A stretch of DNA of 64,000 bases from Cyrtodaria siliqua (lineage: Eukaryota; Mollusca; Bivalvia; Adapedonta; Hiatellidae), in the NCBI GenBank assembly GCA_037043455.1, contig JAWPHD010011472.1, positions 19,597 through 83,596 on the forward strand, written 5' to 3'. The position numbers and the translations under genes are program-made. A model generated the notes under the pieces. The model was given only the letters and a program-made list of their open reading frames with translations, searched no databases and had not been told where the DNA came from. The stretch's first letter is position 1. Every line of letters begins with the position of its first letter. Shown piece after piece: positions 1 to 64,000 of the stretch.

Positions 1-480
1 ATTGAATTGACTCGCTTATATGTCATACTATTTTCTTTATTGATGACATACATCTGGTACTGCATAGCTTTCATTAGCCGTGCTGATATTCCTGTTAGTC
101 CGAGCGGATTTTTCTCCTCCAAAATGCCATGTTCTCAAGCTTCACGCAATTTTATTTCAATATTAAAAGTGTATGATGCTATTGCGATGCGCTGCCGACT
201 GGTTAGCATACTCGCCTCTCGTCGCAGAGACCTTGAAATTGCTGAATGCATGCGTTACTCAGCGACTCACGCCCGTTAACCTATATATTCGCAGCTGCGG
301 ACTGGTTTACATGGTCGACTGATGACACAGCTGAGCTTGATGCAACAGGTCCAACAACAAATCAGTTAGGTTCATGTATCATATTATGAAATTGTTATGA
401 ATGGAATTTATTTTCAAATAGTCCCTTATAACTCGTTTAGAATGGCATAGTAAACATCATAATTTTGTGTAATGTTTTAT
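1..480. other. No recognisable feature
   Basis: AT-rich sequence. A 90-codon + strand open frame at 7-279 has no domain, no splice support and no recognisable composition, so it is not called as a gene. Confidence 0.5.
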
Positions 481-519
481 TATTTATAATACTGTACTAT
501 CACTACCAAAATATCTTAA

Positions 520-842
520 CGTTAAATCACGTTAAAATAATGTGAAATTCACATGAATTTTTAACGTGAATTTCACATGAAACGAGCATTAAGGTGAATT
601 TAACGTTAAAAAATTAACGTGAAATTCACGTTAATTTAACGTGAAATAACGTAAAATTCATGTGAAATTCACGTTAGTGCTCATTTCACGTGAAATTAAC
701 GTTAAAATTTTCACGTGAAATTCACGTTATTACTCATTTCAATTCACGTGAAATAGCATGTTAGTACTCATTTTAATTCACGTGAAATTCACATAGTAAT
801 CATTTCAATTCACATGAAATTCACATAAGTACTCATTTCAGT
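520..842. repeat. AACGTGAA/TTCACGTT palindromic array, copy 1
   Basis: Dense run of AACGTGAA, TTCACGTT and variants (CACATGAA, AACGTTAA). Adjacent half-units form perfect palindromes such as AACGTGAAATTCACGTT. Towards the right a roughly 45-bp unit containing GTACTCATTTCAATTCACG recurs. The array resumes at 1045-1145, so the LINE tail between them appears to have inserted into it. A second array of the same motif lies at 21998-22318. Confidence 0.8.
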
Positions 843-1047
843 TCATGCCCGGTTTCGGGCGTTTGTTGTTTTACATCTATAGTTTATATTACTACCATAT
901 CATCCCTTATTTTTTAATAGTTTTATCTTGATATATTTACATTAATTTTTTAATAATTCTTCATTTCTTCATCTTTCGTCAGTTTTTGCGCACAATATGA
1001 CCTATTTATGTGTCGACGTGCCGTAAAACACCATTCATTCATTCATT
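843..1047 (+). mobile_element. 5'-truncated LINE 3' UTR with stem-loop and ATTC tail
   Basis: Starts at a perfect hairpin (GCCCG-GTTT-CGGGC, 847-860). It runs through an AT-rich UTR and a GTGCCGTAAAACACC segment into an (ATTC)n tail. The same UTR follows the RNase H reading frame of the I-clade LINE at 41.3-44.4 kb (44330-44440) and is also inserted inside that LINE (43578-43745). This copy is therefore read as a 5'-truncated insertion of that family, interrupting the AACGTGAA array. Confidence 0.7.
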
Positions 1048-1145
1048 TCAGTTCAAGTGAAATTCACGTTAGTACTCATTTCAATTCACAGTACTCATGA
1101 ATTTCAGTTCATGTGAAATTCACGTTAGTACTCATTTCAAGTGGA
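1045..1145. repeat. Continuation of the AACGTGAA array
   Basis: Three further GTACTCATTTCA / GTGAAATTCACGTTAG units matching the right end of the 520-842 array, on the far side of the inserted LINE tail. Confidence 0.7.
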
Positions 1146-1162
1146 CCTTTATTATACAATCA

Positions 1163-1445
1163 TTATACCCCAGCATGGGTTCATTGGTTAAGTCAAATCT
1201 GCACCACTGTGCTTCGCGGATGTTGGGGAGAACATTCCTTCGTTATCCTTATCAGTCAGAAGGGGACGTAAAACGGGCAGTCCTGTATATCGTAGCTTTG
1301 TGGAGTACTGTGGCCTATTGGTGGAGTGCTGGACCTTGAATCGAAACGTCAAGGGTACGATCCCCGGCATGACCATAATGTGTTGTGTCCCTGAGCAAGC
1401 CACTTTATCTGCAATGTTTAGTTCTGGTTCTACCCAGAAAGACAT
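1163..1445 (+). mobile_element. SINE-like dispersed repeat
   Basis: The first 27 bases (1163-1189, ATACCCCAGCATGGGTTCAT inside) recur exactly at 16427-16453. Further on are a tRNA B-box-like GGGTACGATCCCC and CCTGAGCAAGCCACTTT, a motif resembling conserved segments of many animal SINE/LINE tails (established knowledge, recalled). No coding content. Confidence 0.5.
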
Positions 1446-1449
1446 CAAG

Positions 1450-1805
1450 AGTGATTGAGAGAGCTTTCGTTACTATCAATGTAAAATAAATCAAAAAAAA
1501 ATCATCAGAGTCTATGTAGATTTAATGTGAAATGCATAGCATTAAGTTGTTTTTTTAATTTAATAATTTCTTAACATGACTTTGCAAAACAACAAATCAA
1601 TTATTATTTTACGTTTTATTTTCTTTTCTTTACACGAAATTTCAGTATTTCATTTGACTGCTACATCTACCTGCAAAAGAAATATTTTACAGATATTAGA
1701 CAATTATTACATAAAATATGCATGTATTACCATATTAAAACACCCTGGTGGTGACATAATTTGGCATTTAAAACTGAAATGAGTTGCATTCTGTAGCACT
1801 TAATT
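1450..1805. other. No recognisable feature
   Basis: AT-rich spacer. A 68-codon open frame at 1576-1782 shows no protein-like signal. Confidence 0.4.
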
Positions 1806-2010
1806 TACATGGAAGTTATTAGAAATATAAAAATATCGGACAGGGAAGTAGTAGCATTCAAGGAGGACTGTCAACCACAAAACACAGAAACAAACACGCA
1901 AACAGACAAACAAGAAGGCAAAAGTAATATTAAATGCAAACGACATCACAAACACAAAAGGGTTGACAATAGGGCTACCGCATTGGAACGGTTTTTAATA
2001 CAACATTGAT
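1806..2010 (-). mobile_element. SINE core copy (minus)
   Basis: The reverse complement matches the body of the tRNA-headed SINE at 61287-61640: TTGTGTTTGTGATGTCGTTT, then a GTTTGCGTGTTTGTTTC stretch, then ACTTCCCTGTCCGATATTTT. The head differs (GCGGTAGCCCTATTGTCAAC), as in the copy at 42361-42541. The open frame across it (1809-2009) is a by-product. Confidence 0.65.
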
Positions 2011-2127
2011 CCTCAAAATAGTGATTATACAGTACAGTATATTTTTTGTTTAAGTATTTGCCCTTCATATGTGACATTAACCTTTTTAGCTCAACTATTA
2101 GAAGAATAAGAGAGCTTATGTAATCAC

Positions 2128-2150
2128 CCCGACGTCGGCGTCGGCGTCCC
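2128..2150. repeat. Short GGCGTC simple repeat
   Basis: Three tandem GGCGTC-type hexamers immediately before the 190-bp array. They give a local GC-rich island in AT-rich DNA. Confidence 0.5.
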
Positions 2151-2815
2151 ACATCAAGGTTTGCGTGTAAGCTGTGTTTACAAGTCTATATCTCTTACAT
2201 TTCTTATCCTAGTACAACCAAATTTGTTCATGGGCTTCCTTATAGCATTATCTTAAGAGCTGCATAAGCAATTTTGGTTCCTGTAACCCATGGGCTCCAA
2301 TGGAACCCAAATTATGATAGCTCATAAAAATGTCCCATTTCACATCAAATTTTGCGTGTAACCTGTGTCTACAAGTCTATATCTCTAACAATTCTTACCC
2401 TAGCACAACCAGATTTGGCCATTAGCTTCCTTATAACATTATCGTAATGGCTGCTTAAGTAATTTTGGTTCCTGTAACCCCTGGGCTCCCATGGAACCCA
2501 AATTCTATGGAACCCAAATTCTGTTAGCCCATAAAATATGTCTGTTTCACATCAAATTTTGCGTGTAAGCTGTGTTTACAGGTCTATATCTCTTACATTT
2601 CTTGTCCTAGCTGAACTAAATTTTGGAATTGGTTTCCTTATAGTATGTTGTAAAGGGTTGGATAAGTAATTTTGTCTTCTCCAAATTCTGGTCTCCCATG
2701 GAACCCAAATTGTGATGGCCCATAAAATGTGCAATAAAGGCAGATCTAGGTTTGCATGTAAGGATGTATATATCTATAATTTTGATTTTGGGATTTGTTA
2801 TAGCATTATGCATCT
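2151..2815. repeat. Tandem repeat, about 190-210 bp, 3.5 copies
   Basis: Units begin near 2151, 2341 and 2552, each with CACATCAA..TTTGCGTGTAAGC, CTATATCTCT, TTCCTTATAG and a CCCATGGAACCCAAATT block. A decayed partial unit follows from about 2745. The middle unit carries a small internal duplication of TATGGAACCCAAATTCT. Confidence 0.8.
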
Positions 2816-2819
2816 TATT

Positions 2820-3780
2820 ACTTCACCCATATTGGGGCATGGGCTCTCTCCTCCCGCCCCCCACCCTCCACCCCCACATCTTTTTTTTTTTTACATATTT
2901 CTCTGTTGTTTTAGTCAATTCTGACACATATATGTTGCCCCCTCCCTGCCCACCCCCCCACCCCCGCCTCTCACCCCAAACACTTGAAACGCTTTTTTTT
3001 TTTTACATATTTCTTTGTTGTTTTAATCAATTCTTACACATATATGTTGCCTTCTCCCCCCCAACCCACTCCCGCCTCTCACCCCCGCTCCCCCCACCCA
3101 AACCCCCACTTGAATGTTTTTATTTTTTTTTACATATTTCTGTGTTGCTTTTGTCAATTCTTACACATATATGTTGCCCCCTCCCCAACCCCCAACAACC
3201 CCCGCCCGCCCCCGCTCCACCCCACCCCCACTTGAAACTCTATTTTTTTTTTTTTTACATATTTCTGTGTTGCTTTTGTCAATTCTTAAACATCCCCCCC
3301 CCCCCACCACACATCGAAACTAGAATATTTATTTTTTTACATATTTCTGTGTTTTTTGGTAAATTCTTAAACCATAGCTTCTTACCCCTATGTTGCCCCT
3401 TCCCCACACCCCCTGCTTCTGTCCCCGCCCCCTCCCCCCACCCCACACACACTCAAAGCTTTTAGTCAATTCTTACACATATCTGTGTTGACCCCCCCCC
3501 CCCCCCCCCCACCCACATGCTCGAAACGAATATTTTTATTTAATGTTTATTGTTTTTTTACATATATCTGTGTAGTTTTGGTAATTTCTTACACATATAT
3601 GTGTGTTGTTTATTAATTTCTTACACATAGCTTCTTACACATACACACTCGAAACTGTTTTTTTTTCTCGTTTTTTTTGTTTACATATTTCTGTGTTGTT
3701 TTTGTCAATTCTTACACAGCTATCTTGCTATCGTGTTTCAGTTTCATATTCAATATGCATACGCATTAAAGTAGGTCACG
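2820..3780. repeat. Pyrimidine-strand tandem array, about 95-125 bp unit
   Basis: About eight degenerate units: T8-14, TACATATTTCTGTGTTG, TCAATTCTTACACATAT, then a C-rich block (CCCCxCCCC) and ACTTGAAAC. The + strand is nearly all pyrimidine in the C-rich parts, so the - strand can form G-quadruplexes and the + strand i-motifs. The 237-codon frame at 2752-3465 is a low-complexity by-product (Pro/Phe runs) and is not called. Confidence 0.85.
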
Positions 3781-3789
3781 TGATCATAT

Positions 3790-4725
3790 GATTTAATTAT
3801 TGTTAATGAAATAGTTCTGTCTGGAAAACTTGCCAACTACACTAGTTTTTGTTATATAAACATTAATATTAATTCATAGGATGCTTTAAGGTTCTTAGAA
3901 ATTCTTGTTGTGTAATCGAAGTATGTACACTTTATTTGAATTGTATGTACAAGCGCTAACGATATAATCACAATTTAAATTAATATTCATGATATAGCAA
4001 CAAAACCAACCGAGACTTCGGTTTTCCAGACCAAACATTTTCCTCAATATCAAATTCAAAACTAAATGTGCAGCTTATTTAATGCATGACTGTGCACATT
4101 TCATATTAAACTGAAGCACATTTAGAGGGTTTTCTCTTGAATTTGTATATTGGCACCAATTACTCGCTCAGATTGTCTCTAGTTCCTTCAAAACATGCAC
4201 TTCTTTTCTTTTTGTTTAATATTATTATTCCATCATCATTTCCATTGATATAGTTGACTGACTTGTGATAGTGATCTTTGACTGACAATAAATAATGTAG
4301 TTGACAACATAAAACCTTAGTGCATATCTCTATCTGCTTTGAAGTTAATTCTCAAACAATAAAAAATAGAAAGACGAGTAACCTATCATATAATGTCTGA
4401 CTTCAACAGACATGCTTATTAAATTACTTCTTACTAGGCGTGAATTTCACACTGTGTTATAATACATTGAGGATCTTACACGAGTGCTCGTTTCATATGA
4501 AAAATATGCAACAAATTGGTAATTTTTATATTTTACAAGCATAATTGAGTAAAATACGGTAATAAGATTATTCAATAAGTTTCATCTTATTACGAAATGA
4601 ATACGAGTGTAAGATTATTTTTAACGTTACTGTCAAAAACCTTAAACTAGAAGGGAGTTCCATGTAACACTTATCGCCTGCCATGTGCTTATTTCAGCAA
4701 GTAAAATTTTAACTAAAAACATTTG
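3790..4725. other. No recognisable feature
   Basis: AT-rich unique-looking DNA without an open frame of note, splice-flanked exon or repeat that I can recognise. Confidence 0.4.
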
Positions 4726-4729
4726 AAGA

Positions 4730-5400
4730 CAGTAGGTGCAATCCTTCATGAATTATGGAGCAGATTTTTTTTTAATTGATAAAACTTACGAAAAGGGGCA
4801 TACCTCTGCATTGGATAATTGATATTAAAGTAGAAACTGTATAAAGTTTCATGACCATAGGTCAATGTTTTGTCAAGTTATTAGCTAAGTTAGGTTGCAG
4901 GTTAAACTTTTATAAAAAGGGCTATAACTCTGCCAAAAATAAAAGTCAACAGCATTGAATAATTGATAAAGAAGAATTGTATAAAGTTTTATGACCATAG
5001 GTCAATATTTTGTCATGTTATGAGCCAGGTTATTTTACAGGTTAAAGATTTATGAAAAGGGGCATAACTCTAGTCAAAATGTCAGGGTTATTGGACATGT
5101 GTAATGACATTTCTCTAAGTAAGATGAAGATGTGTGTGAAGTTAAGTTTCATGAACGTAGACCAAATACTTTTCAAGTTATGGCCAGTTATAAGCTTACA
5201 AGGTTAGGTTGCAGGTTCAAGTTTGATGAAAATGGGGAATAACTCTGCAAATATGGAAGTCAGAGCTTTTGGACATGATTAATGACATTCCTTGAGTTAA
5301 GATGAAGAATTAGATTTGTGTGAAGTTTTATAGACAAAGGTCAAATACTTTTCAAATCATGGCCAAGGTTAGGTTGCAGGCTAAAGTGTGACGGACCTCA
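4730..5400 (+). repeat. Tandem repeat with GGGGCATAACTCTG motif
   Basis: The anchor AAAAGGGGCATAACTCT (variants) occurs at about 4789, 4914, 5053 and 5227, so the period is 125-174 bp. Units also share AGTTTCATGACCATAGGTCA and TTAGGTTGCAGGTTAAA. The array ends in GTGACGGACCTCACGGCGGAC. I recall similar repeats from bivalve genomes. Confidence 0.75.
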
Positions 5401-5605
5401 CGGCGGACACAGTGATCCCTAAGTGTTTGCCATGCTATGCAGGTGACACAAAATAATTAGGATGGCATAAAACTGACCCAACGTCATACACATTCGCGCC
5501 AAAATGTCACGGGTTGACATAATGTCATGTGATGAAAAATGTTGGGTATCGAAGAGTGTCAGGCACTTTATGCAACCTTTTTAAACAATCAAAAACTACT
5601 TTATG

Positions 5606-5909
5606 TTAGGCAAAAAAAAAAAAAATAGGTGTGTTTATGCTCTTAAAAAATAGGGTAGGTCGGTAGGCATTTTTTTCTTTTCTTTTTCTTTTTTGGAGCA
5701 AGATATTGTGAGATTCTACATGTATTTATCTCATAAACCCCATAAAAGTTGATGACACAACTGAAAGTTTCTCTGCGATGTCAGTTTACCTCGATATATT
5801 GTGATAAATCATTGTTCAGAACAAATTTTTTTATATTTTTTTTTCATAAAAAGTTTTAAAAATAGGATCGGTCGGGCCACCGGAAACACAGGTATTTTTT
5901 TTGGCCTTA
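5606..5909. mobile_element. MITE with TTA target duplication, family A copy 1
   Basis: About 304 bp. The left end (TTAGGC, A-run, TAGGTGTGTTT) is the imperfect reverse complement of the right end (AAACACAGGTA, T-run, GGCCTTA). Both ends sit on TTA, consistent with a 3-bp target duplication as in PIF/Harbinger-type elements (inference). A related element is at 12407-12731. Confidence 0.65.
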
Positions 5910-5974
5910 ATGAGTTATTAAGAGTCGTTATTGATAAATAATAAGTTAATGACTTGGATCATGAATAACTTTTA

Positions 5975-6135
5975 ATTGAACTGAATTGTTAGAGGCGCCC
6001 CAGAGAGAGGAGTAGGATATATAGGAATCTGGGAACCGTGCCCTACTGTTATTATTGACAAAATTCTTATATGGTTATTTAACATGCCCTCACCCTGGGG
6101 TGGCTCTAAATGATCTTGTTGTTCCACAATAATAG
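5975..6135. repeat. Diverged pair of the 105-bp repeat
   Basis: GCGCCCCAGAGAGAGGAG (minus-type) and CTGGGGTGGCTCTAAAT (plus-type) match the two orientations of the array at 9.3-10.9 kb. An isolated inverted pair. Confidence 0.5.
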
Positions 6136-6303
6136 TTATGTTTACAAAAATTAGGTGTATTTAGCTGTATACAAATATATATGGATACATAGAGGGCATT
6201 TTGTAGCCAATAATTTATCTCCTTATTTGTCATGACCTATTCTGCCTTGTTTTCTACAGTGCTGGCTGTGTGGTTGTCCACGCTTTGCTTGAATTTCACC
6301 CAG

Positions 6304-7230
6304 AACTGGGCCACTGGGCAAGAACACTAGGCGTGGACCCTTCCCTTTTTACCCGCATCATCCCATTGACATAGGTAAATGATCTCTGTAAATATCTGAA
6401 AATTAGCAAAATAGCTAAATGAGAAGAGAGACATATTTATGGCTATAACAACAGTAATGAGTGTCAATAGCATTCAATGATCAACTGCCTAAATTTCAAA
6501 GACAAACTGTTTAGAGAGAAATTAGAAAAATGCTATCAGTTACATGAAATGTTTTAATAGTGTGAAAACAACTTTTAGATCAAGGTCTTTCACACTGACC
6601 TACTATTTGCAATAATGGGCAATACATTTGAATGAATATAGAGTTATGGTTCTTGTGCTTCCTCTTTTTGTCCTCTATCAATGAGTGAATTTTCATTACA
6701 ATCCCATTAGTAGTTTTTGAGTTATGTTCCGGACAAAAAATGTAACTATAAAATTACACAGGGCAATAACTCTAATTTGAATGAAGATAGCGTTATGGTT
6801 CTTGTGCTCTAAATGTCCTCTCATTGCATTGATATACGGACGGACAAAGCAGCAACTAAAAAGTGGTCCCTAATTACTTTTTTTTTTAAATACAGGATCA
6901 TCTCTTCTTAAAATTATACCAACAGATATTGACATAGTATCTTCTGTTGAGCAGGTGTTAAATTTTATCGGTTTTGTGATATATACATTCTGTTTTAAAG
7001 CTGTGAAAGCAATTTGTGATTTACATAGAATTTAATTTAATTTTGATCAACCACAGATCTGTGGAACATGTCCATATAATTTAAGGAAAATTCACCAAGA
7101 GGTGAAAAATAACCATTTGTATGATTGTAATTACTATTCTATCAGAAATGAGAACTTCGACTATTTTGAGGGTGTGTTAGTCAGAAAACTTGGCAAATCT
7201 GTTGGTAAAGATCTGACAAGACATATATAA
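6304..7230 (+). CDS. Candidate 3' end of a protein gene, three exons
   Basis: Proposed exons are 6304-6374, 6896-6954 and 7057-7230, ending in TAA at 7228-7230. Acceptors are TTTCACCCAG, a long T-run ending AAATACAG, and TTGATCAACCACAG. Donors are CATAG|GTAAAT and GAGCAG|GTGTTA. Phases fit: exon 1 ends in phase 1, exon 2 opens with the missing two bases and ends in phase 0, and exon 3 opens in phase 0. The joined frame has about 100 codons without a stop. It includes LLKIIPTDIDIVSSVEQ and then ICGTCPYNLRKIHQE, with a CxxC pair and a further His and Cys that hint at, but do not prove, a small zinc site. An alternative acceptor at 6259 opens a longer first exon, but this frame then meets TGA. 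The family is not recognised. No start or upstream exon was found. It could be a pseudogene or chance. Confidence 0.4.
6630..6860. repeat. Two-copy repeat, about 146 bp
   Basis: GTTATGGTTCTTGTGCT occurs at about 6646 and again at 6792, each followed by a CCTCT..TGTCCTCT block. GGGCAATAACTCT between them relates it to the style of the 4730-5400 array. It lies in the proposed intron before 6896. Confidence 0.55.
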
Positions 7231-7265
7231 TTATTTGTCATTAATTTTATTACTATTAAACTAAC

Positions 7266-7382
7266 CAGTTTAGCTGCAAGAAGTAGGTCCTTTCCCTGAT
7301 CCCCTCGAAATCTTCCAAAGAGAAACTGGGCCAAACGTGGTAGGTCGAAACAACCATAATCGTCACCCTTTTCTGACATGAT
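7266..7382 (-). CDS. Candidate internal exon (minus)
   Basis: On the minus strand CTAATTTCCATACAG precedes an exon of exactly 39 codons that ends at AAACTG|GTTAGT, phase 0 at both ends. It encodes IMSEKGDDYGCFDLPR then LAQFLFGRFRGDQGKDLLL, a soluble-looking mix of charged and hydrophobic residues. Reading on past the donor reaches a stop at 7161. It can join in phase with the candidate exon at 8759-8854. No family recognised. The exon lies 35 bases from the stop of the plus-strand candidate, so the two would be convergent. Confidence 0.35.
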
Positions 7383-7389
7383 CTGTATG

Positions 7390-8755
7390 GAAATTAGACA
7401 TGTATTAAACAGTTGCTTTTAGGACTTTAAAATGTTCTTTTGCCAAAATGTAATAAAATCAGAAAAATAACATGATACTATAATTATACTTGGATGCACT
7501 TTATTTCTTTTTCTTTTTTCATAATTTATGTATACAACATTAGAACAACTCATTTATTTGTCCCATTACTTATACTACCTTACAGCTTGTGAAATTAGTT
7601 ATTTACACATTGATATAATACACCTTAAAGAATGATCTATTTCTTAAATTATATAATAACCTGATTTTAATAAAATTAATAACATAAACTGTTATACATG
7701 TAATTGTGCTCAAACAATCCATCGTATTTATAAATAATATTATATTGTTGTTATTGAACTCTTACAGGAATAAGTTTTGTAAAAATAACAAATTCTTCAT
7801 GATTTTAACCGAGACCTATTTAAAGAAACTTTCAAATTTACCTGATTTTACCTAAACAGTTTTTTTTATAAATTCGAAGTTAATTTGATAGATGTTATTC
7901 CCTACAAAATCTACTCACCCAACATCAATATTTTATTACATTTCTGTTGGTGAATTACCTTGACATCATCAGTAAAGAAATCACTGGTGTTTTCAAAATA
8001 TTGTTAATTCAATTGTATGTGTAAATTTCACTAAATCATAATTAACTCCCATAAATGGCGCCTTTGCAGAGACCAGACAAAAAACCCACACCCTCAGAGT
8101 TTAATCTGCACCATTAATCGACACACAAGTGAAATTACATATATATATACATTATGTAAACTCGTTTATCCAGTGAAATATAAATATCTTGCGACATGTG
8201 TGCAAATGTTATCAACCAATGTCTTGTGTGCTCCATGTATACCTTTGTTTCTATCAAGTTTGTTTGCATAGTGTTTTACATAATTTTGAGCACATGTTAG
8301 GCCATATATGACGGTCAATTATTTTTGTGGTAGAGGCAGACCACCCCGTTGTTGATATATATAAAACACATCTACAGCCGACTAAAATCATAAATCAAAG
8401 TGCATTACAAAACAGGTCAACATTCTACACAGTGAATAAATCTCGGTCTAACAGTATAAAACGAATTTCTAACTAAAAGAAAATTCTGTGGGATTTTTGC
8501 GGTTATGTATAACGGCAATGTTTATAGATCTGCATATTTTTAAATTTTATATGAAAAAAACACACCTCAAGTGGCACTTCGCACACTTCAATTTATCTTT
8601 GCAAAAAGCTCATGACTTTGACATGATTTAATTATGGAAACCAGATTTTGTTACTTTCAGTACTTTTTTTTATTATCACTATTAATATCTATATATATAT
8701 TATCATGATTATATACGTACATATTTTGATCATCAGCACATGATTCCCGTTACAG
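7390..8755. other. No recognisable feature
   Basis: AT-rich DNA without tandem structure or open frames. It would be intron if the two minus-strand exons on either side belong together. Confidence 0.4.
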
Positions 8756-8758
8756 TAC

Positions 8759-8854
8759 TTGCAACACTTGTGTTTCTGCCTCTAGGAGTCTGTGGCACTC
8801 CATATTCAGAGAAAAGATCTTGGCTCTCAGGTGGTTGGGTTTCTTGCTATCCTG
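8759..8854 (-). CDS. Candidate exon (minus), 32 codons
   Basis: Minus-strand acceptor TTAATTATTAACAG, then a phase-0 frame including AKIFSLNMECHRLLEAETQ, ending at TTGCAA|GTACTG, a weak donor. If the donor is not used, the frame stops three codons on (VLQVL then TAA), making this a terminal exon. A second frame over the same bases is also open for about 38 codons from an alternative AG, so the reading is uncertain. The phase fits the exon at 7266-7382. Confidence 0.3.
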
Positions 8855-9119
8855 CTGTTAATAATTAAAACATCAAACTCCACCCAATATAACTACATTA
8901 TACATGCAACAATAAAGAGTCCAGTAATAAAAATCAACAACAGGTGTTAACATATAAATATTGCATCACTGTGAGTGTGACAGTTATGATATCATAGTTC
9001 TAAATGATCATATACATGTATATAGTTTTTATAAATATGCACATTTATTGATTGATGGGGGGAAAAATCAGCAATTGTATGAAAAATATGTATACTTAAT
9101 GGCAATAATACTTTATAAT

Positions 9120-9215
9120 TATGACCAGTTGTAGCAGGCCATGGCATCCGCACCGGCCATGGTGTCCGCGGATACTATGGGCTATGCGTAGGAGGCCATG
9201 GTGTCCGCAGGGGGC
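9120..9215. repeat. GGCCATGGTGTCCGC short repeat
   Basis: GGCCATGG(T/C)(G/A)TCCGC occurs three times within 90 bases in a GC-rich patch. Confidence 0.5.
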
Positions 9216-9295
9216 TTCTCAACGATATGTGATCGAGTGTAAGGTGGTATAATAACATATTGGGTGGAGACGTAATGACTGCATGAGTCAATTGA

Positions 9296-9850
9296 ATTGA
9301 ACTGAATCTTGTTTATTTAGAGCCGCCCCAGAGAGAGGAAGGTGGCAGTGGCGTAGCCAGGCATACTCATGTACGCCCGGACGTACTCTAGAAAATCGAA
9401 TATGAAAAAATAAAAGTGCTTTTTTTTTAAATCAGCAATAAAAATTGAAGTGGGGTAGGGGGTGAGGCACTATTTTTAAAAACACACTTAATGAATGGAA
9501 TGAGGAAAGCCTTCAAAATCTCGCTCAAATGAAGCCACAAACCTCTGAAATTGCACTCAAGTTTCAAAATTTTCCCCACCAGGAGGTGGCACCCACTTCT
9601 GCACCCTCCCACAGTGCGTATTCTCCAAAAGGCTCTGGCTATGCCCCTGGGTGGTATAAAAGCTAAGTGAGTGGTGAAATAATGACTAAAATTAATGAGG
9701 AAATTAAATTGAACTGTATATTGTTTAACGGCTCATAAACACATAATTGGTTATTTAGAGCTGCTCCAGAGAGTTGAAGTTGGTATTATACACTATTGAG
9801 TTGTGGAACATTGAATTGAATCTTGTATAATGGCTCATCAACACGTTATA
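9296..9850 (-). repeat. 105-bp repeat array, minus-oriented arm
   Basis: TTTAGAGC(C/T)GC(C/T)CCAGAGAG and GGCTCATAAACACA are reverse complements of the units at 9850-10860. This arm is interrupted by the MITE at 9346-9649. The orientation flips near 9850, so the whole is a large inverted array. Confidence 0.75.
9346..9649. mobile_element. hAT-like MITE inside the minus arm
   Basis: Begins CAGTGGCGTAGCCAGG and ends CTCTGGCTATGCCCCTG, near-complementary termini. GGTGG flanks both ends (9341-9345 and 9650-9654). Removing the insert restores the host repeat GGAAGGTGGTATAA seen nearby. A CA(G)...TG terminus with a short duplication fits hAT-type elements (inference). The internal open frame on the minus strand (9427-9612) is not called. 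Confidence 0.65.
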
Positions 9851-10865
9851 ATACAACATTCCCATTTCTCTGGGATACTATATCTCTAAATAATCTGTTA
9901 TGTGTTGATGAGCCTTTGAACAATATTCAATTCACCCCCACGCAATAAGTTCTCCTGACTTAATCATTATTTCACCACCCACTATGTTATAATACCACCT
10001 TCCACTTTCTTTGGGGCGGCTTTATATAATCTATAATGTGTTGATGAGCCGTTGAACAATATTCAATTCAATTTCCACCCACTAAATAAGTTATACCTTC
10101 AACTTTCTGTGGGACAGCTCTAAATAATCTATAATGTGTTGATGAGCCGTTGAACAATATTCAATTCACCCTCACGCAATAAGTTCTCCTGACTTAATCA
10201 TTATTTCACCACCCACTAAGTTATAATACCACCTTCCACTTTCTTTGGGGTGGCTCTAAATAACCTATAATGTGTTGATGAGCCGTTGAACAATATTCAA
10301 TTCAATTTCACCCCCACTCAATAACATAATACGCCTTCAACTTTCTCTGGGGCGGCTCTAAATAACCTGTAATGTGTTGATGAGCCTTTGAACAATATTC
10401 AATTCACCCTCACGCAATTAGTTCTCCTGACTTCATCATTATTTCACCACCCACTAAGTTATAATACCACCTTCCACTTTCTTTGGGGTGGCTCTAAACA
10501 ACCTATAATGTGTTGATGAGCCGTTGAACAATATTCAATTAAATTACAGCCCACTAAATAAGTTATAATATACCTTCAACTTTCTGTGGGACAGCTCTAA
10601 ATAACCTATGTGGTCATGAACTGTTGAACAATATTCAATTCAATGTTCCCCAACTCAATAAGTTATAATACACCTTCAACTTTCTCTGTGGCAGGCTCTA
10701 AATAATCTATAATGTGTTCACGAGCCGTTGAACAATATTCAATTCGATTTCCCCCCACTCAATAAGTTGAATAGACCTTCAACTTTCCCTGGGGCAGCTC
10801 TAAATAACCTGTAATGTGTTCATGACACATTGAACAATATTCCAATTCAATTCCACCCCCACCCC
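9850..10865 (+). repeat. 105-bp repeat array, plus-oriented arm, with dimer structure
   Basis: About nine units carrying CTTTGGGGCGGCTCTAAATA, ACCTATAATGTGTTGATGAG and CGTTGAACAATATTCAATTC. Left of about 10560, alternate units differ: one type carries TCTCCTGACTTAATCATT and CACCACCCACTAAG, the other CCCCCACTCAATAA. This gives a dimeric higher-order period of about 220-230 bp. Later units are simple monomers. Confidence 0.85.
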
Positions 10866-10887
10866 ACTTACAAAATCAAATGCCGTT

Positions 10888-11159
10888 AAAAATAAAGGAT
10901 ATATGAACTATTGAAAATTTGCAAAAAAACATAAATGGGGACGGCCATCTTGAAACAATGATGTCATCTCTTTTTACCATATATGGCATACTCACAAAAT
11001 GTCTTTTAAAGCAAAGAAAATCACTTTTTCTTTGTATTTTGTCAATATGACATAATATTATATGGTAAAAAGACGCAATGACATCGTTCCAGGATGGCCG
11101 CCTCCAATTATGTTCTTTGCAAATTGTTAACTGGTCATATCTCCTTTATTTTTCATAAT
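10888..11159. mobile_element. Foldback MITE with roughly 100-bp inverted arms
   Basis: The left arm (AAAAATAAAGGATATATGA, GACGGCCATCTTGAAAC, TCTTTTTACCATATA) is the imperfect reverse complement of the right arm (TATATGGTAAAAAGACG, CCAGGATGGCCGCCTCC, CATATCTCCTTTATTTTT), with a loop of about 70 bp. The arms span most of the element. No coding capacity. Confidence 0.75.
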
Positions 11160-11369
11160 ATTTTGATAATTTATTTCGCTTTTTTTCAAGTTTTTCTTTT
11201 AAATAAATCTTGTTTGAAAATAGTGCATCAATCCCTTTAATATCATCCGATTTTGATAATTCGTCCACCTTTTTCAAAACTCTCAATGATTATAGAGATT
11301 GTTTGAAAAATTAGGCCAAATACATTTATATGTGCCGTTTCGGTTTCCCGACAGACCCCGTTTTTAAAG

Positions 11370-11680
11370 GGACACATGGCAATCTTGAGTTTTATTCAAA
11401 CTTTAAAATTTGCTCCTCAATTTACTTGATAGGTTTCATTCAAATTTCAGAAGTGTTTGACCTATTAGCACCACAAATTCAGCTAGATTAAGTGTATGAA
11501 TTTTGTATTTTCCATAGGTGTCACATAAACATGAGCAAGAAAAAATCAAACCTGGCTACATTATGTACTTTATTGTTTTAAATTACTGGTCTCGGCTATA
11601 CTGAAGATATTAAACCAACAACAATGTCTGCTGCCCATCTTTCCCTATGGGAAAATTAATTGAGGTGTGAGACCTGTAAG
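11370..11680 (+). repeat. Dispersed repeat related to the 50-54 kb satellite spacer
   Basis: Opens AAAGGGACACATGGCAAT (compare 61113, AAAGGGACACACACACGG) and ends TATGGGAAAATTAATTGAGG then TGTGAGAC. The satellite spacer ends the same way at about 50650, 52064 and 54420. Weaker similarity extends leftwards. Confidence 0.55.
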
Positions 11681-11689
11681 CACTATTGA

Positions 11690-12405
11690 ATAAATACACC
11701 TGTTATGCACTACTTTGACAATAAAAACTTCCATTACTGTTGACAACAATCCAAGAAGTTCCAAATTTTGCACAGAACGCACAGTCATCCGGGCCATTTT
11801 AAGCCAGTTTACTGTCACCCAAACATAAACATCTCAAACGGTGTCACAGTACATTTTCCAAGGAGGTGAATACTGTCTACCTATGGGTTTTTCCCAGATA
11901 GACATTCAGTGCAGAAATTGAATTGAATTGAGTTTTAAGACGCACCAACACATGAAAGGTATATGCCAGTGCAGAAATATTGTAATTAACCCAAAAGTTA
12001 CTTCAGTAAATGTCCTAATGAAACGACTTTAATTTAAAAAAAAAACAAAAAAAGCTACCATATTGTTTCTAATTAGCGCTCCCTCTATAATTAGCGCCCA
12101 CCCTAACTTTAAAAAAAAAAAATCTTACCTTGAGGTGTAAAAGTGGTTAATATCCAAGAAAAGTGGTTAAAATCCAAGAAACTGTATACACACACTTATG
12201 AATTTAATTCTATATTTCCGTAACATAAATTTTTTTAGCATTATATAAGGAAATTAAAATGTGTATTGGCTTACGAAGAGTTTTTTAATAGGTGCCCCCA
12301 CCCCCACTTTCAGAAAATGTCACGCAGGCCTCCGGGGGTGCTAATTAAAAACAATATGGTATGTGGTGACGTCAACACCATTTGTACATTTACTGCTGCC
12401 TGTAT
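11690..12405. other. No recognisable gene; A-runs and short repeats
   Basis: Contains poly-A runs near 12037 and 12111 and a short AAGTGGTTAAxATCCAAGAA doublet near 12150. No exon-like sequence found. Confidence 0.4.
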
Positions 12406-12406
12406 C

Positions 12407-12731
12407 TTAGGCCTAACAAAAAAACGACCCTACTTTATCACCGCCGACCCTAAATATTTTAAGCAAAAAAAAAAGGAATATTACAATCAAACAACAAATA
12501 TTTTTATTCAAATGATAATTTTATTAGCCAGAGTTGTTAAGCATCTTATCTGGATCCAAACTGTTTGCAAAGGTTATCAAGAAGTTGCCTTAGTACAAAA
12601 ATGGCCTAATAGATGCGAACAATATATATAAAAAAAAATATCTAAAAAAACATATTTTTCCTACCTACCTAGTACCCTAACTTTTTGACAGGGTGAAACC
12701 AGAAACACACAGATTTTTTTTTTAGGCCTTA
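12407..12731. mobile_element. MITE with TTA target duplication, family A copy 2
   Basis: 325 bp bounded by TTAGGCCTAACAAAAAAA and TTTTTTTTTAGGCCTTA, near-perfect inverted termini with TTA at both ends. The internal CGACCCTAC and CCTACCTACCTAGTACCC blocks also face each other. A further CCTACCTACCTAATTTTT fragment lies at 12880. The 121-codon frame at 12266-12631 crosses its left edge and is not called. Confidence 0.7.
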
Positions 12732-12739
12732 TGTCCCAT

Positions 12740-14230
12740 TTCAGAAAAAAACACTTCCTGTAGTATTTGGATGCAACATCCCTATATGTATTGTAGTTAG
12801 TTTATTATAATTAGATTTTAAAGTATTGAGTGAAAAAAAAAAAGAGAAGGCGAAATATCAAATCAAATATTTTCCCTACCTACCTAATTTTTTTTTTAGC
12901 ATGTAACCACACATATAATTCTATTTTGCATCCGGCATTTCGTACCAAAAACTAGTCTGGGTATGAAGCATCCAGGATATGGAACGTTTATATGCACCCT
13001 TTTATATTCATCTTCAAATATAATAGTACAGCATGAATGCACACATACACAACCAGCAAGGCTTGAAATTAGCACTAGACCGGAAGCCCCAGACTAGTCA
13101 TAGTAAAAATGCTACTAATATTTCTTTCTGGGTAGTCTGATGGGCTATTTAAAAATTAGTTTAAAAAAGTTAGATTAATTATATTCTAAAGGCATGGGTG
13201 TCTGATACCGGAAAAGCTAAAAATGGGAGGAGTATGAAAATTGGTAGAGCAGTCTCGCCCTGTACTGGCTTTATACCAGATATCGTCATTTTTATGTTGG
13301 TTCCTTAATATATCTAAATCAAAACTAGTCATCTCATAAATATTTTTGCCGGTAGAGAAGCTTACCCCTTTTCCGTAAATATTCTTTGTTAACATTGTTC
13401 CTATTCTCAGTAACACGTGTCACGTGACCGTTACTAAATATAGACTGAACTGGGCCGGTGGTCTGAGTTGAATGTAGTAGTTATCGTCATGTTCGGTTTA
13501 ATACCGAAAAATCCATGTTTGGGACGATGAAAACGTGTGTAGTTATTAATTGTAACATAAATATACCATTGCACATGAATACACAAAAATAAATATCTAG
13601 AAGAAAAGTATCTCTACAATTTAAAATGTTTTTTCAACTGTAGGTATCGGATGTAATTTACTTCACTTCGACGTTCATAATTTAAAGGTAAATAACTGTC
13701 CTCAAATGTAAATCTAGTTGTCTCCTTTGGCTGAAAATGTTTAGCACATACTTTTATTTTTTTGGGCATGTCAAATTGATTAAATGGTTCGACGTAAAAG
13801 GCCAGCTCTTTTAAAAGGAAATTGTTCTGCGCCTGCGCATTAGCGCGTGATTCCCCCGATTGTGTTTTGTTTATAACGGTACTTATATAGGTAAACGGGT
13901 TGGTCTGAGAGTGCATGTTAACATTTCTAAACTATTTTTTCCTCTCCAATCGTCTGATGATAGTGTGTAGTGATTTATAAACTGGGGTCGAAAAATAATC
14001 ACAACATCGAGCGTTTTATTGATAATGACGAAATCTGGTGAATGACGATAACTGGTACACAACCAGTAACCGAGAGATCGGTTTACTTTATTCAAGAAAC
14101 TCTGGCAAAGGCCTTAGAAGTATGAGATGTTATCGACGAAATTATGTGCTGACCAGTTTTCTGCAAAGTGGCGTGCAAAATTATCAAAACATTGAAAACG
14201 TTCACTCAGTGTCTCTCAAATGTTTCACTC
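12740..14230. other. No convincing gene
   Basis: Two minus-strand frames (13186-13416, 76 codons; 13614-13916, 100 codons) lack recognisable domains. The second contains KVCAKHFQPKE, which resembles only the last Cys-x-x-His of a THAP finger, without the upstream CxxxxC. Not enough to call. Confidence 0.4.
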
Positions 14231-14237
14231 GTCTTAT

Positions 14238-14295
14238 GTAAAGAAACTCGGCTTATGTAAATAAGCCAAACTCGGCTTATGTAAATAAGCCGTTA
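14238..14295. repeat. Duplicated 18-bp hairpin GGCTTA-TGTAAA-TAAGCC
   Basis: CTCGGCTTATGTAAATAAGC occurs twice in tandem, and each copy can fold into a perfect 6-bp stem with a TGTAAA loop. A first half-copy precedes it. Confidence 0.6.
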
Positions 14296-14623
14296 CTCAC
14301 TACACATATTATTTCATTCCGATACAGTTTATACATACCTCTCCTCATTCCCGTTCAGACCATCGAACCAGCAGGACGTGTCCGTCTTCAATGGAGAGTT
14401 TCTCGACTATACCGACAACTCTTCAAGCGATGTTGACGCGTCCTGCAGGGGGATCCGGAACGTACTACCATCGTCGACCACCATCAACGTCGGGCCCAAC
14501 GTCGGGCTCGTAGGATATACATCGAGCCGAACATCGAGCCGAACGTTGAAAGCGTTGAAGATTGTCATCTGCATTCGACATACGTTCCGATATGGTATAC
14601 ACCCCACACTAGGGTGATACCGT

Positions 14624-14646
14624 GGCCCTTCTCAGGGCCGTTTTTT
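14624..14646 (+). promoter_or_regulatory. Histone-type 3' stem-loop or hairpin terminator look-alike
   Basis: GGCCCTTCTCAGGGCC (14624-14639) followed by a T6 run. It matches the metazoan histone mRNA 3' stem-loop consensus (6-bp stem, four-base UHUH loop). No histone reading frame lies upstream on either strand, and I see no purine-rich downstream element. The function is therefore unproven. It lies at the right edge of an unusually GC-rich patch (14380-14610). Confidence 0.4.
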
Positions 14647-14649
14647 GCA

Positions 14650-15935
14650 GTCTACTGGAACATAATCACCATGGACATACGTGGAGCCTACACAGATTGA
14701 ACGTGAGCTTCGAGGCCATTGTATGGTATTCTAAGCAAGGCTAGACAATGGTTCCGGAAACATACAGACGGCTCACTTTGTTGAGATTCCACGTGCAACA
14801 ACCTACTGGGACTTAATCACCACGGATACATGACGGATACATGATCATGGAGCAGACACAGAATGGGGGACGCCGTAACATCACCTCCGCAAAAGTTGGG
14901 GAACTTTCCGGGGGTCGTCAACCATTCTGCGTTTCGTTCTAGAACGTAAACCTCACGGGACCAACAACCACGGGATTCACAATCAACAGGATTGACCTAC
15001 TGGATAGGCTTCAAATCTACTGTGTCCTGATTGGTCGGGAGCTTCAAATCATCTTTTCGAGCCGACAATCGGATTGACCTAGTCACAATTCTGCAGGCAA
15101 TCCGATTGGTCAAAACTTCAATCTTCTTGAGAAAATTTAATCATCGTTGGAATTCTTCAATCAACTCTACTGCTGCTATCTACGATAAACTACTTTGGAC
15201 GAGGGATGTTATTTACTTGGACTCTTCGGCAACCATAAACTTCTATTGAAAAGCTCGCCAAAATGACCAGTTTCAACACGGCGAGGATAAAGAAAAACTT
15301 AACTACTACTACATACCTCTGTCGATGCATAAGTCCTGTTAATGTTATCTTTGTTCGTTAGTTGATGTTTTGGAAGAACGCTTCGTCTGCCATAAAATCG
15401 CGCGCCGGTCAGGTAAAAACCTATGTCGATATTTTTTCTCATCGTCAACAATGAATGGGACTTGGTTATCATTTTATTATATCCCTTTCGTCTAAAAACT
15501 TATTTACCTTTACATATATCTCGTATAATAGTGTGTCTTCAATTTCTTGCAACTGTGTTTTCAGATATCTACGTCATAGTATATATTCCCAAATGACGAC
15601 ATCAGTATTTATAGTCTTTTCTATTCGGGTATGGGTTTATTTTGACATAATTTTGACGGACCAATTTTGACAGGTTGGCGCACTTTCAGTTTGTGAAAAT
15701 TTCAGTTTGTGGAAATTTCGCTTTACCCTATTTATATGACAAACATTTGAAACACGTAGATATTATGTCATGTTATTAGAACGATCCAAAATGTTCGTGT
15801 ATCGCTTGCTTGTATATCAAACACTAGGGGTGTCAAATGTGTCCGTACAATTATTCTGAACGTCAGTTCAAGGACCTAACATTAACAAAGGACCAAACAA
15901 TGATTTTTTGGACGACGGTTAAATGAGGCAGGAAT
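14650..15935. other. GC-shifted stretch without a recognised gene
   Basis: 14,380-15,250 is visibly richer in GC and CpG than its surroundings. Repeated words include ATCACCA(T/C)GGA(T/C)A(C/T) and GATTGACCTA. Open frames are short (72 codons at most) and unrecognised. It may be a decayed element of foreign composition. Confidence 0.35.
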
Positions 15936-15941
15936 CTACAA

Positions 15942-18900
15942 ATGTCAGATGGACAAACCATATTGGATGAGTCAGTAATTATTGAAGACATTCCCGTCGG
16001 CATGGAGTGGAATGCCATCACAGACATTTACTAATTTGAAAAGTATTGATGAAGGAGATAAAGATACATGGTTCCCCTTCAATTCAAACCATACGTACAT
16101 GATGACAGTCTTGATAAACGCTCGTCTTCATAAAGTTGTAAGTATTGTTTTTTATTTAAAATGATTAATAATTTATGGTAGTGCGCATACTCGCCTCTTG
16201 GTGGATAAAATGCACGTCTATTATTACGAATGGCGATACACTTTTTGATATGCGCCATCCTACAATGGCATGCACTGTCCTTCGACAGCGTGGGTACATT
16301 TATAAACATCCGTATGTGAAAAAACAACACCCCAGATGACGAATAAATGGAACTAACTTGCCTCTCGACCCAGAAGACCTGGGTTTGAATCTAGATGATG
16401 TCACGTCCCAGGTTTAAACATTTTTTTTATACCCCAGCATGGGTTCATTGGTTTCCATATAATTAAATCATCTTTTGTGACATGCCCACAGCTGCTTGAC
16501 ATGCGACAGCAGCCAGGTAACACCCAAAACTACCTATTTCCACCAAATCTACACCAAATCTACCCCTAAACATCACAAATCCACACAAAATCTACATTAT
16601 ACTGTAGTACAATGATGTAATTGTATCAAATATAACAAAAAAATAATCATTTTAGCAAAATAAAGATGTAGTTGTTAATTTGTTACGGATTACAATTTTC
16701 GCGTCATTTTTACACATCGTGATAACAACATTAGTTAATTGTACACACATTGTGATAACAACATGTAAAGTTGATGTATGACGCGTTGTAGTTAGTTTTT
16801 TTCATTATTTATTGCTACATGATTTGATTAAAAAAATGTATGTGTTTGATTTTATTATTAAAATAATACATGATTTTATTCAATTGTTTTAGGTGTTTGT
16901 CTGTATTAAAATAATAAAATGGGATGCAAAGTAACTAGCATTACGGAATATGTATTGACAATTTTGAAAGATATTTTCTTTCATATAATATATTGTTGGT
17001 CCTGATTTAAACGTACAGATGATTTCAAAGCATGATGCCTGTCGTGACCCGGCATGAACCAAGTCCTTATCATAATGCCTAGGAAATCGTATATATTTCC
17101 CAACATCAATTAGGTCTGACCGTAGGTATTTCCATAGTTTTTTGTTAACACTATGTCAGATTTTATATCTTTCTCTGGTCAAGCCAGAAGACGGCCTAAA
17201 AGAGCCAGGCTCAATTATACTGGCAATGTAGATTGGTTGAACCCATGTGAAGCGTAGGTCTTCTACGATTGTCTGCAATATGTCGAAGATTCTTTCTACC
17301 GACGAGCGTGGGTTGATGTTGTTGCCACCCAGGTTGATGAATATCACAATGTGTGTAAAAATAATAGATGTTGTTATCACGATGTGTAAAAATAACGCAA
17401 AAATGGTTCAAGGAGAAATCATGTATTTTTCAGAATTGCATAAAAAATGATTTTCTAGGCATTTATTTTGTTTGAATAGGTGAGTTGAACTCAGAAACGG
17501 AGAAAAAAATTGTAAATTTCATACTTTCAGACTATTTAAGAGTGTTTTTGGCAACTTTTCCTCAAATTTTCTGATTTTCTCTAAAACTGTGATATGTTTT
17601 GTTTTTTTTGGATTTTTTGTGAAAGATATATGGCAAAATGTGTGGTATACATACTCAGGGATGCAAAACAAAGCCACCAGAGTTGATTTGATGAGAAAAT
17701 GTTGAACGGTTTCTGAGATATTGCTTTTTTTATTATTTCTTAATTTCACGACAAAATCAACTCGATTTAGTGCATGGTCAAGCGTAGGTAAATCGCAATA
17801 ATTTCAAGACGAAGTCATTCGGCATTGCGAAACAAGTCAAAATGTTCTTTTATTAAGTTGTTGGGTTGAATCGACCAGTTTAATTAAAAAACATGACGCA
17901 AAAATAATCCCTTATAAGTCTAATTACACTAAATCAACAGGATGTGCTCGCCTGGTGCAGTCGAAAGTAGTTCTGTATTAAAGACTGCTAATCTTTTTTT
18001 CTTTAAAAACTTTTTTTAGTGCAGTTTCCTGTTATTTTTTGGCTGTAACTGTATTCTGGACATGTTGTTAATATTTGAAAATGCAGCTCATCATGTTTTT
18101 GACAGTTTTTGATATAAATGTAGACAGGGTATGTAATTGCAAGGGGTAAAAATAGTGTTGACCTTTGACCCGGTGTTAATATACAACTAAAGAAATGTTT
18201 CTTAGAAGGTATTAAACCCCCTATTTCCTTGTTGATGTTTAATAGCAGACATGTTTATTTGCATGATAAAGTAAGTTTCTCAGAATTCTAACGAGGTTTG
18301 AGTTTTTAACAGGTTGTCAACATTCTAACTTTACTATGGAAGGGCAATGGAGACTCATTTATGCTATTATAACCTTAATCTGGTAACAAATTAACAACTA
18401 CATCTTCATTTTGCTAAAATGATTTATTTGTTTGTGATATTTGATACAATAACATCATTGCACTACTGTATAATGTAGATTTTTTGTGGATTTGTGATGT
18501 TTAGGGGTAGATTTGGGTGGATTTGGTGGAAATAGGTAGATTTGAGTGTTTTGTGACACCCCAGCAGCCATCTAGATTTACATATTTTATACTTTATAAA
18601 GTGTTTTTTCAATGCGAAGTTCTTTTGGAGCCGTAAAACAGGATTTTATACTAAAAACAACATTGATAAATAACTGCATTTCCAGAATAATAATATGAGG
18701 TGTTCTAATGCTATTTTATGTAGGGGCTTGGGATTTAGATTACTAAGAAGCAAGTTGGGTGTTTGGTAATGCTATTCTATAAATGTAGTAAATAATATTA
18801 TTAAATCCATGTTTTTATCACTATTTCAGGAAGAAATTGTAAAAGTGAAACAACTGATTCGAGTGGCTGGTTCTAATAATGTGGTTGAAATTGCAGTTGT

Positions 18901-18961
18901 GTTAAAGGCACAATATGGGGGACAACTAATTGGGCACACGGGTTTAAGTGAAGTTGTTTAA
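15942..18961 (+). pseudogene. Broken two-exon coding remnant around an inverted-repeat element
   Basis: Block 1 (15942-16137) starts with ATG and reads MSDGQTILDESVIIEDIPVG. It then needs a one-base frameshift near 16030 to continue as SIDEGDKDTWFPFNSNH and MMTVLINARLHKV, ending at a consensus donor GTAAGT in phase 0. Block 2 (18830-18961) follows CTATTTCAG, is in phase 0, and reads EEIVKVKQLIRVAGSNNV then further residues to a TAA at 18959. The intervening intron holds the 2.05-kb element at 16516-18561. The DTWFPFNS stretch loosely resembles linkers in CACTA/EnSpm-like transposase proteins, from memory only. Family unknown. The frameshift suggests a pseudogene or a different exon structure. 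Confidence 0.35.
16516..18561. mobile_element. Mutator-like element with about 170-bp TIRs and 9-bp duplication
   Basis: The left arm (about 16517-16686) and right arm (about 18382-18561) are inverted repeats. They share ACCTATTTCCACCAAATC, CTACCCCTAAACATCACAAA, TAATCATTTTAGCAAAAT and GATGTAGTTGTTAATTTGTT (as read on the left). CAGCAGCCA flanks both ends exactly (16507-16515 and 18562-18570). Long TIRs with a 9-bp duplication are typical of Mutator-like elements (established knowledge). No transposase is visible inside. A nested inverted pair sits at about 16695-16760 and 17342-17402 (ACACATCGTGATAACAAC). Confidence 0.7.
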
Positions 18962-18969
18962 GTGAAGTT

Positions 18970-19800
18970 CCGATGATGAGATATACTGTATGTGCCAGTT
19001 GGTGCAGTTATCCAGTGCCTTCGTGTAATTCATGACCATTCTGGGGAAGATGCAACATGAGCATATGAGAGAAGGGAATAGACAGTTTAAGAATGAAAAC
19101 GCAACAACAACATAGAGCAAAGTACATCAAATAAGGAGGATCACAATTTGTTTTTCATTAATATGTATAGACTGACTCATAGTGAAGACAAAGATGCATG
19201 TTTAAAGGGACTGGAGGCAACCTGGAACAATTACCGTAGTCCATACAAAAACAATTTATAAAACAACCATAATGTTATAATGTTATTCAGTTTCATATTA
19301 AATATATAAAAACATTTATTTGGACTTCATGTTCTCTCCAAATATAATTACTATTTATGAAGTCATTGTGTAAGCTATGCCAATTTTTTACTTAAAGTTA
19401 AGTGGATTGGCAGTTCCCGCTCGATATATTGTCAGATTATTTTAATATTTGTACACAAGGCTGCTTATCACTGGACAGGGTCCGACAAATCACATGCCCG
19501 GAGCATGCGGGCTATCAAAAGTTGGATGTCCGGGCTACCAGAAAGTCCTATTGAGTCGGTCAGGTACTACAAATTTACATGTGTAGTAGCCCGTCATTAA
19601 TTACTGATAAGACCAGATTTTAGCTCTAATCAACATCACTGTTTTGACAGCTAATTATTCAAGATAGATTTAAATCCATGCGTCGACATTGGAAGAATGG
19701 TTTCGTTACCCAGATAACTCGAATAATTATTTAAAAACCAACTCAACCCCACCACCCTCTTCCTATCACAATGACCATTGTTTATGTTAGTTTTAAAGAT
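18970..19800. other. No recognisable feature
   Basis: AT-rich. Short GAGCATGCGGGC / TGTCCGGGCTACC words near 19500 give a small GC patch. Nothing callable. Confidence 0.35.
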
Positions 19801-19927
19801 CCTGTCAGGGCTATTCCATTAAAACATACATGTGACCCCAGGAAGGCACTTTTGAAATTGAACACCCATTCATAGATGCAAAGTTGAGTTTAAAGAACCA
19901 AATTTCAGAAAACAGGATTCACCCATA

Positions 19928-20633
19928 CAGGGATGGAAACTAACGGTTGCCCGTTCGCCCGGGACGACTAAATTTCAAGCTGGGCGAGTAGATTTCATAA
20001 GTCGGTAGTCAGCCCGGGCGACTAGCTTTTTCGACAAGCTTAAGTCGATTTCCTCGGCATTATTCGTCAATGCGTTTACCCGTCTCGCATTTTTTGACCG
20101 AAGCCAATGAAATTGCATCATACAACCAGTTATCGACCAGCAGCCAATGAAATCGCTCGTTACATATTTTTCTTTACAATATGGCTGCGCCTGTGTCGTG
20201 ACAATAACAATGCGCGATACTTAGAGAACGTTGATTGCCCAAGTCAAGGCCCCAATCCAGGTGAAAAAAGAAAGTACAATCAAGAGTACGATAACTCTAA
20301 ACGTAAACATGAATTTCAGTCGGGATGGACAGAGAACAGGCCTTGGTTACAAAATACGGCGAGGGATATGCAATGTCAATATTGCATTGCGCAAGGTCTT
20401 CAAAATTCTGATTATGAGTCTGACATTGATGAGCGTGCAGTTTTCACGCGTCTTTTGTGTTTTAATGAAAGAGATTAAATTTGTTAAAATCATGTTTGTT
20501 AATGTGTTTGTTAGTGTGACGAAAAGAAAAATACAGAAAATCTGGGCTCATAAATTTACAGCTGGGCAACCAAAATCCAGAAGATGGTTGCCCGTTTGGG
20601 CAACCAAGCTTTAAAAGTTAGTTTCCATCCCTG
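19928..20633 (+). mobile_element. Nested non-autonomous hAT element
   Basis: Termini CAGGGATGGAAACTAAC and GTTAGTTTCCATCCCTG are exact reverse complements, and CAGGG is a classic hAT end. CCCATA flanks both sides (19922-19927, 20634-20639), six of the expected eight duplicated bases. Sub-terminal GGTTGCCCG / GGGCGAGTAG words repeat inside. It carries a remnant of a transposase zinc finger. Confidence 0.7.
20107..20478 (+). pseudogene. hAT-type N-terminal zinc-finger remnant
   Basis: 123 codons inside the hAT element. Residues about 54-93 read KRK..KRKHEFQSGW, then RPWLQ, then MQCQYC. This is the pattern of the BED/TTF-type finger at the N terminus of many hAT transposases (basic run, F..W, PWL, CxxC). 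The second zinc pair and the whole catalytic RNase H-like and dimerisation regions are missing, so it cannot mobilise itself. An overlapping frame at 20231-20614 is a shadow. Confidence 0.5.
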
Positions 20634-21174
20634 CCCATAGATGTTTATGACATTGCCTTCCTGGTGTCCCAGGTATGTCTTAATGGAATAGCCCTCAAGA
20701 AATAATTAACAGGATGGACGTACAGTTCGTCAGAAAAAATGAAAAAAATAAATGGTCTGAAAATGCAATAAAATCCGAAGTGGGGTAGGAGATTTATAGG
20801 GGTAACATATTCCCAGCAGAGATGTTGCGCCCTTGTTTTAATTTGTTATACAAAATATAAATACATGTATACTATTTGAATTGACTTTACATGTGCGATT
20901 TCTTTCGCTTGAAGTATACATACATTTAATCTAAGCTAAAAATCATGAAATCTACGAACGTCAAGAGCCTCCCTGACCAAGGGGCAGTTGCCCCTTGGAA
21001 CCCCATCAAATTCATCCAGCTACACCCCTGATTAAATAATGGCTCGAGAAATATAATTTCCAGGCAGGGAATATGAACCTGTTTTCCTTGTTAACTATAT
21101 GACATTGTAATTCCAATTACCAACATAATTTTAGTAGAAAGAAAAAACAAAAACACGAAAATGACGCCACGTAA

Positions 21175-21624
21175 AAATATAACACAGCAACAAATTTTTT
21201 CAAAGATTTTGCCCAATTTCTTTCGACATGTGGTGAAAAAGAATTTAATGAGAAAATTAACTGTTTGACTGACTTAAAAAAATCTTGGCAATCAACCAAT
21301 TTAAGAATTCCACAAACACAAACAAGTGTCGGTTTTGAACAAGCATTTGATTCCAGAAAGGAAGAGGTAATGGATGTGGAACTAGAATTTTCGCCAATAA
21401 AAACAGCATCTTCAACACATACAATTCCAACAACACATGAAAGTCTGACAACATCAGAAACACATGAAAGTCTGACAACACATGGAATTCTGACAACACC
21501 AGAAACAAATGAAATTAAAACAACACATGAAATTCCAACAAATAGAATTCTGACAACACCAGAAACAAATGCAATTAAAACAACACATAAAGAAAAAAGT
21601 AAAGAAAAAAAGCAATATATATAA
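21175..21624 (+). CDS. Uncharacterised low-complexity reading frame
   Basis: 150 codons are open from 21175 (after a TAA) to a stop at 21622-21624. The first ATG is at 21265, giving 119 residues. The N-terminal part is mixed (CGEKEFNEKINCLTDLKK). The C-terminal half is Thr/Glu-rich degenerate repeats (TTHESLTT, TTPETNEIKTT, TTHEIPT) ending in a Lys-rich tail KEKSKEKKQ. The repeats stem from 18-27-bp DNA repeats at 21420-21600. No domain recognised. It may be an exon, a TE-derived frame, or chance. The minus-strand 218-codon frame over it is Cys/Val-rich shadow. Confidence 0.3.
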   Translation, partial: KYNTATNFFKDFAQFLSTCGEKEFNEKINCLTDLKKSWQSTNLRIPQTQTSVGFEQAFDSRKEEVMDVELEFSPIKTASSTHTIPTTHESLTTSETHESLTTHGILTTPETNEIKTTHEIPTNRILTTPETNAIKTTHKEKSKEKKQYI

Positions 21625-21765
21625 TATTTATTATTTATTTCAACTAGCAAGTTTTTTCCAAAATATAATATACAATTTAAAAAATACCTGCAACAAACAA
21701 GTATAAAACTAATCTCCTTATTGACACTTATTACTTGATACGTTTCCCATTCTATTATACATATA

Positions 21766-21845
21766 CGTGTCACTAGACAGGTAACACGAATAAACGTATA
21801 CGTGTCACTAGACAGGTAACACGAATAAACGTATACTTGTCAATA
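21766..21845. repeat. 35-bp tandem repeat, 2.3 copies
   Basis: CGTGTCACTAGACAGGTAAC begins at 21766 and 21801, with a variant third start (CTTGTCAATAG) at 21836. Confidence 0.75.
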
Positions 21846-21997
21846 GACTCGGCCATCAAAATATTATAAACTTGTAATATGAAATGTGTATATAAAACTC
21901 GCACTCTAAGAGTGTTATAATATGGTATAAAAATCAAATAGCATGTAATAAAAAGATAAATTTACAGTTACAAATTACAGTTCTCTGTTTTATTTTT

Positions 21998-22318
21998 TTC
22001 ACGTGAAATTCACGTTTAAAATAAATTCATGTTACTTAATGGTTTACATTTTCACATGAATTTCATGTGAATTTCACGTTGTTTCTTCACATGAATTTCA
22101 CGTTGAAAATAATTTAACGTTAGTTAACGTTAGTGAATTGTTACCTTTTCATGTGAATTTCACGTGAACTTAACGTGAATTTAACGTGAATTTCACGTTA
22201 TTTTTTTTCACATGAATTTCACGTTGAAAATAATTTAACGTTAGTTAACGTTAGTGAATTGTTACCTTTTCATGTGAATTTCACGTTATTTTTTTTTCAC
22301 GTGAATTTCACGTTAAGG
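21998..22318. repeat. AACGTGAA/TTCACGTT palindromic array, copy 2
   Basis: Same vocabulary as 520-842: AACGTGAATTTCACGTT palindromes plus TTAACGTTAGTTAACGTTAG. A 121-bp segment is directly duplicated (from 22088 and 22209). Confidence 0.8.
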
Positions 22319-22329
22319 AATTTTGGTAT

Positions 22330-23350
22330 TATATGACGAGACTTTAATAAACTATAAAACCTGTGTATATCCACAATAAAAGCTGTTAAAACGTACAAGG
22401 TCACATCCTATATCCCATTTCAATGGCGTATATTTACGTACGTAGGACTTCAAAGGTATAGTTTATACAAATATCAAAAGATTAGGCAAACATTGTTATT
22501 TTATCCTACGCATGTATACACGGTAGATACTTCATTGTATTGTTAGGATGAGAATAGACCAGGAAGTCTTCCTTAAACTGAATTGAAAGAGGTTGTGAAT
22601 GAAATTGACCAACTATGATTGAAGTGAGTGTGTCGTTAAAAAGAAAATGTAATTTGAAGGTACCAGGATGTTTTTTACAAAGATGTAGAGCTCAGGCTAA
22701 CATTCATTTTGTTTCGTAAGATATCGTATATACGAGTAATTAGTATCGTTATACCTGCATACTTTAAATGTCTAAGTTCTCACGATTATTTATTTTGGAT
22801 TTTACAATGCTTCATCTAATCATCAGATATGGTATAGATCTAACAAATATCTCTTAATAACACCTGAATTATATAATAAAGCATTAACTCAAGTCAGTGT
22901 TTATATAATTAAACACGGTTAAAAACAATGAGTACATTTTAAAGGGCATTTCTCTATCAATAAGGTTGACTCACACACATTTTCTGATGAGAGTAATTGA
23001 TCGATACTTATATAGATGCCTGTGAATTCGTCTTATACATTCATACACAATCAGAGTCTCATTTAGCCATTATCCTAACACGGAAGAGGCTATGTATATT
23101 ACCAAATGAGGAGTATTTATTTCTGTGTTTTGGATTCCTAAATTACATACAAATCCGTAAAAGCCCTCTTTATTTCGAATTCTAGTGCCTGCACCACCAC
23201 AAACATCTCCAAGCTTTTAACTTCCTGTCTTTTTGCCGTTAAAGATCCCGTTGAACAATATTGTACTAATTATGAAAACTCTGGGGTTAATTTGTTTGGG
23301 TATATTACAATAAAACCGAGTTTGCTACTTTTATCTCTTGTTTGTGTTTA
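22330..23350. other. No recognisable feature
   Basis: AT-rich, no exon-like or repeat structure that I can support. Confidence 0.35.
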
Positions 23351-23369
23351 TTGCTTCCAAGGGACCCCT

Positions 23370-23850
23370 TTTCAGTATGTATTATTATTATTAACCCAGA
23401 GACAAGTACATCTGTCCCAAGAGAACCTCTATCATATCGAGGCATTGCGCTCGCATCATCAGTGTATAAATTATATAGTTCAATTTTGAATACTAGACTA
23501 ACGATATGGACCGACTTAAATGACAAAATTGCCGATGAGCAAACAGTTTTAGAAAAAAAGCTTAACACTACTGATCATTTATTCTCTTTAACGAATATTA
23601 TAGATATTAGAAACAAGTTAAATGTTATCAACATGCTGTGCATTTAATAACTTTCGAAAATAATTTGATTTCATAAAGAATAAACTTTAAAACAAAAACG
23701 TCTGCAAGATACTGGTGTTTCATATAAGATGTTGACAGCAAATCACTCTATTATATACAATAACACATCTACTAACTGGTTTAGTGTCAATTCTGGACTG
23801 CGGCAGAGGTGTTCCTTGTCGCCAATTCTCTTTAATGTCTCTGTATATTG
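23370..23850 (+). mobile_element. Non-LTR reverse transcriptase fragment
   Basis: 23400-23620 encodes PREPLSYRGIALASSVYKLY, IADEQ, and TTDHLFSLTNIID, matching the RT region before the catalytic block of CR1-like LINEs. After a deletion of the FxDxxxAxD block, 23729-23850 encodes NNTSTNWFSVNSGLRQ and SLSPILFNV, the GxRQGCxLSP block. Frameshifts and stops make it dead. Clade assignment is by general appearance only. Confidence 0.65.
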
Positions 23851-23939
23851 TTATATATTGGTACATTTTCAATTTCTTTTGTTTTCTTACTTAATTTTTG
23901 ATTCGGTGGTTCCACTACTCCGGCCGATAAAAGGCTCTG

Positions 23940-24165
23940 AGTAAAGGTTTCTGCTCAAACCCGGGCTAGAGGGCGTGAGCGGTAGCTAGCATATTTCACT
24001 ACCGCTCATGAACAGTCTCAATCAAACCGAGACTGCAATATTTCGTATGTGTCGTGCTTGGCCGTTTCCAAAGGTCCATTATCATACTCTTTTTTTATAG
24101 CACAGTGGCGTTGCGTGTGCAGTGTGGCGGCAGTAAAACGTCTCCCCGCGCTTGCAATCAGTACT
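23940..24165 (+). repeat. Double-hairpin dispersed repeat, copy 1
   Basis: Stem 1 is GAGCGGTAG (23977-23985) with CTACCGCTC (23999-24007). Stem 2 is CAGTCTC (24013-24019) with GAGACTG (24029-24035), loop AATCAAACC. Downstream TGTGCAGTGTGGCGGCAGTA and AACGTCTCCCCGCGCTTGCA match the minus-strand copy at 57290-57350. Other copies are at 56580-56880, 57420-57620 and 61745-61870. Confidence 0.75.
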
Positions 24166-24169
24166 GTTA

Positions 24170-25390
24170 TTCATTCAATTCATCTGTACTGTAGTCCAAC
24201 CACTTACCAACGTATTAGAACCCGCAGCCCTACACAGCGACTTGCCCAATAGTAGACGTCTTAGCCTACGCAGCCACCTAGCCAACGTAAAAATTATTTA
24301 TTTCGGAAACCGGGTGATACTAAGGCCTTTCTCTTGAACGCGGCGGATATCTTCGGGCTTTTCTGTCAAATAACGACAACCATAGCGTATAATGATACGA
24401 TAGAGGATTCACATAACATGATTATAACCACAGGTACCTATACAAACATTTACCCTAGAAATATGTCCGATCAGTACTGATATAATGAATTTAGAATATA
24501 CTTATTTATTATTTGAGAGTATTAAATTCATAATGTACGTAGTACGTAATTCTGTATCTTAAGTATATACACAAGTTCATTAACAGAACGCGGTCATTCA
24601 AAAACATGTAACAAATTGAAAATAAACAAACATTTTAAATGTGTGTTTTCAGACGTAATAAGGCAAACACACTACCTATGTTTAAAATCTGATTCTTACC
24701 CGACTGTAAGAGTCTTTCTTTTTACATGGCCATCGATGTATATCATATCGGATAATAGTGTGTGGAGGTTTACATATTAAGTGTCAAATATATTTTACCT
24801 GTACGTATATATCACAAATGACGTGAACGCATCAACAGAAACATCGTGTAATATAATACATTTGTATAACTGGATTTGTTAAAATAAATATTGACGTGTT
24901 ATACGCCAAAGTATGATATAAAGGTAAGATACTTGTAATGCAGTTGTGTGAGAGAATTAAAAGTTTGTTGTGGTGAAATTTGATCATATCTTTAAACATA
25001 TTTATTAATGGCTAGTGGTCAAACGAATTGTAAAAATATTTAGATGTGCGCAAGTGTAATTTAAAATACAAAAACGCACGAAGTCAAGGCGGTACCGATA
25101 CCGTTGTAATTATTCTTCTAGATATTTTTATTTTGTGTTTGTCTTAAATGAACCTAATGTGCCGTGTTGCACTTCATTTTTAGACGAAAGACACTTGCTA
25201 ATCAGAGACATTCAGTTATTGCGATCGTCGTCATTCCTACAGCAATTCAGCATGGCCAGTGTTAATTAGTTCACCTTATTATTTCGGCAACTCGCCACAC
25301 GTCATCAAAGTCGTCAATAAACAGTCGTCAATATCATTCGTTCTCAAATGAAGTGTATCTAGATATATTGCCATTGAAATTAAAATCTGC
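24170..25390. other. No recognisable feature
   Basis: AT-rich DNA between a repeat and a LINE remnant. No supported gene. Confidence 0.35.
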
Positions 25391-25429
25391 CATGTCGAGA
25401 ATAAGATTATCCTCGAACAGACTTCAAAA

Positions 25430-26042
25430 TTGAAACTGGCAGATATTCACAAAATAGAACTGATAGAAATCAAAGATATTGTACATTGTGTAATAGTACC
25501 GACTTTGAAGATGAATACCATTTTACTTTAATTTGTCCTTTGTACGAACAATTACATATTAAGCTATATGTTAAACAATATTATTACAGACATCCAAGTG
25601 TTTAGAATTTTTATTCAGCTGATGCAATCTTCAAACCAGCAAGAGCTTTTTACGTTATCTAGGTTTGTTAGTGAAGCTTTTATTATTCGCAAAGCTGCAA
25701 TGTATAATGAGTAACAAATGTATGTTCATCCTCATTGGACATGACATGTAAACTATTAAAACTTAAAATAGTAACATCAACTATGTAATAGGAATAGTTA
25801 AATCATTATAACAGGTAAATACGTGCGCCAGAGTGAATGTGTGAGACATTTTGGGGCGTCAGAATGAATGGGTGGGTTGTATGAGTGTATCGTATGTATG
25901 ATTTGTGTGTTTGTACTTTTTCATTGTTTAATGTAAAAATTGAAGTGACCTGTCACATATTAACAAATGTAATATGTATTTATATGACAAGAAACATTTG
26001 TTGAAGTCATTAATAAAGAATATGTTCTTTTCTGTTCTGTTC
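25430..26042 (+). mobile_element. CR1-like LINE C-terminus and 3' UTR
   Basis: 25474-25566 encodes YCTLCNSTDFEDEYHF and ICPLYEQL, the Cx2C...DExHF...C knuckle typical of the C-terminus of CR1/L2-like LINE ORF2. A coding remnant follows to about 25715, then a UTR ending at 26042 in TTCTTTTCTGTTCTGTTCC. The TTCTGTTCTGTT end also terminates the minus-strand LINE at 44453, so the two are related. Confidence 0.7.
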
Positions 26043-26546
26043 CTTAACTTTAACAGTCACACACTCAGGCAGCGTTCATGCACACATGTTAGGAATCAAG
26101 TAATTAAAATCGATTGCGAAATAATATTCACTAGGTCTGCATGCCTTTGAATGGGGATCCTATTACTTGCTAAACAACTTGTAACGGTATGTTTGAATGA
26201 TTTGTTGTTCAACCGGTACCCGTATGTTAGTCTGGTTGCCTAAATTACGTTAAGAAAATCCTACGTGTATTGTGTTATTGTAGGTAAATATTTAATATGC
26301 CTACACACTTTTAACGTGTTGAATAATGGACTGTGGGTTATTTCTCAATTTAATTTTAACAAAACATACGCAGTACATGTTTAGCGTATACAAGTCTAAT
26401 GTTGGAATTTGTAATCTATATTTGCTGGTGCCTTTTTTGAGGGTTTTTGGTGTAGGTATGTACTTAGAACGCATCGAAAACAAGTTAACAAATGATAACA
26501 TTTACAATGCTGATAGTATATCGACAAAAATGATTAACTGTGTATA

Positions 26547-26613
26547 TAGCCTAGTGTTAAGGCTAAGGGATTGCCAATCCAAACGAAAGGTTCGAATCTC
26601 GTTTAGGCCATAC
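26547..26613 (+). repeat. tRNA-like pseudogene or SINE head
   Basis: TAGTGTTAAGGCTAAGG resembles a Pol III A box, and GGTTCGAATCTC, 36 bases on, is a good B box. The cloverleaf cannot be completed, so it is not called as a functional tRNA. Confidence 0.4.
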
Positions 26614-26619
26614 GATTTT

Positions 26620-27290
26620 TCAGTGAATCGGCGTGTATTTTTGATGTTACTTCACAGGTAAAAGAAATAAAAAAACAGGTTCGCTATAAAACAGTGTCCA
26701 TTTTCCCTCGGTTATTACCAGCCAGGGTCCGTTACAAGTCCAACCAGGATCAAGGTTACAAGGAGCAGCCGTGGTTAAGCGCCGTTTACTAGTCAAATTC
26801 CAGTACATCAAAGGAGCCCGGTCCATGGCTAAGATTAAACCATAACACTTTTATTTAAAAAAACATGATCTATGGTATTTTATTACAAATAAACCTACTA
26901 TGTTATAAAAAAGTATTATGCAACACAGATCCACAGATGTATTTTACTAAAATATGGCTTCATTTGGGCATCAGTTGTAAAACATATAAAACCTACATTT
27001 TGCACTAAAACCATTTAAATTGAATGATGTATAATGTCAACAGGGGCTTCTTTCAATAATCCGTGGAGAGTTCAACTCTAGTTTTATTTGTTTTGGCACT
27101 TTAATTCTTGGAAGTTTGGAGGAAGTACAGGAGACATCAATGTATTAGCTCTTACATGACAGTGATGCTGTAAGCACCTTCTCTCAAAGATGAAATATCC
27201 AAAATCAGGAAATTACAACCGAACTATCATTATTCAAGTAAATAGACTCTGCTTTTTTCGTCCCAATACTCCCAACATATCCTCTTTGCA
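26620..27290. other. No recognisable gene
   Basis: A GC-richer patch at 26700-26830 has no reading frame or repeat partner in the window. Confidence 0.35.
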
Positions 27291-28960
27291 GTATTGATAT
27301 TCTTTTGCGTTCGGATTGTTTCCAAGAAAATGTAGGGTGCTTGATGTCTTCATTTTCTTTTCGCGAATGCTTACTGTGTGCAAAAGACTTTAATAGTAAA
27401 GTTTTCGTCTGTATTACTGATGCAAAACAGGCATTTGATCGTGTTTGGCACGATGGTTTGTTTTTAAATGTGTCTGATCTTGGAATCGATCCCGATATTT
27501 TCAAGGCAATTGTTAACCTCTAAACGAACGTGAAAATTTGTGTTAGATTCAATGGCATATATTCTGAAAGCCTAGACGTTAAACAGGGTACCCGCCAAAG
27601 GAGGAATATCTAGCCCATATGTGTATCTAATTTACATAAACGGTATAATTCAAGAGCTAGATAATTCAGGTTTGGGATTTTGTATAATAGATATAAAGTG
27701 TGGCTGTCTGGCAGTAGACGACGACATGATCCTGATGTCTTTCTCATAAAACGGACTTGATAAAATGATGGACATTTGTTGGCAATATTCATGCAAATGG
27801 CGGTATTTGTACAATCCAAATAAATGTGCAGTGGTTGTCTTTAATGAAAGTAAACGGGATTATGAAACAAGTAATAAAACTTGGAAAATTGGTCCTCACA
27901 AGGTGGAAGAAACATGTAATTTTTATATTCATCTTGGTATAAATTGTAATAAATATATGAATATAAAAACAAACGTAACTGAATTATCTGCGAGACTTCG
28001 ACGTACATATTTAAGCCTTTTAAACTCAGGTATACATGTAAATGGACTGCATCCGATGAATTTCTTAAAGATGTAAAAATCTATTGTACTTCCAAAGGCA
28101 TTATATATCGATGTGAGTTATGGTGTGAACTGTCTCGAACTGATATTTTACAATTAAAGAGAGCTCATCGCTTTTGTATCAAATTCATGCAATCTATTCC
28201 TATACAGTTTAGGACTGATATTTCGTTAAGTCTTATTGGAGCAAAAACATTAGAAAGCGAAAAAGAGTTTAGGTTCTTTGGTCAGCTATGCCGTTGTGTA
28301 TATACTAATGTAGTAAGAGACATCTTTCTTTTTAGACTTGTTCACTTTAATGTAAATCCGTTGGAGAAAAAAGGTTTTGTCCCTGACATTTATTGAATTT
28401 TACATAAATATTCATTATTGAACTTTTATGAAAACATTTTGTTAACGGGTAGTTTTCCTTCAAAATGTGCGTGGAAGCGAGCCATCAGTGTGTGGTAAAG
28501 AGGAATCCGATCGGAATTGCCGACTTCAATAGGAAAATAATTTAATATCGTTTTTACTTGTTAAATGCACGTTACAAGATATATGCAAACTATGGCAAAT
28601 GTGCAAGGAGTTTCTAAAGTATAAAGCAAAATGTCAAACAACGATTGTTATTATATCAAAATTGTTTACTAATGGCACGTATACCCAAGCTTGTAATAAA
28701 TGTAAGCGAGACGTCAGTGCGCTAGTAGAACATACGCTTTTCTTCATGGAAAAAGTTTTATACTAGGGTGGGGACTAGGGTAGGGACTGTGGTGTTTGAA
28801 GAATTTATCTCTTTATCACCAAAACTTCATATCTTGACCATGATAGCTGGTCTGCAACCTTATGTAATGGATGACAATTGTAATCTATCATGTCTCAAAA
28901 TAGCTGTAAATGCATTTGATATGGTGAATCGTGTGAATATTGAATCACGTTACGTTTAAA
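27290..28960 (+). mobile_element. Degenerate non-LTR retrotransposon ORF2
   Basis: In order: RT segment with VFVCITDAKQAFDRVWHDGL (27405-27464), KQGT followed by a frameshifted SSP block (about 27580-27610), a lost YxDD region, then KWRYLYNPNKCAVVVFNES (27790-27850), thumb-like sequence (LSARLRRTYLSLLNSG), and a C-terminal segment (28187-28400). CNKCKRDVSALVEHTLF at 28690 is the usual Cys knuckle. Each block is in a different frame with stops between. A truncated, inactive copy. Confidence 0.7.
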
Positions 28961-29099
28961 TACAAATACTTTTTTAAAAAAACAACACGTTTTATCCTTG
29001 TGCAGTATTTTTTTATATCGCTTGGAATACGAAATAAGTAATGTGATATATCTACAATTGTTTGGATGCATATGCATTCATATATATTACTAGGAATCT

Positions 29100-29287
29100 T
29101 TATGTGAGGAAGCTATCCAGCTGGCTTGCGGAACGTCGGTGGTTCTACCCAGGTGCCCGCCCGTGCACGAAAATTGCCCAGAGGGGCACCTGGGGTCTTC
29201 CTCCACCAATGGAAGCTGGAAAGTCGCCATATGACCTTAGCTGTTGGTGCGACTATAAAATCCAATTCAATCAATCAATCAATCATA
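29100..29287 (+). mobile_element. Short interspersed repeat with AATC tail
   Basis: Contains GGTTCTACCCAGGTGCCCGC (a B-box-like GGTTCTACCC), GGGGCACCTGGGGTCTTCCT, GCTGGAAAGTCGCCATATGA and ends in (CAAT)n. I recall this repeat type from bivalve genomes. The terminal tetranucleotide run points to LINE-driven retroposition. Confidence 0.6.
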
Positions 29288-29394
29288 TATATTATCACAA
29301 TCTTAAGTGTGATTTTAACAATTTTGAGATTGATTATTAGTGATTCGACTGCAAATGTTGTATTAAGAAACGAAACATTATACATAAATTAGCT

Positions 29395-30270
29395 ATTTCT
29401 AAATATAATGTATGTAATGTATGTCATTGTTATTAACTTATATGTCATGTTTGTAAACTTATGTACGTATTAATCATTATGATAAAAAGTAGATTGACCA
29501 TTTTACTTAGAAATGTTTTTTGGTGGCGAATGCACACACATTGGTAATATGGACCGTCAGTAAAGAGTTTTCATTTACTGGGACTGCATGTCTTGTAGTT
29601 TGACTGTCAGCGAAGTGTTTTCATTTACTGGGTTGAAACGTGTCTTCACTCAACAACGGGTATCTATGTCATTCTTTGTTTAAAGTATGTGGTAGACAAA
29701 CTAAGTTAAAGTAGTCAGCAATGAATTGCAACTATTAATAACTATTAAAAATCCGAGGTGGTGGATTAATAGTCATGCACATCTGTACTTAATATTCACA
29801 TTATAAGATATATGTTTATCATTCTGCAAGATTGTGTGAAATGGGTTGTACCGAGTACTATATGGTGCGATCATCACAACATTAGCAGTTATATAAATTC
29901 TGTAAGAAAACAATATGTGATGCGAAATATACTCAATGCTATAGGGTGTGATTGTCATAGTCTTAGGTTTGATCAACTGTGATTACGGTCCATGATCTTT
30001 TACATTCTGCATAAGAGTGTGTGACGATGAACCGCTTATCATAGTTGCGTTATTTAACTTTATATAATATGCACAGTAATAATTAATATCATTGTGTATG
30101 TAAAATATATGTTACATTACCTTTCATCAATTTAGATGATGTTGTGTTTCTTAAATCTATTATGTATGTCTCCTACTCTGGAGTAATTACAGACATAATT
30201 TACTAGAGTAAATAATGTACGTAGTATGTAGTCACTATTGTGCCATATTTCATCTTATGTATCATGCTTT
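29395..30270. other. No gene; weak local duplications
   Basis: GTCAG(T/C)(A/G)AAG(A/T)GTTTTCATTTACT occurs twice, about 60 bp apart, at 29560-29630. A roughly 95-bp degenerate doublet (ATTCTG(C/T)AAGA...TATA(T/G)GG(T/G)(G)TG) covers 29820-29960. Confidence 0.4.
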
Positions 30271-30271
30271 G

Positions 30272-30278
<7 letters not shown>

Positions 30279-30328
<50 letters not shown>

Positions 30329-30330
30329 GT
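30279..30330. repeat. (GT)n microsatellite
   Basis: About 22 GT units, with flanking ATGTATGT variants. Confidence 0.95.
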
Positions 30331-30588
30331 TTATCTTGTATTTGTAGTTATCCTTTCTGTATTGTTATATATATATGTATGCTTTCCAATTGGGAAGAAA
30401 ATAAAAGATAAACCAATGATAGAGTTTAAGTAACATTTAAGAACAACATCATTTCAAGTATGCACCTATAACGAAACTAGTTACTTCTTTATAGCGTTTA
30501 ACAAATATGAAATAATATAAAAACAAAAGATATGTTGGCTCTATATGATTTTAGGATGCTACCTTCATATGATTTAAACATGCGATTG

Positions 30589-30943
30589 TTAAAGGGAGTA
30601 CATCAGGCTTTGCATGGGGTTCTAGGAGTCTGACTTAAAACTGACAAATAATGGTATTTTATATTCTGATGAGCCTAAACATAATGAATGAGCTTACAAA
30701 TGATCCCTTATTTGCGAAGAAATTCATTCTGCACAGTAATATGTGCTATCCTAGGTGATGCACCAGGGTTAATTTCAGCCATTTATGTCCGATTCCGTCC
30801 TAGCTATATGGTGTATTTAAAGTTTAGACATTAACAAAATGGTTCCAACATCATATTATGATTGATGTAAGTGTTTTATCATGAATTGGAACTATTTTAT
30901 AATTTAAGACATTTCTTGAAAAATCCTGATGTACCCCCTTTAA
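30589..30943. mobile_element. MITE with TTAA target site
   Basis: TTAAAGGGAGTACATCAGG at the left and CCTGATGTACCCCCTTTAA at the right are near-perfect inverted termini with TTAA at each end. TTAA duplications mark piggyBac and Kolobok superfamilies (established knowledge). No coding sequence inside about 350 bp. Confidence 0.7.
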
Positions 30944-31311
30944 CGACACATTAACAAATAGTTAGTAGATTTCATTCTCATCCAATGTAGTCTAAGGAAG
31001 ACTTCCTTGTCTATTTTCATATTTACAACACAACACATGACCTTCCGCTTACCCTTGTAGGATAAGGTTACAATGTTTACCTGACATTTTCCAATTTGTA
31101 TAATATATGCTTTTAAATTCGCACGTACGTCAACTTTCGCAGTTCACATTGTTAGTGACCTAGTACGTTTACATTTTCTTATTTTGTTTGTATAGCAACA
31201 TGTAAACAAGTCCTTAGGTGCGAATGGACAGGTTAGCTGTTTAACGCATAATTTCAGCAGTATCAACATATTTAATCCCTCCAAAACACTTCAACAGTCC
31301 ATTGCCCAAGT

Positions 31312-31406
31312 AAGGCGGGAGTATACAACATCCAGGATCCAATCGGGAATCAAAACTGGGGCCTCTGCGACTAGAGCCAAGTATACTAACCACTCGGCCA
31401 CCGCAT
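31312..31406 (-). repeat. tRNA-derived SINE head (minus)
   Basis: On the minus strand GCGGTGGCCGAGTGGTTAG is a Leu/Ser-type tRNA 5' half (A box), and CCCCAGTTTTGATTCCCGAT contains a slightly decayed B box. Acceptor pairing is poor, so this is called SINE or pseudo-tRNA rather than a tRNA gene. Confidence 0.5.
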
Positions 31407-31437
31407 CACAATAGCATGATACAGATTTTAAATTGAC

Positions 31438-31512
31438 ATGATATTTATATTGCTTAAAGCCTGAGAAAAAAGATATTCGGATGATTTGATATTTATATTG
31501 CTTAAAGCCTGA
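31438..31512. repeat. 26-bp direct repeat pair
   Basis: TGATATTTATATTGCTTAAA and GCCTGA occurs at about 31438 and again at about 31487. Confidence 0.7.
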
Positions 31513-31569
31513 CAAACAAGAGCATCAAGAATTGCAGGGCAATCCATAGTCCTTCACCGGCCCAGACAA

Positions 31570-34435
31570 ACATTTTCCAGACATTTTCTATAATGGAGGT
31601 CAAAGATCAAGGTCAAGGTCACAATGCCCTTATTTTGGTACGCGACACACCGCTATCCCAAGATGTATTCACATACCACGTTTGATGTCTCTAAGTGTTA
31701 CAGTATTGAAAATACGGTCTGGACAAGCATTTCCTATGATAGAGGTCACAGGTCAAGGTCACAATGACCTTATTTTGGTACACGACACACTGATATCCCA
31801 AGTTGTATTCACATACCAAGTTTGGTATCTCTAAGTGTTATAATAATAAAAATACGGTCCGGACAAGCATTTTATATGGCAGAGGTCACAGGTCAAGGTC
31901 ACAATGACCTTATTTTGGTATGCGACCTATCGCTATCCCAAGATGTATTAACATACCAAGTTTGGTATCTCTAAGTGTTATAGTATTAAAAATACGGTCT
32001 GGACAAGCATTTTCTATGACAGAGGTCACAGGTCAAGGTCAAGGACACATTGACATTATTTTGGTACGCGACACACCGCTATCCCAAGATGTATTTACAT
32101 ATCAAGTTTGGTATCTCTAAGTGTTACAGTATTAAAAATACCGTCAGGACAAGCATTTTATATGCATTTTACAGAGGTCACAGGTCAAGGTCACAATGAT
32201 TTTACTTTGGTACGCGACACACCGCTGTCCCAATATGTATTCACATACCAAGATTGGTATCTCTAAGTGTTATACAATTGAAAAAACGGCCAGGACAATC
32301 ATTTTATATGACAGAGGTCACAAGACAAGGTCACATTGATCTTATTTTGGTACGCGATACACGACTTTCCCAAGATGTATTCACATACCAAGTTTGATAT
32401 CTCTAAGTGTTATAGTATTAAAAATACGGTCCGGATAAGAATTTTCTATGACAGAGGTCACATGTCAAGGTCACAATGACCTTATTTTGGTACGCGACAC
32501 ATTGCTATCCCAAGATATATTCACACATTAAGTTTGGTATCTCTAAGTGTTATAGTATTAAAAATGCGGTCTGGACAAACATTTTTCTATGACAGAGGTC
32601 ACATGTCAAGGTCAAGGTCACAGTGACCTTATTTTGGTACGTCACACACCATTATCCCAAGATGTATCCACATCCCAAGTTTTGTATCTATAAGTGTTAT
32701 AGTATTGAAAATACGGTCTGGACAAGCATTTTCTATGACAGTGGTCACATGTCAAGGTCATAGTGACCGTGTTTTGGTACGCGACACACCGCTATCCCAA
32801 GATGTATCCACATACCAAGTTTGGTATCTCTAAGTGTTATAGTATTGAAAATACGATCCGGATAAGATTCTTCTATGACAGAGGTCACAGATCAAGGTCA
32901 CAATGACCTTATTTTGGTACACGACAAACCGATATCCCAAGTTGTTTTCACATACCAAGTTTGATATCTCTAAGTATAACAGTATTGAAATACGGTCCGG
33001 ACAAGCATTTTCAATGACAGAGGTCACAGGTCAAGGTCACAATGACCTTATTTTGGTACGCGACCTATCGCTATCCCAAGATGTATCAACATACAAAGTT
33101 TGATATCTCTAAGTGTAATAGTATGAAAAATACGGTCCGGAAAAGCATTTTCTATGACAGAGGTCACAGGTTAAGGTCAAGGTCACAGTGACTTATTTTG
33201 ATAAGCGACACAAAGCTATCCCAAGATGTATTCACATACCAAGTTTGGTATCTCTAAGTGTTATGGTATTGAAAATACGGTCAGGACAAGCATTTTCTAT
33301 GCATTTTCTATGACAGAGGTCACAAGTCAAGGTCACAATGATTTTATTTTGGTACGCGACACATCGCTGTCCCAAGATGTATTCACATACCAAGATTGGT
33401 ATCTCTAAGTGTTATAGTATTGAAAAAACGGCCAGGACAATCATTTTATATGACAGAGGTCACACGACAAGGTCAAGGTCACATTCCCAAGATGTATTCA
33501 CATATCAAGTTTGGTATCTCTAAGTGTTATAGTATTAAAAATACGGTCCGGATAAGAATTTTCTATGACAGAGGTCACATGTCAAGGTCACAATGACCTT
33601 ATTTTGATACGCGACACATTGCTATCCCAAGATGTATTCACATATTAAGTTTAGTATCTCTAAGTGTTAAAGTATTATAAATACGGTCCGGACAAGCATT
33701 TTCTATGACAGAGGTCACAGGTCAAGGTCACAGTAACTTATTTTGGTACGAGACACACTACTATCCCAAGATGTATCCACATACCAAGTTTGGTATCTCT
33801 AAGTGTTATAGTATTGAAAATACGGTCCGGGCAAGCATCTTCTATGACAGAGGTCACAGGTCAAGGTCACAATGACTTTTTTTTGGTACGCGACATACCG
33901 CTATCCCAAGATGTATTCACATACCAAGTTTGGTATCTCTAAGTATTATAGTATTGAAAATACGGCCCGGACAAACATTTACTATGCATTTTCTATAACA
34001 GAAGTCACATGTCAAGGTCAAGGTCACAAAGACCTTATTTTGGTAGGCGACACACCGCTATCCCAAGATGTATTCACATACCAAGTTTGGTATCTCTAAG
34101 TGTTATAGTAGTGAAAAACGGTCCGGACAAGTATTTTCTATGACAGAGGTCACAGGTCAAGGTCAAGGTCACAATGACCTTATTTTGGTACGCGACACAC
34201 CGCTATCTCAAGATGTATTCAAATACCAAGTTTGATATCTCTAAGTGTAATAGTATTGAAAATACGGTCCGGACAAGCATTTTCTATGACAGAGGTCACA
34301 GGTCAAGGTCAAGGTCACAGTGACCTTATTGTTGTATGCGACACCCACTCTTCCAAGATGTATCCACATACCAAGTTTGGTATCTCAAAGTCTTATAGTA
34401 TTGAAAATATGGCACGGACAAGTATTTCGGAAGGA
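31570..34435 (+). repeat. Tandem array, about 142 bp, 20 copies, dense in AGGTCA half-sites
   Basis: Each unit reads: TATGACAGAGGTCACAGGTC, AAGGTCACAATGACCTT, ATTTTGGTACGCGACACACC, GCTATCCCAAGATGTATTCA, CATACCAAGTTTGGTATCTC, TAAGTGTTATAGTATTGAAA, ATACGGTCCGGACAAGCATT. Copies differ by point changes and small indels. About half carry an extra AAGGTC. The inverted AGGTCA-nnn-TGACCT site is intact at 31756, 31896, 32468, 32615, 32895, 33034, 33585, 34166 and 34312. The array ends in a (GGAC)/(GGAA) run. Open frames across it are by-products. Confidence 0.95.
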
Positions 34436-34525
34436 CGGACGGACGGACGGAAGGAAGGAAGGACGGACGGACGAACAGGGTGCAAACTTATAGTCCCTCA
34501 CGGGACCGATGGGGGACTAAAAAAA
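34436..34525 (+). mobile_element. Terminal GGAC run and hairpin of the array-bearing element
   Basis: GGACGGACGGAC with GGAAGGAAGG blocks, then TAGTCCC (about 34481) facing GGGGACTA (about 34510). I recall this GGAC-run-plus-hairpin ending from bivalve repeats. It suggests the array sits inside a larger mobile element. Confidence 0.55.
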
Positions 34526-34611
34526 AATTTGGATGAATAAAGAAAACTGCTCGAACGATCAGGAAATGCTCAAAGCAGACTAGCATTTAATCAAAACCTT
34601 ACACAGACAAC

Positions 34612-34618
34612 GACGTAT
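34612..34618. repeat. Target-site duplication, left (GACGTAT)
   Basis: The same seven bases recur at 35958-35964, immediately outside the other end of the foldback element. Confidence 0.8.
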
Positions 34619-35957
34619 ATGGCAAGCCAATTGTCCAATAATTACGTGAACCCAGGTTCACGGTCGAAAAACTAGGATTAACGATCGATAAACTAGGTTT
34701 TTCGAACGTAAAACCAGGTTTATCGAATACTAACTTATATTTTCGAGCGAAAACATAGGATAACGGGCGTAAACCATAGTTTACGCTCGTGAACCCATGT
34801 TTACGTTCGATAAACTAGGTTTCTCGATTGAACTAAGAATTTCGGTCGTTATCCTAAGTTCACGAGCGTGAAGCTATGTTTACGGGCGTGAACCTGGGTT
34901 CACGAGAGTGAACCATAGTTTACGAACGTGAACCTATGTTTACGACCGTGAACTTGGGTTTACGACCGTGAACATGGGTTTACGACCGTGAACATAGGTT
35001 CACGCTCGTGAACATAGGATAACGACCGAAAATCAAAGATTTGTTCGAGAAACCTAGTTTATCGAACGTAAACCTAGGTTCACGTTCGTAAACTATGGTT
35101 CACGCTCGTAAATCCAAGTTCACGGTCGTAAAGCTAGGTTCACGTTCGTAAACTATGGTTCACGGTCGTTAACATAGGTTCACGTCCGTAAACTATGGTT
35201 CACGCTCGTAAACCTAGGTTCACGCTCGTAAACTATAGTTCACGTTCGTAAACTATGGTTCACAGTCGTGATTGTCTATGCTCGTAAATCACAGATACCG
35301 GTCCGAAAGCATAGTTACAAGTCGATAAACCCGGTTTTACGAATGTGAACCTATGTTTACCAGCGTAAACCATAGTTTACGGGCGTTAACTATAGTTCAC
35401 GGTTGTAAACATAGGTTTACGTCCGTAAACTATGGTTCACGCTCGTAAACATAGGTTCACGTTCGTAAACTATGGTTCACGGTCGTAAACTATGGTTCAC
35501 GGTCGTAAACATAGGTTCACGGTCGTAAACATATGTTCACGGTCGTGAACCCATGTTCACGCCCGAAATTCATAGTTCTTTTGATAATCCTAGTATATCG
35601 ACCGTAAACCATGGTTTACGTTCGACAAACTAGGTTTCTCGATTGAACTATGAATTTCGGTCGTTATCCTATGTTTACGAGCGTGAACCGGGGTTCACGA
35701 GCATGAACCGGGTTCACGAGCGTGAACCATAGTTTACGAATGTAAACCTATGTTTACAACTGTGAACTTGGGTTTACGAGCGTAAACCTACGTTTACGAG
35801 CGTGAACTATGGTTTACGGACGTTATCCTATGTTTTCGCTCGAAAGTATAGGTTAACATGCTTTTACGTTCGAAAAACCTAGTTTATCGATCGTTAATCC
35901 TAGTTTTTCGACCGTAAACCTGGGTTCACGTAATTGTTGGACAATTGGCTTGCCATT
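34619..35957. mobile_element. Foldback element made of 20-bp palindromic units
   Basis: 95-bp terminal arms (34619-34713 and 35862-35956) are reverse complements with two mismatches. Between and within them is an almost uninterrupted 20-bp periodic array of GTT(C/T)ACG-NN-CGT(A/G)AAC-NNNN units, about 65 in all, each a palindrome around a variable dinucleotide. Variant units keep the symmetry with other arms (TTTTCG-AG-CGAAAA). A segment with AACTAGGTTTCTCGATTGAA and TTTCGGTCGTTATCCTA is repeated about 810 bp apart, and its reverse complement lies near 35010-35070. No coding sequence. The overall design recalls Drosophila FB elements. Confidence 0.9.
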
Positions 35958-35964
35958 GACGTAT
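35958..35964. repeat. Target-site duplication, right (GACGTAT)
   Basis: Exact match of 34612-34618. Confidence 0.8.
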
Positions 35965-36644
35965 GCACAACTCAGTGTAATTATACCCACGTTTTTGAAA
36001 AACCAGGGTATATTAAAATCGCCTCCGTTTGTCCGTCTGTCTGTTACCACATCTCCTCCTAAACCGCTGAACGGAATTCAACCAAACTTAGGGTATGACT
36101 TCACCATATGAAGACGGCGTGCAAGAGAAACGTTATTTTTAGCTCCGAGCCCAGGGGACATCAGGGAGGTCAAAAGGTCAAATACACTAAAAATTCAATT
36201 ACACAGAATTTTTTCCATGTTTGCACATAACTTGGAATATTTCATCATCTATGAAAGATAAACAACATATCAAACGATTTTATTATTTCTCAAACTCGGA
36301 CGTCTGCCCGGGGGCCCAGGGTGTGAGGTGCGGGGGCAATTTGGAGGTCATCGGTTTGTAATTATTGCTAATTTGTTTCCTCCTACGTCATCGGTGAGGT
36401 CTGGGGGAAGGGGCACCGAAATAATTCAATTACAGTGTCATTTTTCCATACTTTTGCACATTAATTGGTATAATAGTCGTCTATGAAAGAGATTATTTAC
36501 TATTTAAAACGTCTTCTCTGGAGTTGGAGGTGGTGGATGGTGGGGGTAGGGTAACAGTGGGTCAATTATTTGTTTAATTATGTTTCAAACGAACATTTTG
36601 ATGAAGGGATTACAGTGTATAATAATGTTTTTCTCACGTATGTG

Positions 36645-36674
36645 TGTGTGTTGTGGTGGTGGTGGTGGTGGTGG
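36645..36674. repeat. (GGT)n microsatellite, copy A
   Basis: GTGTGTGTTG then (TGG)n. The copy-B counterpart at about 38325-38354 has a different repeat number. Confidence 0.8.
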
Positions 36675-36857
36675 AGATGAGTAGGGGGTTGGTGGTAAAG
36701 GTCGTCATAAGGTTCAATATACACAAAATATACACAAAATTCAATTACAGTGTCATTTTTCTATTATTGTTTTTTAACCTTGGCAAATATACAAGTATAT
36801 TCTTCTGAAAATACAAAGCATATCAAACAATTTCAGCGTTTCCCCCTTAAATGTGTG

Positions 36858-36915
36858 CCGAGGTGCGGGGGAGTGGGGCTGGGTGGGGGTGGGGTGAGGG
36901 TTGGGGGAGAGAGGT
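36858..36915 (+). promoter_or_regulatory. G-quadruplex-capable tract, copy A
   Basis: Runs of GGGGG, GGGG, GGG, GGGGG, GGGG and GGG separated by 1-4 bases, about 650-700 bp before the exon 1 ATG. Conserved in copy B at about 38537-38585 with small changes. Confidence 0.6.
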
Positions 36916-37509
36916 AAATTGGGTCAAATATCTATTTTTCGTTCTCAATAACACGTAATGATTTTGAGAATATCAATATAATTTGCTCCAGGGTCATCAT
37001 GGGACTCTGGGATTGGGGTCAAAAGTTCAAATACACAAATACCCTAAACATGTTTTTCTTTATTTACAGTGTCATACATGTATACAGAAAAACATAAATA
37101 GTATTATTTCTGATCTGAGTATCAAACAACGATCAAACAATTACATGTAAAATGGATACAGGGTTAAAGGGAATTGACCTGTTTGGCGAAAACATGGGTG
37201 TTTGCGATGGCGCGCCGTCGAATTTGTTCTAGTTATCTTTAATAATAGCATGCATCATATGGCCCAATGAAATGATCTGAACAAACGTTTAATGTGGTTT
37301 ACATATCTAATGTAGTTTAAGTATCAAATATAGTTACATTTATAAAAACATAAAACAAAAAATAAAAAAAATATAAAATAAAACATGCTGAAATTTGCAC
37401 ATGTATATTGTTAGAGTTAAACAAATCTAGAGTTTTGAAAAAAGGAAGCAGATCAAACCCGTAAACAAAGTTTAAACATGCCTACGTTTGTTAGTGTAGT
37501 ATGCTTATT

Positions 37510-37518
37510 TATATAAAG
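37510..37518 (+). promoter_or_regulatory. TATA-like box, copy A
   Basis: TATATAAAG, 49 bp before the copy-A ATG. Its counterpart in copy B is TATATAAAAG. Confidence 0.45.
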
Positions 37519-37558
37519 ATGTATAATAATTCTTTGTTCCTATATAAGGGCCAGCACA

Positions 37559-37771
37559 ATGGATGCAGCGTACGAAAATTCTGCAATTGAAAACAACTAC
37601 AGCGCAATTGAATTGGGAAACATTTCTAAAGACGAAGACGTTTATGAGCAACTTGATACGACTGCGATAAGTGCTGTACAACAGGCGATAAATGGAATTA
37701 CAAAACGTCCATTGAGAATAGCTGGTGTCATCGGAATTCAACCAAACTTAGGGTATGACTTCACCATATGA
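37559..37771 (+). pseudogene. Truncated duplicate of EGF-gene exon 1
   Basis: Codons 1-60 match the intact exon at 39234 (MDAAYENSAIENNYSAIE...). At GVIGI the frame runs into the duplicated upstream DNA, adds QPNLGYDFTI and stops at 37769-37771. The membrane helix and the splice donor are lost, so it cannot join the EGF exons. It differs from the intact copy at L19, Y29, I37, I47 and L52 (F, D, T, N and W there). Each is one base change and none is silent. A 70-residue cytosolic peptide is the only possible product. Confidence 0.8.
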
Positions 37772-38324
37772 CGACGGCGTGCAAGAGAAATGTTATTTTT
37801 AGCTCCAAGCCCAGGGGACATCAGGGAGGTCAAAAGGTCAAATACACTAAAAATTCAATTACACAGAATTTTTTCCATGTTTGCACATAACTTGGAATAT
37901 GTAATCATCTATGAAAGATAAACAACATATCAAACGATTTTATTATTTCTCAAACTCGGACGTCTACCCGGGGCCCAGTGTGTGAGGGGCGGGGGCAATT
38001 TGGAGGTCATCGGTTTGTAATTATTGCTAATTTGTTTCCTCCTACGTCATCGGTGGGGTCTGGGGGAAGGGGCACCGAAATAATTCAATTACAGTGTCAT
38101 TTTTCCATACTTTTGCACATTAATTGGTATAATAGTCGTCTATGAAAGAGATACACAGCATGTCAAATTATTTACTATTTAAAACGTCTTCTCTGGAGTT
38201 GGAGGTGGTGGATGGTGGGGGTAGGGTAACAGTGGGTCAATTATTTGTTTAATTATGTTTCAAACGAACATTTTGATGAAAGGATTACAGTGTATAATAA
38301 TGTTTTTCTCACGTATGTGTGTGT

Positions 38325-38355
38325 GTTGTGGTGGTGGTGGTGGTGGTGGTGGTGA
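38325..38355. repeat. (GGT)n microsatellite, copy B
   Basis: GTGTGTGTTG followed by about eight TGG units. It lacks the GGAGATGAG tail present in copy A. Confidence 0.8.
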
Positions 38356-38536
38356 GTAGGGGGTTGGTGGTTAAGGTCGTCATAAGGTTCAATATACACA
38401 AAATATACACAAAATTCAATTACAGTGTCATTTTTCTATTATTGTTTTTAATTTTGGCAAATATACAAGTATATTCCTCTGAAAATACAAAGCATATCAA
38501 ACAATTTCAGCGTTTCCCCCTTAAATGTGTGCCGAG

Positions 38537-38585
38537 GTGCGGGGGAGTGGGGCTGGGTGGGGTGGGGAAGAGGGTGGGGGAGAGA
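38537..38585 (+). promoter_or_regulatory. G-quadruplex-capable tract, copy B
   Basis: GGGGG, GGGG, GGG, GGGG, GGGG and GGG(GG) runs with short loops on the coding strand, about 650-700 bp before the functional ATG. Confidence 0.6.
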
Positions 38586-39183
38586 GGTAAATTGGGTCAA
38601 ATATCATTTTTTCTTTCTCAATAAAACATAATGATTTTGAGAATATCAATATAATCTGCTCCAGGGTCATCATGGGACTCTGGAATTGGGGTCAAAAGTT
38701 CAAATACACAAATACCCTAAACATGTTTTTCTTTTTTTTACAGTGTCATACATGTATACAGAAAAACATAAATAGTACTATTTCTGATCTGAGTATCAAA
38801 CAATGATCAAACAATTACATGTAAAATGGATACAGGGTTAAAGGGAATTGACCTGCTTGGCGAAAACATGGGTGTTTGCGATGGCGCGCCGTCGAATTTG
38901 TTCTAGTTATCTTTAATAATAGCATGCATCATATGGCCCAATGAAATGATCTGAACAAACGTTTAATGTGGTATACATATCTAATGTAGTTTAGGTATCA
39001 AATGTAGTTACATTTATAAAAACATAAAACAAAAAATAAAAAAATATAAAAAAAATACATGCTGAAATTCGCACATGTATATTGTTAGAGTTAAACAAAT
39101 CTAGAGTTTTGAAAAAAGGAAACAGATCAAACCCGCAAACAAAGTTTAAACAGGCCTACGTCTGTTAGTGTAGTATGCTTATT

Positions 39184-39193
39184 TATATAAAAG
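39184..39193 (+). promoter_or_regulatory. TATA box of the EGF gene
   Basis: TATATAAAAG, 50 bp before the ATG, leaving room for a start site near 39214 and a 20-base leader. A second TATATAAG at 39216-39223 is too close to the ATG to serve this start. Confidence 0.5.
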
Positions 39194-39233
39194 ATTTATA
39201 ATAATTCTTTGTTCCTATATAAGGGCCAGCACA

Positions 39234-39507
39234 ATGGATGCAGCGTACGAAAATTCTGCAATTGAAAACAACTACAGCGCAATTGAATTTGGAAACATTT
39301 CTAAAGACGAAGACGTTGATGAGCAACTTGATACGACTGCGACAAGTGCTGTACAACAGGCGATAAATGGAAATACAAAACGTCCATGGAGAATAGCTGG
39401 TGTCATTGGTATTGTACTGATCTGTGTTGCTGTTGCTAGTAGTATAACGGGAACAGTTGTCTATATGGCAATTAAAGCACGTAATGAAGACCTTTATATT
39501 TCATCAG
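39234..39507 (+). CDS. Exon 1 of a type II membrane protein with EGF repeats
   Basis: 91 codons plus one base. Residues 1-48 are polar and acidic with little order and contain YSAI (Tyr14), which fits a YxxPhi endocytic signal. K49, R50 and R53 precede a membrane helix at about 54-80 (IAGVIGIVLICVAVASSIT...). A short KARNEDLYISS stalk follows. The exon ends TCATCA G|GTATAT, a phase-1 donor. There is no signal peptide, so with the EGF exons downstream (both phase 1-1) the predicted topology is N-in, C-out. The start is the first ATG after the TATA box, in GCACAATGG context. Ordinary read-through would stop two codons past the donor. Family not identified. EGF-bearing type II proteins occur in adhesion and signalling. 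Expression is untested. Confidence 0.75.
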
Positions 39508-39699
39508 GTATATGACTACTATGATATTTCCTAACTTTATATCACTGGATTTTCGAGCAACTCATACGCTAATGAACCCGTGCCCATATTCATACAATCA
39601 CTTTTGAGATTTTCTTTTAAACTTACCTTTTAAAAGACAACCATGAAACTGCTATTAAAAACACCTAAAGTATCGATAAATTTTTTTATCACGAAATAA

Positions 39700-40480
39700 T
39701 CTTCATTCGGCCTCTACCTTTTACATTCCTGGCAGAAATTCAATATTTAAAAATAAACCTTCTGTCAAATTTAAACCCTTTAACACATCATCTGTATTCA
39801 ATCGATTTAAAGTTAGACCACCAGTTAATATTAATAGGTTAAACAGTAGACGTACTCTCTATCCCTCTATTCGTAAGTGCAACTCGCAAATGTGTAGTGC
39901 ATGTAAATACTTGTCACAAAAGTCCACTATCAAATACACAACAAATGGTAGAGAGTTCAGTATCAATATACCTTCAGACGTTTCATGATCATCTAGTGAT
40001 TTCGTTTATGTTTAAACCTGAAAGCTCACTAAATGTGGTATACAATATGTAGGCCAAACTGGTCGCTCCATGACACTTCGTTTTCGTCAACATTTGTATA
40101 AAATGCATCGAAACGATTTAGAAACTTTCTTTATACACACTTTGTGTATTCGGGGAAATCTAAAAATGATGCTAGATTCATCCTGTGGAATTCATTGAAT
40201 TTGACCAAGCTGCTACCAAACTTTACATGATACAAGCCAGTTATATTGCTGAGCTGAAATAGATAACACAATTAAAACAAATATAAATGATAACATTTAT
40301 AAGGAAGGGACCATTATAAATACTCCTGATATAGATGTGTTCAGTATGATCTATATTCGTCAGTGCATGGTCGTAGAAAGAACCATAATTTAAAACGTAA
40401 ATTTGTTTCTGTCGCAGAATTTAACAATGTTTATAAAAGTTTTGATAAATACGCGCTTCTTAGAAAAGTAATCAGTTGAT
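39700..40480 (+). mobile_element. Penelope-like element: GIY-YIG nuclease region
   Basis: In shifting frames: CNSQMCSACKYL (Cys motif before the nuclease in many PLEs), a degenerate NVVY..YVG core, and YVGQTGRSMTLRFRQH (40046-40093), the GIY-YIG endonuclease signature with its Arg and following His. Stops occur at 39986 and around 40190. Trailing 3' sequence runs to about 40480. Confidence 0.6.
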
Positions 40481-40499
40481 CGTTTTCTTGTTCACAGAA

Positions 40500-41290
40500 A
40501 CTTTACGAAGACGCGAATACCATTTGTATACGTACTAATACACTTTTCGATGTTGCGTCTATAATCCAAAGCTCACGCAACATAATTTTAGTCTACATAG
40601 TGATGCTCCATCTGACCAAGAAAGGCATTTTTTGAAAATTGCTTATTTAAACAAAGGCATCGATTTCATTAATATAGCTATGTTTTCAGATGACAAGCGG
40701 GCGACTGATAAAATTTCGAATTATTTCATGAACTGTTGAGACTCCTATTATATGTTACAAGTATAAGAAATCAACTAGAGATTGTGCTTTCAACTACAAT
40801 AGAATAATTCTAATCCTACTGATTGAGAATGTCAGAATTAAAAATGTTGTTATGAAAATGCCATGTCATATTATCACTGGCAGTCTTGATGGTATTGAGG
40901 ATAAACGGATCAGACAGCTTATTACCAATGGGCCTAAGCTATCGCCTTCCATCGGATATTGATTTTAATGCATGTCGCAATGAAATTGCGGATTTATTAA
41001 AGAGTGTTGTGCTGAATGGTACAAATGCGAAAGAGCAGATAAAAATGCACTTACTACCTGTATGAAAACAATTTTTGAAATCATCAAACGACGGTAACAA
41101 TTTTATGAGTAAAATTCCTCTCTGCTTCCACGGCAGCCATCTCACAATCTGCGTCATCTGAAGAAGGGAATCCACAATCTTCATACTAAATTTGTTCTAG
41201 TTCCTTCAGACAAAGGGTCGCAAAGCCGATTTCAGTCTCTTTGCGAATTAGACGCAATTACTATTTTTACCAATACTCTTCATGATATAG
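40500..41290 (+). mobile_element. Penelope-like element: N-terminal RT region
   Basis: About 40920-41180 encodes LPMGLSYRLPSDIDFNACRN and the following helix-rich stretch, in the style of the PLE N-terminal domain. VLVPSDKGS (41194-41220) is the first RT motif. Frames break repeatedly. It stops where I-clade LINE sequence begins near 41300. It follows the nuclease segment, the reverse of the usual Penelope domain order. Confidence 0.5.
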
Positions 41291-42360
41291 ATAATCAAAC
41301 TATTCCAAAAAAACCTCGGCAAATCCAAAACGCCCACATAAACCATGGTACGATGATGACTGCAAAAAGGCAGTCAGCGATCGTAAAGCTGCATTAAATA
41401 ATTTTAACTTGCGGCCAACTCAAAATTATTTAAATAATTTTAGGGTGTTTATGGCGAAAGCCCGTCGTACTATTGAGGAGAGCAAGAGGAAATCTTGGAG
41501 ATCTTATATCACTAGGATGAACCCTCCTCATCTCTTAAGAAAACATGGGACATGGTCCGGAAAATAAACGTTAAAGGTAATTTTTGTTGTGTAAATCATC
41601 TTAAACTGATAATGGAGATATTACATCTGTCACAGATATTACAACCACTTTGGCAGAAACATTTTCCAAAACTCTTCTTCTGAAACTTGTCAACCAAATT
41701 TTCGAAAAAAAGAAGGAACTAAAAGAACAGAAGACGCTGAACTTCAAGTTGAAAGTTTTGGAGAAATACAATAAACTGTTCACTCTCCAAGAACTTCGAG
41801 AATCCCTTAAAAAGGCTCATGATACATCAGCTGATCCTGATGATATCCATTATCAATTATAATTTTTTTTTACCTGAAACCTGTCTCTCTACCCTTCTTG
41901 ATATATTTAATAAGGTGTGGGTGACAGGAAACAAGAGACTCGTTTGGTACCTAGAATCCAATAAACTGATAACAAAGTATCAAAGTGAATTCCGGCGCCA
42001 ACGAGGCACAACAGACAATCTCATTCGATTTTAATCATTTATTAGGGAAGCTTTCGTAAAGAAAGAACATCTAGTCGCTGTATTTTTTGACTTGGAGAAA
42101 GTTTATGATACTTCATGGAAGTACGGTATTATGAATGATCTTTATGATCTTGGTCTTAGAGGCCGATTATCAATATGTATAGAGAACTTCTTAGATTATA
42201 GACAGTTTCGAGTCCGAATGGGTTCAACCCTCTCTGACATTCATGAACAGGAGATGGGTGTTAATATAAAAAGTAATAGTGTAATTAAATGCATCAAACC
42301 TGTTATTGATTGTTCTCTATACAGATATACAAATCGAACAGGAAAAGCAGCATTCAATGA

Positions 42361-42541
42361 CGACAGTCAACCATAAACACACACAGAAACAAAGAACAAA
42401 TGTAAAGATGAATAAAAGGCCAAATAAGACATCACAAACACAAAAGGGTTGTCAATAGGGCTACCGCCTTGGAACGGTCAGTGGCAAAAAGGGCCGCTGG
42501 GGGTTTAAACCAGGTTCTAGGGTGCACCAAATCTCAAACTT
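42361..42541 (-). mobile_element. SINE inserted in the LINE RT
   Basis: The minus strand reads TGGTTTAAACCCCCAGCGGC (B-box-like), CCGTTCCAAGGCGGTAGCCC, then TTGTGTTTGTGATGTC and the shared SINE body ending near CGACAGTCAACCA. It separates FFDLEKVYD from VDDFVICY, so it landed just before the catalytic Asp pair. Confidence 0.65.
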
Positions 42542-43577
42542 ACCGACTTGTTGACGACTTCGTTATATGTTATCGTGCAAAAAACATGAACACTATTGAG
42601 AGACAACTTCAGCAATGTCTCAATAAACTTCAGACCTTGTCTGATGAAAATGGTTTTAAATTTTCTAAATCTAAAACAAATTGTATGCACTTTTGACAAC
42701 TGCGTAAACATCATGAAGACCTCATCTTACACTGGATGGTTCACCAATACCAGTTGTGGATGAGACAAAATTTCCTGGTCTTATTTTTGGCCGTTACTTA
42801 ACATTTATACCACACCTTAAATACTTGAAGGTCAAATGTCTTAAAACTCTTAATTAACTTAAAGTTGTTGCAAACACTAATTGGGGAGCAGATCGAAAGG
42901 TCCTCTTGCGACTTTATATATCTCTTATCAGATCAAAGCTGGACTACGGCTCAGTAGTATATGGATCGACTTGCAAGTCATACTTGCAGATACTCGATCC
43001 TATACAATAATCAAGGATTACGACTCGCTTTAGGTGCCTTTCGTACATTACCAGCCGAAAGTCTATATGTTGACGCTACAGAACCATCCCTGTATCATCG
43101 ACGAGACAAATTAGCCCTTCAATATGTCATTAAATTACAATCTAACCCTTCAAACCCAACTTTCATTACCGTTTTTAATGCTAGTTATGAAGATCATTTT
43201 GATCGAAAACCGAAGGCCATTCGACCATTTGGTCTTCGTATTAAACCAAAATTAAGAGACATTGAAATCGACCTAAATTTGATTGCCAAGTACAAAGTAC
43301 CTCAAATTCCACCGTGGACTTTGGAAACACCAACGATTATCTTTGTAATAGTAACAAATCCAGCACAGATCCTACTATTTTCCAAAGCAATTTAAAAAAA
43401 TTAAATTAAATCGAAATACAGTAATTTTCAACATAATATATACAAAGATGGTTCTAAAGATGGAGATAAGGTAGCTGCAGCAGCTGTTGTTCACAAACAC
43501 AGCATAAAGAGCCGCCTGCCTGACAAGGCCTCTATCTTTTCAGCTGAACTTAAGGCAATTGAACTAATCTCAAACTA

Positions 43578-43745
43578 TTGTTGATTTGCATGTATAGTTT
43601 ATATCACTACCATATCATCCCTTTTTTAATAGTTTTATCTTTATATATTACTACTTAATTTCTGCATCTTTTGTCGTTTTTTTGCGCACAATATGACCTA
43701 TCTATGTGTCGACGTGCCGTAAAACACCACTCATTCATTCATTAT
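43578..43745 (+). mobile_element. LINE 3' UTR inserted in the RNase H domain
   Basis: GTTGATTTGCATGTATAGTT through CGACGTGCCGTAAAACACC and (ATTC)3. It matches 860-1047 and the element's own UTR at 44345-44440. RNase H coding continues on both sides, so a 5'-truncated sibling inserted here. Confidence 0.75.
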
Positions 43746-44452
43746 ATTCAGGAATCTGATGATGTTATTTTGTAATGTTTCCTGTTTCCCTTTCATAGCT
43801 TCAAGCCCTGGGTAATATGAAACATTATAACCCCGTTGTGCTTCAACTTTTTGGAAATCACAATTCTCTTATAGTTGATAATGTTATTATTTTATGCTGG
43901 CTTCCAAGCCATGTAGGAATACGTGGTAATGTTAGAGCTGATAGTGCAGCTAATGTAGCATTAGTTTTACATATACACAATGCCAATTTACCATATACTG
44001 ATTTTAAAAGTTGTATTAACACATATATTCGTAACTCTTGGCAAGCCGGTTGGGATTTGTCAGTGAACAATAAACTCCATTCAATTAAAACGTTACTCGG
44101 AGAATGGCGTCCTTCTAGTAGACCAATTCGTCGAGAACTTGTTATAGCCTGGTGCAGGATCGGGCATACACGTTATACTCATTCATATGTATTACAATGC
44201 AAAGGTACTACACAGTTAATACTATGAAAGAGCTATACTATAGATTTTAGCTTGTTTTAGATTTCCTGAAAGAAATCAGACTTTATAAATCATTATAATA
44301 TGTTCTTATATATATTTACTTGTTTACACACCCGTTGACGGGTATTTGTTGATTTACATATATACATAGTTTATATTACTACCAAATCCCTTATTTGTAA
44401 ATAGTTTTATCTTTATACAGTTACATTTATTTTTAATAATTATCAAGATATA

Positions 44453-45690
44453 ACAGAACAGAACATACTTGTATTGACTTGTGCGTTAAGTACATTATCA
44501 TAACATATATACAACAATTACAAAATACATATTTAAATCACGTTTAACATACAAAGTATATGATCAAGGATGAACTATATGCGTTCACATATGCGTTATA
44601 TATATTCTATGTCACATTTGAGATATGAAGCCAATATAAAAAGAATCATTTTGATTCAGTTTGCAATAATTCGATGAATTTAAACATACTTGGTATATTA
44701 CGATAATATTGTTATATGTATTTCCTCCTTATATCGGAGTAACATGGACATTTTACAATGAAATGAAACTCATCTTTAATGTCTTGAGTATTACAATATT
44801 GACAAAAAACGTTCATTTTTTTAATCATACCATACCGACCTGCTTTAATTCTTATAGAATGTGACAATAACCTTATTCTACTTACTAAACTTCTTAAATC
44901 GCATGGCAATACATCTTAAGAAAATGATTTTTCACATTGTTATACAAATCTAAGACACCAGAATTTTGTTTATCAGTATACCACATTTGCAAAAAACAAT
45001 CGATTATTGTTCGTTTGAATACTAATGCAAATGACTTACAAACAACTGTATCAGGGTTATCCCAAACCCAATTGAAACCATATGCATACAGTAATGTTTT
45101 AACATTAGATAACCAGTTCTTTTTGCCATCATCGGCCATATTATAAACATGTTTCAATATAATGTTATCAGTATTTAACATCTTAAACCAATACTTAACA
45201 CGTTTAACATATCGTGAAATATACAAAGGATAACGTCCCAGTTCACCGTAAACAGCAGCTGTATAATTACTTACTTTAACATTTGATATTTTCTTACACA
45301 ATGTTAAGTGTATTCTTTCAATTTCTTGCTAAAGCCCCATATTTCAGATGCATATCCCAAGATTGAACCAACAAATGCATCAAAAAGTTCATGTCTAAAA
45401 GTAATTTAGGTTTAAGTTTATATTTACGACAATTTACTAATAAAACATTAAGGGCTTTCAACGCTTTACCAACTAATTGTTCTTGGTTAAGTGAAAAATT
45501 ATCAGTATAATTAAACACGGTACCCAAATAATTAAAATCATCAACTGCTTCTTATTTACTATTATTATAATAATTTGGTAATAGTCTACCTCTTTTCCTA
45601 AAGACCATAACTTTAGTTTTAAGCGTATTCACTTCATGACTCCATTTTTTACTATAACAATTTAACAAATCGAGGCTACTCTGTATTATT
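44453..45690 (-). mobile_element. CR1-like LINE, 5'-truncated (minus)
   Basis: The minus strand encodes, in order: KTKVMVFRKRGRLLPN (about 45600), FNYLGTVFNYTDNFSLNQEQ (about 45520), ILGYASEIWG (about 45340), CKKISNVKVSNYTAAVYGEL (about 45290), and the C-terminal IRIKAGRYGMI, FCQYCNTQDIKDEFHFIVKC (about 44770-44830). It ends in a UTR with TTCTGTTCTGTT at about 44453-44465. Only the C-terminal third of ORF2 is present, with at least two frameshifts. It sits antisense in the EGF-gene intron. Confidence 0.75.
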
Positions 45691-45699
45691 ATGACTCAA

Positions 45700-46090
45700 C
45701 TGAATATAATTAAGATTTTGGATAACGATGTTTTTATTTGTGAGATGTGTTTCTATAGCATATTAAACGAAAATATATACAAAAAGGAGATGTTTGAAAT
45801 AACTGATCTTTTTTTTTAAATCAAAAGAAACACATTCTCCGCTCAATCACTTAACATCTATCAATGTGCCGGCTTCTATAATATAAACATATATGCCAAA
45901 CAAATTGATATATAAATCGGCGTGACACTGCACCACATTTCTGAAAACGATTTTAAGATGCTTATAGTACAAATACATATGTCCTCGTAATGTTTGTCCT
46001 AAGATATAAATTTAAATTTAAAAGGGACTCATTGTATTTTCTGTTTTTAGACATCAACATAACAGACATTATATAGCCATAGTCTTTTCT
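45700..46090. other. Intronic DNA without recognised repeats
   Basis: AT-rich sequence between the LINE and the EGF exon. It supplies the branch/pyrimidine region before 46100. Confidence 0.45.
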
Positions 46091-46099
46091 ATTATTTAG

Positions 46100-46213
46100 A
46101 CATTGACGACTGCCGCATTCAAAACCCTTGCGTTCATGGTACATGCACCGATAGTGTAGACAGCTACAACTGTCTGTGTAATCCAGGGTACAGTGGCATC
46201 AACTGTACAGATG
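46100..46213 (+). CDS. EGF-like exon 1 (calcium-binding type)
   Basis: 114 bp, 38 codons, phase 1-1, flanked by TCTATTATTTAG and G|GTAAGT. It encodes DIDDCRIQNPCVHGTCTDSV then DSYNCLCNPGYSGINCTD. The six cysteines have spacing x5, x4, x8, x1, x8, the EGF fold. DIDD before the first Cys and an Asp with an aromatic Tyr between the third and fourth Cys fit the cbEGF calcium site, although Asp replaces the usual Gly before SY. A symmetric phase-1 exon carrying one whole EGF module is the standard shufflable unit, and it fits the phase-1 donor at 39507. Extracellular by topology. Confidence 0.88.
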
Positions 46214-46499
46214 GTAAGTAAACATACATTAATAACGTGTAACATTTGCGCGATATATTGTCCATGTATGCCAATATGTGTTTAAACAGTGGTAAGGATA
46301 TTATATTATAGTATTTTTTTCAGATACAAAACTCAGTCAGAGCTTAATTTCTATCAATGGGCCTGCTTTGCATTACTAGTGGTATAATGTATGCCAAAAC
46401 AATTAAGAACTCTCTACACCAAAGTTCTAAAAATAGGCTTGTAATTTTAGCTGAAAAGAAATATGTTTCAAGGTCAAATATAAATAAATTTCAAAAGAA

Positions 46500-47275
46500 A
46501 GTATTTTAGCATTTTCAGAATCGCTCCTATGTAATGAGTTGTCAATTTCACAAAGCCAGGGTGTAATAACATGCATTCCAAAAGGAGACAAAGATAAATT
46601 GTATCTAAAGAACTGGCGTCCAATATTTCTTTTAAATGTTTCTTATAAGTTAGCATCTGCATGTATTGCTAGAAGATTAAAACTTGTTTTACGATCATTA
46701 ATTCATTCAGATCAAACTGGCTTCTTAGCTGGGAGATATATGGGAGAAAATACCAGATTGGTATATGATATTATGTTTTATGCTGAAAAATACAATCTAC
46801 CTGGACTGCTTCTTTTTATCGACTTTGAAAAAGCTTTTGATTCACTTGCTTGGGACTTTATTTTTGAAGTACTCGATTTCTATAATTTTAGTCCAATTTT
46901 TAAAAGATGGATACAAGTATTTTACACCAATATTGAATCATGCGTTATAGTAAATGACCTCCTCTCGGACTGTTGTTTTCTATACAGCGAGGCTGTCGTC
47001 AGGGCGACCCGCTCTCTCCATATATATTCATTCTGTTTGCGGAAATACTGGCTGTCTTGATAAGGAATAATATAAATATAAATGGCTTAAGAATTGAATG
47101 CTACTTTCCCTGTCCGATCTTTTTATATTTCTTCTAAAGAAGACATACTTTCGCAATATACAGATGGCACTACAGTAATACTAGATTGTTCAGAAACATA
47201 TCGAAGACACGGTAAAATGTTATGCACGATTCTCCGGCCTTAACATGAACATGAATGCTGTAGAAAATGATGTAA
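46500..47275 (+). mobile_element. L1/Tx1-like LINE reverse transcriptase fragment
   Basis: 46539-46960 encodes SQGVITCIPKGDKDKLYLKN, WRPIFLLNVSYKLASACIAR, HSDQTGFLAGRYMGENTR and LLFIDFEKAFDSLAWDF. That places the NWRPIxLLNxxYK, QxGF and FxDFEKAFD motifs in the order of L1-type RT. A frameshift near 46970 precedes the GxRQGDPLSPYIF block (about 46990-47030), then a decayed catalytic motif (QYTDGTTVILD, 47155-47190). A 45-bp SINE fragment (CTACTTTCCCTGTCCGATC) sits at 47094-47138. The rest of the ORF resumes at about 48990. Confidence 0.75.
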
Positions 47276-47284
47276 TTTGAAAAT

Positions 47285-48985
47285 ATGCAGGAAATATTAA
47301 CTATGCCGGTGTAACGAACGGACCCTATCGTTTGCTGTTTCGATAGTTGTTTTTAAAGTTTTATGAAGTCTCATAACATGAGGACATTTCAGGAACCCTA
47401 GCTTGAATAAACTTGGTCCTAGAACTCCACCCTGGCTCATCTCGGGGTTCATTTTAAAGTCGGTCGACATAAATTATGGCAATCCAGGATGGCTGCCATT
47501 GACAAGTCAACAACTACCATCCTAAATCACCATAACTTTCCTAAAATGGGTTCGGCGTGTCAGTAGTGTACACGTCTTTTAGATTTAAATACATCTCAAA
47601 ACTCAACACATATATTGGACTTTTAGGGAACACCAAAACAGAAGTATCCAAATAACATTTATTCATATAGAGAGAACTTCATTATGATTAGTAAGTTTCA
47701 ATATAAATAATGCATGACGACACGTATAATCAGATCCATGGACATTAGCTATAATTAAGAAGATCGTTACAAAAGCTATAAGCAACTATATTTTAGATTA
47801 ATGTAATGTAGAGTCATTAGACCTATCCACTTTTAAGTAAGACATTCGCAATATATAATATATACAATTTTCTACCCAATCTGTTCATCAACAGTCGAAA
47901 ACTAGCAATAAACCCCAAGTACATACATGTATATAGAACTACAATATGACCCCAGCTTATGGCATAAGTCTATGCAAGCGTTTCAATTATTCGTTCCAGT
48001 TGAACACATTATTAAACCCTCGACATAATTTTACCACCACTTGGTGGTCCACATCTATAAATCAGATAATATCAGGGAATCATGCATTCGTCTAGCTATT
48101 CGCCCCAAATAGGCAAATTTACGACAGCATGCCAATGATTATGACTTATCGTGAAATAACAACAGAGTTTTTGCTAGTCTACACTATCACAATATAAAAC
48201 TCAGCACTCTGAATCAAGATAGAAAATAGATACTATACATGTCGAAGTCCATGATGAAATAAAAGTAACCTTAGAAGGTGATGTTTTAACATATTTTATA
48301 GTAGTATTCACAAGTTACATACATTCGAATATTTCCTACAGAAATATGACACTTATTTCATAAACGATATCAGTGCGATATGAATACGCATGTCTTACAA
48401 TTAATGCAGGGTCATGGCTTCAAAGTGCTGTAGATATATGGTGTCTGAAACACGCTACACATCACTGCATATAACATTCTATGATCGGCCATATATGCAA
48501 TGTCATTTTAGTTCAAATACAAAACATTTCTTTAATTATCCGGATGCATTATTCTATAATTTAGTTTCATACAATACATGCTCATGTTTATACTAAAATA
48601 TCGATAAAATGGCAGTCATACCTCACGTTGGTTTTCTCGAAAGTACAGGCCGACAGGACAGTTTAGAAGTAAAAATTACAACCAAATAAATTAAATATGG
48701 CCTAAATAATGAACTAGGTATCACAATAGAGATGTTGTCTTTCAAATTATAAAGTTTCCGAAAGGTTTCGTATAAGAAATATAGCAGATGGCAAAGAATT
48801 TTGGAGAGAGATATTTCATGTGTCCTTACCTCAGAAAACTGTCACCGGAAGTGATGATAATTACAAAGCTGTAGACTGTGTTAAAATAAATTAGTATATC
48901 GGACTGGTTATGAGTGAAAGTATAAGAAAATACCCAAATTATCTCCTAACAAAAATGAAGTGAAAGCGTAACCGTCACACTGGTA
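47285..48985. other. Unidentified 1.7-kb insert splitting the LINE
   Basis: LINE coding stops after the catalytic motif and resumes near 48990, so this stretch is probably a later insertion. It has no reading frame or clear termini. GATGGCTGCCATTGACAAG and similar words recall MITE arms, but no partner was found. It contains one copy of the 143-bp repeat (48213-48354). Confidence 0.4.
48213..48354 (+). repeat. 143-bp direct repeat, left copy
   Basis: ATCAAGATAGAAAATAGATA to TACAGAAATATGACACTT. Nearly identical to 49396-49538; the main differences are at the first bases and one CTTAG/CTCAG site. Confidence 0.85.
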
Positions 48986-48989
48986 ACAT

Positions 48990-49395
48990 GACTCCTTTAC
49001 TCTTTTCGGAATTAAATTATCTGTAGACCTAGACACAATATGTACTATTAACTATAAAGGTAAAATTGAAGATATAAACTCTTGAGTAGCTGGTCAAATA
49101 GGATCCGCTCACCAATTGGTAAAATTAACGTAATAAATAGTCAAGCCACTTCAAAAATGAATTATTTAATTTCATCAATACCTAACCCCCATCACAGTGT
49201 AATAAATGAAATAAAAACATTATTTTTCAACTTTTTGTGGGGTGGTAAAAAAGATAAAGTGAAACGTGAAGTTATATATCAAGAAAAGATAGGCGGATTA
49301 AGAATGATTGATATTGACTGCATTTTTAAGTCTTTAACATTTACCTGGATAAGACGTCTTTTGAAAAGCGAAAATAATTGCTTAAGCATTGTTCA
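48990..49395 (+). mobile_element. L1/Tx1-like LINE, ORF2 C-terminal fragment
   Basis: Encodes SSWSNRIRSPIGKINVINSQ, KMNYLISSIPNPHHSVINEI, FFNFLWGGKKDKVKREVIYQ and GGLRMIDIDCIFKSLTFTWI. This is the post-RT region of L1-like ORF2 (WxxRxLxPxGKIxVIKS, FIWGGKxxKIKRxxL, GGLxMxD). Probably the continuation of 46500-47275. Confidence 0.75.
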
Positions 49396-49538
49396 ATCAA
49401 GGTAGAAAATAGATACTATACATGTCGAAGTCCATGATGAAATAAAAGTAACCTCAGAAGGTGATGTTTTAACATATTTTATAGTAGTATTCACAAGTTA
49501 CATACATTCGAATATTTCCTACAGAAATATGACACTTT
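49396..49538 (+). repeat. 143-bp direct repeat, right copy
   Basis: Second copy of 48213-48354. It abuts the LINE fragment on its left and the composite satellite on its right. Confidence 0.85.
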
Positions 49539-49539
49539 C

Positions 49540-52500
49540 ATCACTCATTAAGGCCAGATGCTTTGGCACAGTTGAATGGGTATTTTTTATCATTATCACT
49601 AAAGCATTGCGCTTAGAGCTGCAGACCGGGATTTTTTCAATTTTTCATCACTAAAGCATTGCGCTTTAGAGCTGCAGAGGAGATATATTTTATCTGTCAT
49701 CCCTAATTCATTGCGTTTTAGAGCTACAGAACGGGTATATTTCATTGTAAAACAAACACACATATAAATAAAGACATAATATTTGAAACAAATGTCAAAA
49801 TTAAAGAGAGAAACTGATATCTTTCCTGGAAAATCAAAATTGTGACCGGTAACTCTTATTTTGATTTTATTATTTTCAGCAGTTTTCTCAATAAATATTT
49901 CTTAAAGATCATTGTTATGCTACATTCAGATGTAGAGATGTCTTTTCATGTATATATGAAAGTTTCAGACATAGCTGAGCACAAATGACCAGGAAAATAC
50001 AAAATCCCTATCACTACAGTAAATTTTCAAAAATATTAAAGGTAATCGGCCTGAATTTCGACCAATATCCTAGGTCACTAAAACTTGAATAATTTGAAAA
50101 CCAATAAACATGGAATCAAAATGTAAGCACTTTTCAGCATGTAATTGATTTATATACATTTTCTATTATTATTGAGGTGCTCATTAGAAAAAAGAATTCA
50201 CCTTAAGGACTCACACCACTATTATCTCCCTTGAATACTTATGCCCGACAGATGAAGAAAGTAGATAAAAAAAAAAAGTCCGCTTTTCAACATTCTACAG
50301 CATACATTGATTTATCTTTACCAGGTTCTTAATCTACAGCATTTTAGGAAGAGATCACAGAAAAATGCATGTTGATATAAGATTTCCAGCTAATTCCGCC
50401 TCATTTTACACATCATGGGTCTAATCACCAAGGGGTTGTATTTTTTTCTAAATTTTGATACGTGTCACGTTAACATGAAATTAAAAAAAGTTCAATCTGG
50501 TAAATATTTGTTAATTGTATTTTAAATTGCAGATATTGGATCAATGAAAAATTTAAGCATAAATACATGTTGTACATCTTGTTTATCTCAATGCCAAGAA
50601 ACAGAAACATTACAATGGGACCCTATGGAAAATTAATTGTGGTGTGAGACGTTAAGTAAGAGCTGCAGAATGGGTATCTTTCATTCTTCATTCTTAAGGC
50701 ATTGCGCTTTAAAGCTGCAAAATGTATTTTCATCCGTCAACTCTAAGATATTGCGCTTTAGCATGTATATTCCATCTTGTATCACTTAGTTCTTGCGACT
50801 TAGAGCTGCAGAATGGGTATCTCGAGGGTATTGCACATCAGAGCTGCAGAATGGGAATATTCATCCTTCATCTTTCAAAAGGCCTTACGCTTTAGAGCTG
50901 CAGCATGACATGTTTGTCGTTTGTGTCTTATATAGTGCGCTTTAAAGCTGCAGAACTGGTAAATTTCATCGCTCATATAAGGCCAGATGCTTTGTCACAG
51001 CAGAATGGGTATTTTTTGTCTATATAACTAAGGCATTGCTCTTAAGAGCTGCAGACCGAGATCTTGTAACTTTTAGTCACTAACGCATTGCGATTTAGAG
51101 CTGCTGAGGGGATATATTTTATCCTTCATTCATAAGGCATTGCGTTTTACAGCTGCAGAACGGGTATCTTTCATTGTAAAACAAACACACATAGCAATGA
51201 AGACAGACTATTTGAAACAAATGTCAAAATTAAAGCGAGAGACTGATATCTTTCATGGAAAATCAAAATTGTGACCGGTAACCCTTATTTTGATTTTATT
51301 ATTTTCAGCAGTTTTCTCAATAAATATTTCTTAAAGATCATTGTTATGCTACATTCAGATGTAGAGATGCCTTTTCATGTATATATGAAAGTTTCAGACA
51401 TAGCTGAGCACAAATGACCAGGAAAATACAAAATCCCTATCTCTACAGTAAATTTTGAAAATATTAAAGGTACTCGGCCTGAATTTCGACCAATATCTTA
51501 GGTCACTAAAACTTGAAGACTTTGAAAACCAATAAACATGGAATCAAAATGTTAGCACTTTTCAGAATGTAACTGATTTATATACATTTTCTATTAGAAA
51601 TGAAGTGCTCATTAGAAAAAAAATTACCTTAAGGACTCACACCACTATTATCTCCCTTGAATACTCATGCCCGACAGATGAAGGAGGTAGATTAAAAAAA
51701 AGTCCGCTTTTCTGCATTTTACAGCATACATTGATTTATCTTTACCAGGTTCTAAATATGCAGCATTTTAGGAAGAGTTCACAGAAAAATGCATGTTGAT
51801 ATAAGAGTTCTAGCTAATTCCGCCTCATTTTACACATCATGGGTCTAATCACCAAGGGGTCGTATTTTTCCTAAATTTTGATAGTTGAACATGAAATTAA
51901 AAAAAGTTAAATCGGGTCAATATTTGTTAATTGTGTTTTAAATTGCAGATTTTGGATCAATGAAAAATTTAAGCATAAATACATGCTGTACATTTTGTTT
52001 ATCTCTATGCCAAGAAACAAAAACATTACAATGGGACCCTATGGAAAATTAATTGTGGTGTGAGACGATAAGTAAATGCTGCAGAATGGGTATCTTTTAT
52101 TTTTCATTCTTAAGGCATTGTGCTTTAGAGCTGCAGAATGGCATTTTCGTCCATCATCTCGAAGGTATTGCGCTTTAGCATGTATATTTAATATTTTATC
52201 ACTTATGTCTTGCGACTTAGAGCTGCAGAATGGGTATCTCGAGGGCATTGCACATCAGAGCTGCATAATGGGAATATTCATCCTTCATCTTTCAAAAGGC
52301 CTTGCCCTTTAGAGCTGCAGCATGAAATGTTTATCCTTTGTGTCTAATATATTGCTCTTTAAAGCTGCAGAACTGTTAAATTTCATCACTCATATAAGGC
52401 CAGATGCTTTGGCACAGCAGAATGGGTATTTTTTATCATTATAACTAAGGCATTGCGCTAAAGAGCTGCAGACCGCGATTTTTTTAATTTTCGTCACTAA

Positions 52501-54425
52501 GGCATTGCGCTTTAGAGCTGTAGAGGGGATATATTTTATCCTTCATCCCTAATTCATTGCGCTTTAGAGATTCAGAACGGGTATCTTTCATTGTAAAACA
52601 AACACACATATCAATGAAGAAAGACTACTTTGAAACAAATGTCAATATTAAAGTGAGAGACTGATATCTTTCATGGAAAATCAAAATTGTGACCGCTAAC
52701 CCCTATTTTGATTTTATTATTTTCAGCAGTTTTCTCAATAATTATTTCTTAAAGATCATTGTTATGCTACATTCAGATGTAGAGATGCCTTTTCATGTAT
52801 ATATGAAAGTTTCAGACATAGCTGAGCACAAATGACCAGGAAAATACAAAATCCCTATCACTACAGTAGATTGAAAATATTAAAGGTACTCGGCCTGAAT
52901 TTCGACCAATATCCTAGGTCACTAAAACTTGAATAATTTGAAAACCAATAAACATGGAATCAAAACGTTAGCACTTTTCAGCATGTAATTGATTTATATA
53001 TTACATTTTCTATTATTATTGAGGTGCTCATTAGAAAAACAATTCACCTGATGTAAGAGATGCATAATGGGTATCTTTTATTCTTCATTCTTTTGGCATT
53101 GCGCTTTAGAGCTGCAGAATGGAATTTTCATCCGTCATCTCTAAGGTATTGCGCTTTAGCATGTATATTTCATCGTTTATCACTTAGTTTTTGCGACATA
53201 GAGCTGCAGAATGGATATCTCGACGGTATTGCACTTCAGAGCTGCAGAATGGGAATATTGATCCTTCATCTTTCAAAAGGCCTTGCCCTTTAGAGCTGCA
53301 GCATGAGATGTTTATTCTTTGTCTCTAACATATTGCACTTGAAAGCTGCAGAACTGATAAATTTCATCACTCATATAAGGCCAAATGCTTTGACACTGCC
53401 GAATGGATATTTTTATCATTATCACTAAGGCATTGCGCTTAAGAGCTGCAGACCGGGATTTTTTAATTTTTCGTCACTAAGGCATTGCGCTTTAGAGCTG
53501 CATAGTGGATATATTGTATCCTTCATCCCTAAGGCATTGCGCTTTAGAGCTGCAGAACGGGTATCTTTCATTTAAAACAAACACACATATCAATGAAAGA
53601 CTACTTTGAATCAAATGTCAAAATTAAAGCGAGAGACTGATATCTTTCCTGGTAAATAAAAATTGTGACCGGTAACCCTTATTTTGATTTTATTATTTTC
53701 AGTAGTTTTCTCAATAAAAATTTCTTAAAGATCATTTTTATTATACATAGCTGAGCACAAATGACCAGGAAAGTACAAAATCCCTATCACTACAGTAGCT
53801 TTTGAAAATATTAAATGTACTCGGCCTGAATTTCGACCAATATCCAAGGTCACTAAAACTTGAATAATTTGAAAACCAATAAACATGGAATCAAAATGTT
53901 AGCACTTTTCAGCATGTAACTGATTGTTGTATTACTTTTTTCTATTATTTATGAGATGCTCATTAGAAAAAAAAAAAACTTAAGGACTCACACCACTATT
54001 ATCTCCCTTAAATACTCATGCCCGACAGATGAAGGAGGTAGATTTAAAAAAAACAAGTCCGTTGTTCTACGTTTTACAGGATACATTGATTTATCTTTAC
54101 CAGGTTCTAAATCTATAGCATTTTAGGAATAGATCACAGAGAAATGCATGTTGATATAAGAGTTCTAGCTAATTCCGCCTCATTTCAAAGATCATGGGTC
54201 TAATCACCACGGGGTTATATTTTTTTCTAAATTTTGATAGCAAAAATGAAATTATAAAAAGTTCAATCTGGTAAATATTTGTTAATTGTATTTTAAATTG
54301 CAGATATTGTATCAATGAAGAATTTAACCATAAATACATGTTGTACATTTTGTTTATCTCTATGCCACGAACAAAAACATTACAATGGGACCCTATGGAA
54401 AATTAATTGTGGTGTGAGACGTACA
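49540..54425 (+). repeat. Composite satellite, about 1.42-kb unit, 3.5 copies
   Basis: AAGGCCAGATGCTTTG starts units near 49551, 50980, 52396 and 53374 (spacing about 1429, 1416 and 978). Each unit has two parts. One is a block of 50-60-bp minisatellite monomers (GGCATTGCGCTTTAGAGCTG then CAGAA(T/C)GGGTAT). The other is an 870-bp spacer from AAAACAAACACACATA to TTAATTGTGGTGTGAGACG. The third spacer is cut by about 445 bp, which explains the short last period. Open frames here are by-products. Confidence 0.9.
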
Positions 54426-54462
54426 TGTGAATCACGGTTTGAGAGATGGATAAGATGTTACT

Positions 54463-55275
54463 AGAACGAGATTTTGGGGCAAAAACTTGGAAAAATGAAT
54501 ACAATCCTGGATTTCTGTAATACATTTCGGTTACTAGGCTTTAAACTATCAGTAACTGAATGAGCTATAACACATCATTTATTTACAGTTTTGCGCAGAA
54601 AAATGTGCAGAGATATGCCAGAAAAATGCCTTCTACCATACTATGATAGAAAATACTTTATTTGCCGTTTTAAATTTGTTTTTCATACACAAATCGCTGA
54701 AAACAGGAATTATTTTGTAAGAAGCCATTACTTGCCTATAAAACAAACATTAACTTAATAAGCTATAAACACTTGGTTGTTTATGAGTTAGGAAAAGTAC
54801 AGAGATGTGCCTGACAAATGTCCTCTAGCATACGAATATGGCAAATACTTTATTTTTTGTCTAAAAACATGTTTTTTTATTAAAAAAACACTGAAAGTTA
54901 GAACCCATTTGAACATAGTTACGATAATGCAATTGAAGTAAACATATGGTGCACAATACATATATTCACATGTTTTAATGTATCGCAATTTTATTTAATT
55001 TAAGTTCGCACTGCGAGATTTTGGGGCAAAGGTTTGAAAAAATAATAAAATCGCTGATTTCTGCGAATCATTCGCAGTACTGGGTTATAAGCTAAAGCAG
55101 TAGGTGAATGGCATATTCAATGATAAATTATAAGGTTGTCCCATAGAGCAAGATGCAATGATGTGCCCATAAAATGTTATCAATCGTATGACGATGAAAA
55201 ATGCATTTTGTTTAGTGTGGCAATATGTATTTTTCATAAGAAAACGTCGAAAAAAGGAATCAGTTTAACATGTGT
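54463..55275. repeat. Degenerate tandem repeat, about 250-280 bp
   Basis: GCGAGATTTTGGGGCAAA occurs at about 54467 (as ACGAG...) and 55013. Three copies of a CAGAGAT(A/G)TGCC(A/T)GA.AAATG segment follow at about 54610, 54800 and 55150, with AAATAC(T)TTATTT and CGCTGAAAACAGGAATT words between them. Confidence 0.6.
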
Positions 55276-55279
55276 GTTT

Positions 55280-56265
55280 AAAATATAAATAATCCAATTG
55301 AAGTAATATATTTATTTGTTTTTTTTAAATGGTGTTTAATGTCATTTTAGCACATATTGGTCCGTACAGGACTGTCGGCTTTTTTGTGGTTACCAATATT
55401 AACGAAATCACAAATCAAAACTTGCTCTACATTTCGTTTCGGTAGGGCTGCAGAATGTGTTGCCGTTAAAACTGTAAATGTACTATTTGCTTTACATTGT
55501 TGTTGTTTATTGTTGTTCCTTCTCTGTTTCTCTTTCCTGCATAAGAGTATATGTATTCTGGTTGGGGCATAGTTGTTTGTACTCGTTTAATGTTTAAAAG
55601 CGTGTGCATAAACACTTAGTAGAACAAATGAAATAAATTGTTAAATAACTGTAATTTTCCTTATAATATGCATGATAGACCAGCGACATGGATATTTTTA
55701 AACGTGCGCAAATCCCGTCAAAGGATACACAACCATTGTTAAATAGAAAAACAAATACACTCACCTTTCAAAGCTGATTATAGGTAATCCTTATACAATC
55801 CGTTATTTGTATGAAAAATAATAACATTAAAAAATCAATCCAGTAAAATAAAAACAACTCACGAAATTACACACGTGTGTTTAATTTCACCATTATGACA
55901 AAGTTATAGTCCGAAAATACATAATGAATATTTTCAAATTAGATACCACGAAAAGCGCGCTGCACGGATTTGCGGACACTGTGTTACGCCCACTGGTCGA
56001 TAAATCTATATAAATATTACTTACTTTTAACGAGTTCTGAATTATTTCGGCACAATTAATATTACTTTATTGATTACATATTTAGCTGATGTAGAGTTTC
56101 TGTTAAAATCTGAACAATCTGAAAATAATAATATGTATATGTTCATACATAACATATATATTGAGTAATTACTTTAACATGTTAGATTAGTATATATAGA
56201 CAGGAATATCATATCATGTCAGCCACCACCTATACCATTGTTTTCAAATATATTAATATAAGTAT
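55280..56265. other. No recognisable feature
   Basis: AT-rich intronic sequence. The 71-codon frame at 55357-55572 is hydrophobic, without supporting signals. Confidence 0.35.
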
Positions 56266-56269
56266 TATC

Positions 56270-56280
56270 GTTGTTATTAA

Positions 56281-56314
<34 letters not shown>

Positions 56315-56351
56315 TATTATTATTATTATTATTATTTATTATTATTATTAA
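56270..56351. repeat. (ATT)n microsatellite
   Basis: About 25 ATT/TTA units with two TTTA interruptions. Confidence 0.95.
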
Positions 56352-56579
56352 CACCTGCAATTTGTAAGTAGTATACTTACACATTGAATAGACATCTACC
56401 CACTTCATTGCTAGATAGTTTGTACATATATATAGTCGTTTTCTGATGTATACATGTTTTTGTTTTTTTCCAATGTGATGATTTGTCGCCATTCATTCAT
56501 TCATATGTAAATGTATTTTGTAATATGTTGCTTATGCTGTTCATACATGTGAATCTAAGTGAAATAAAGAAGTTGAAGT

Positions 56580-56880
56580 TGAAGGTTTGATTGAGACTGT
56601 TCATGATCGGTAGTGAAATATGCTTGAAACCGCTCACGTCTCTAGCCCCGGGTTGAGCAGGACTCAATATTTAAAATGTTAACCATACACAATTTTGAGC
56701 CTTCCCGAACATGGTATGCATATGACGGTGAACATGGAACGTTCAATGAGGTATTTTCATACCATTCCATGACCAGCGGCGTATGGACACAGTTTATAGC
56801 AAAATGCTTTGGCCTAAATGAGAAAACAATGCGCGAAATAAACAAGATGGAATTTAGTTGTGTAAAGACGTTATGAAGCC
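56580..56880 (-). repeat. Double-hairpin dispersed repeat, copy 2
   Basis: Minus-strand copy: GGTTTGATTGAGACTGTTCA, CGGTAGTGAAATATGC, GCCCCGGGTTGAGCAGGACT. Stem 1 keeps GAGCGGT with one mismatch. It continues as ACACAATTTTG and TGGTATGCATATGACG, shared with copy 3. The copy lacks the first bases of stem 2. Confidence 0.65.
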
Positions 56881-57284
56881 TACGTATCACAATTAACATT
56901 CAAAATACTAAATGAAAAAGCAGACAACATATCCTTAAGGTGATTAAACAATACTCAGAACCTTTAAAGGCTGGAGTAGTGGAACCATCTATTTGAAATT
57001 AAAGTTAGAAAAAATCATTACGTGGTCTTACCTTAATTCCATTTTATTAAAAAAACGCGATTATCTGTTTAAAATTACCTGTTAAATGTTTTAATTTTAC
57101 AATATGCAAACTTGTTAAGCCGAAATTAAGTTTTTTATTTCATACCCCAGCCAACCCCGTTTTCGCCTCTTGGAGAATGGGTTGGATGGATAATAAAAGT
57201 TAATGCTCGGATCACGTAATGGATATTTGAGAATGTAACACCGATATGTGTATATAAATATCGGTCTCAGATATCTCCACAGAC

Positions 57285-57625
57285 CAAAATGAATAACAGT
57301 TCTGATTGCAAGCACGGGGAGACGTTTTACCGCCGCCACACTGCACATGCAACGCTACTGTAATATATAAAAATATATAATATGAAAATTTGGAATTCGA
57401 AGAACACGATCAATACAAGAAATGTTGCAGTCTCGGTTTGATTGAGACTGTTCATGAACGGCAGTGAAAAATGATTGCTTTCACTCATACCCTCATACCC
57501 TCTAGCCCGGGTTGAACAGAACTCAATTTTTAAAATGTCAACAGTACACAATTTTGGGACATCCTGAAGATGGTATACATATGACGTTGAACATGCAGCC
57601 TTCAGTGAGGCAGACCACCAATTAC
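57285..57625 (-). repeat. Double-hairpin dispersed repeat, copy 3
   Basis: 57290-57350 is the reverse complement of 24099-24165. 57420-57530 contains CAGTCTC/GAGACTG intact and a decayed stem 1, and 57540-57620 matches copy 2. Together with copy 1 it gives the fullest outline of the element. Confidence 0.65.
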
Positions 57626-57629
57626 CTTA

Positions 57630-58530
57630 TATATTAGTGGTTAGGATTAATGGTCACTTTTGGAAATTGTATATATAATATGATAAACAAAACGACTGAA
57701 GTAATTATATACGTATTTACATGTTGTTTTTTTTCATTTGTGTAATGATACACATATTGTCGACACTGTTGAATATGTGGCGGAAAACGTGTCATAATTG
57801 CATTTTTAAAGGAAAAGACAGAAAATGACCCGAAACTGTATGATACGTTTCAGTAATACTATTTGACTAACTGTAACACATAATAAATTTTGAAATTTGG
57901 CGCTATACTCATATTGGAGTTTTTCATAGCTGTAGCGTTTGTTAACATCAACTGACATTTTTGCTCGTTTATGCAAGAAAATGGGACCAAATTAACTATT
58001 AAACACATAATTTATATAAATCTCAGTTTCTATAGAACTCTTACAGTTTACATGTTGGCACTCGATGAATGTGAGTCCATGCCTTTTACGAGTACCTGTG
58101 CACCGTTATGTTACACACTCAACAAAAAACTCATAATGTATATACCGTTTCATTAGCATGCAATGCTCCCAAGAAGAAATTACTCATTGAAAATTTCAAG
58201 GAATAAAGTCTTATTTCAAAGAAAATCTTTTTCGTAAACGACTAGCTCGTTAAACCATAGATTTAGTACTTGCTAGCTTTTGTGTAAAAGTCGGGTAGCC
58301 AACTATCAGACTACACTCCTACGAACATGTTTAATACAAACAACGAAAAAGTGATGGTTTCAGCTGCAGCACAACTATTACTACATGTGTAAACCATTCA
58401 TATGCATCACTATAATTGTTTTTCCAAAATCATTTTGTTTCTTAACTTAAGATTCTTATTTTTGACTCTTCGCCCCATATTTATCCTATAAGAAGCTAAT
58501 ACAGGATATAATCATACAACCTTGGTTACA
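57630..58530. other. No recognisable feature
   Basis: AT-rich, no repeat partner or exon seen. Confidence 0.35.
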
Positions 58531-58534
58531 GACA

Positions 58535-58645
58535 AGCGGCCGAGGTAGCGTAGCGGATAAGGCCTTGAGACGTAAGCTACAGACCTCTGCCCCGCATGAG
58601 TTGGCTCTCTGGTGGAGGCATGTATGATAGGGAGCTGTATCCTTC
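58535..58645 (+). repeat. tRNA-like SINE head preceding the minisatellite
   Basis: GCGGCCGAGGTAGCGTAGCG and GATAAGGCCTTGAGACG look like a Pol III A-box half. No intact B box follows. It runs straight into the first diverged 72-bp unit. Confidence 0.45.
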
Positions 58646-59476
58646 AACTCTCAAGCCTCTGACTCGCATGAGTTCTCTCTCTGGCTGAGGCATGTATGAT
58701 AGGAAGCGTTATCCTTCATCTCACAAGCCTCTGTCTCGCATGGGTTCGCTCTCTGGCTGAGGCATGTATGATAGGAAGCGTTATCCTTCATCTCACAAGC
58801 CTCTGTCTCGCATGAGTTCTCTCTCTGGCTGAGGCATGTATGATAGGAAGCGTTATCCTTCATCTCACAAGCCTCTGTCCCGCATGAGTTCTCTCTCTGG
58901 CTGAGGCATGTATGATAGTGAGCTGTATCCTTCATCTCACAAGCCTCTGTCCCGCATGAGTTCTCTCTCTGGCTGAGGCATGTATGATAGGGAGCTGTAT
59001 CCTTCATCTCACAAGCCTCTGTCCCGCATGTGTTCTCTCTCTGGCTGAGGCATGTATGATAGGGAGCTGTATCCTTCAACTCTCAAGCCTCTGACTCGCA
59101 TGAGTTCTCTCTCTGGCTGAGGCATGTATGATAGGAAGCGTTATCCTTCATCTCACAAGCCTCTGTCTCGCATGAGTTCTCTCTCTGGCTGAGGCATGTA
59201 TGATAGGAAGCGTTATCCTTCATCTCACAAGCCTCTGTCCCGCATGAGTTCTCTCTCTGGCTGAGGCATGTATGATAGTGAGCTGTATCCTTCATCTCAC
59301 AAGCCTCTGTCCCGCATGAGTTCTCTCTCTGGCTGAGGCATGTATGATAGGGAGCTGTATCCTTCATCTCACAAGCCTCTGTCCCGCATGAGTTCTCTCT
59401 CTGGCTGAGGCATGTATGATAGGAAGCGTTATCCTTCATCTCACAAGCCTCTGTCCCGCATGAGTTCTCTCTCTGC
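58610..59476. repeat. 72-bp minisatellite with higher-order copy, about 12 units
   Basis: The unit is CTCTG(T/A)CTCGCATGAGTTC, TCTCTCTGGCTGAGGCATGT, ATGATAGG(A/G)AGC(G/T)(T/G)TATCC, TTCATCTCACAAGC. Because 72 is a multiple of three and the unit is stop-free on the minus strand, it creates frames of 142 and 118 codons there (24-residue repeats with CLSQREN). I treat these as artefacts. A marked unit (CTCTCAAGCCTCTGACTCGC) recurs 432 bp apart, dividing the array into two similar blocks. Confidence 0.9.
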
Positions 59477-59479
59477 CGG

Positions 59480-61280
59480 AAATTACTGATTTATTTTTTA
59501 AGAATGTCTCTTTTAGTTCATTTACACACTTCTTTATGTCAAAGCCCAGAAATCCGAAAATATCGCAAACGTTAGCGTTTATTCTCCATTTGACCCCAAA
59601 AGGTCATCTACTTTCATTTTGAGTAAGATCAAATCTGCAGTTGTCGTCATTGTTGTTTAGCAATTTTTATGTTTTGCATGTAGACATTTTAATGGATATG
59701 TGAACTGTCATCGAGAATTAAAGTAACTGTTATACTGCGTAGAGCTAACATTACTTTATATGTGAAAATAATAGTGTTACAGGTCCTTAACATGTTCATT
59801 GATTTCATCATAGTATGGTTATGGACTTTGTGTTGACAGTCATATACTTGCTTAAGTAGCTTATTCTGTACGGACCCGTAACATAATACGTTTTATAGCC
59901 CATCAAGGTAGTTTTAAGATTAAACCATGTAACCTAAATGGATTCCAGAAATCAACAATTACACTCATATTTTCAAAGTCTGGTCAAAAAGCTTATAATT
60001 TTATCATCGTATCACTCTCTAATCCAGTGATTCGCATAAAGATGGGTTTGGATGAACATTTCCTCACTTTAAATTATTTATTCTTATATGTTGACATGAT
60101 TTTTTATAAAATTATTCCATTTCCAACGATTTTCTGGAACTCATGATCTGTCAGCGATTCTGAAAATGCTAAAATACTTTCTGTTGGAATTTGTTTGACC
60201 TTGAGGCCTAAAATGATTTGGCTAAACATGTTTCAATCAATATGTTTGCCGTGAATATATTAAAGTTTTTGACTATGCTTGGTTTGTTCTACGATAAGCG
60301 TTCATGATACATGCATGTACTTCGTGTCTGCACTAACAAACATTACATTAGTATAGGCGTAAATAAAAACTAGTATCGCAAACCAGATTTACTTTTAAAA
60401 TACAAACGCAATTACGAACTATTCTGGGACTATCAAAACTTGACTTCTATATTAACCTGATTTACAATCTTCGTTAGATTCCGTGGTCACGACTTTCATA
60501 AGTTATCTTTATAGTTTTCAAACTGTTCTCAACAGATATTATGACCCTATCAGTTAATTATTGCACTGCATGTTGAGTGGCTGCACAATTTACAGTTCGC
60601 CTCTATGTTTTCCTTTATAATTGTGCGACGACCCGACAAACTGATTTTGTATTCACGTATACATGCTCATCTTTGTGTTTTCCTGATATCGTCAATTAAT
60701 CAGTAGGCAATTTTGCAATACATAATTAGAATATGATTGCATTCTCATATGATTCTGATATAAAAGGAGCCACATATGATTATCATATACAAACTATCAT
60801 ATATATTTATATAAAGAGTTTCATATAATTTTCATATGGGAATAAATTCATTAAAGTTTCATTTTTAAAACACGAACATTTTCATTAGATTTTCTTGAAA
60901 TAAATATTGTTCACCTTTTTTATGATTCTTATATCAAAGGTGTTATATAAAACCCTTTTATATCAATAATATTAATATGTATTTTATAGAATCGTATAAA
61001 CAAGGTTGGATAGTGTGATGGCAGTTTCTTTTGAGGAAGTATCTTCCATATGCATAAAGGAAGTTAGATGTTAGTACATCTATGGAAGATGAAAGTGATG
61101 AGTCCATCTTAAAGGGACACACACACGGCAATCGAGATTAGTCAAACTCACGGCGTCCCGTTAGTTTTTCTATATAAAGATTGCATTTGTTCAATCATTA
61201 ATATTAATTATAAGAATAGTATAAGGCAAATGGTGTTTTTGTATATTGCTGTTGATTATATTTCATCAGTAATATATTCA
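59480..61280. other. No recognisable gene
   Basis: AT-rich. 60135-60190 is the reverse complement of 46480-46535 (GAAAGTATTTTAGCATTTTC then AGAATCGCT), a short shared repeat. 60730-60970 has several ATATCATATGATT-type palindromic words. 61113 carries the AAAGGGACACACACACGG repeat start. Confidence 0.4.
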
Positions 61281-61286
61281 AACATA

Positions 61287-61640
61287 GCTTCTCCGTGGCC
61301 GAATGGTTAACGACGTTGCGTTGTAACCCTTCGCCTCTCACCGCTGCGGGTTCGAATCCCACTGGGAGCTCGACTTGTGTTTGTGATGTCGTTTGCATTT
61401 ATTATTGCTTTTGCCTTCTTGTTGTCTGTTTGCGTGTTTGTTTCTGTGTTTTGTGATTGACTGTCCTCCTTGAATGCTACTTTCCCTGTCCGATCTTTTT
61501 ATATTTCTTTCTTGTAAGTGAGAAAGTGTCGATTCTTACGGATGGCGGGAGGTGTACAGTACTGGTTCAACCCAGGAAAAGTGGCTGGTCTGCCTCCACC
61601 ACAAAAAACACCATACAAACAAACAAACAAATATTCAAAC
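61287..61640 (+). mobile_element. tRNA-derived SINE, complete-looking
   Basis: The head (61290-61375) has A box TGGCCGAATGGTTAACG and B box GGGTTCGAATCCC, with a Leu/Ser-like layout and partial acceptor pairing. The body (TTGTGTTTGTGATGTCGTTT to CCCTGTCCGATCTTTTTATA) is shared with 1806-2010, 42361-42541 and 47094-47138. A second B-box-like GGTTCAACCC lies at 61563, and CTGCCTCCACCAC leads to an (AAAC)n tail. The minus-strand 64-codon frame over the head is not a gene. Confidence 0.75.
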
Positions 61641-61744
61641 ATGGTAAAGTAACGAGAAAAAAGTTGCACAATTAACATTGTATTTAAATATATGCAAGTA
61701 GGTTTAAAGTCAAAATGATACTGTATTAATAAATCGAAATGCTT

Positions 61745-61870
61745 ATTTAATGTTCAACGTGGGGCTAGAGGGCATGAACGGTATCAAACATGTTTCACTA
61801 CTGTTCACGAACAGTCTCAATCAAACCGAGACTGCAATATTATTTTGTATTTATCGTGTTCGGCGATTTC
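61745..61870 (+). repeat. Double-hairpin dispersed repeat, copy 4
   Basis: Stem 1 reads GAACGG / CTGTTC (A-T where copy 1 has G-C, plus one wobble). Stem 2, CAGTCTC / GAGACTG, is unchanged. GGGGCTAGAGGGCATGA upstream matches copy 1. Confidence 0.7.
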
Positions 61871-61874
61871 ATGC

Positions 61875-62740
61875 TCTTTGTCGCTTTAACGAATATAAAC
61901 TTGTAGTATGTTGGTATTTGCACTTCGATAGCATGGATGCGGAATAATATAAAACAACAATTAAAATAAACTAATATGATGGACATGACGGATATATGAA
62001 GTTTAGTAGCGTCACAATAGCATTTGATACTAGTGTGTACTTAATAGGAAACCCCATACTAATTAAGTTTTAAATGGTTCTCCTAATGAACAGTAAGGCA
62101 GGTAAGGGTACACACGTAGAATCATGAAGTTTGTATGAATCACACTATGTATCGTTTCCGTACATGTTCAATGAAATAGTTTTATGATTAATCCCGTAAT
62201 TTGATTTAACTGTCTATATTATTGCTTTTTTTCTGTCCCTGTGACTATCAATACAATGCCTAACCGCTTCTGTACATGATGAAAATCACAGAGAATAATG
62301 TTTGCGTCTTCTAGTTTGACTCGGAAAAGAGGAAACTCATCGCTGAGTAACCGGTACATGAAAACAGTTGTCGTCGAGACACTGTGACATTTTCAGTGAG
62401 AAACTGTGACACACACTTGTTTTAACAGTTATTGTTTACCCTATTACAAGTAAAATGAACTAAATATTATTTGCTTTTTTTTTGCATACATGTTTTGATA
62501 AAGCATAATATATTAAAGTGCTATGCATTTTGAAGTCTTTAAAGAATTCTTTTATTTTACAAATCGTTGTAAAAATGTTTCTTATAGAGAAACTATGCAA
62601 ACCAAATTCTTTAAAACATAATTATTTAACTTATATATTAGCGTTTAATGATATGTTTTGGAGTAAAAGCTAGTTAAAATACAAAATAGTTACCATTTTC
62701 ATTCAAAATCTACGTTGGTAAACAGACATCGTTGAGAATC
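61875..62740. other. No recognisable feature
   Basis: AT-rich intronic DNA. Confidence 0.35.
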
Positions 62741-62749
62741 ATTAACTAT

Positions 62750-62802
62750 TCGTCGCGAAACCAATACCACTAAGGTTGCGCAACCTTGACTGGTTTTCGT
62801 CG
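62750..62802. repeat. Imperfect 53-bp palindrome around AAGGTTGCGCAACCTT
   Basis: The core 62773-62788 is a perfect 16-bp palindrome. Outside it, TCGTCGCGAAACCA faces TGGTTTTCGTCGA. Confidence 0.7.
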
Positions 62803-62809
62803 AGAATCC

Positions 62810-63490
62810 ATTTGCGCTGATACCGGGTTTACCCCCAGTGTTATTATGTTGCGCCAGTAATATATAGTTAAACCGACTAAAACATTGAAACTCACAATTT
62901 AATTTAATTATATGCAAGCAGGTCAAAAAAGTTAAAGTCAAAAAATTAAATGATACTGGATAATTTAATCGAGATGCTAATTGTAATGTTTGATAAACAC
63001 TTCAAGGTTGCCGTATGTCACCTTGAAGCGGGGGCTTTTTTGCCTCTGACATGCTACGGTGGTATATATATTGGCAACCCATTTATGTTTTTGCTGTCGC
63101 CTTTGTTATTTATTTACCCTTGTAATTGTTGTTTGTTTTGAATGTTTTTGATTGACCGTGTTCTGTGAATGTTCCATTTTCTGTTCGACTTTATATATAA
63201 CCTCGCGGGGACATCTTTATTTACACTATCCCGTTTTTTTGGGATGGCAATAGGGTAAGAGTGAAATTTCTAAGAGTAAACCTAATTTTAACCTCAACGA
63301 CCTTTTCTCCATTGACAATGCTTTTGTGATGTTACATGCCTTGCTTATAAACATTGTATTTCTTGTTTGTTGTAATGCGTGTGTTTTGTTAACTGTGTTC
63401 TTTGGAAGCTTCATTTCCTGTTCGATTGTATACCTACTTTTATAACTTCGTTTACTAAAGAGTATTTTAGTTAAGTTTACCTATTAATTA
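62810..63490. other. Intronic DNA
   Basis: TTTTGCTGTCGCC and TTCTGTTCGA(C/T)T.TAT words occur twice (about 63180 and 63420), a weak local duplication. Nothing else. Confidence 0.35.
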
Positions 63491-63503
63491 TGATTTTGTA
63501 TAG

Positions 63504-63614
63504 TTACAGATAAATGTCAGCCAACTCCATGTACACATGGACAATGCTACAGGGGTGACAAAGACTACATCTGTATTTGTGAGGCCGGTTTCCAAGGTAT
63601 TCACTGTGAAATAG
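63504..63614 (+). CDS. EGF-like exon 2
   Basis: 111 bp, 37 codons, phase 1-1, between TGATTTTGTATAG and G|GTAAGA. It encodes TDKCQPTPCTHGQCYRGDKD then YICICEAGFQGIHCEI. Cysteine spacing x4, x4, x8, x1, x8 is a canonical EGF module. The C5-x2-G-F/Y-x-G-x-x-C6 end is intact. It lacks the D-x-D/E pattern of the calcium site, unlike the exon at 46100. It is in phase with that exon across 17 kb. The gene must continue past the window, as no stop or polyadenylation signal follows in the remaining 386 bases. Confidence 0.87.
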   Translation, partial: LQINVSQLHVHMDNATGVTKTTSVFVRPVSKVFTVK

Positions 63615-63827
63615 GTAAGAAAACAAAATAATTAATCAAAATTGATAGGCACGTGGGCAAAACAGAAGTTACGGTTCAATTATTTAAAGGTTAGTGTCCT
63701 TAAAGACTATCGGTCAGTCATCTTTGATCCAAAAAATCCAAAATCGATGAGATATGGTGAAGTGAAATTGTTTTCAACAATGTACGCATTTTAGGCACGA
63801 GCAATGTCAGCCATATAGTACATGAGG

Positions 63828-63925
63828 CTGAACCCCCCCCCCCCCCTTTTGGTACGCAGTATTCAGGGCGTTTTAGGCGGTATTCAGTACGCACGAGCCT
63901 GGTACGCAGTACTCGCACAACACAT
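63828..63925. repeat. Poly-C run and GGTACGCAGTA(T/C)TC repeats
   Basis: A C15 run precedes GGTACGCAGTATTC, GTATTCAGTACGCA and GGTACGCAGTACTCGC, short direct and inverted words that probably belong to an unidentified repeat. Confidence 0.5.
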
Positions 63926-64000
63926 TATTTAGTACTCACAAAATGTATTTTTAAAACCAAATATTATCATTTAAATGTAGAAAAAAATCATAAAATGTAA

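Follow-up and report, generated by a model that had tools for sequence, protein, structure and literature searches.

A bivalve foldback-shaped transposon with an array of 20-bp quasi-palindromic units and ends resembling those of IS3EU elements

What kind of sequence is a stretch of more than a thousand base pairs made almost wholly of 20-bp near-palindromes, how did it come to be where it is, and is its symmetry the thing that has been maintained? The locus lies in a window of 64,000 nucleotides, the whole stretch of DNA that was analysed, and its parts are as follows.

34612..34617, no strand assigned: left target-site duplication GACGTA, 6 bp
34618..35957: foldback-shaped transposon copy, 1,340 bp, GC 42%
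34618..34713, plus strand: left terminal inverted repeat, starting TATGGCAAGCCAATTGTCCAATAATTACGTGAACC and containing the first half-unit CGTGAAC
34634..35869, no strand assigned: array of 62 quasi-palindromic 20-bp units, consensus GTTYACG-NN-CGTRAAC, overlapping the inverted ends
35862..35957, minus strand: right terminal inverted repeat, ending GGCTTGCCATT
35958..35963, no strand assigned: right target-site duplication GACGTA, 6 bp

The inverted ends extend for about 96 bp. Their first 96 bases agree at 95 positions in the majority sequence of 25 copies and at 93 in the window copy, and a repeat finder reported the arms 34613-34720 and 35855-35962 as 94% complementary over 108 nt. The last base of the window copy is T, where 51 of the 52 other delimited copies have A. 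The autocorrelation of the window copy peaks at a lag of 20 (0.59), with the next peaks at 40, 60 and 80, and the spacing is exactly 20 bp in 52 of the 61 intervals between the units placed. An earlier note on this DNA had described a segment of 1,339 bp with near-perfect arms of 95 bp and about 65 tandem palindromes; the inverted ends and the 20-bp period stand, the length and the unit count are corrected to those listed above, and many of the units are polar rather than palindromic, with the form GTTTACG-NN-CGTGAAC or its reverse complement, grouped in blocks. There are 24 exact matches to GTTYACGNNCGTRAAC in the copy, and the rest of the window has no exact unit.

The self-complementarity is very strong. 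The copy has 37 dyad centres in which 7 or more of the 9 arm positions pair, compared with a mean of 2.9 (maximum 7) in 200 first-order Markov sequences, and another dyad centre falls in the spacer, 10 bp from the unit centre. Folding of 661 nt as DNA (34900-35560) gave -200.8 kcal/mol against -86.4 ± 4.4 kcal/mol in 20 shuffles. The copy contains 115 CpG, an observed/expected ratio of 1.93 compared with 0.82 for the window, and a search of Rfam at gathering scores gave no match. The centre dinucleotide, previously thought to vary freely, does not do so: only 4 of the 62 unit centres are self-complementary against 16.9 expected by permutation, a comparison that yields no clean probability as the units are related by duplication, and in the majority sequence the figure is 2 of 50 well-fitting units.

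Other tandem repeats are found in the same window. Two arrays, at 480-1140 and 22005-22320, are rich in ACGT-centred palindromes (TTCACGTGAA, TTAACGTTAA); the stretches scanned around them (400-1300 and 21900-22450) each have 19 ACGT and one CGNNCG, and this is a palindromic repeat different from the units of the element. A long array of ~140-bp repeats occupies 31610-34427, and 12 copies of a 72-bp repeat (94% matches) lie at 58584-59475.

Searching the host genome (2.88 Gb, 26,948 contigs) with the 149-bp arm gave 1,211 first-look candidates; among the 41 matches listed (40 candidates scored), 40 were 97-100% identical and one 94%. The exact first 22 bases of the element occur at 398 + 382 = 780 genome sites, and the reversed control at none. 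The unit pattern has 12,390 sites compared with 31 in its control. The 53 delimited copies average 22.1 exact units each, and at that rate the sites amount to the order of 560 copy equivalents genome-wide, a rough figure, since good ends were the reason for choosing these copies. Of the 1,283 exact units in the fetched loci, 1,172 fall inside delimited elements. The delimited set of 53 excludes L022, L029/L030, L038, L040, L041 and L047, which have no end pair by the rule used; the independent set of 44 is what remains when nine copies with flanks common to a kept copy are dropped; and the majority sequence was made from 25 of these, the 19 outside 1,240-1,460 bp being omitted. Open frames in the 53 delimited copies reach 91 codons at most. 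The element in the window is thus one copy of a common, gene-less transposon family with hundreds of copies, and the proposal that it is a mobile foldback element with copies elsewhere is borne out. Some copies are much shorter, at 417, 515, 546 and 672 bp with perfect duplications, and these may have shrunk after insertion. Four of 672 bp (L032, L056, L057 and L058) share the same flanks and represent a short version that was copied together with the DNA around it.

The duplication at the target site is 6 bp in length. It had been read as the 7-bp GACGTAT, but the seventh base, T, is the first base of the element on the left and belongs to the flank on the right. Among the 53 delimited copies the 6-bp duplication is perfect in 41, with one mismatch in eight, two in one and five in three; the last four copies, whose duplication is poor or lacking, count against the transposon reading. 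In the independent set, the flanks of 32 of the 44 copies match over exactly 6 bp and those of one over 3 bp, with no copy matching at 4, 5 or 7-10 bp; these copies were located by their ends, so the sample is biased toward good ends. Pairing the flanks of different copies gives agreement in 43 of 1,892 cases, which reflects a non-random target: CG occupies positions 3-4 in 25 of the 32 perfect duplications and ACGT positions 2-5 in 20, while ACGT is found 68 times in 16,805 bases of flank. The target preference is NACGTN.

Unoccupied sites were found as well. When the joined flanks of the 53 copies were compared with the fetched loci and the window, spanning matches were obtained for six, of which L036, L037, L064 and L063 were kept; L027 matched its own end and L031 was ragged. 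The first three of those kept go back to a single insertion that has been copied with the host repeat around it, and an unoccupied paralogue of their site is the following feature.

45127..45371, minus strand: unoccupied paralogue of the L036/L037/L064 site, separate from the window copy, with a single GACGTT (87.5-88.4% identical)

The fourth, L063, is inserted within the array of another copy at CACGAC, and the same place is empty in L026, L018 and L013 (97%). The comparison of empty and filled sites called for in the earlier note has provided two unoccupied sites. The empty site of the window copy itself was not found in the assembly: its flanks, once joined, have matches at the filled site and nowhere else, apart from an unrelated repeat that the right side matches.

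Which transposase could move such an element? According to passages of two papers (PMC10045372, PMC12730594), IS3EU elements make 6-bp duplications and have TA..TA ends, and fungal IS3EU families have TAYGG..CCRTA ends with inverted repeats of over 30 bp. The present family has the 6-bp duplication (32 of 44 independent copies), termini TATGG/CCATA, of the TA..TA type, in 50 of 53 delimited copies, and inverted repeats well over 30 bp (95 of 96 bases in the majority sequence). We consider that it is probably a non-autonomous foldback-shaped transposon moved in trans by a transposase of the IS3EU/GingerRoot type (an IS3/IS481-like DDE enzyme), a provisional assignment to IS3EU made from the ends and the duplication. 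The enzyme would act in trans on the TATGGCAAGCC..GGCTTGCCATA ends of ~96 bp.

No transposase-bearing copy was found among the 53 delimited copies and the leads on contigs C22, C51 and C8987 (locus L022), which together with the other ends read make up a minority of the 780. The NCBIfam profile NF033577 has at least 68 matches in the genome among those listed, none of them above its cut-off, and many that lie in long frames are taken to be retrotransposon integrases. One IS481-like locus (L069) has a C-terminal frame with integrase-core matches (rve, rve_3) that stay under the curated cut-offs, and another frame with no Pfam match. Matches to this locus of over 130 bits number 15 in the genome, two being pieces of one place, and none could be placed between element ends. 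Judging from these matches, IS481-like transposase genes or their remnants are present in the host genome. On contig C534 an IS481-like fragment (270476-270832) lies 2.7 kb outside an exact end at 273488-273509, and could be a chance neighbour or a decayed partner. In the genome 11 ends diverge after base 16. Six ends with a changed base 12, considered as candidate partners, were found on reading to be ordinary copies. A 10.3-kb copy on C22 with GACGTA on both sides was also rejected as an autonomous partner, being an ordinary copy with a Gypsy-type LTR retrotransposon nested in it (L029 150-10000 and L030 to 6630). This has LTRs of ~1.6 kb and its integrase upstream of the reverse transcriptase in one frame, a gene order that we take to be Gmr1-like. 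Stretches 96-97% like its LTR are found within another copy of the element (L012), with a further one in the flank.

L040, on C51, bears on a different origin for the family, as a miniature derivative of a Polinton/Maverick. It runs from an element end into PolB-like and integrase frames, and the 6-bp duplication is also made by Polintons, according to a passage of PMC10045372. All 39 of the other scored left ends of this Polinton, however, match only from query position 66-119, none of them with a palindromic array, and the Polinton in L040 is therefore a nested insertion; it is also the only Polinton encountered next to an element end. Polinton ends, moreover, are AG..CT-like and not TATGG. 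We regard a Polinton derivation as very unlikely, and L040 as a partner was set aside, consisting of an element copy with a nested Polinton and a satellite. The Polinton/Maverick-like part (2065-8001) has weak DNA_pol_B_2 and rve matches. The satellite (550-2004) is made of ~980-bp monomers; most of the matches listed start in the same phase, and many arrays among them break off in one and the same incomplete monomer, as though the satellite moved as a whole.

An origin as a Mutator-like or P/Galileo-type foldback element has somewhat more in its favour, though we still think it unlikely. The passage cited gives MuDR/IS256-type duplications a span of 4-10 bp (PMC10045372), and a Mutator-like frame (PF20700, E 6e-8) lies ~1.6 kb inward of the end in L022. 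Against this, the duplication here is fixed at 6 bp, the target preference is NACGTN and the ends are TATGG, whereas the passages available on Galileo describe duplications of 7-8 bp at GTATTAC (PMC4168063) and those on Tetris 8-10 bp (PMC4079207). The surroundings of L022 are, in addition, a larger repeat that carries one insertion along: at least 13 contigs carry both its inner stretch and its far outer flank, in unchanged order and at 94% or more; three of them (C3138, C1114 and C1754) have the same end 2.2-3.6 kb downstream of the inner stretch, with 94-126 bp of the outer flank of L022 directly beside it; and the other ten have no array match among the matches listed. A position of the end inside a Mutator-like gene was not borne out, as the frames to its right match nothing Mutator-like; nor was a larger element that ends in the array and of which L022 would be a cut-down version, since these contigs also have the outer flank beyond the end in common. 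These results fit one insertion carried in copies of a Mutator-like host repeat and not a Mutator-like partner. L022 1062-3901 (C8987) is itself a shortened copy of the larger repeat, and the insertion is present on at least four contigs.

With an IS3EU-type origin as the preferred reading, we can ask whether the symmetry of the units evolves as symmetry. It had been suggested that selection or a copying mechanism acts on the symmetry itself, and the strength of the folding given above is what that would lead one to expect. The comparison between copies speaks against it. In 19 copies (six more diverged ones having been removed from the 25), 7,413 arm pairs were compared, giving 260 one-sided changes and three two-sided ones, against 2.5 two-sided changes expected from slid partners. 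All three were complementary. The distinct single changes number 183, of which 133 break a pair, 30 create one and 20 do neither. Restoration of symmetry is not seen between copies. In the window copy itself there are 10 double departures from the motif to the same letter against 4.4 permuted (88 of 5,000 permutations reach 10), which would favour the suggestion, but an equal excess is seen where the two letters differ (8 against 4.2), and the two together therefore indicate that some units have degenerated as a whole. Arm identity within units is 0.719 compared with 0.697 permuted (123 of 2,000 permutations reach this value), no higher than that across the spacer (0.747) or between adjacent units (0.744). 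The avoidance of symmetric centres also stands against the suggestion, to which we now give almost no credence. An array that looks perfectly palindromic need not imply selection for symmetry.

How, then, do the copies vary? The 25 near-full-length copies diverge from the majority sequence by 3.4% on average, with L068 at 12%. Transitions from the majority sequence are at 1.9% at CpG and 1.7% elsewhere, and no footprint of decay through germ-line CpG methylation is seen. Of 87 insertions and deletions of 8 nt or more, 46 are multiples of 20 ± 1 where ~13 are expected, and the differences shared among copies are mostly letters that other units already have at the offset concerned. Swaps between A and G at the R position are shared in 26 cases and private in 13, and other changes there are shared in 4 and private in 36. 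Since the indels are mostly whole 20-bp steps and the shared letters pre-exist in the array, units have been gained, lost and exchanged. The pattern suggests that units were exchanged, or that slippage took place, before the family spread or while it was spreading. The change rate per position ranges from 0.3% at offset 5, the first A after R, to 3.9-5% at the centre, R and the spacer.

A signal resembling selection on the motif at transposition did not survive all of its controls. With stretches close to gaps or with clustered differences left out, private and shared changes stand at 148:215 against 19:98 (p = 7e-7). The difference persists for changes shared by three or more copies (p = 2e-7), for ancestral G/C only (p = 8e-5) and for ancestral A/T only (p = 0.004), and is lost for isolated changes (p = 0.34) and for changes both isolated and A/T (p = 1). 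With only those derived letters that are rare at their offset among units, the counts become 68:31 and 8:3 (p = 1). Because this control removes exchange between units, we make no claim of selection on the motif.

What, then, might the array do? The element end contains a half-unit, ACGTGAACC (TTACGTGAACC), of the same kind as the array units, and the transposase may bind it too. Repeats in the ends of Galileo contain additional transposase-binding sites, as stated in a passage of PMC4079207. By analogy, the array may be a transposase-binding site of the end in amplified form. If a self-complementary repeat slipped or was exchanged unequally, the half-unit could have been multiplied into a dyad array, which may persist because extra binding sites help a gene-less element to compete for transposase. 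On this view the units would be symmetric through descent and because the site is of the dimer type, rather than through a mechanism that copies symmetry. In its fullest form, this idea makes the array a bank of dimer-type sites for an IS3EU-type transposase, in what would be the first foldback-shaped IS3EU element, with the centres kept imperfect, which would let a single unit bind protein as a dyad and yet not be extruded as a perfect cruciform. We put this forward as a conjecture with a small chance of being right.

The same transposon may equally well carry an array with no function, a passenger satellite grown by slippage and unequal exchange, self-complementary repeats being unstable; this challenges the role proposed for the array and leaves the assignment of the transposon as it was. 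Much of the variation between copies is what such a satellite would give: one-sided changes, indels in unit steps, shared differences that follow letters already in the array with no excess after their removal, and short copies with perfect duplications that have possibly shrunk since insertion. Set against it are the retention of the unit and its conserved letters over ~60 repeats and across the copies compared, and the half-unit in the element end, each of which is compatible with a satellite too. The two readings fit the variation data equally well, and we would place the passenger satellite only a little short of an even chance.

If the IS3EU assignment is true, the foldback design is extended to a superfamily with no such case in the literature searched, and the hundreds of copies with variable unit number would form a natural set for asking whether repeated transposase sites aid the spread of a gene-less transposon. 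Hundreds of long, strongly self-complementary repeats also bear on the instability of large genomes.

Foldback-shaped non-autonomous elements with tandem repeats are already known (Tetris, Galileo and FB). We found no description of a 20-bp palindromic array in an IS3EU-like element in the open-access literature (titles, starts of abstracts and some passages), and a family that is catalogued but undescribed, for example in Repbase, is possible outside it. Drosophila FB elements have long inverted ends of short tandem repeats, fold back strongly and make 9-bp duplications. The likeness to them is one of shape only, since the FB repeats are direct rather than palindromic, their units are other than those found here and the duplication is 9 bp rather than 6; the earlier note had likewise given FB elements a similar overall design with other units and 9-bp duplications. 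Helitrons and Helentrons have neither a target duplication nor long inverted ends, and the present element has both. The bivalve Helentron and pearl elements resemble it as dispersed mollusc elements with satellite-like arrays, but are of the rolling-circle type (PMC7492417, PMC8268682). Tetris of Drosophila virilis is likewise a non-autonomous foldback element with tandem repeats in its ends and no partner found, but according to the passages available its repeats are of 220 bp and a Mutator origin has been suggested (PMC4079207). Galileo, of the P superfamily, shares the foldback shape and the long inverted ends, and differs in its duplications, in having transposase-encoding copies (PMC4168063) and in its tandem repeats, those in Drosophila willistoni being of ~140 bp and in one copy in the passages seen (PMC4168063, PMC3688188). 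IS3EU/GingerRoot elements are alike in their 6-bp duplications, in their TA..TA and TAYGG..CCRTA ends and in having inverted ends of over 30 bp; they differ in that the published passages have no 20-bp palindrome array (PMC10045372, PMC12730594) and that the element here has no transposase found. Two satellites of Crassostrea gigas, CgiSat35 and CgiSat47, are annotated as DNA/IS3EU in a passage of PMC8268682, so that tandem repeats tied to IS3EU have some precedent in bivalves.
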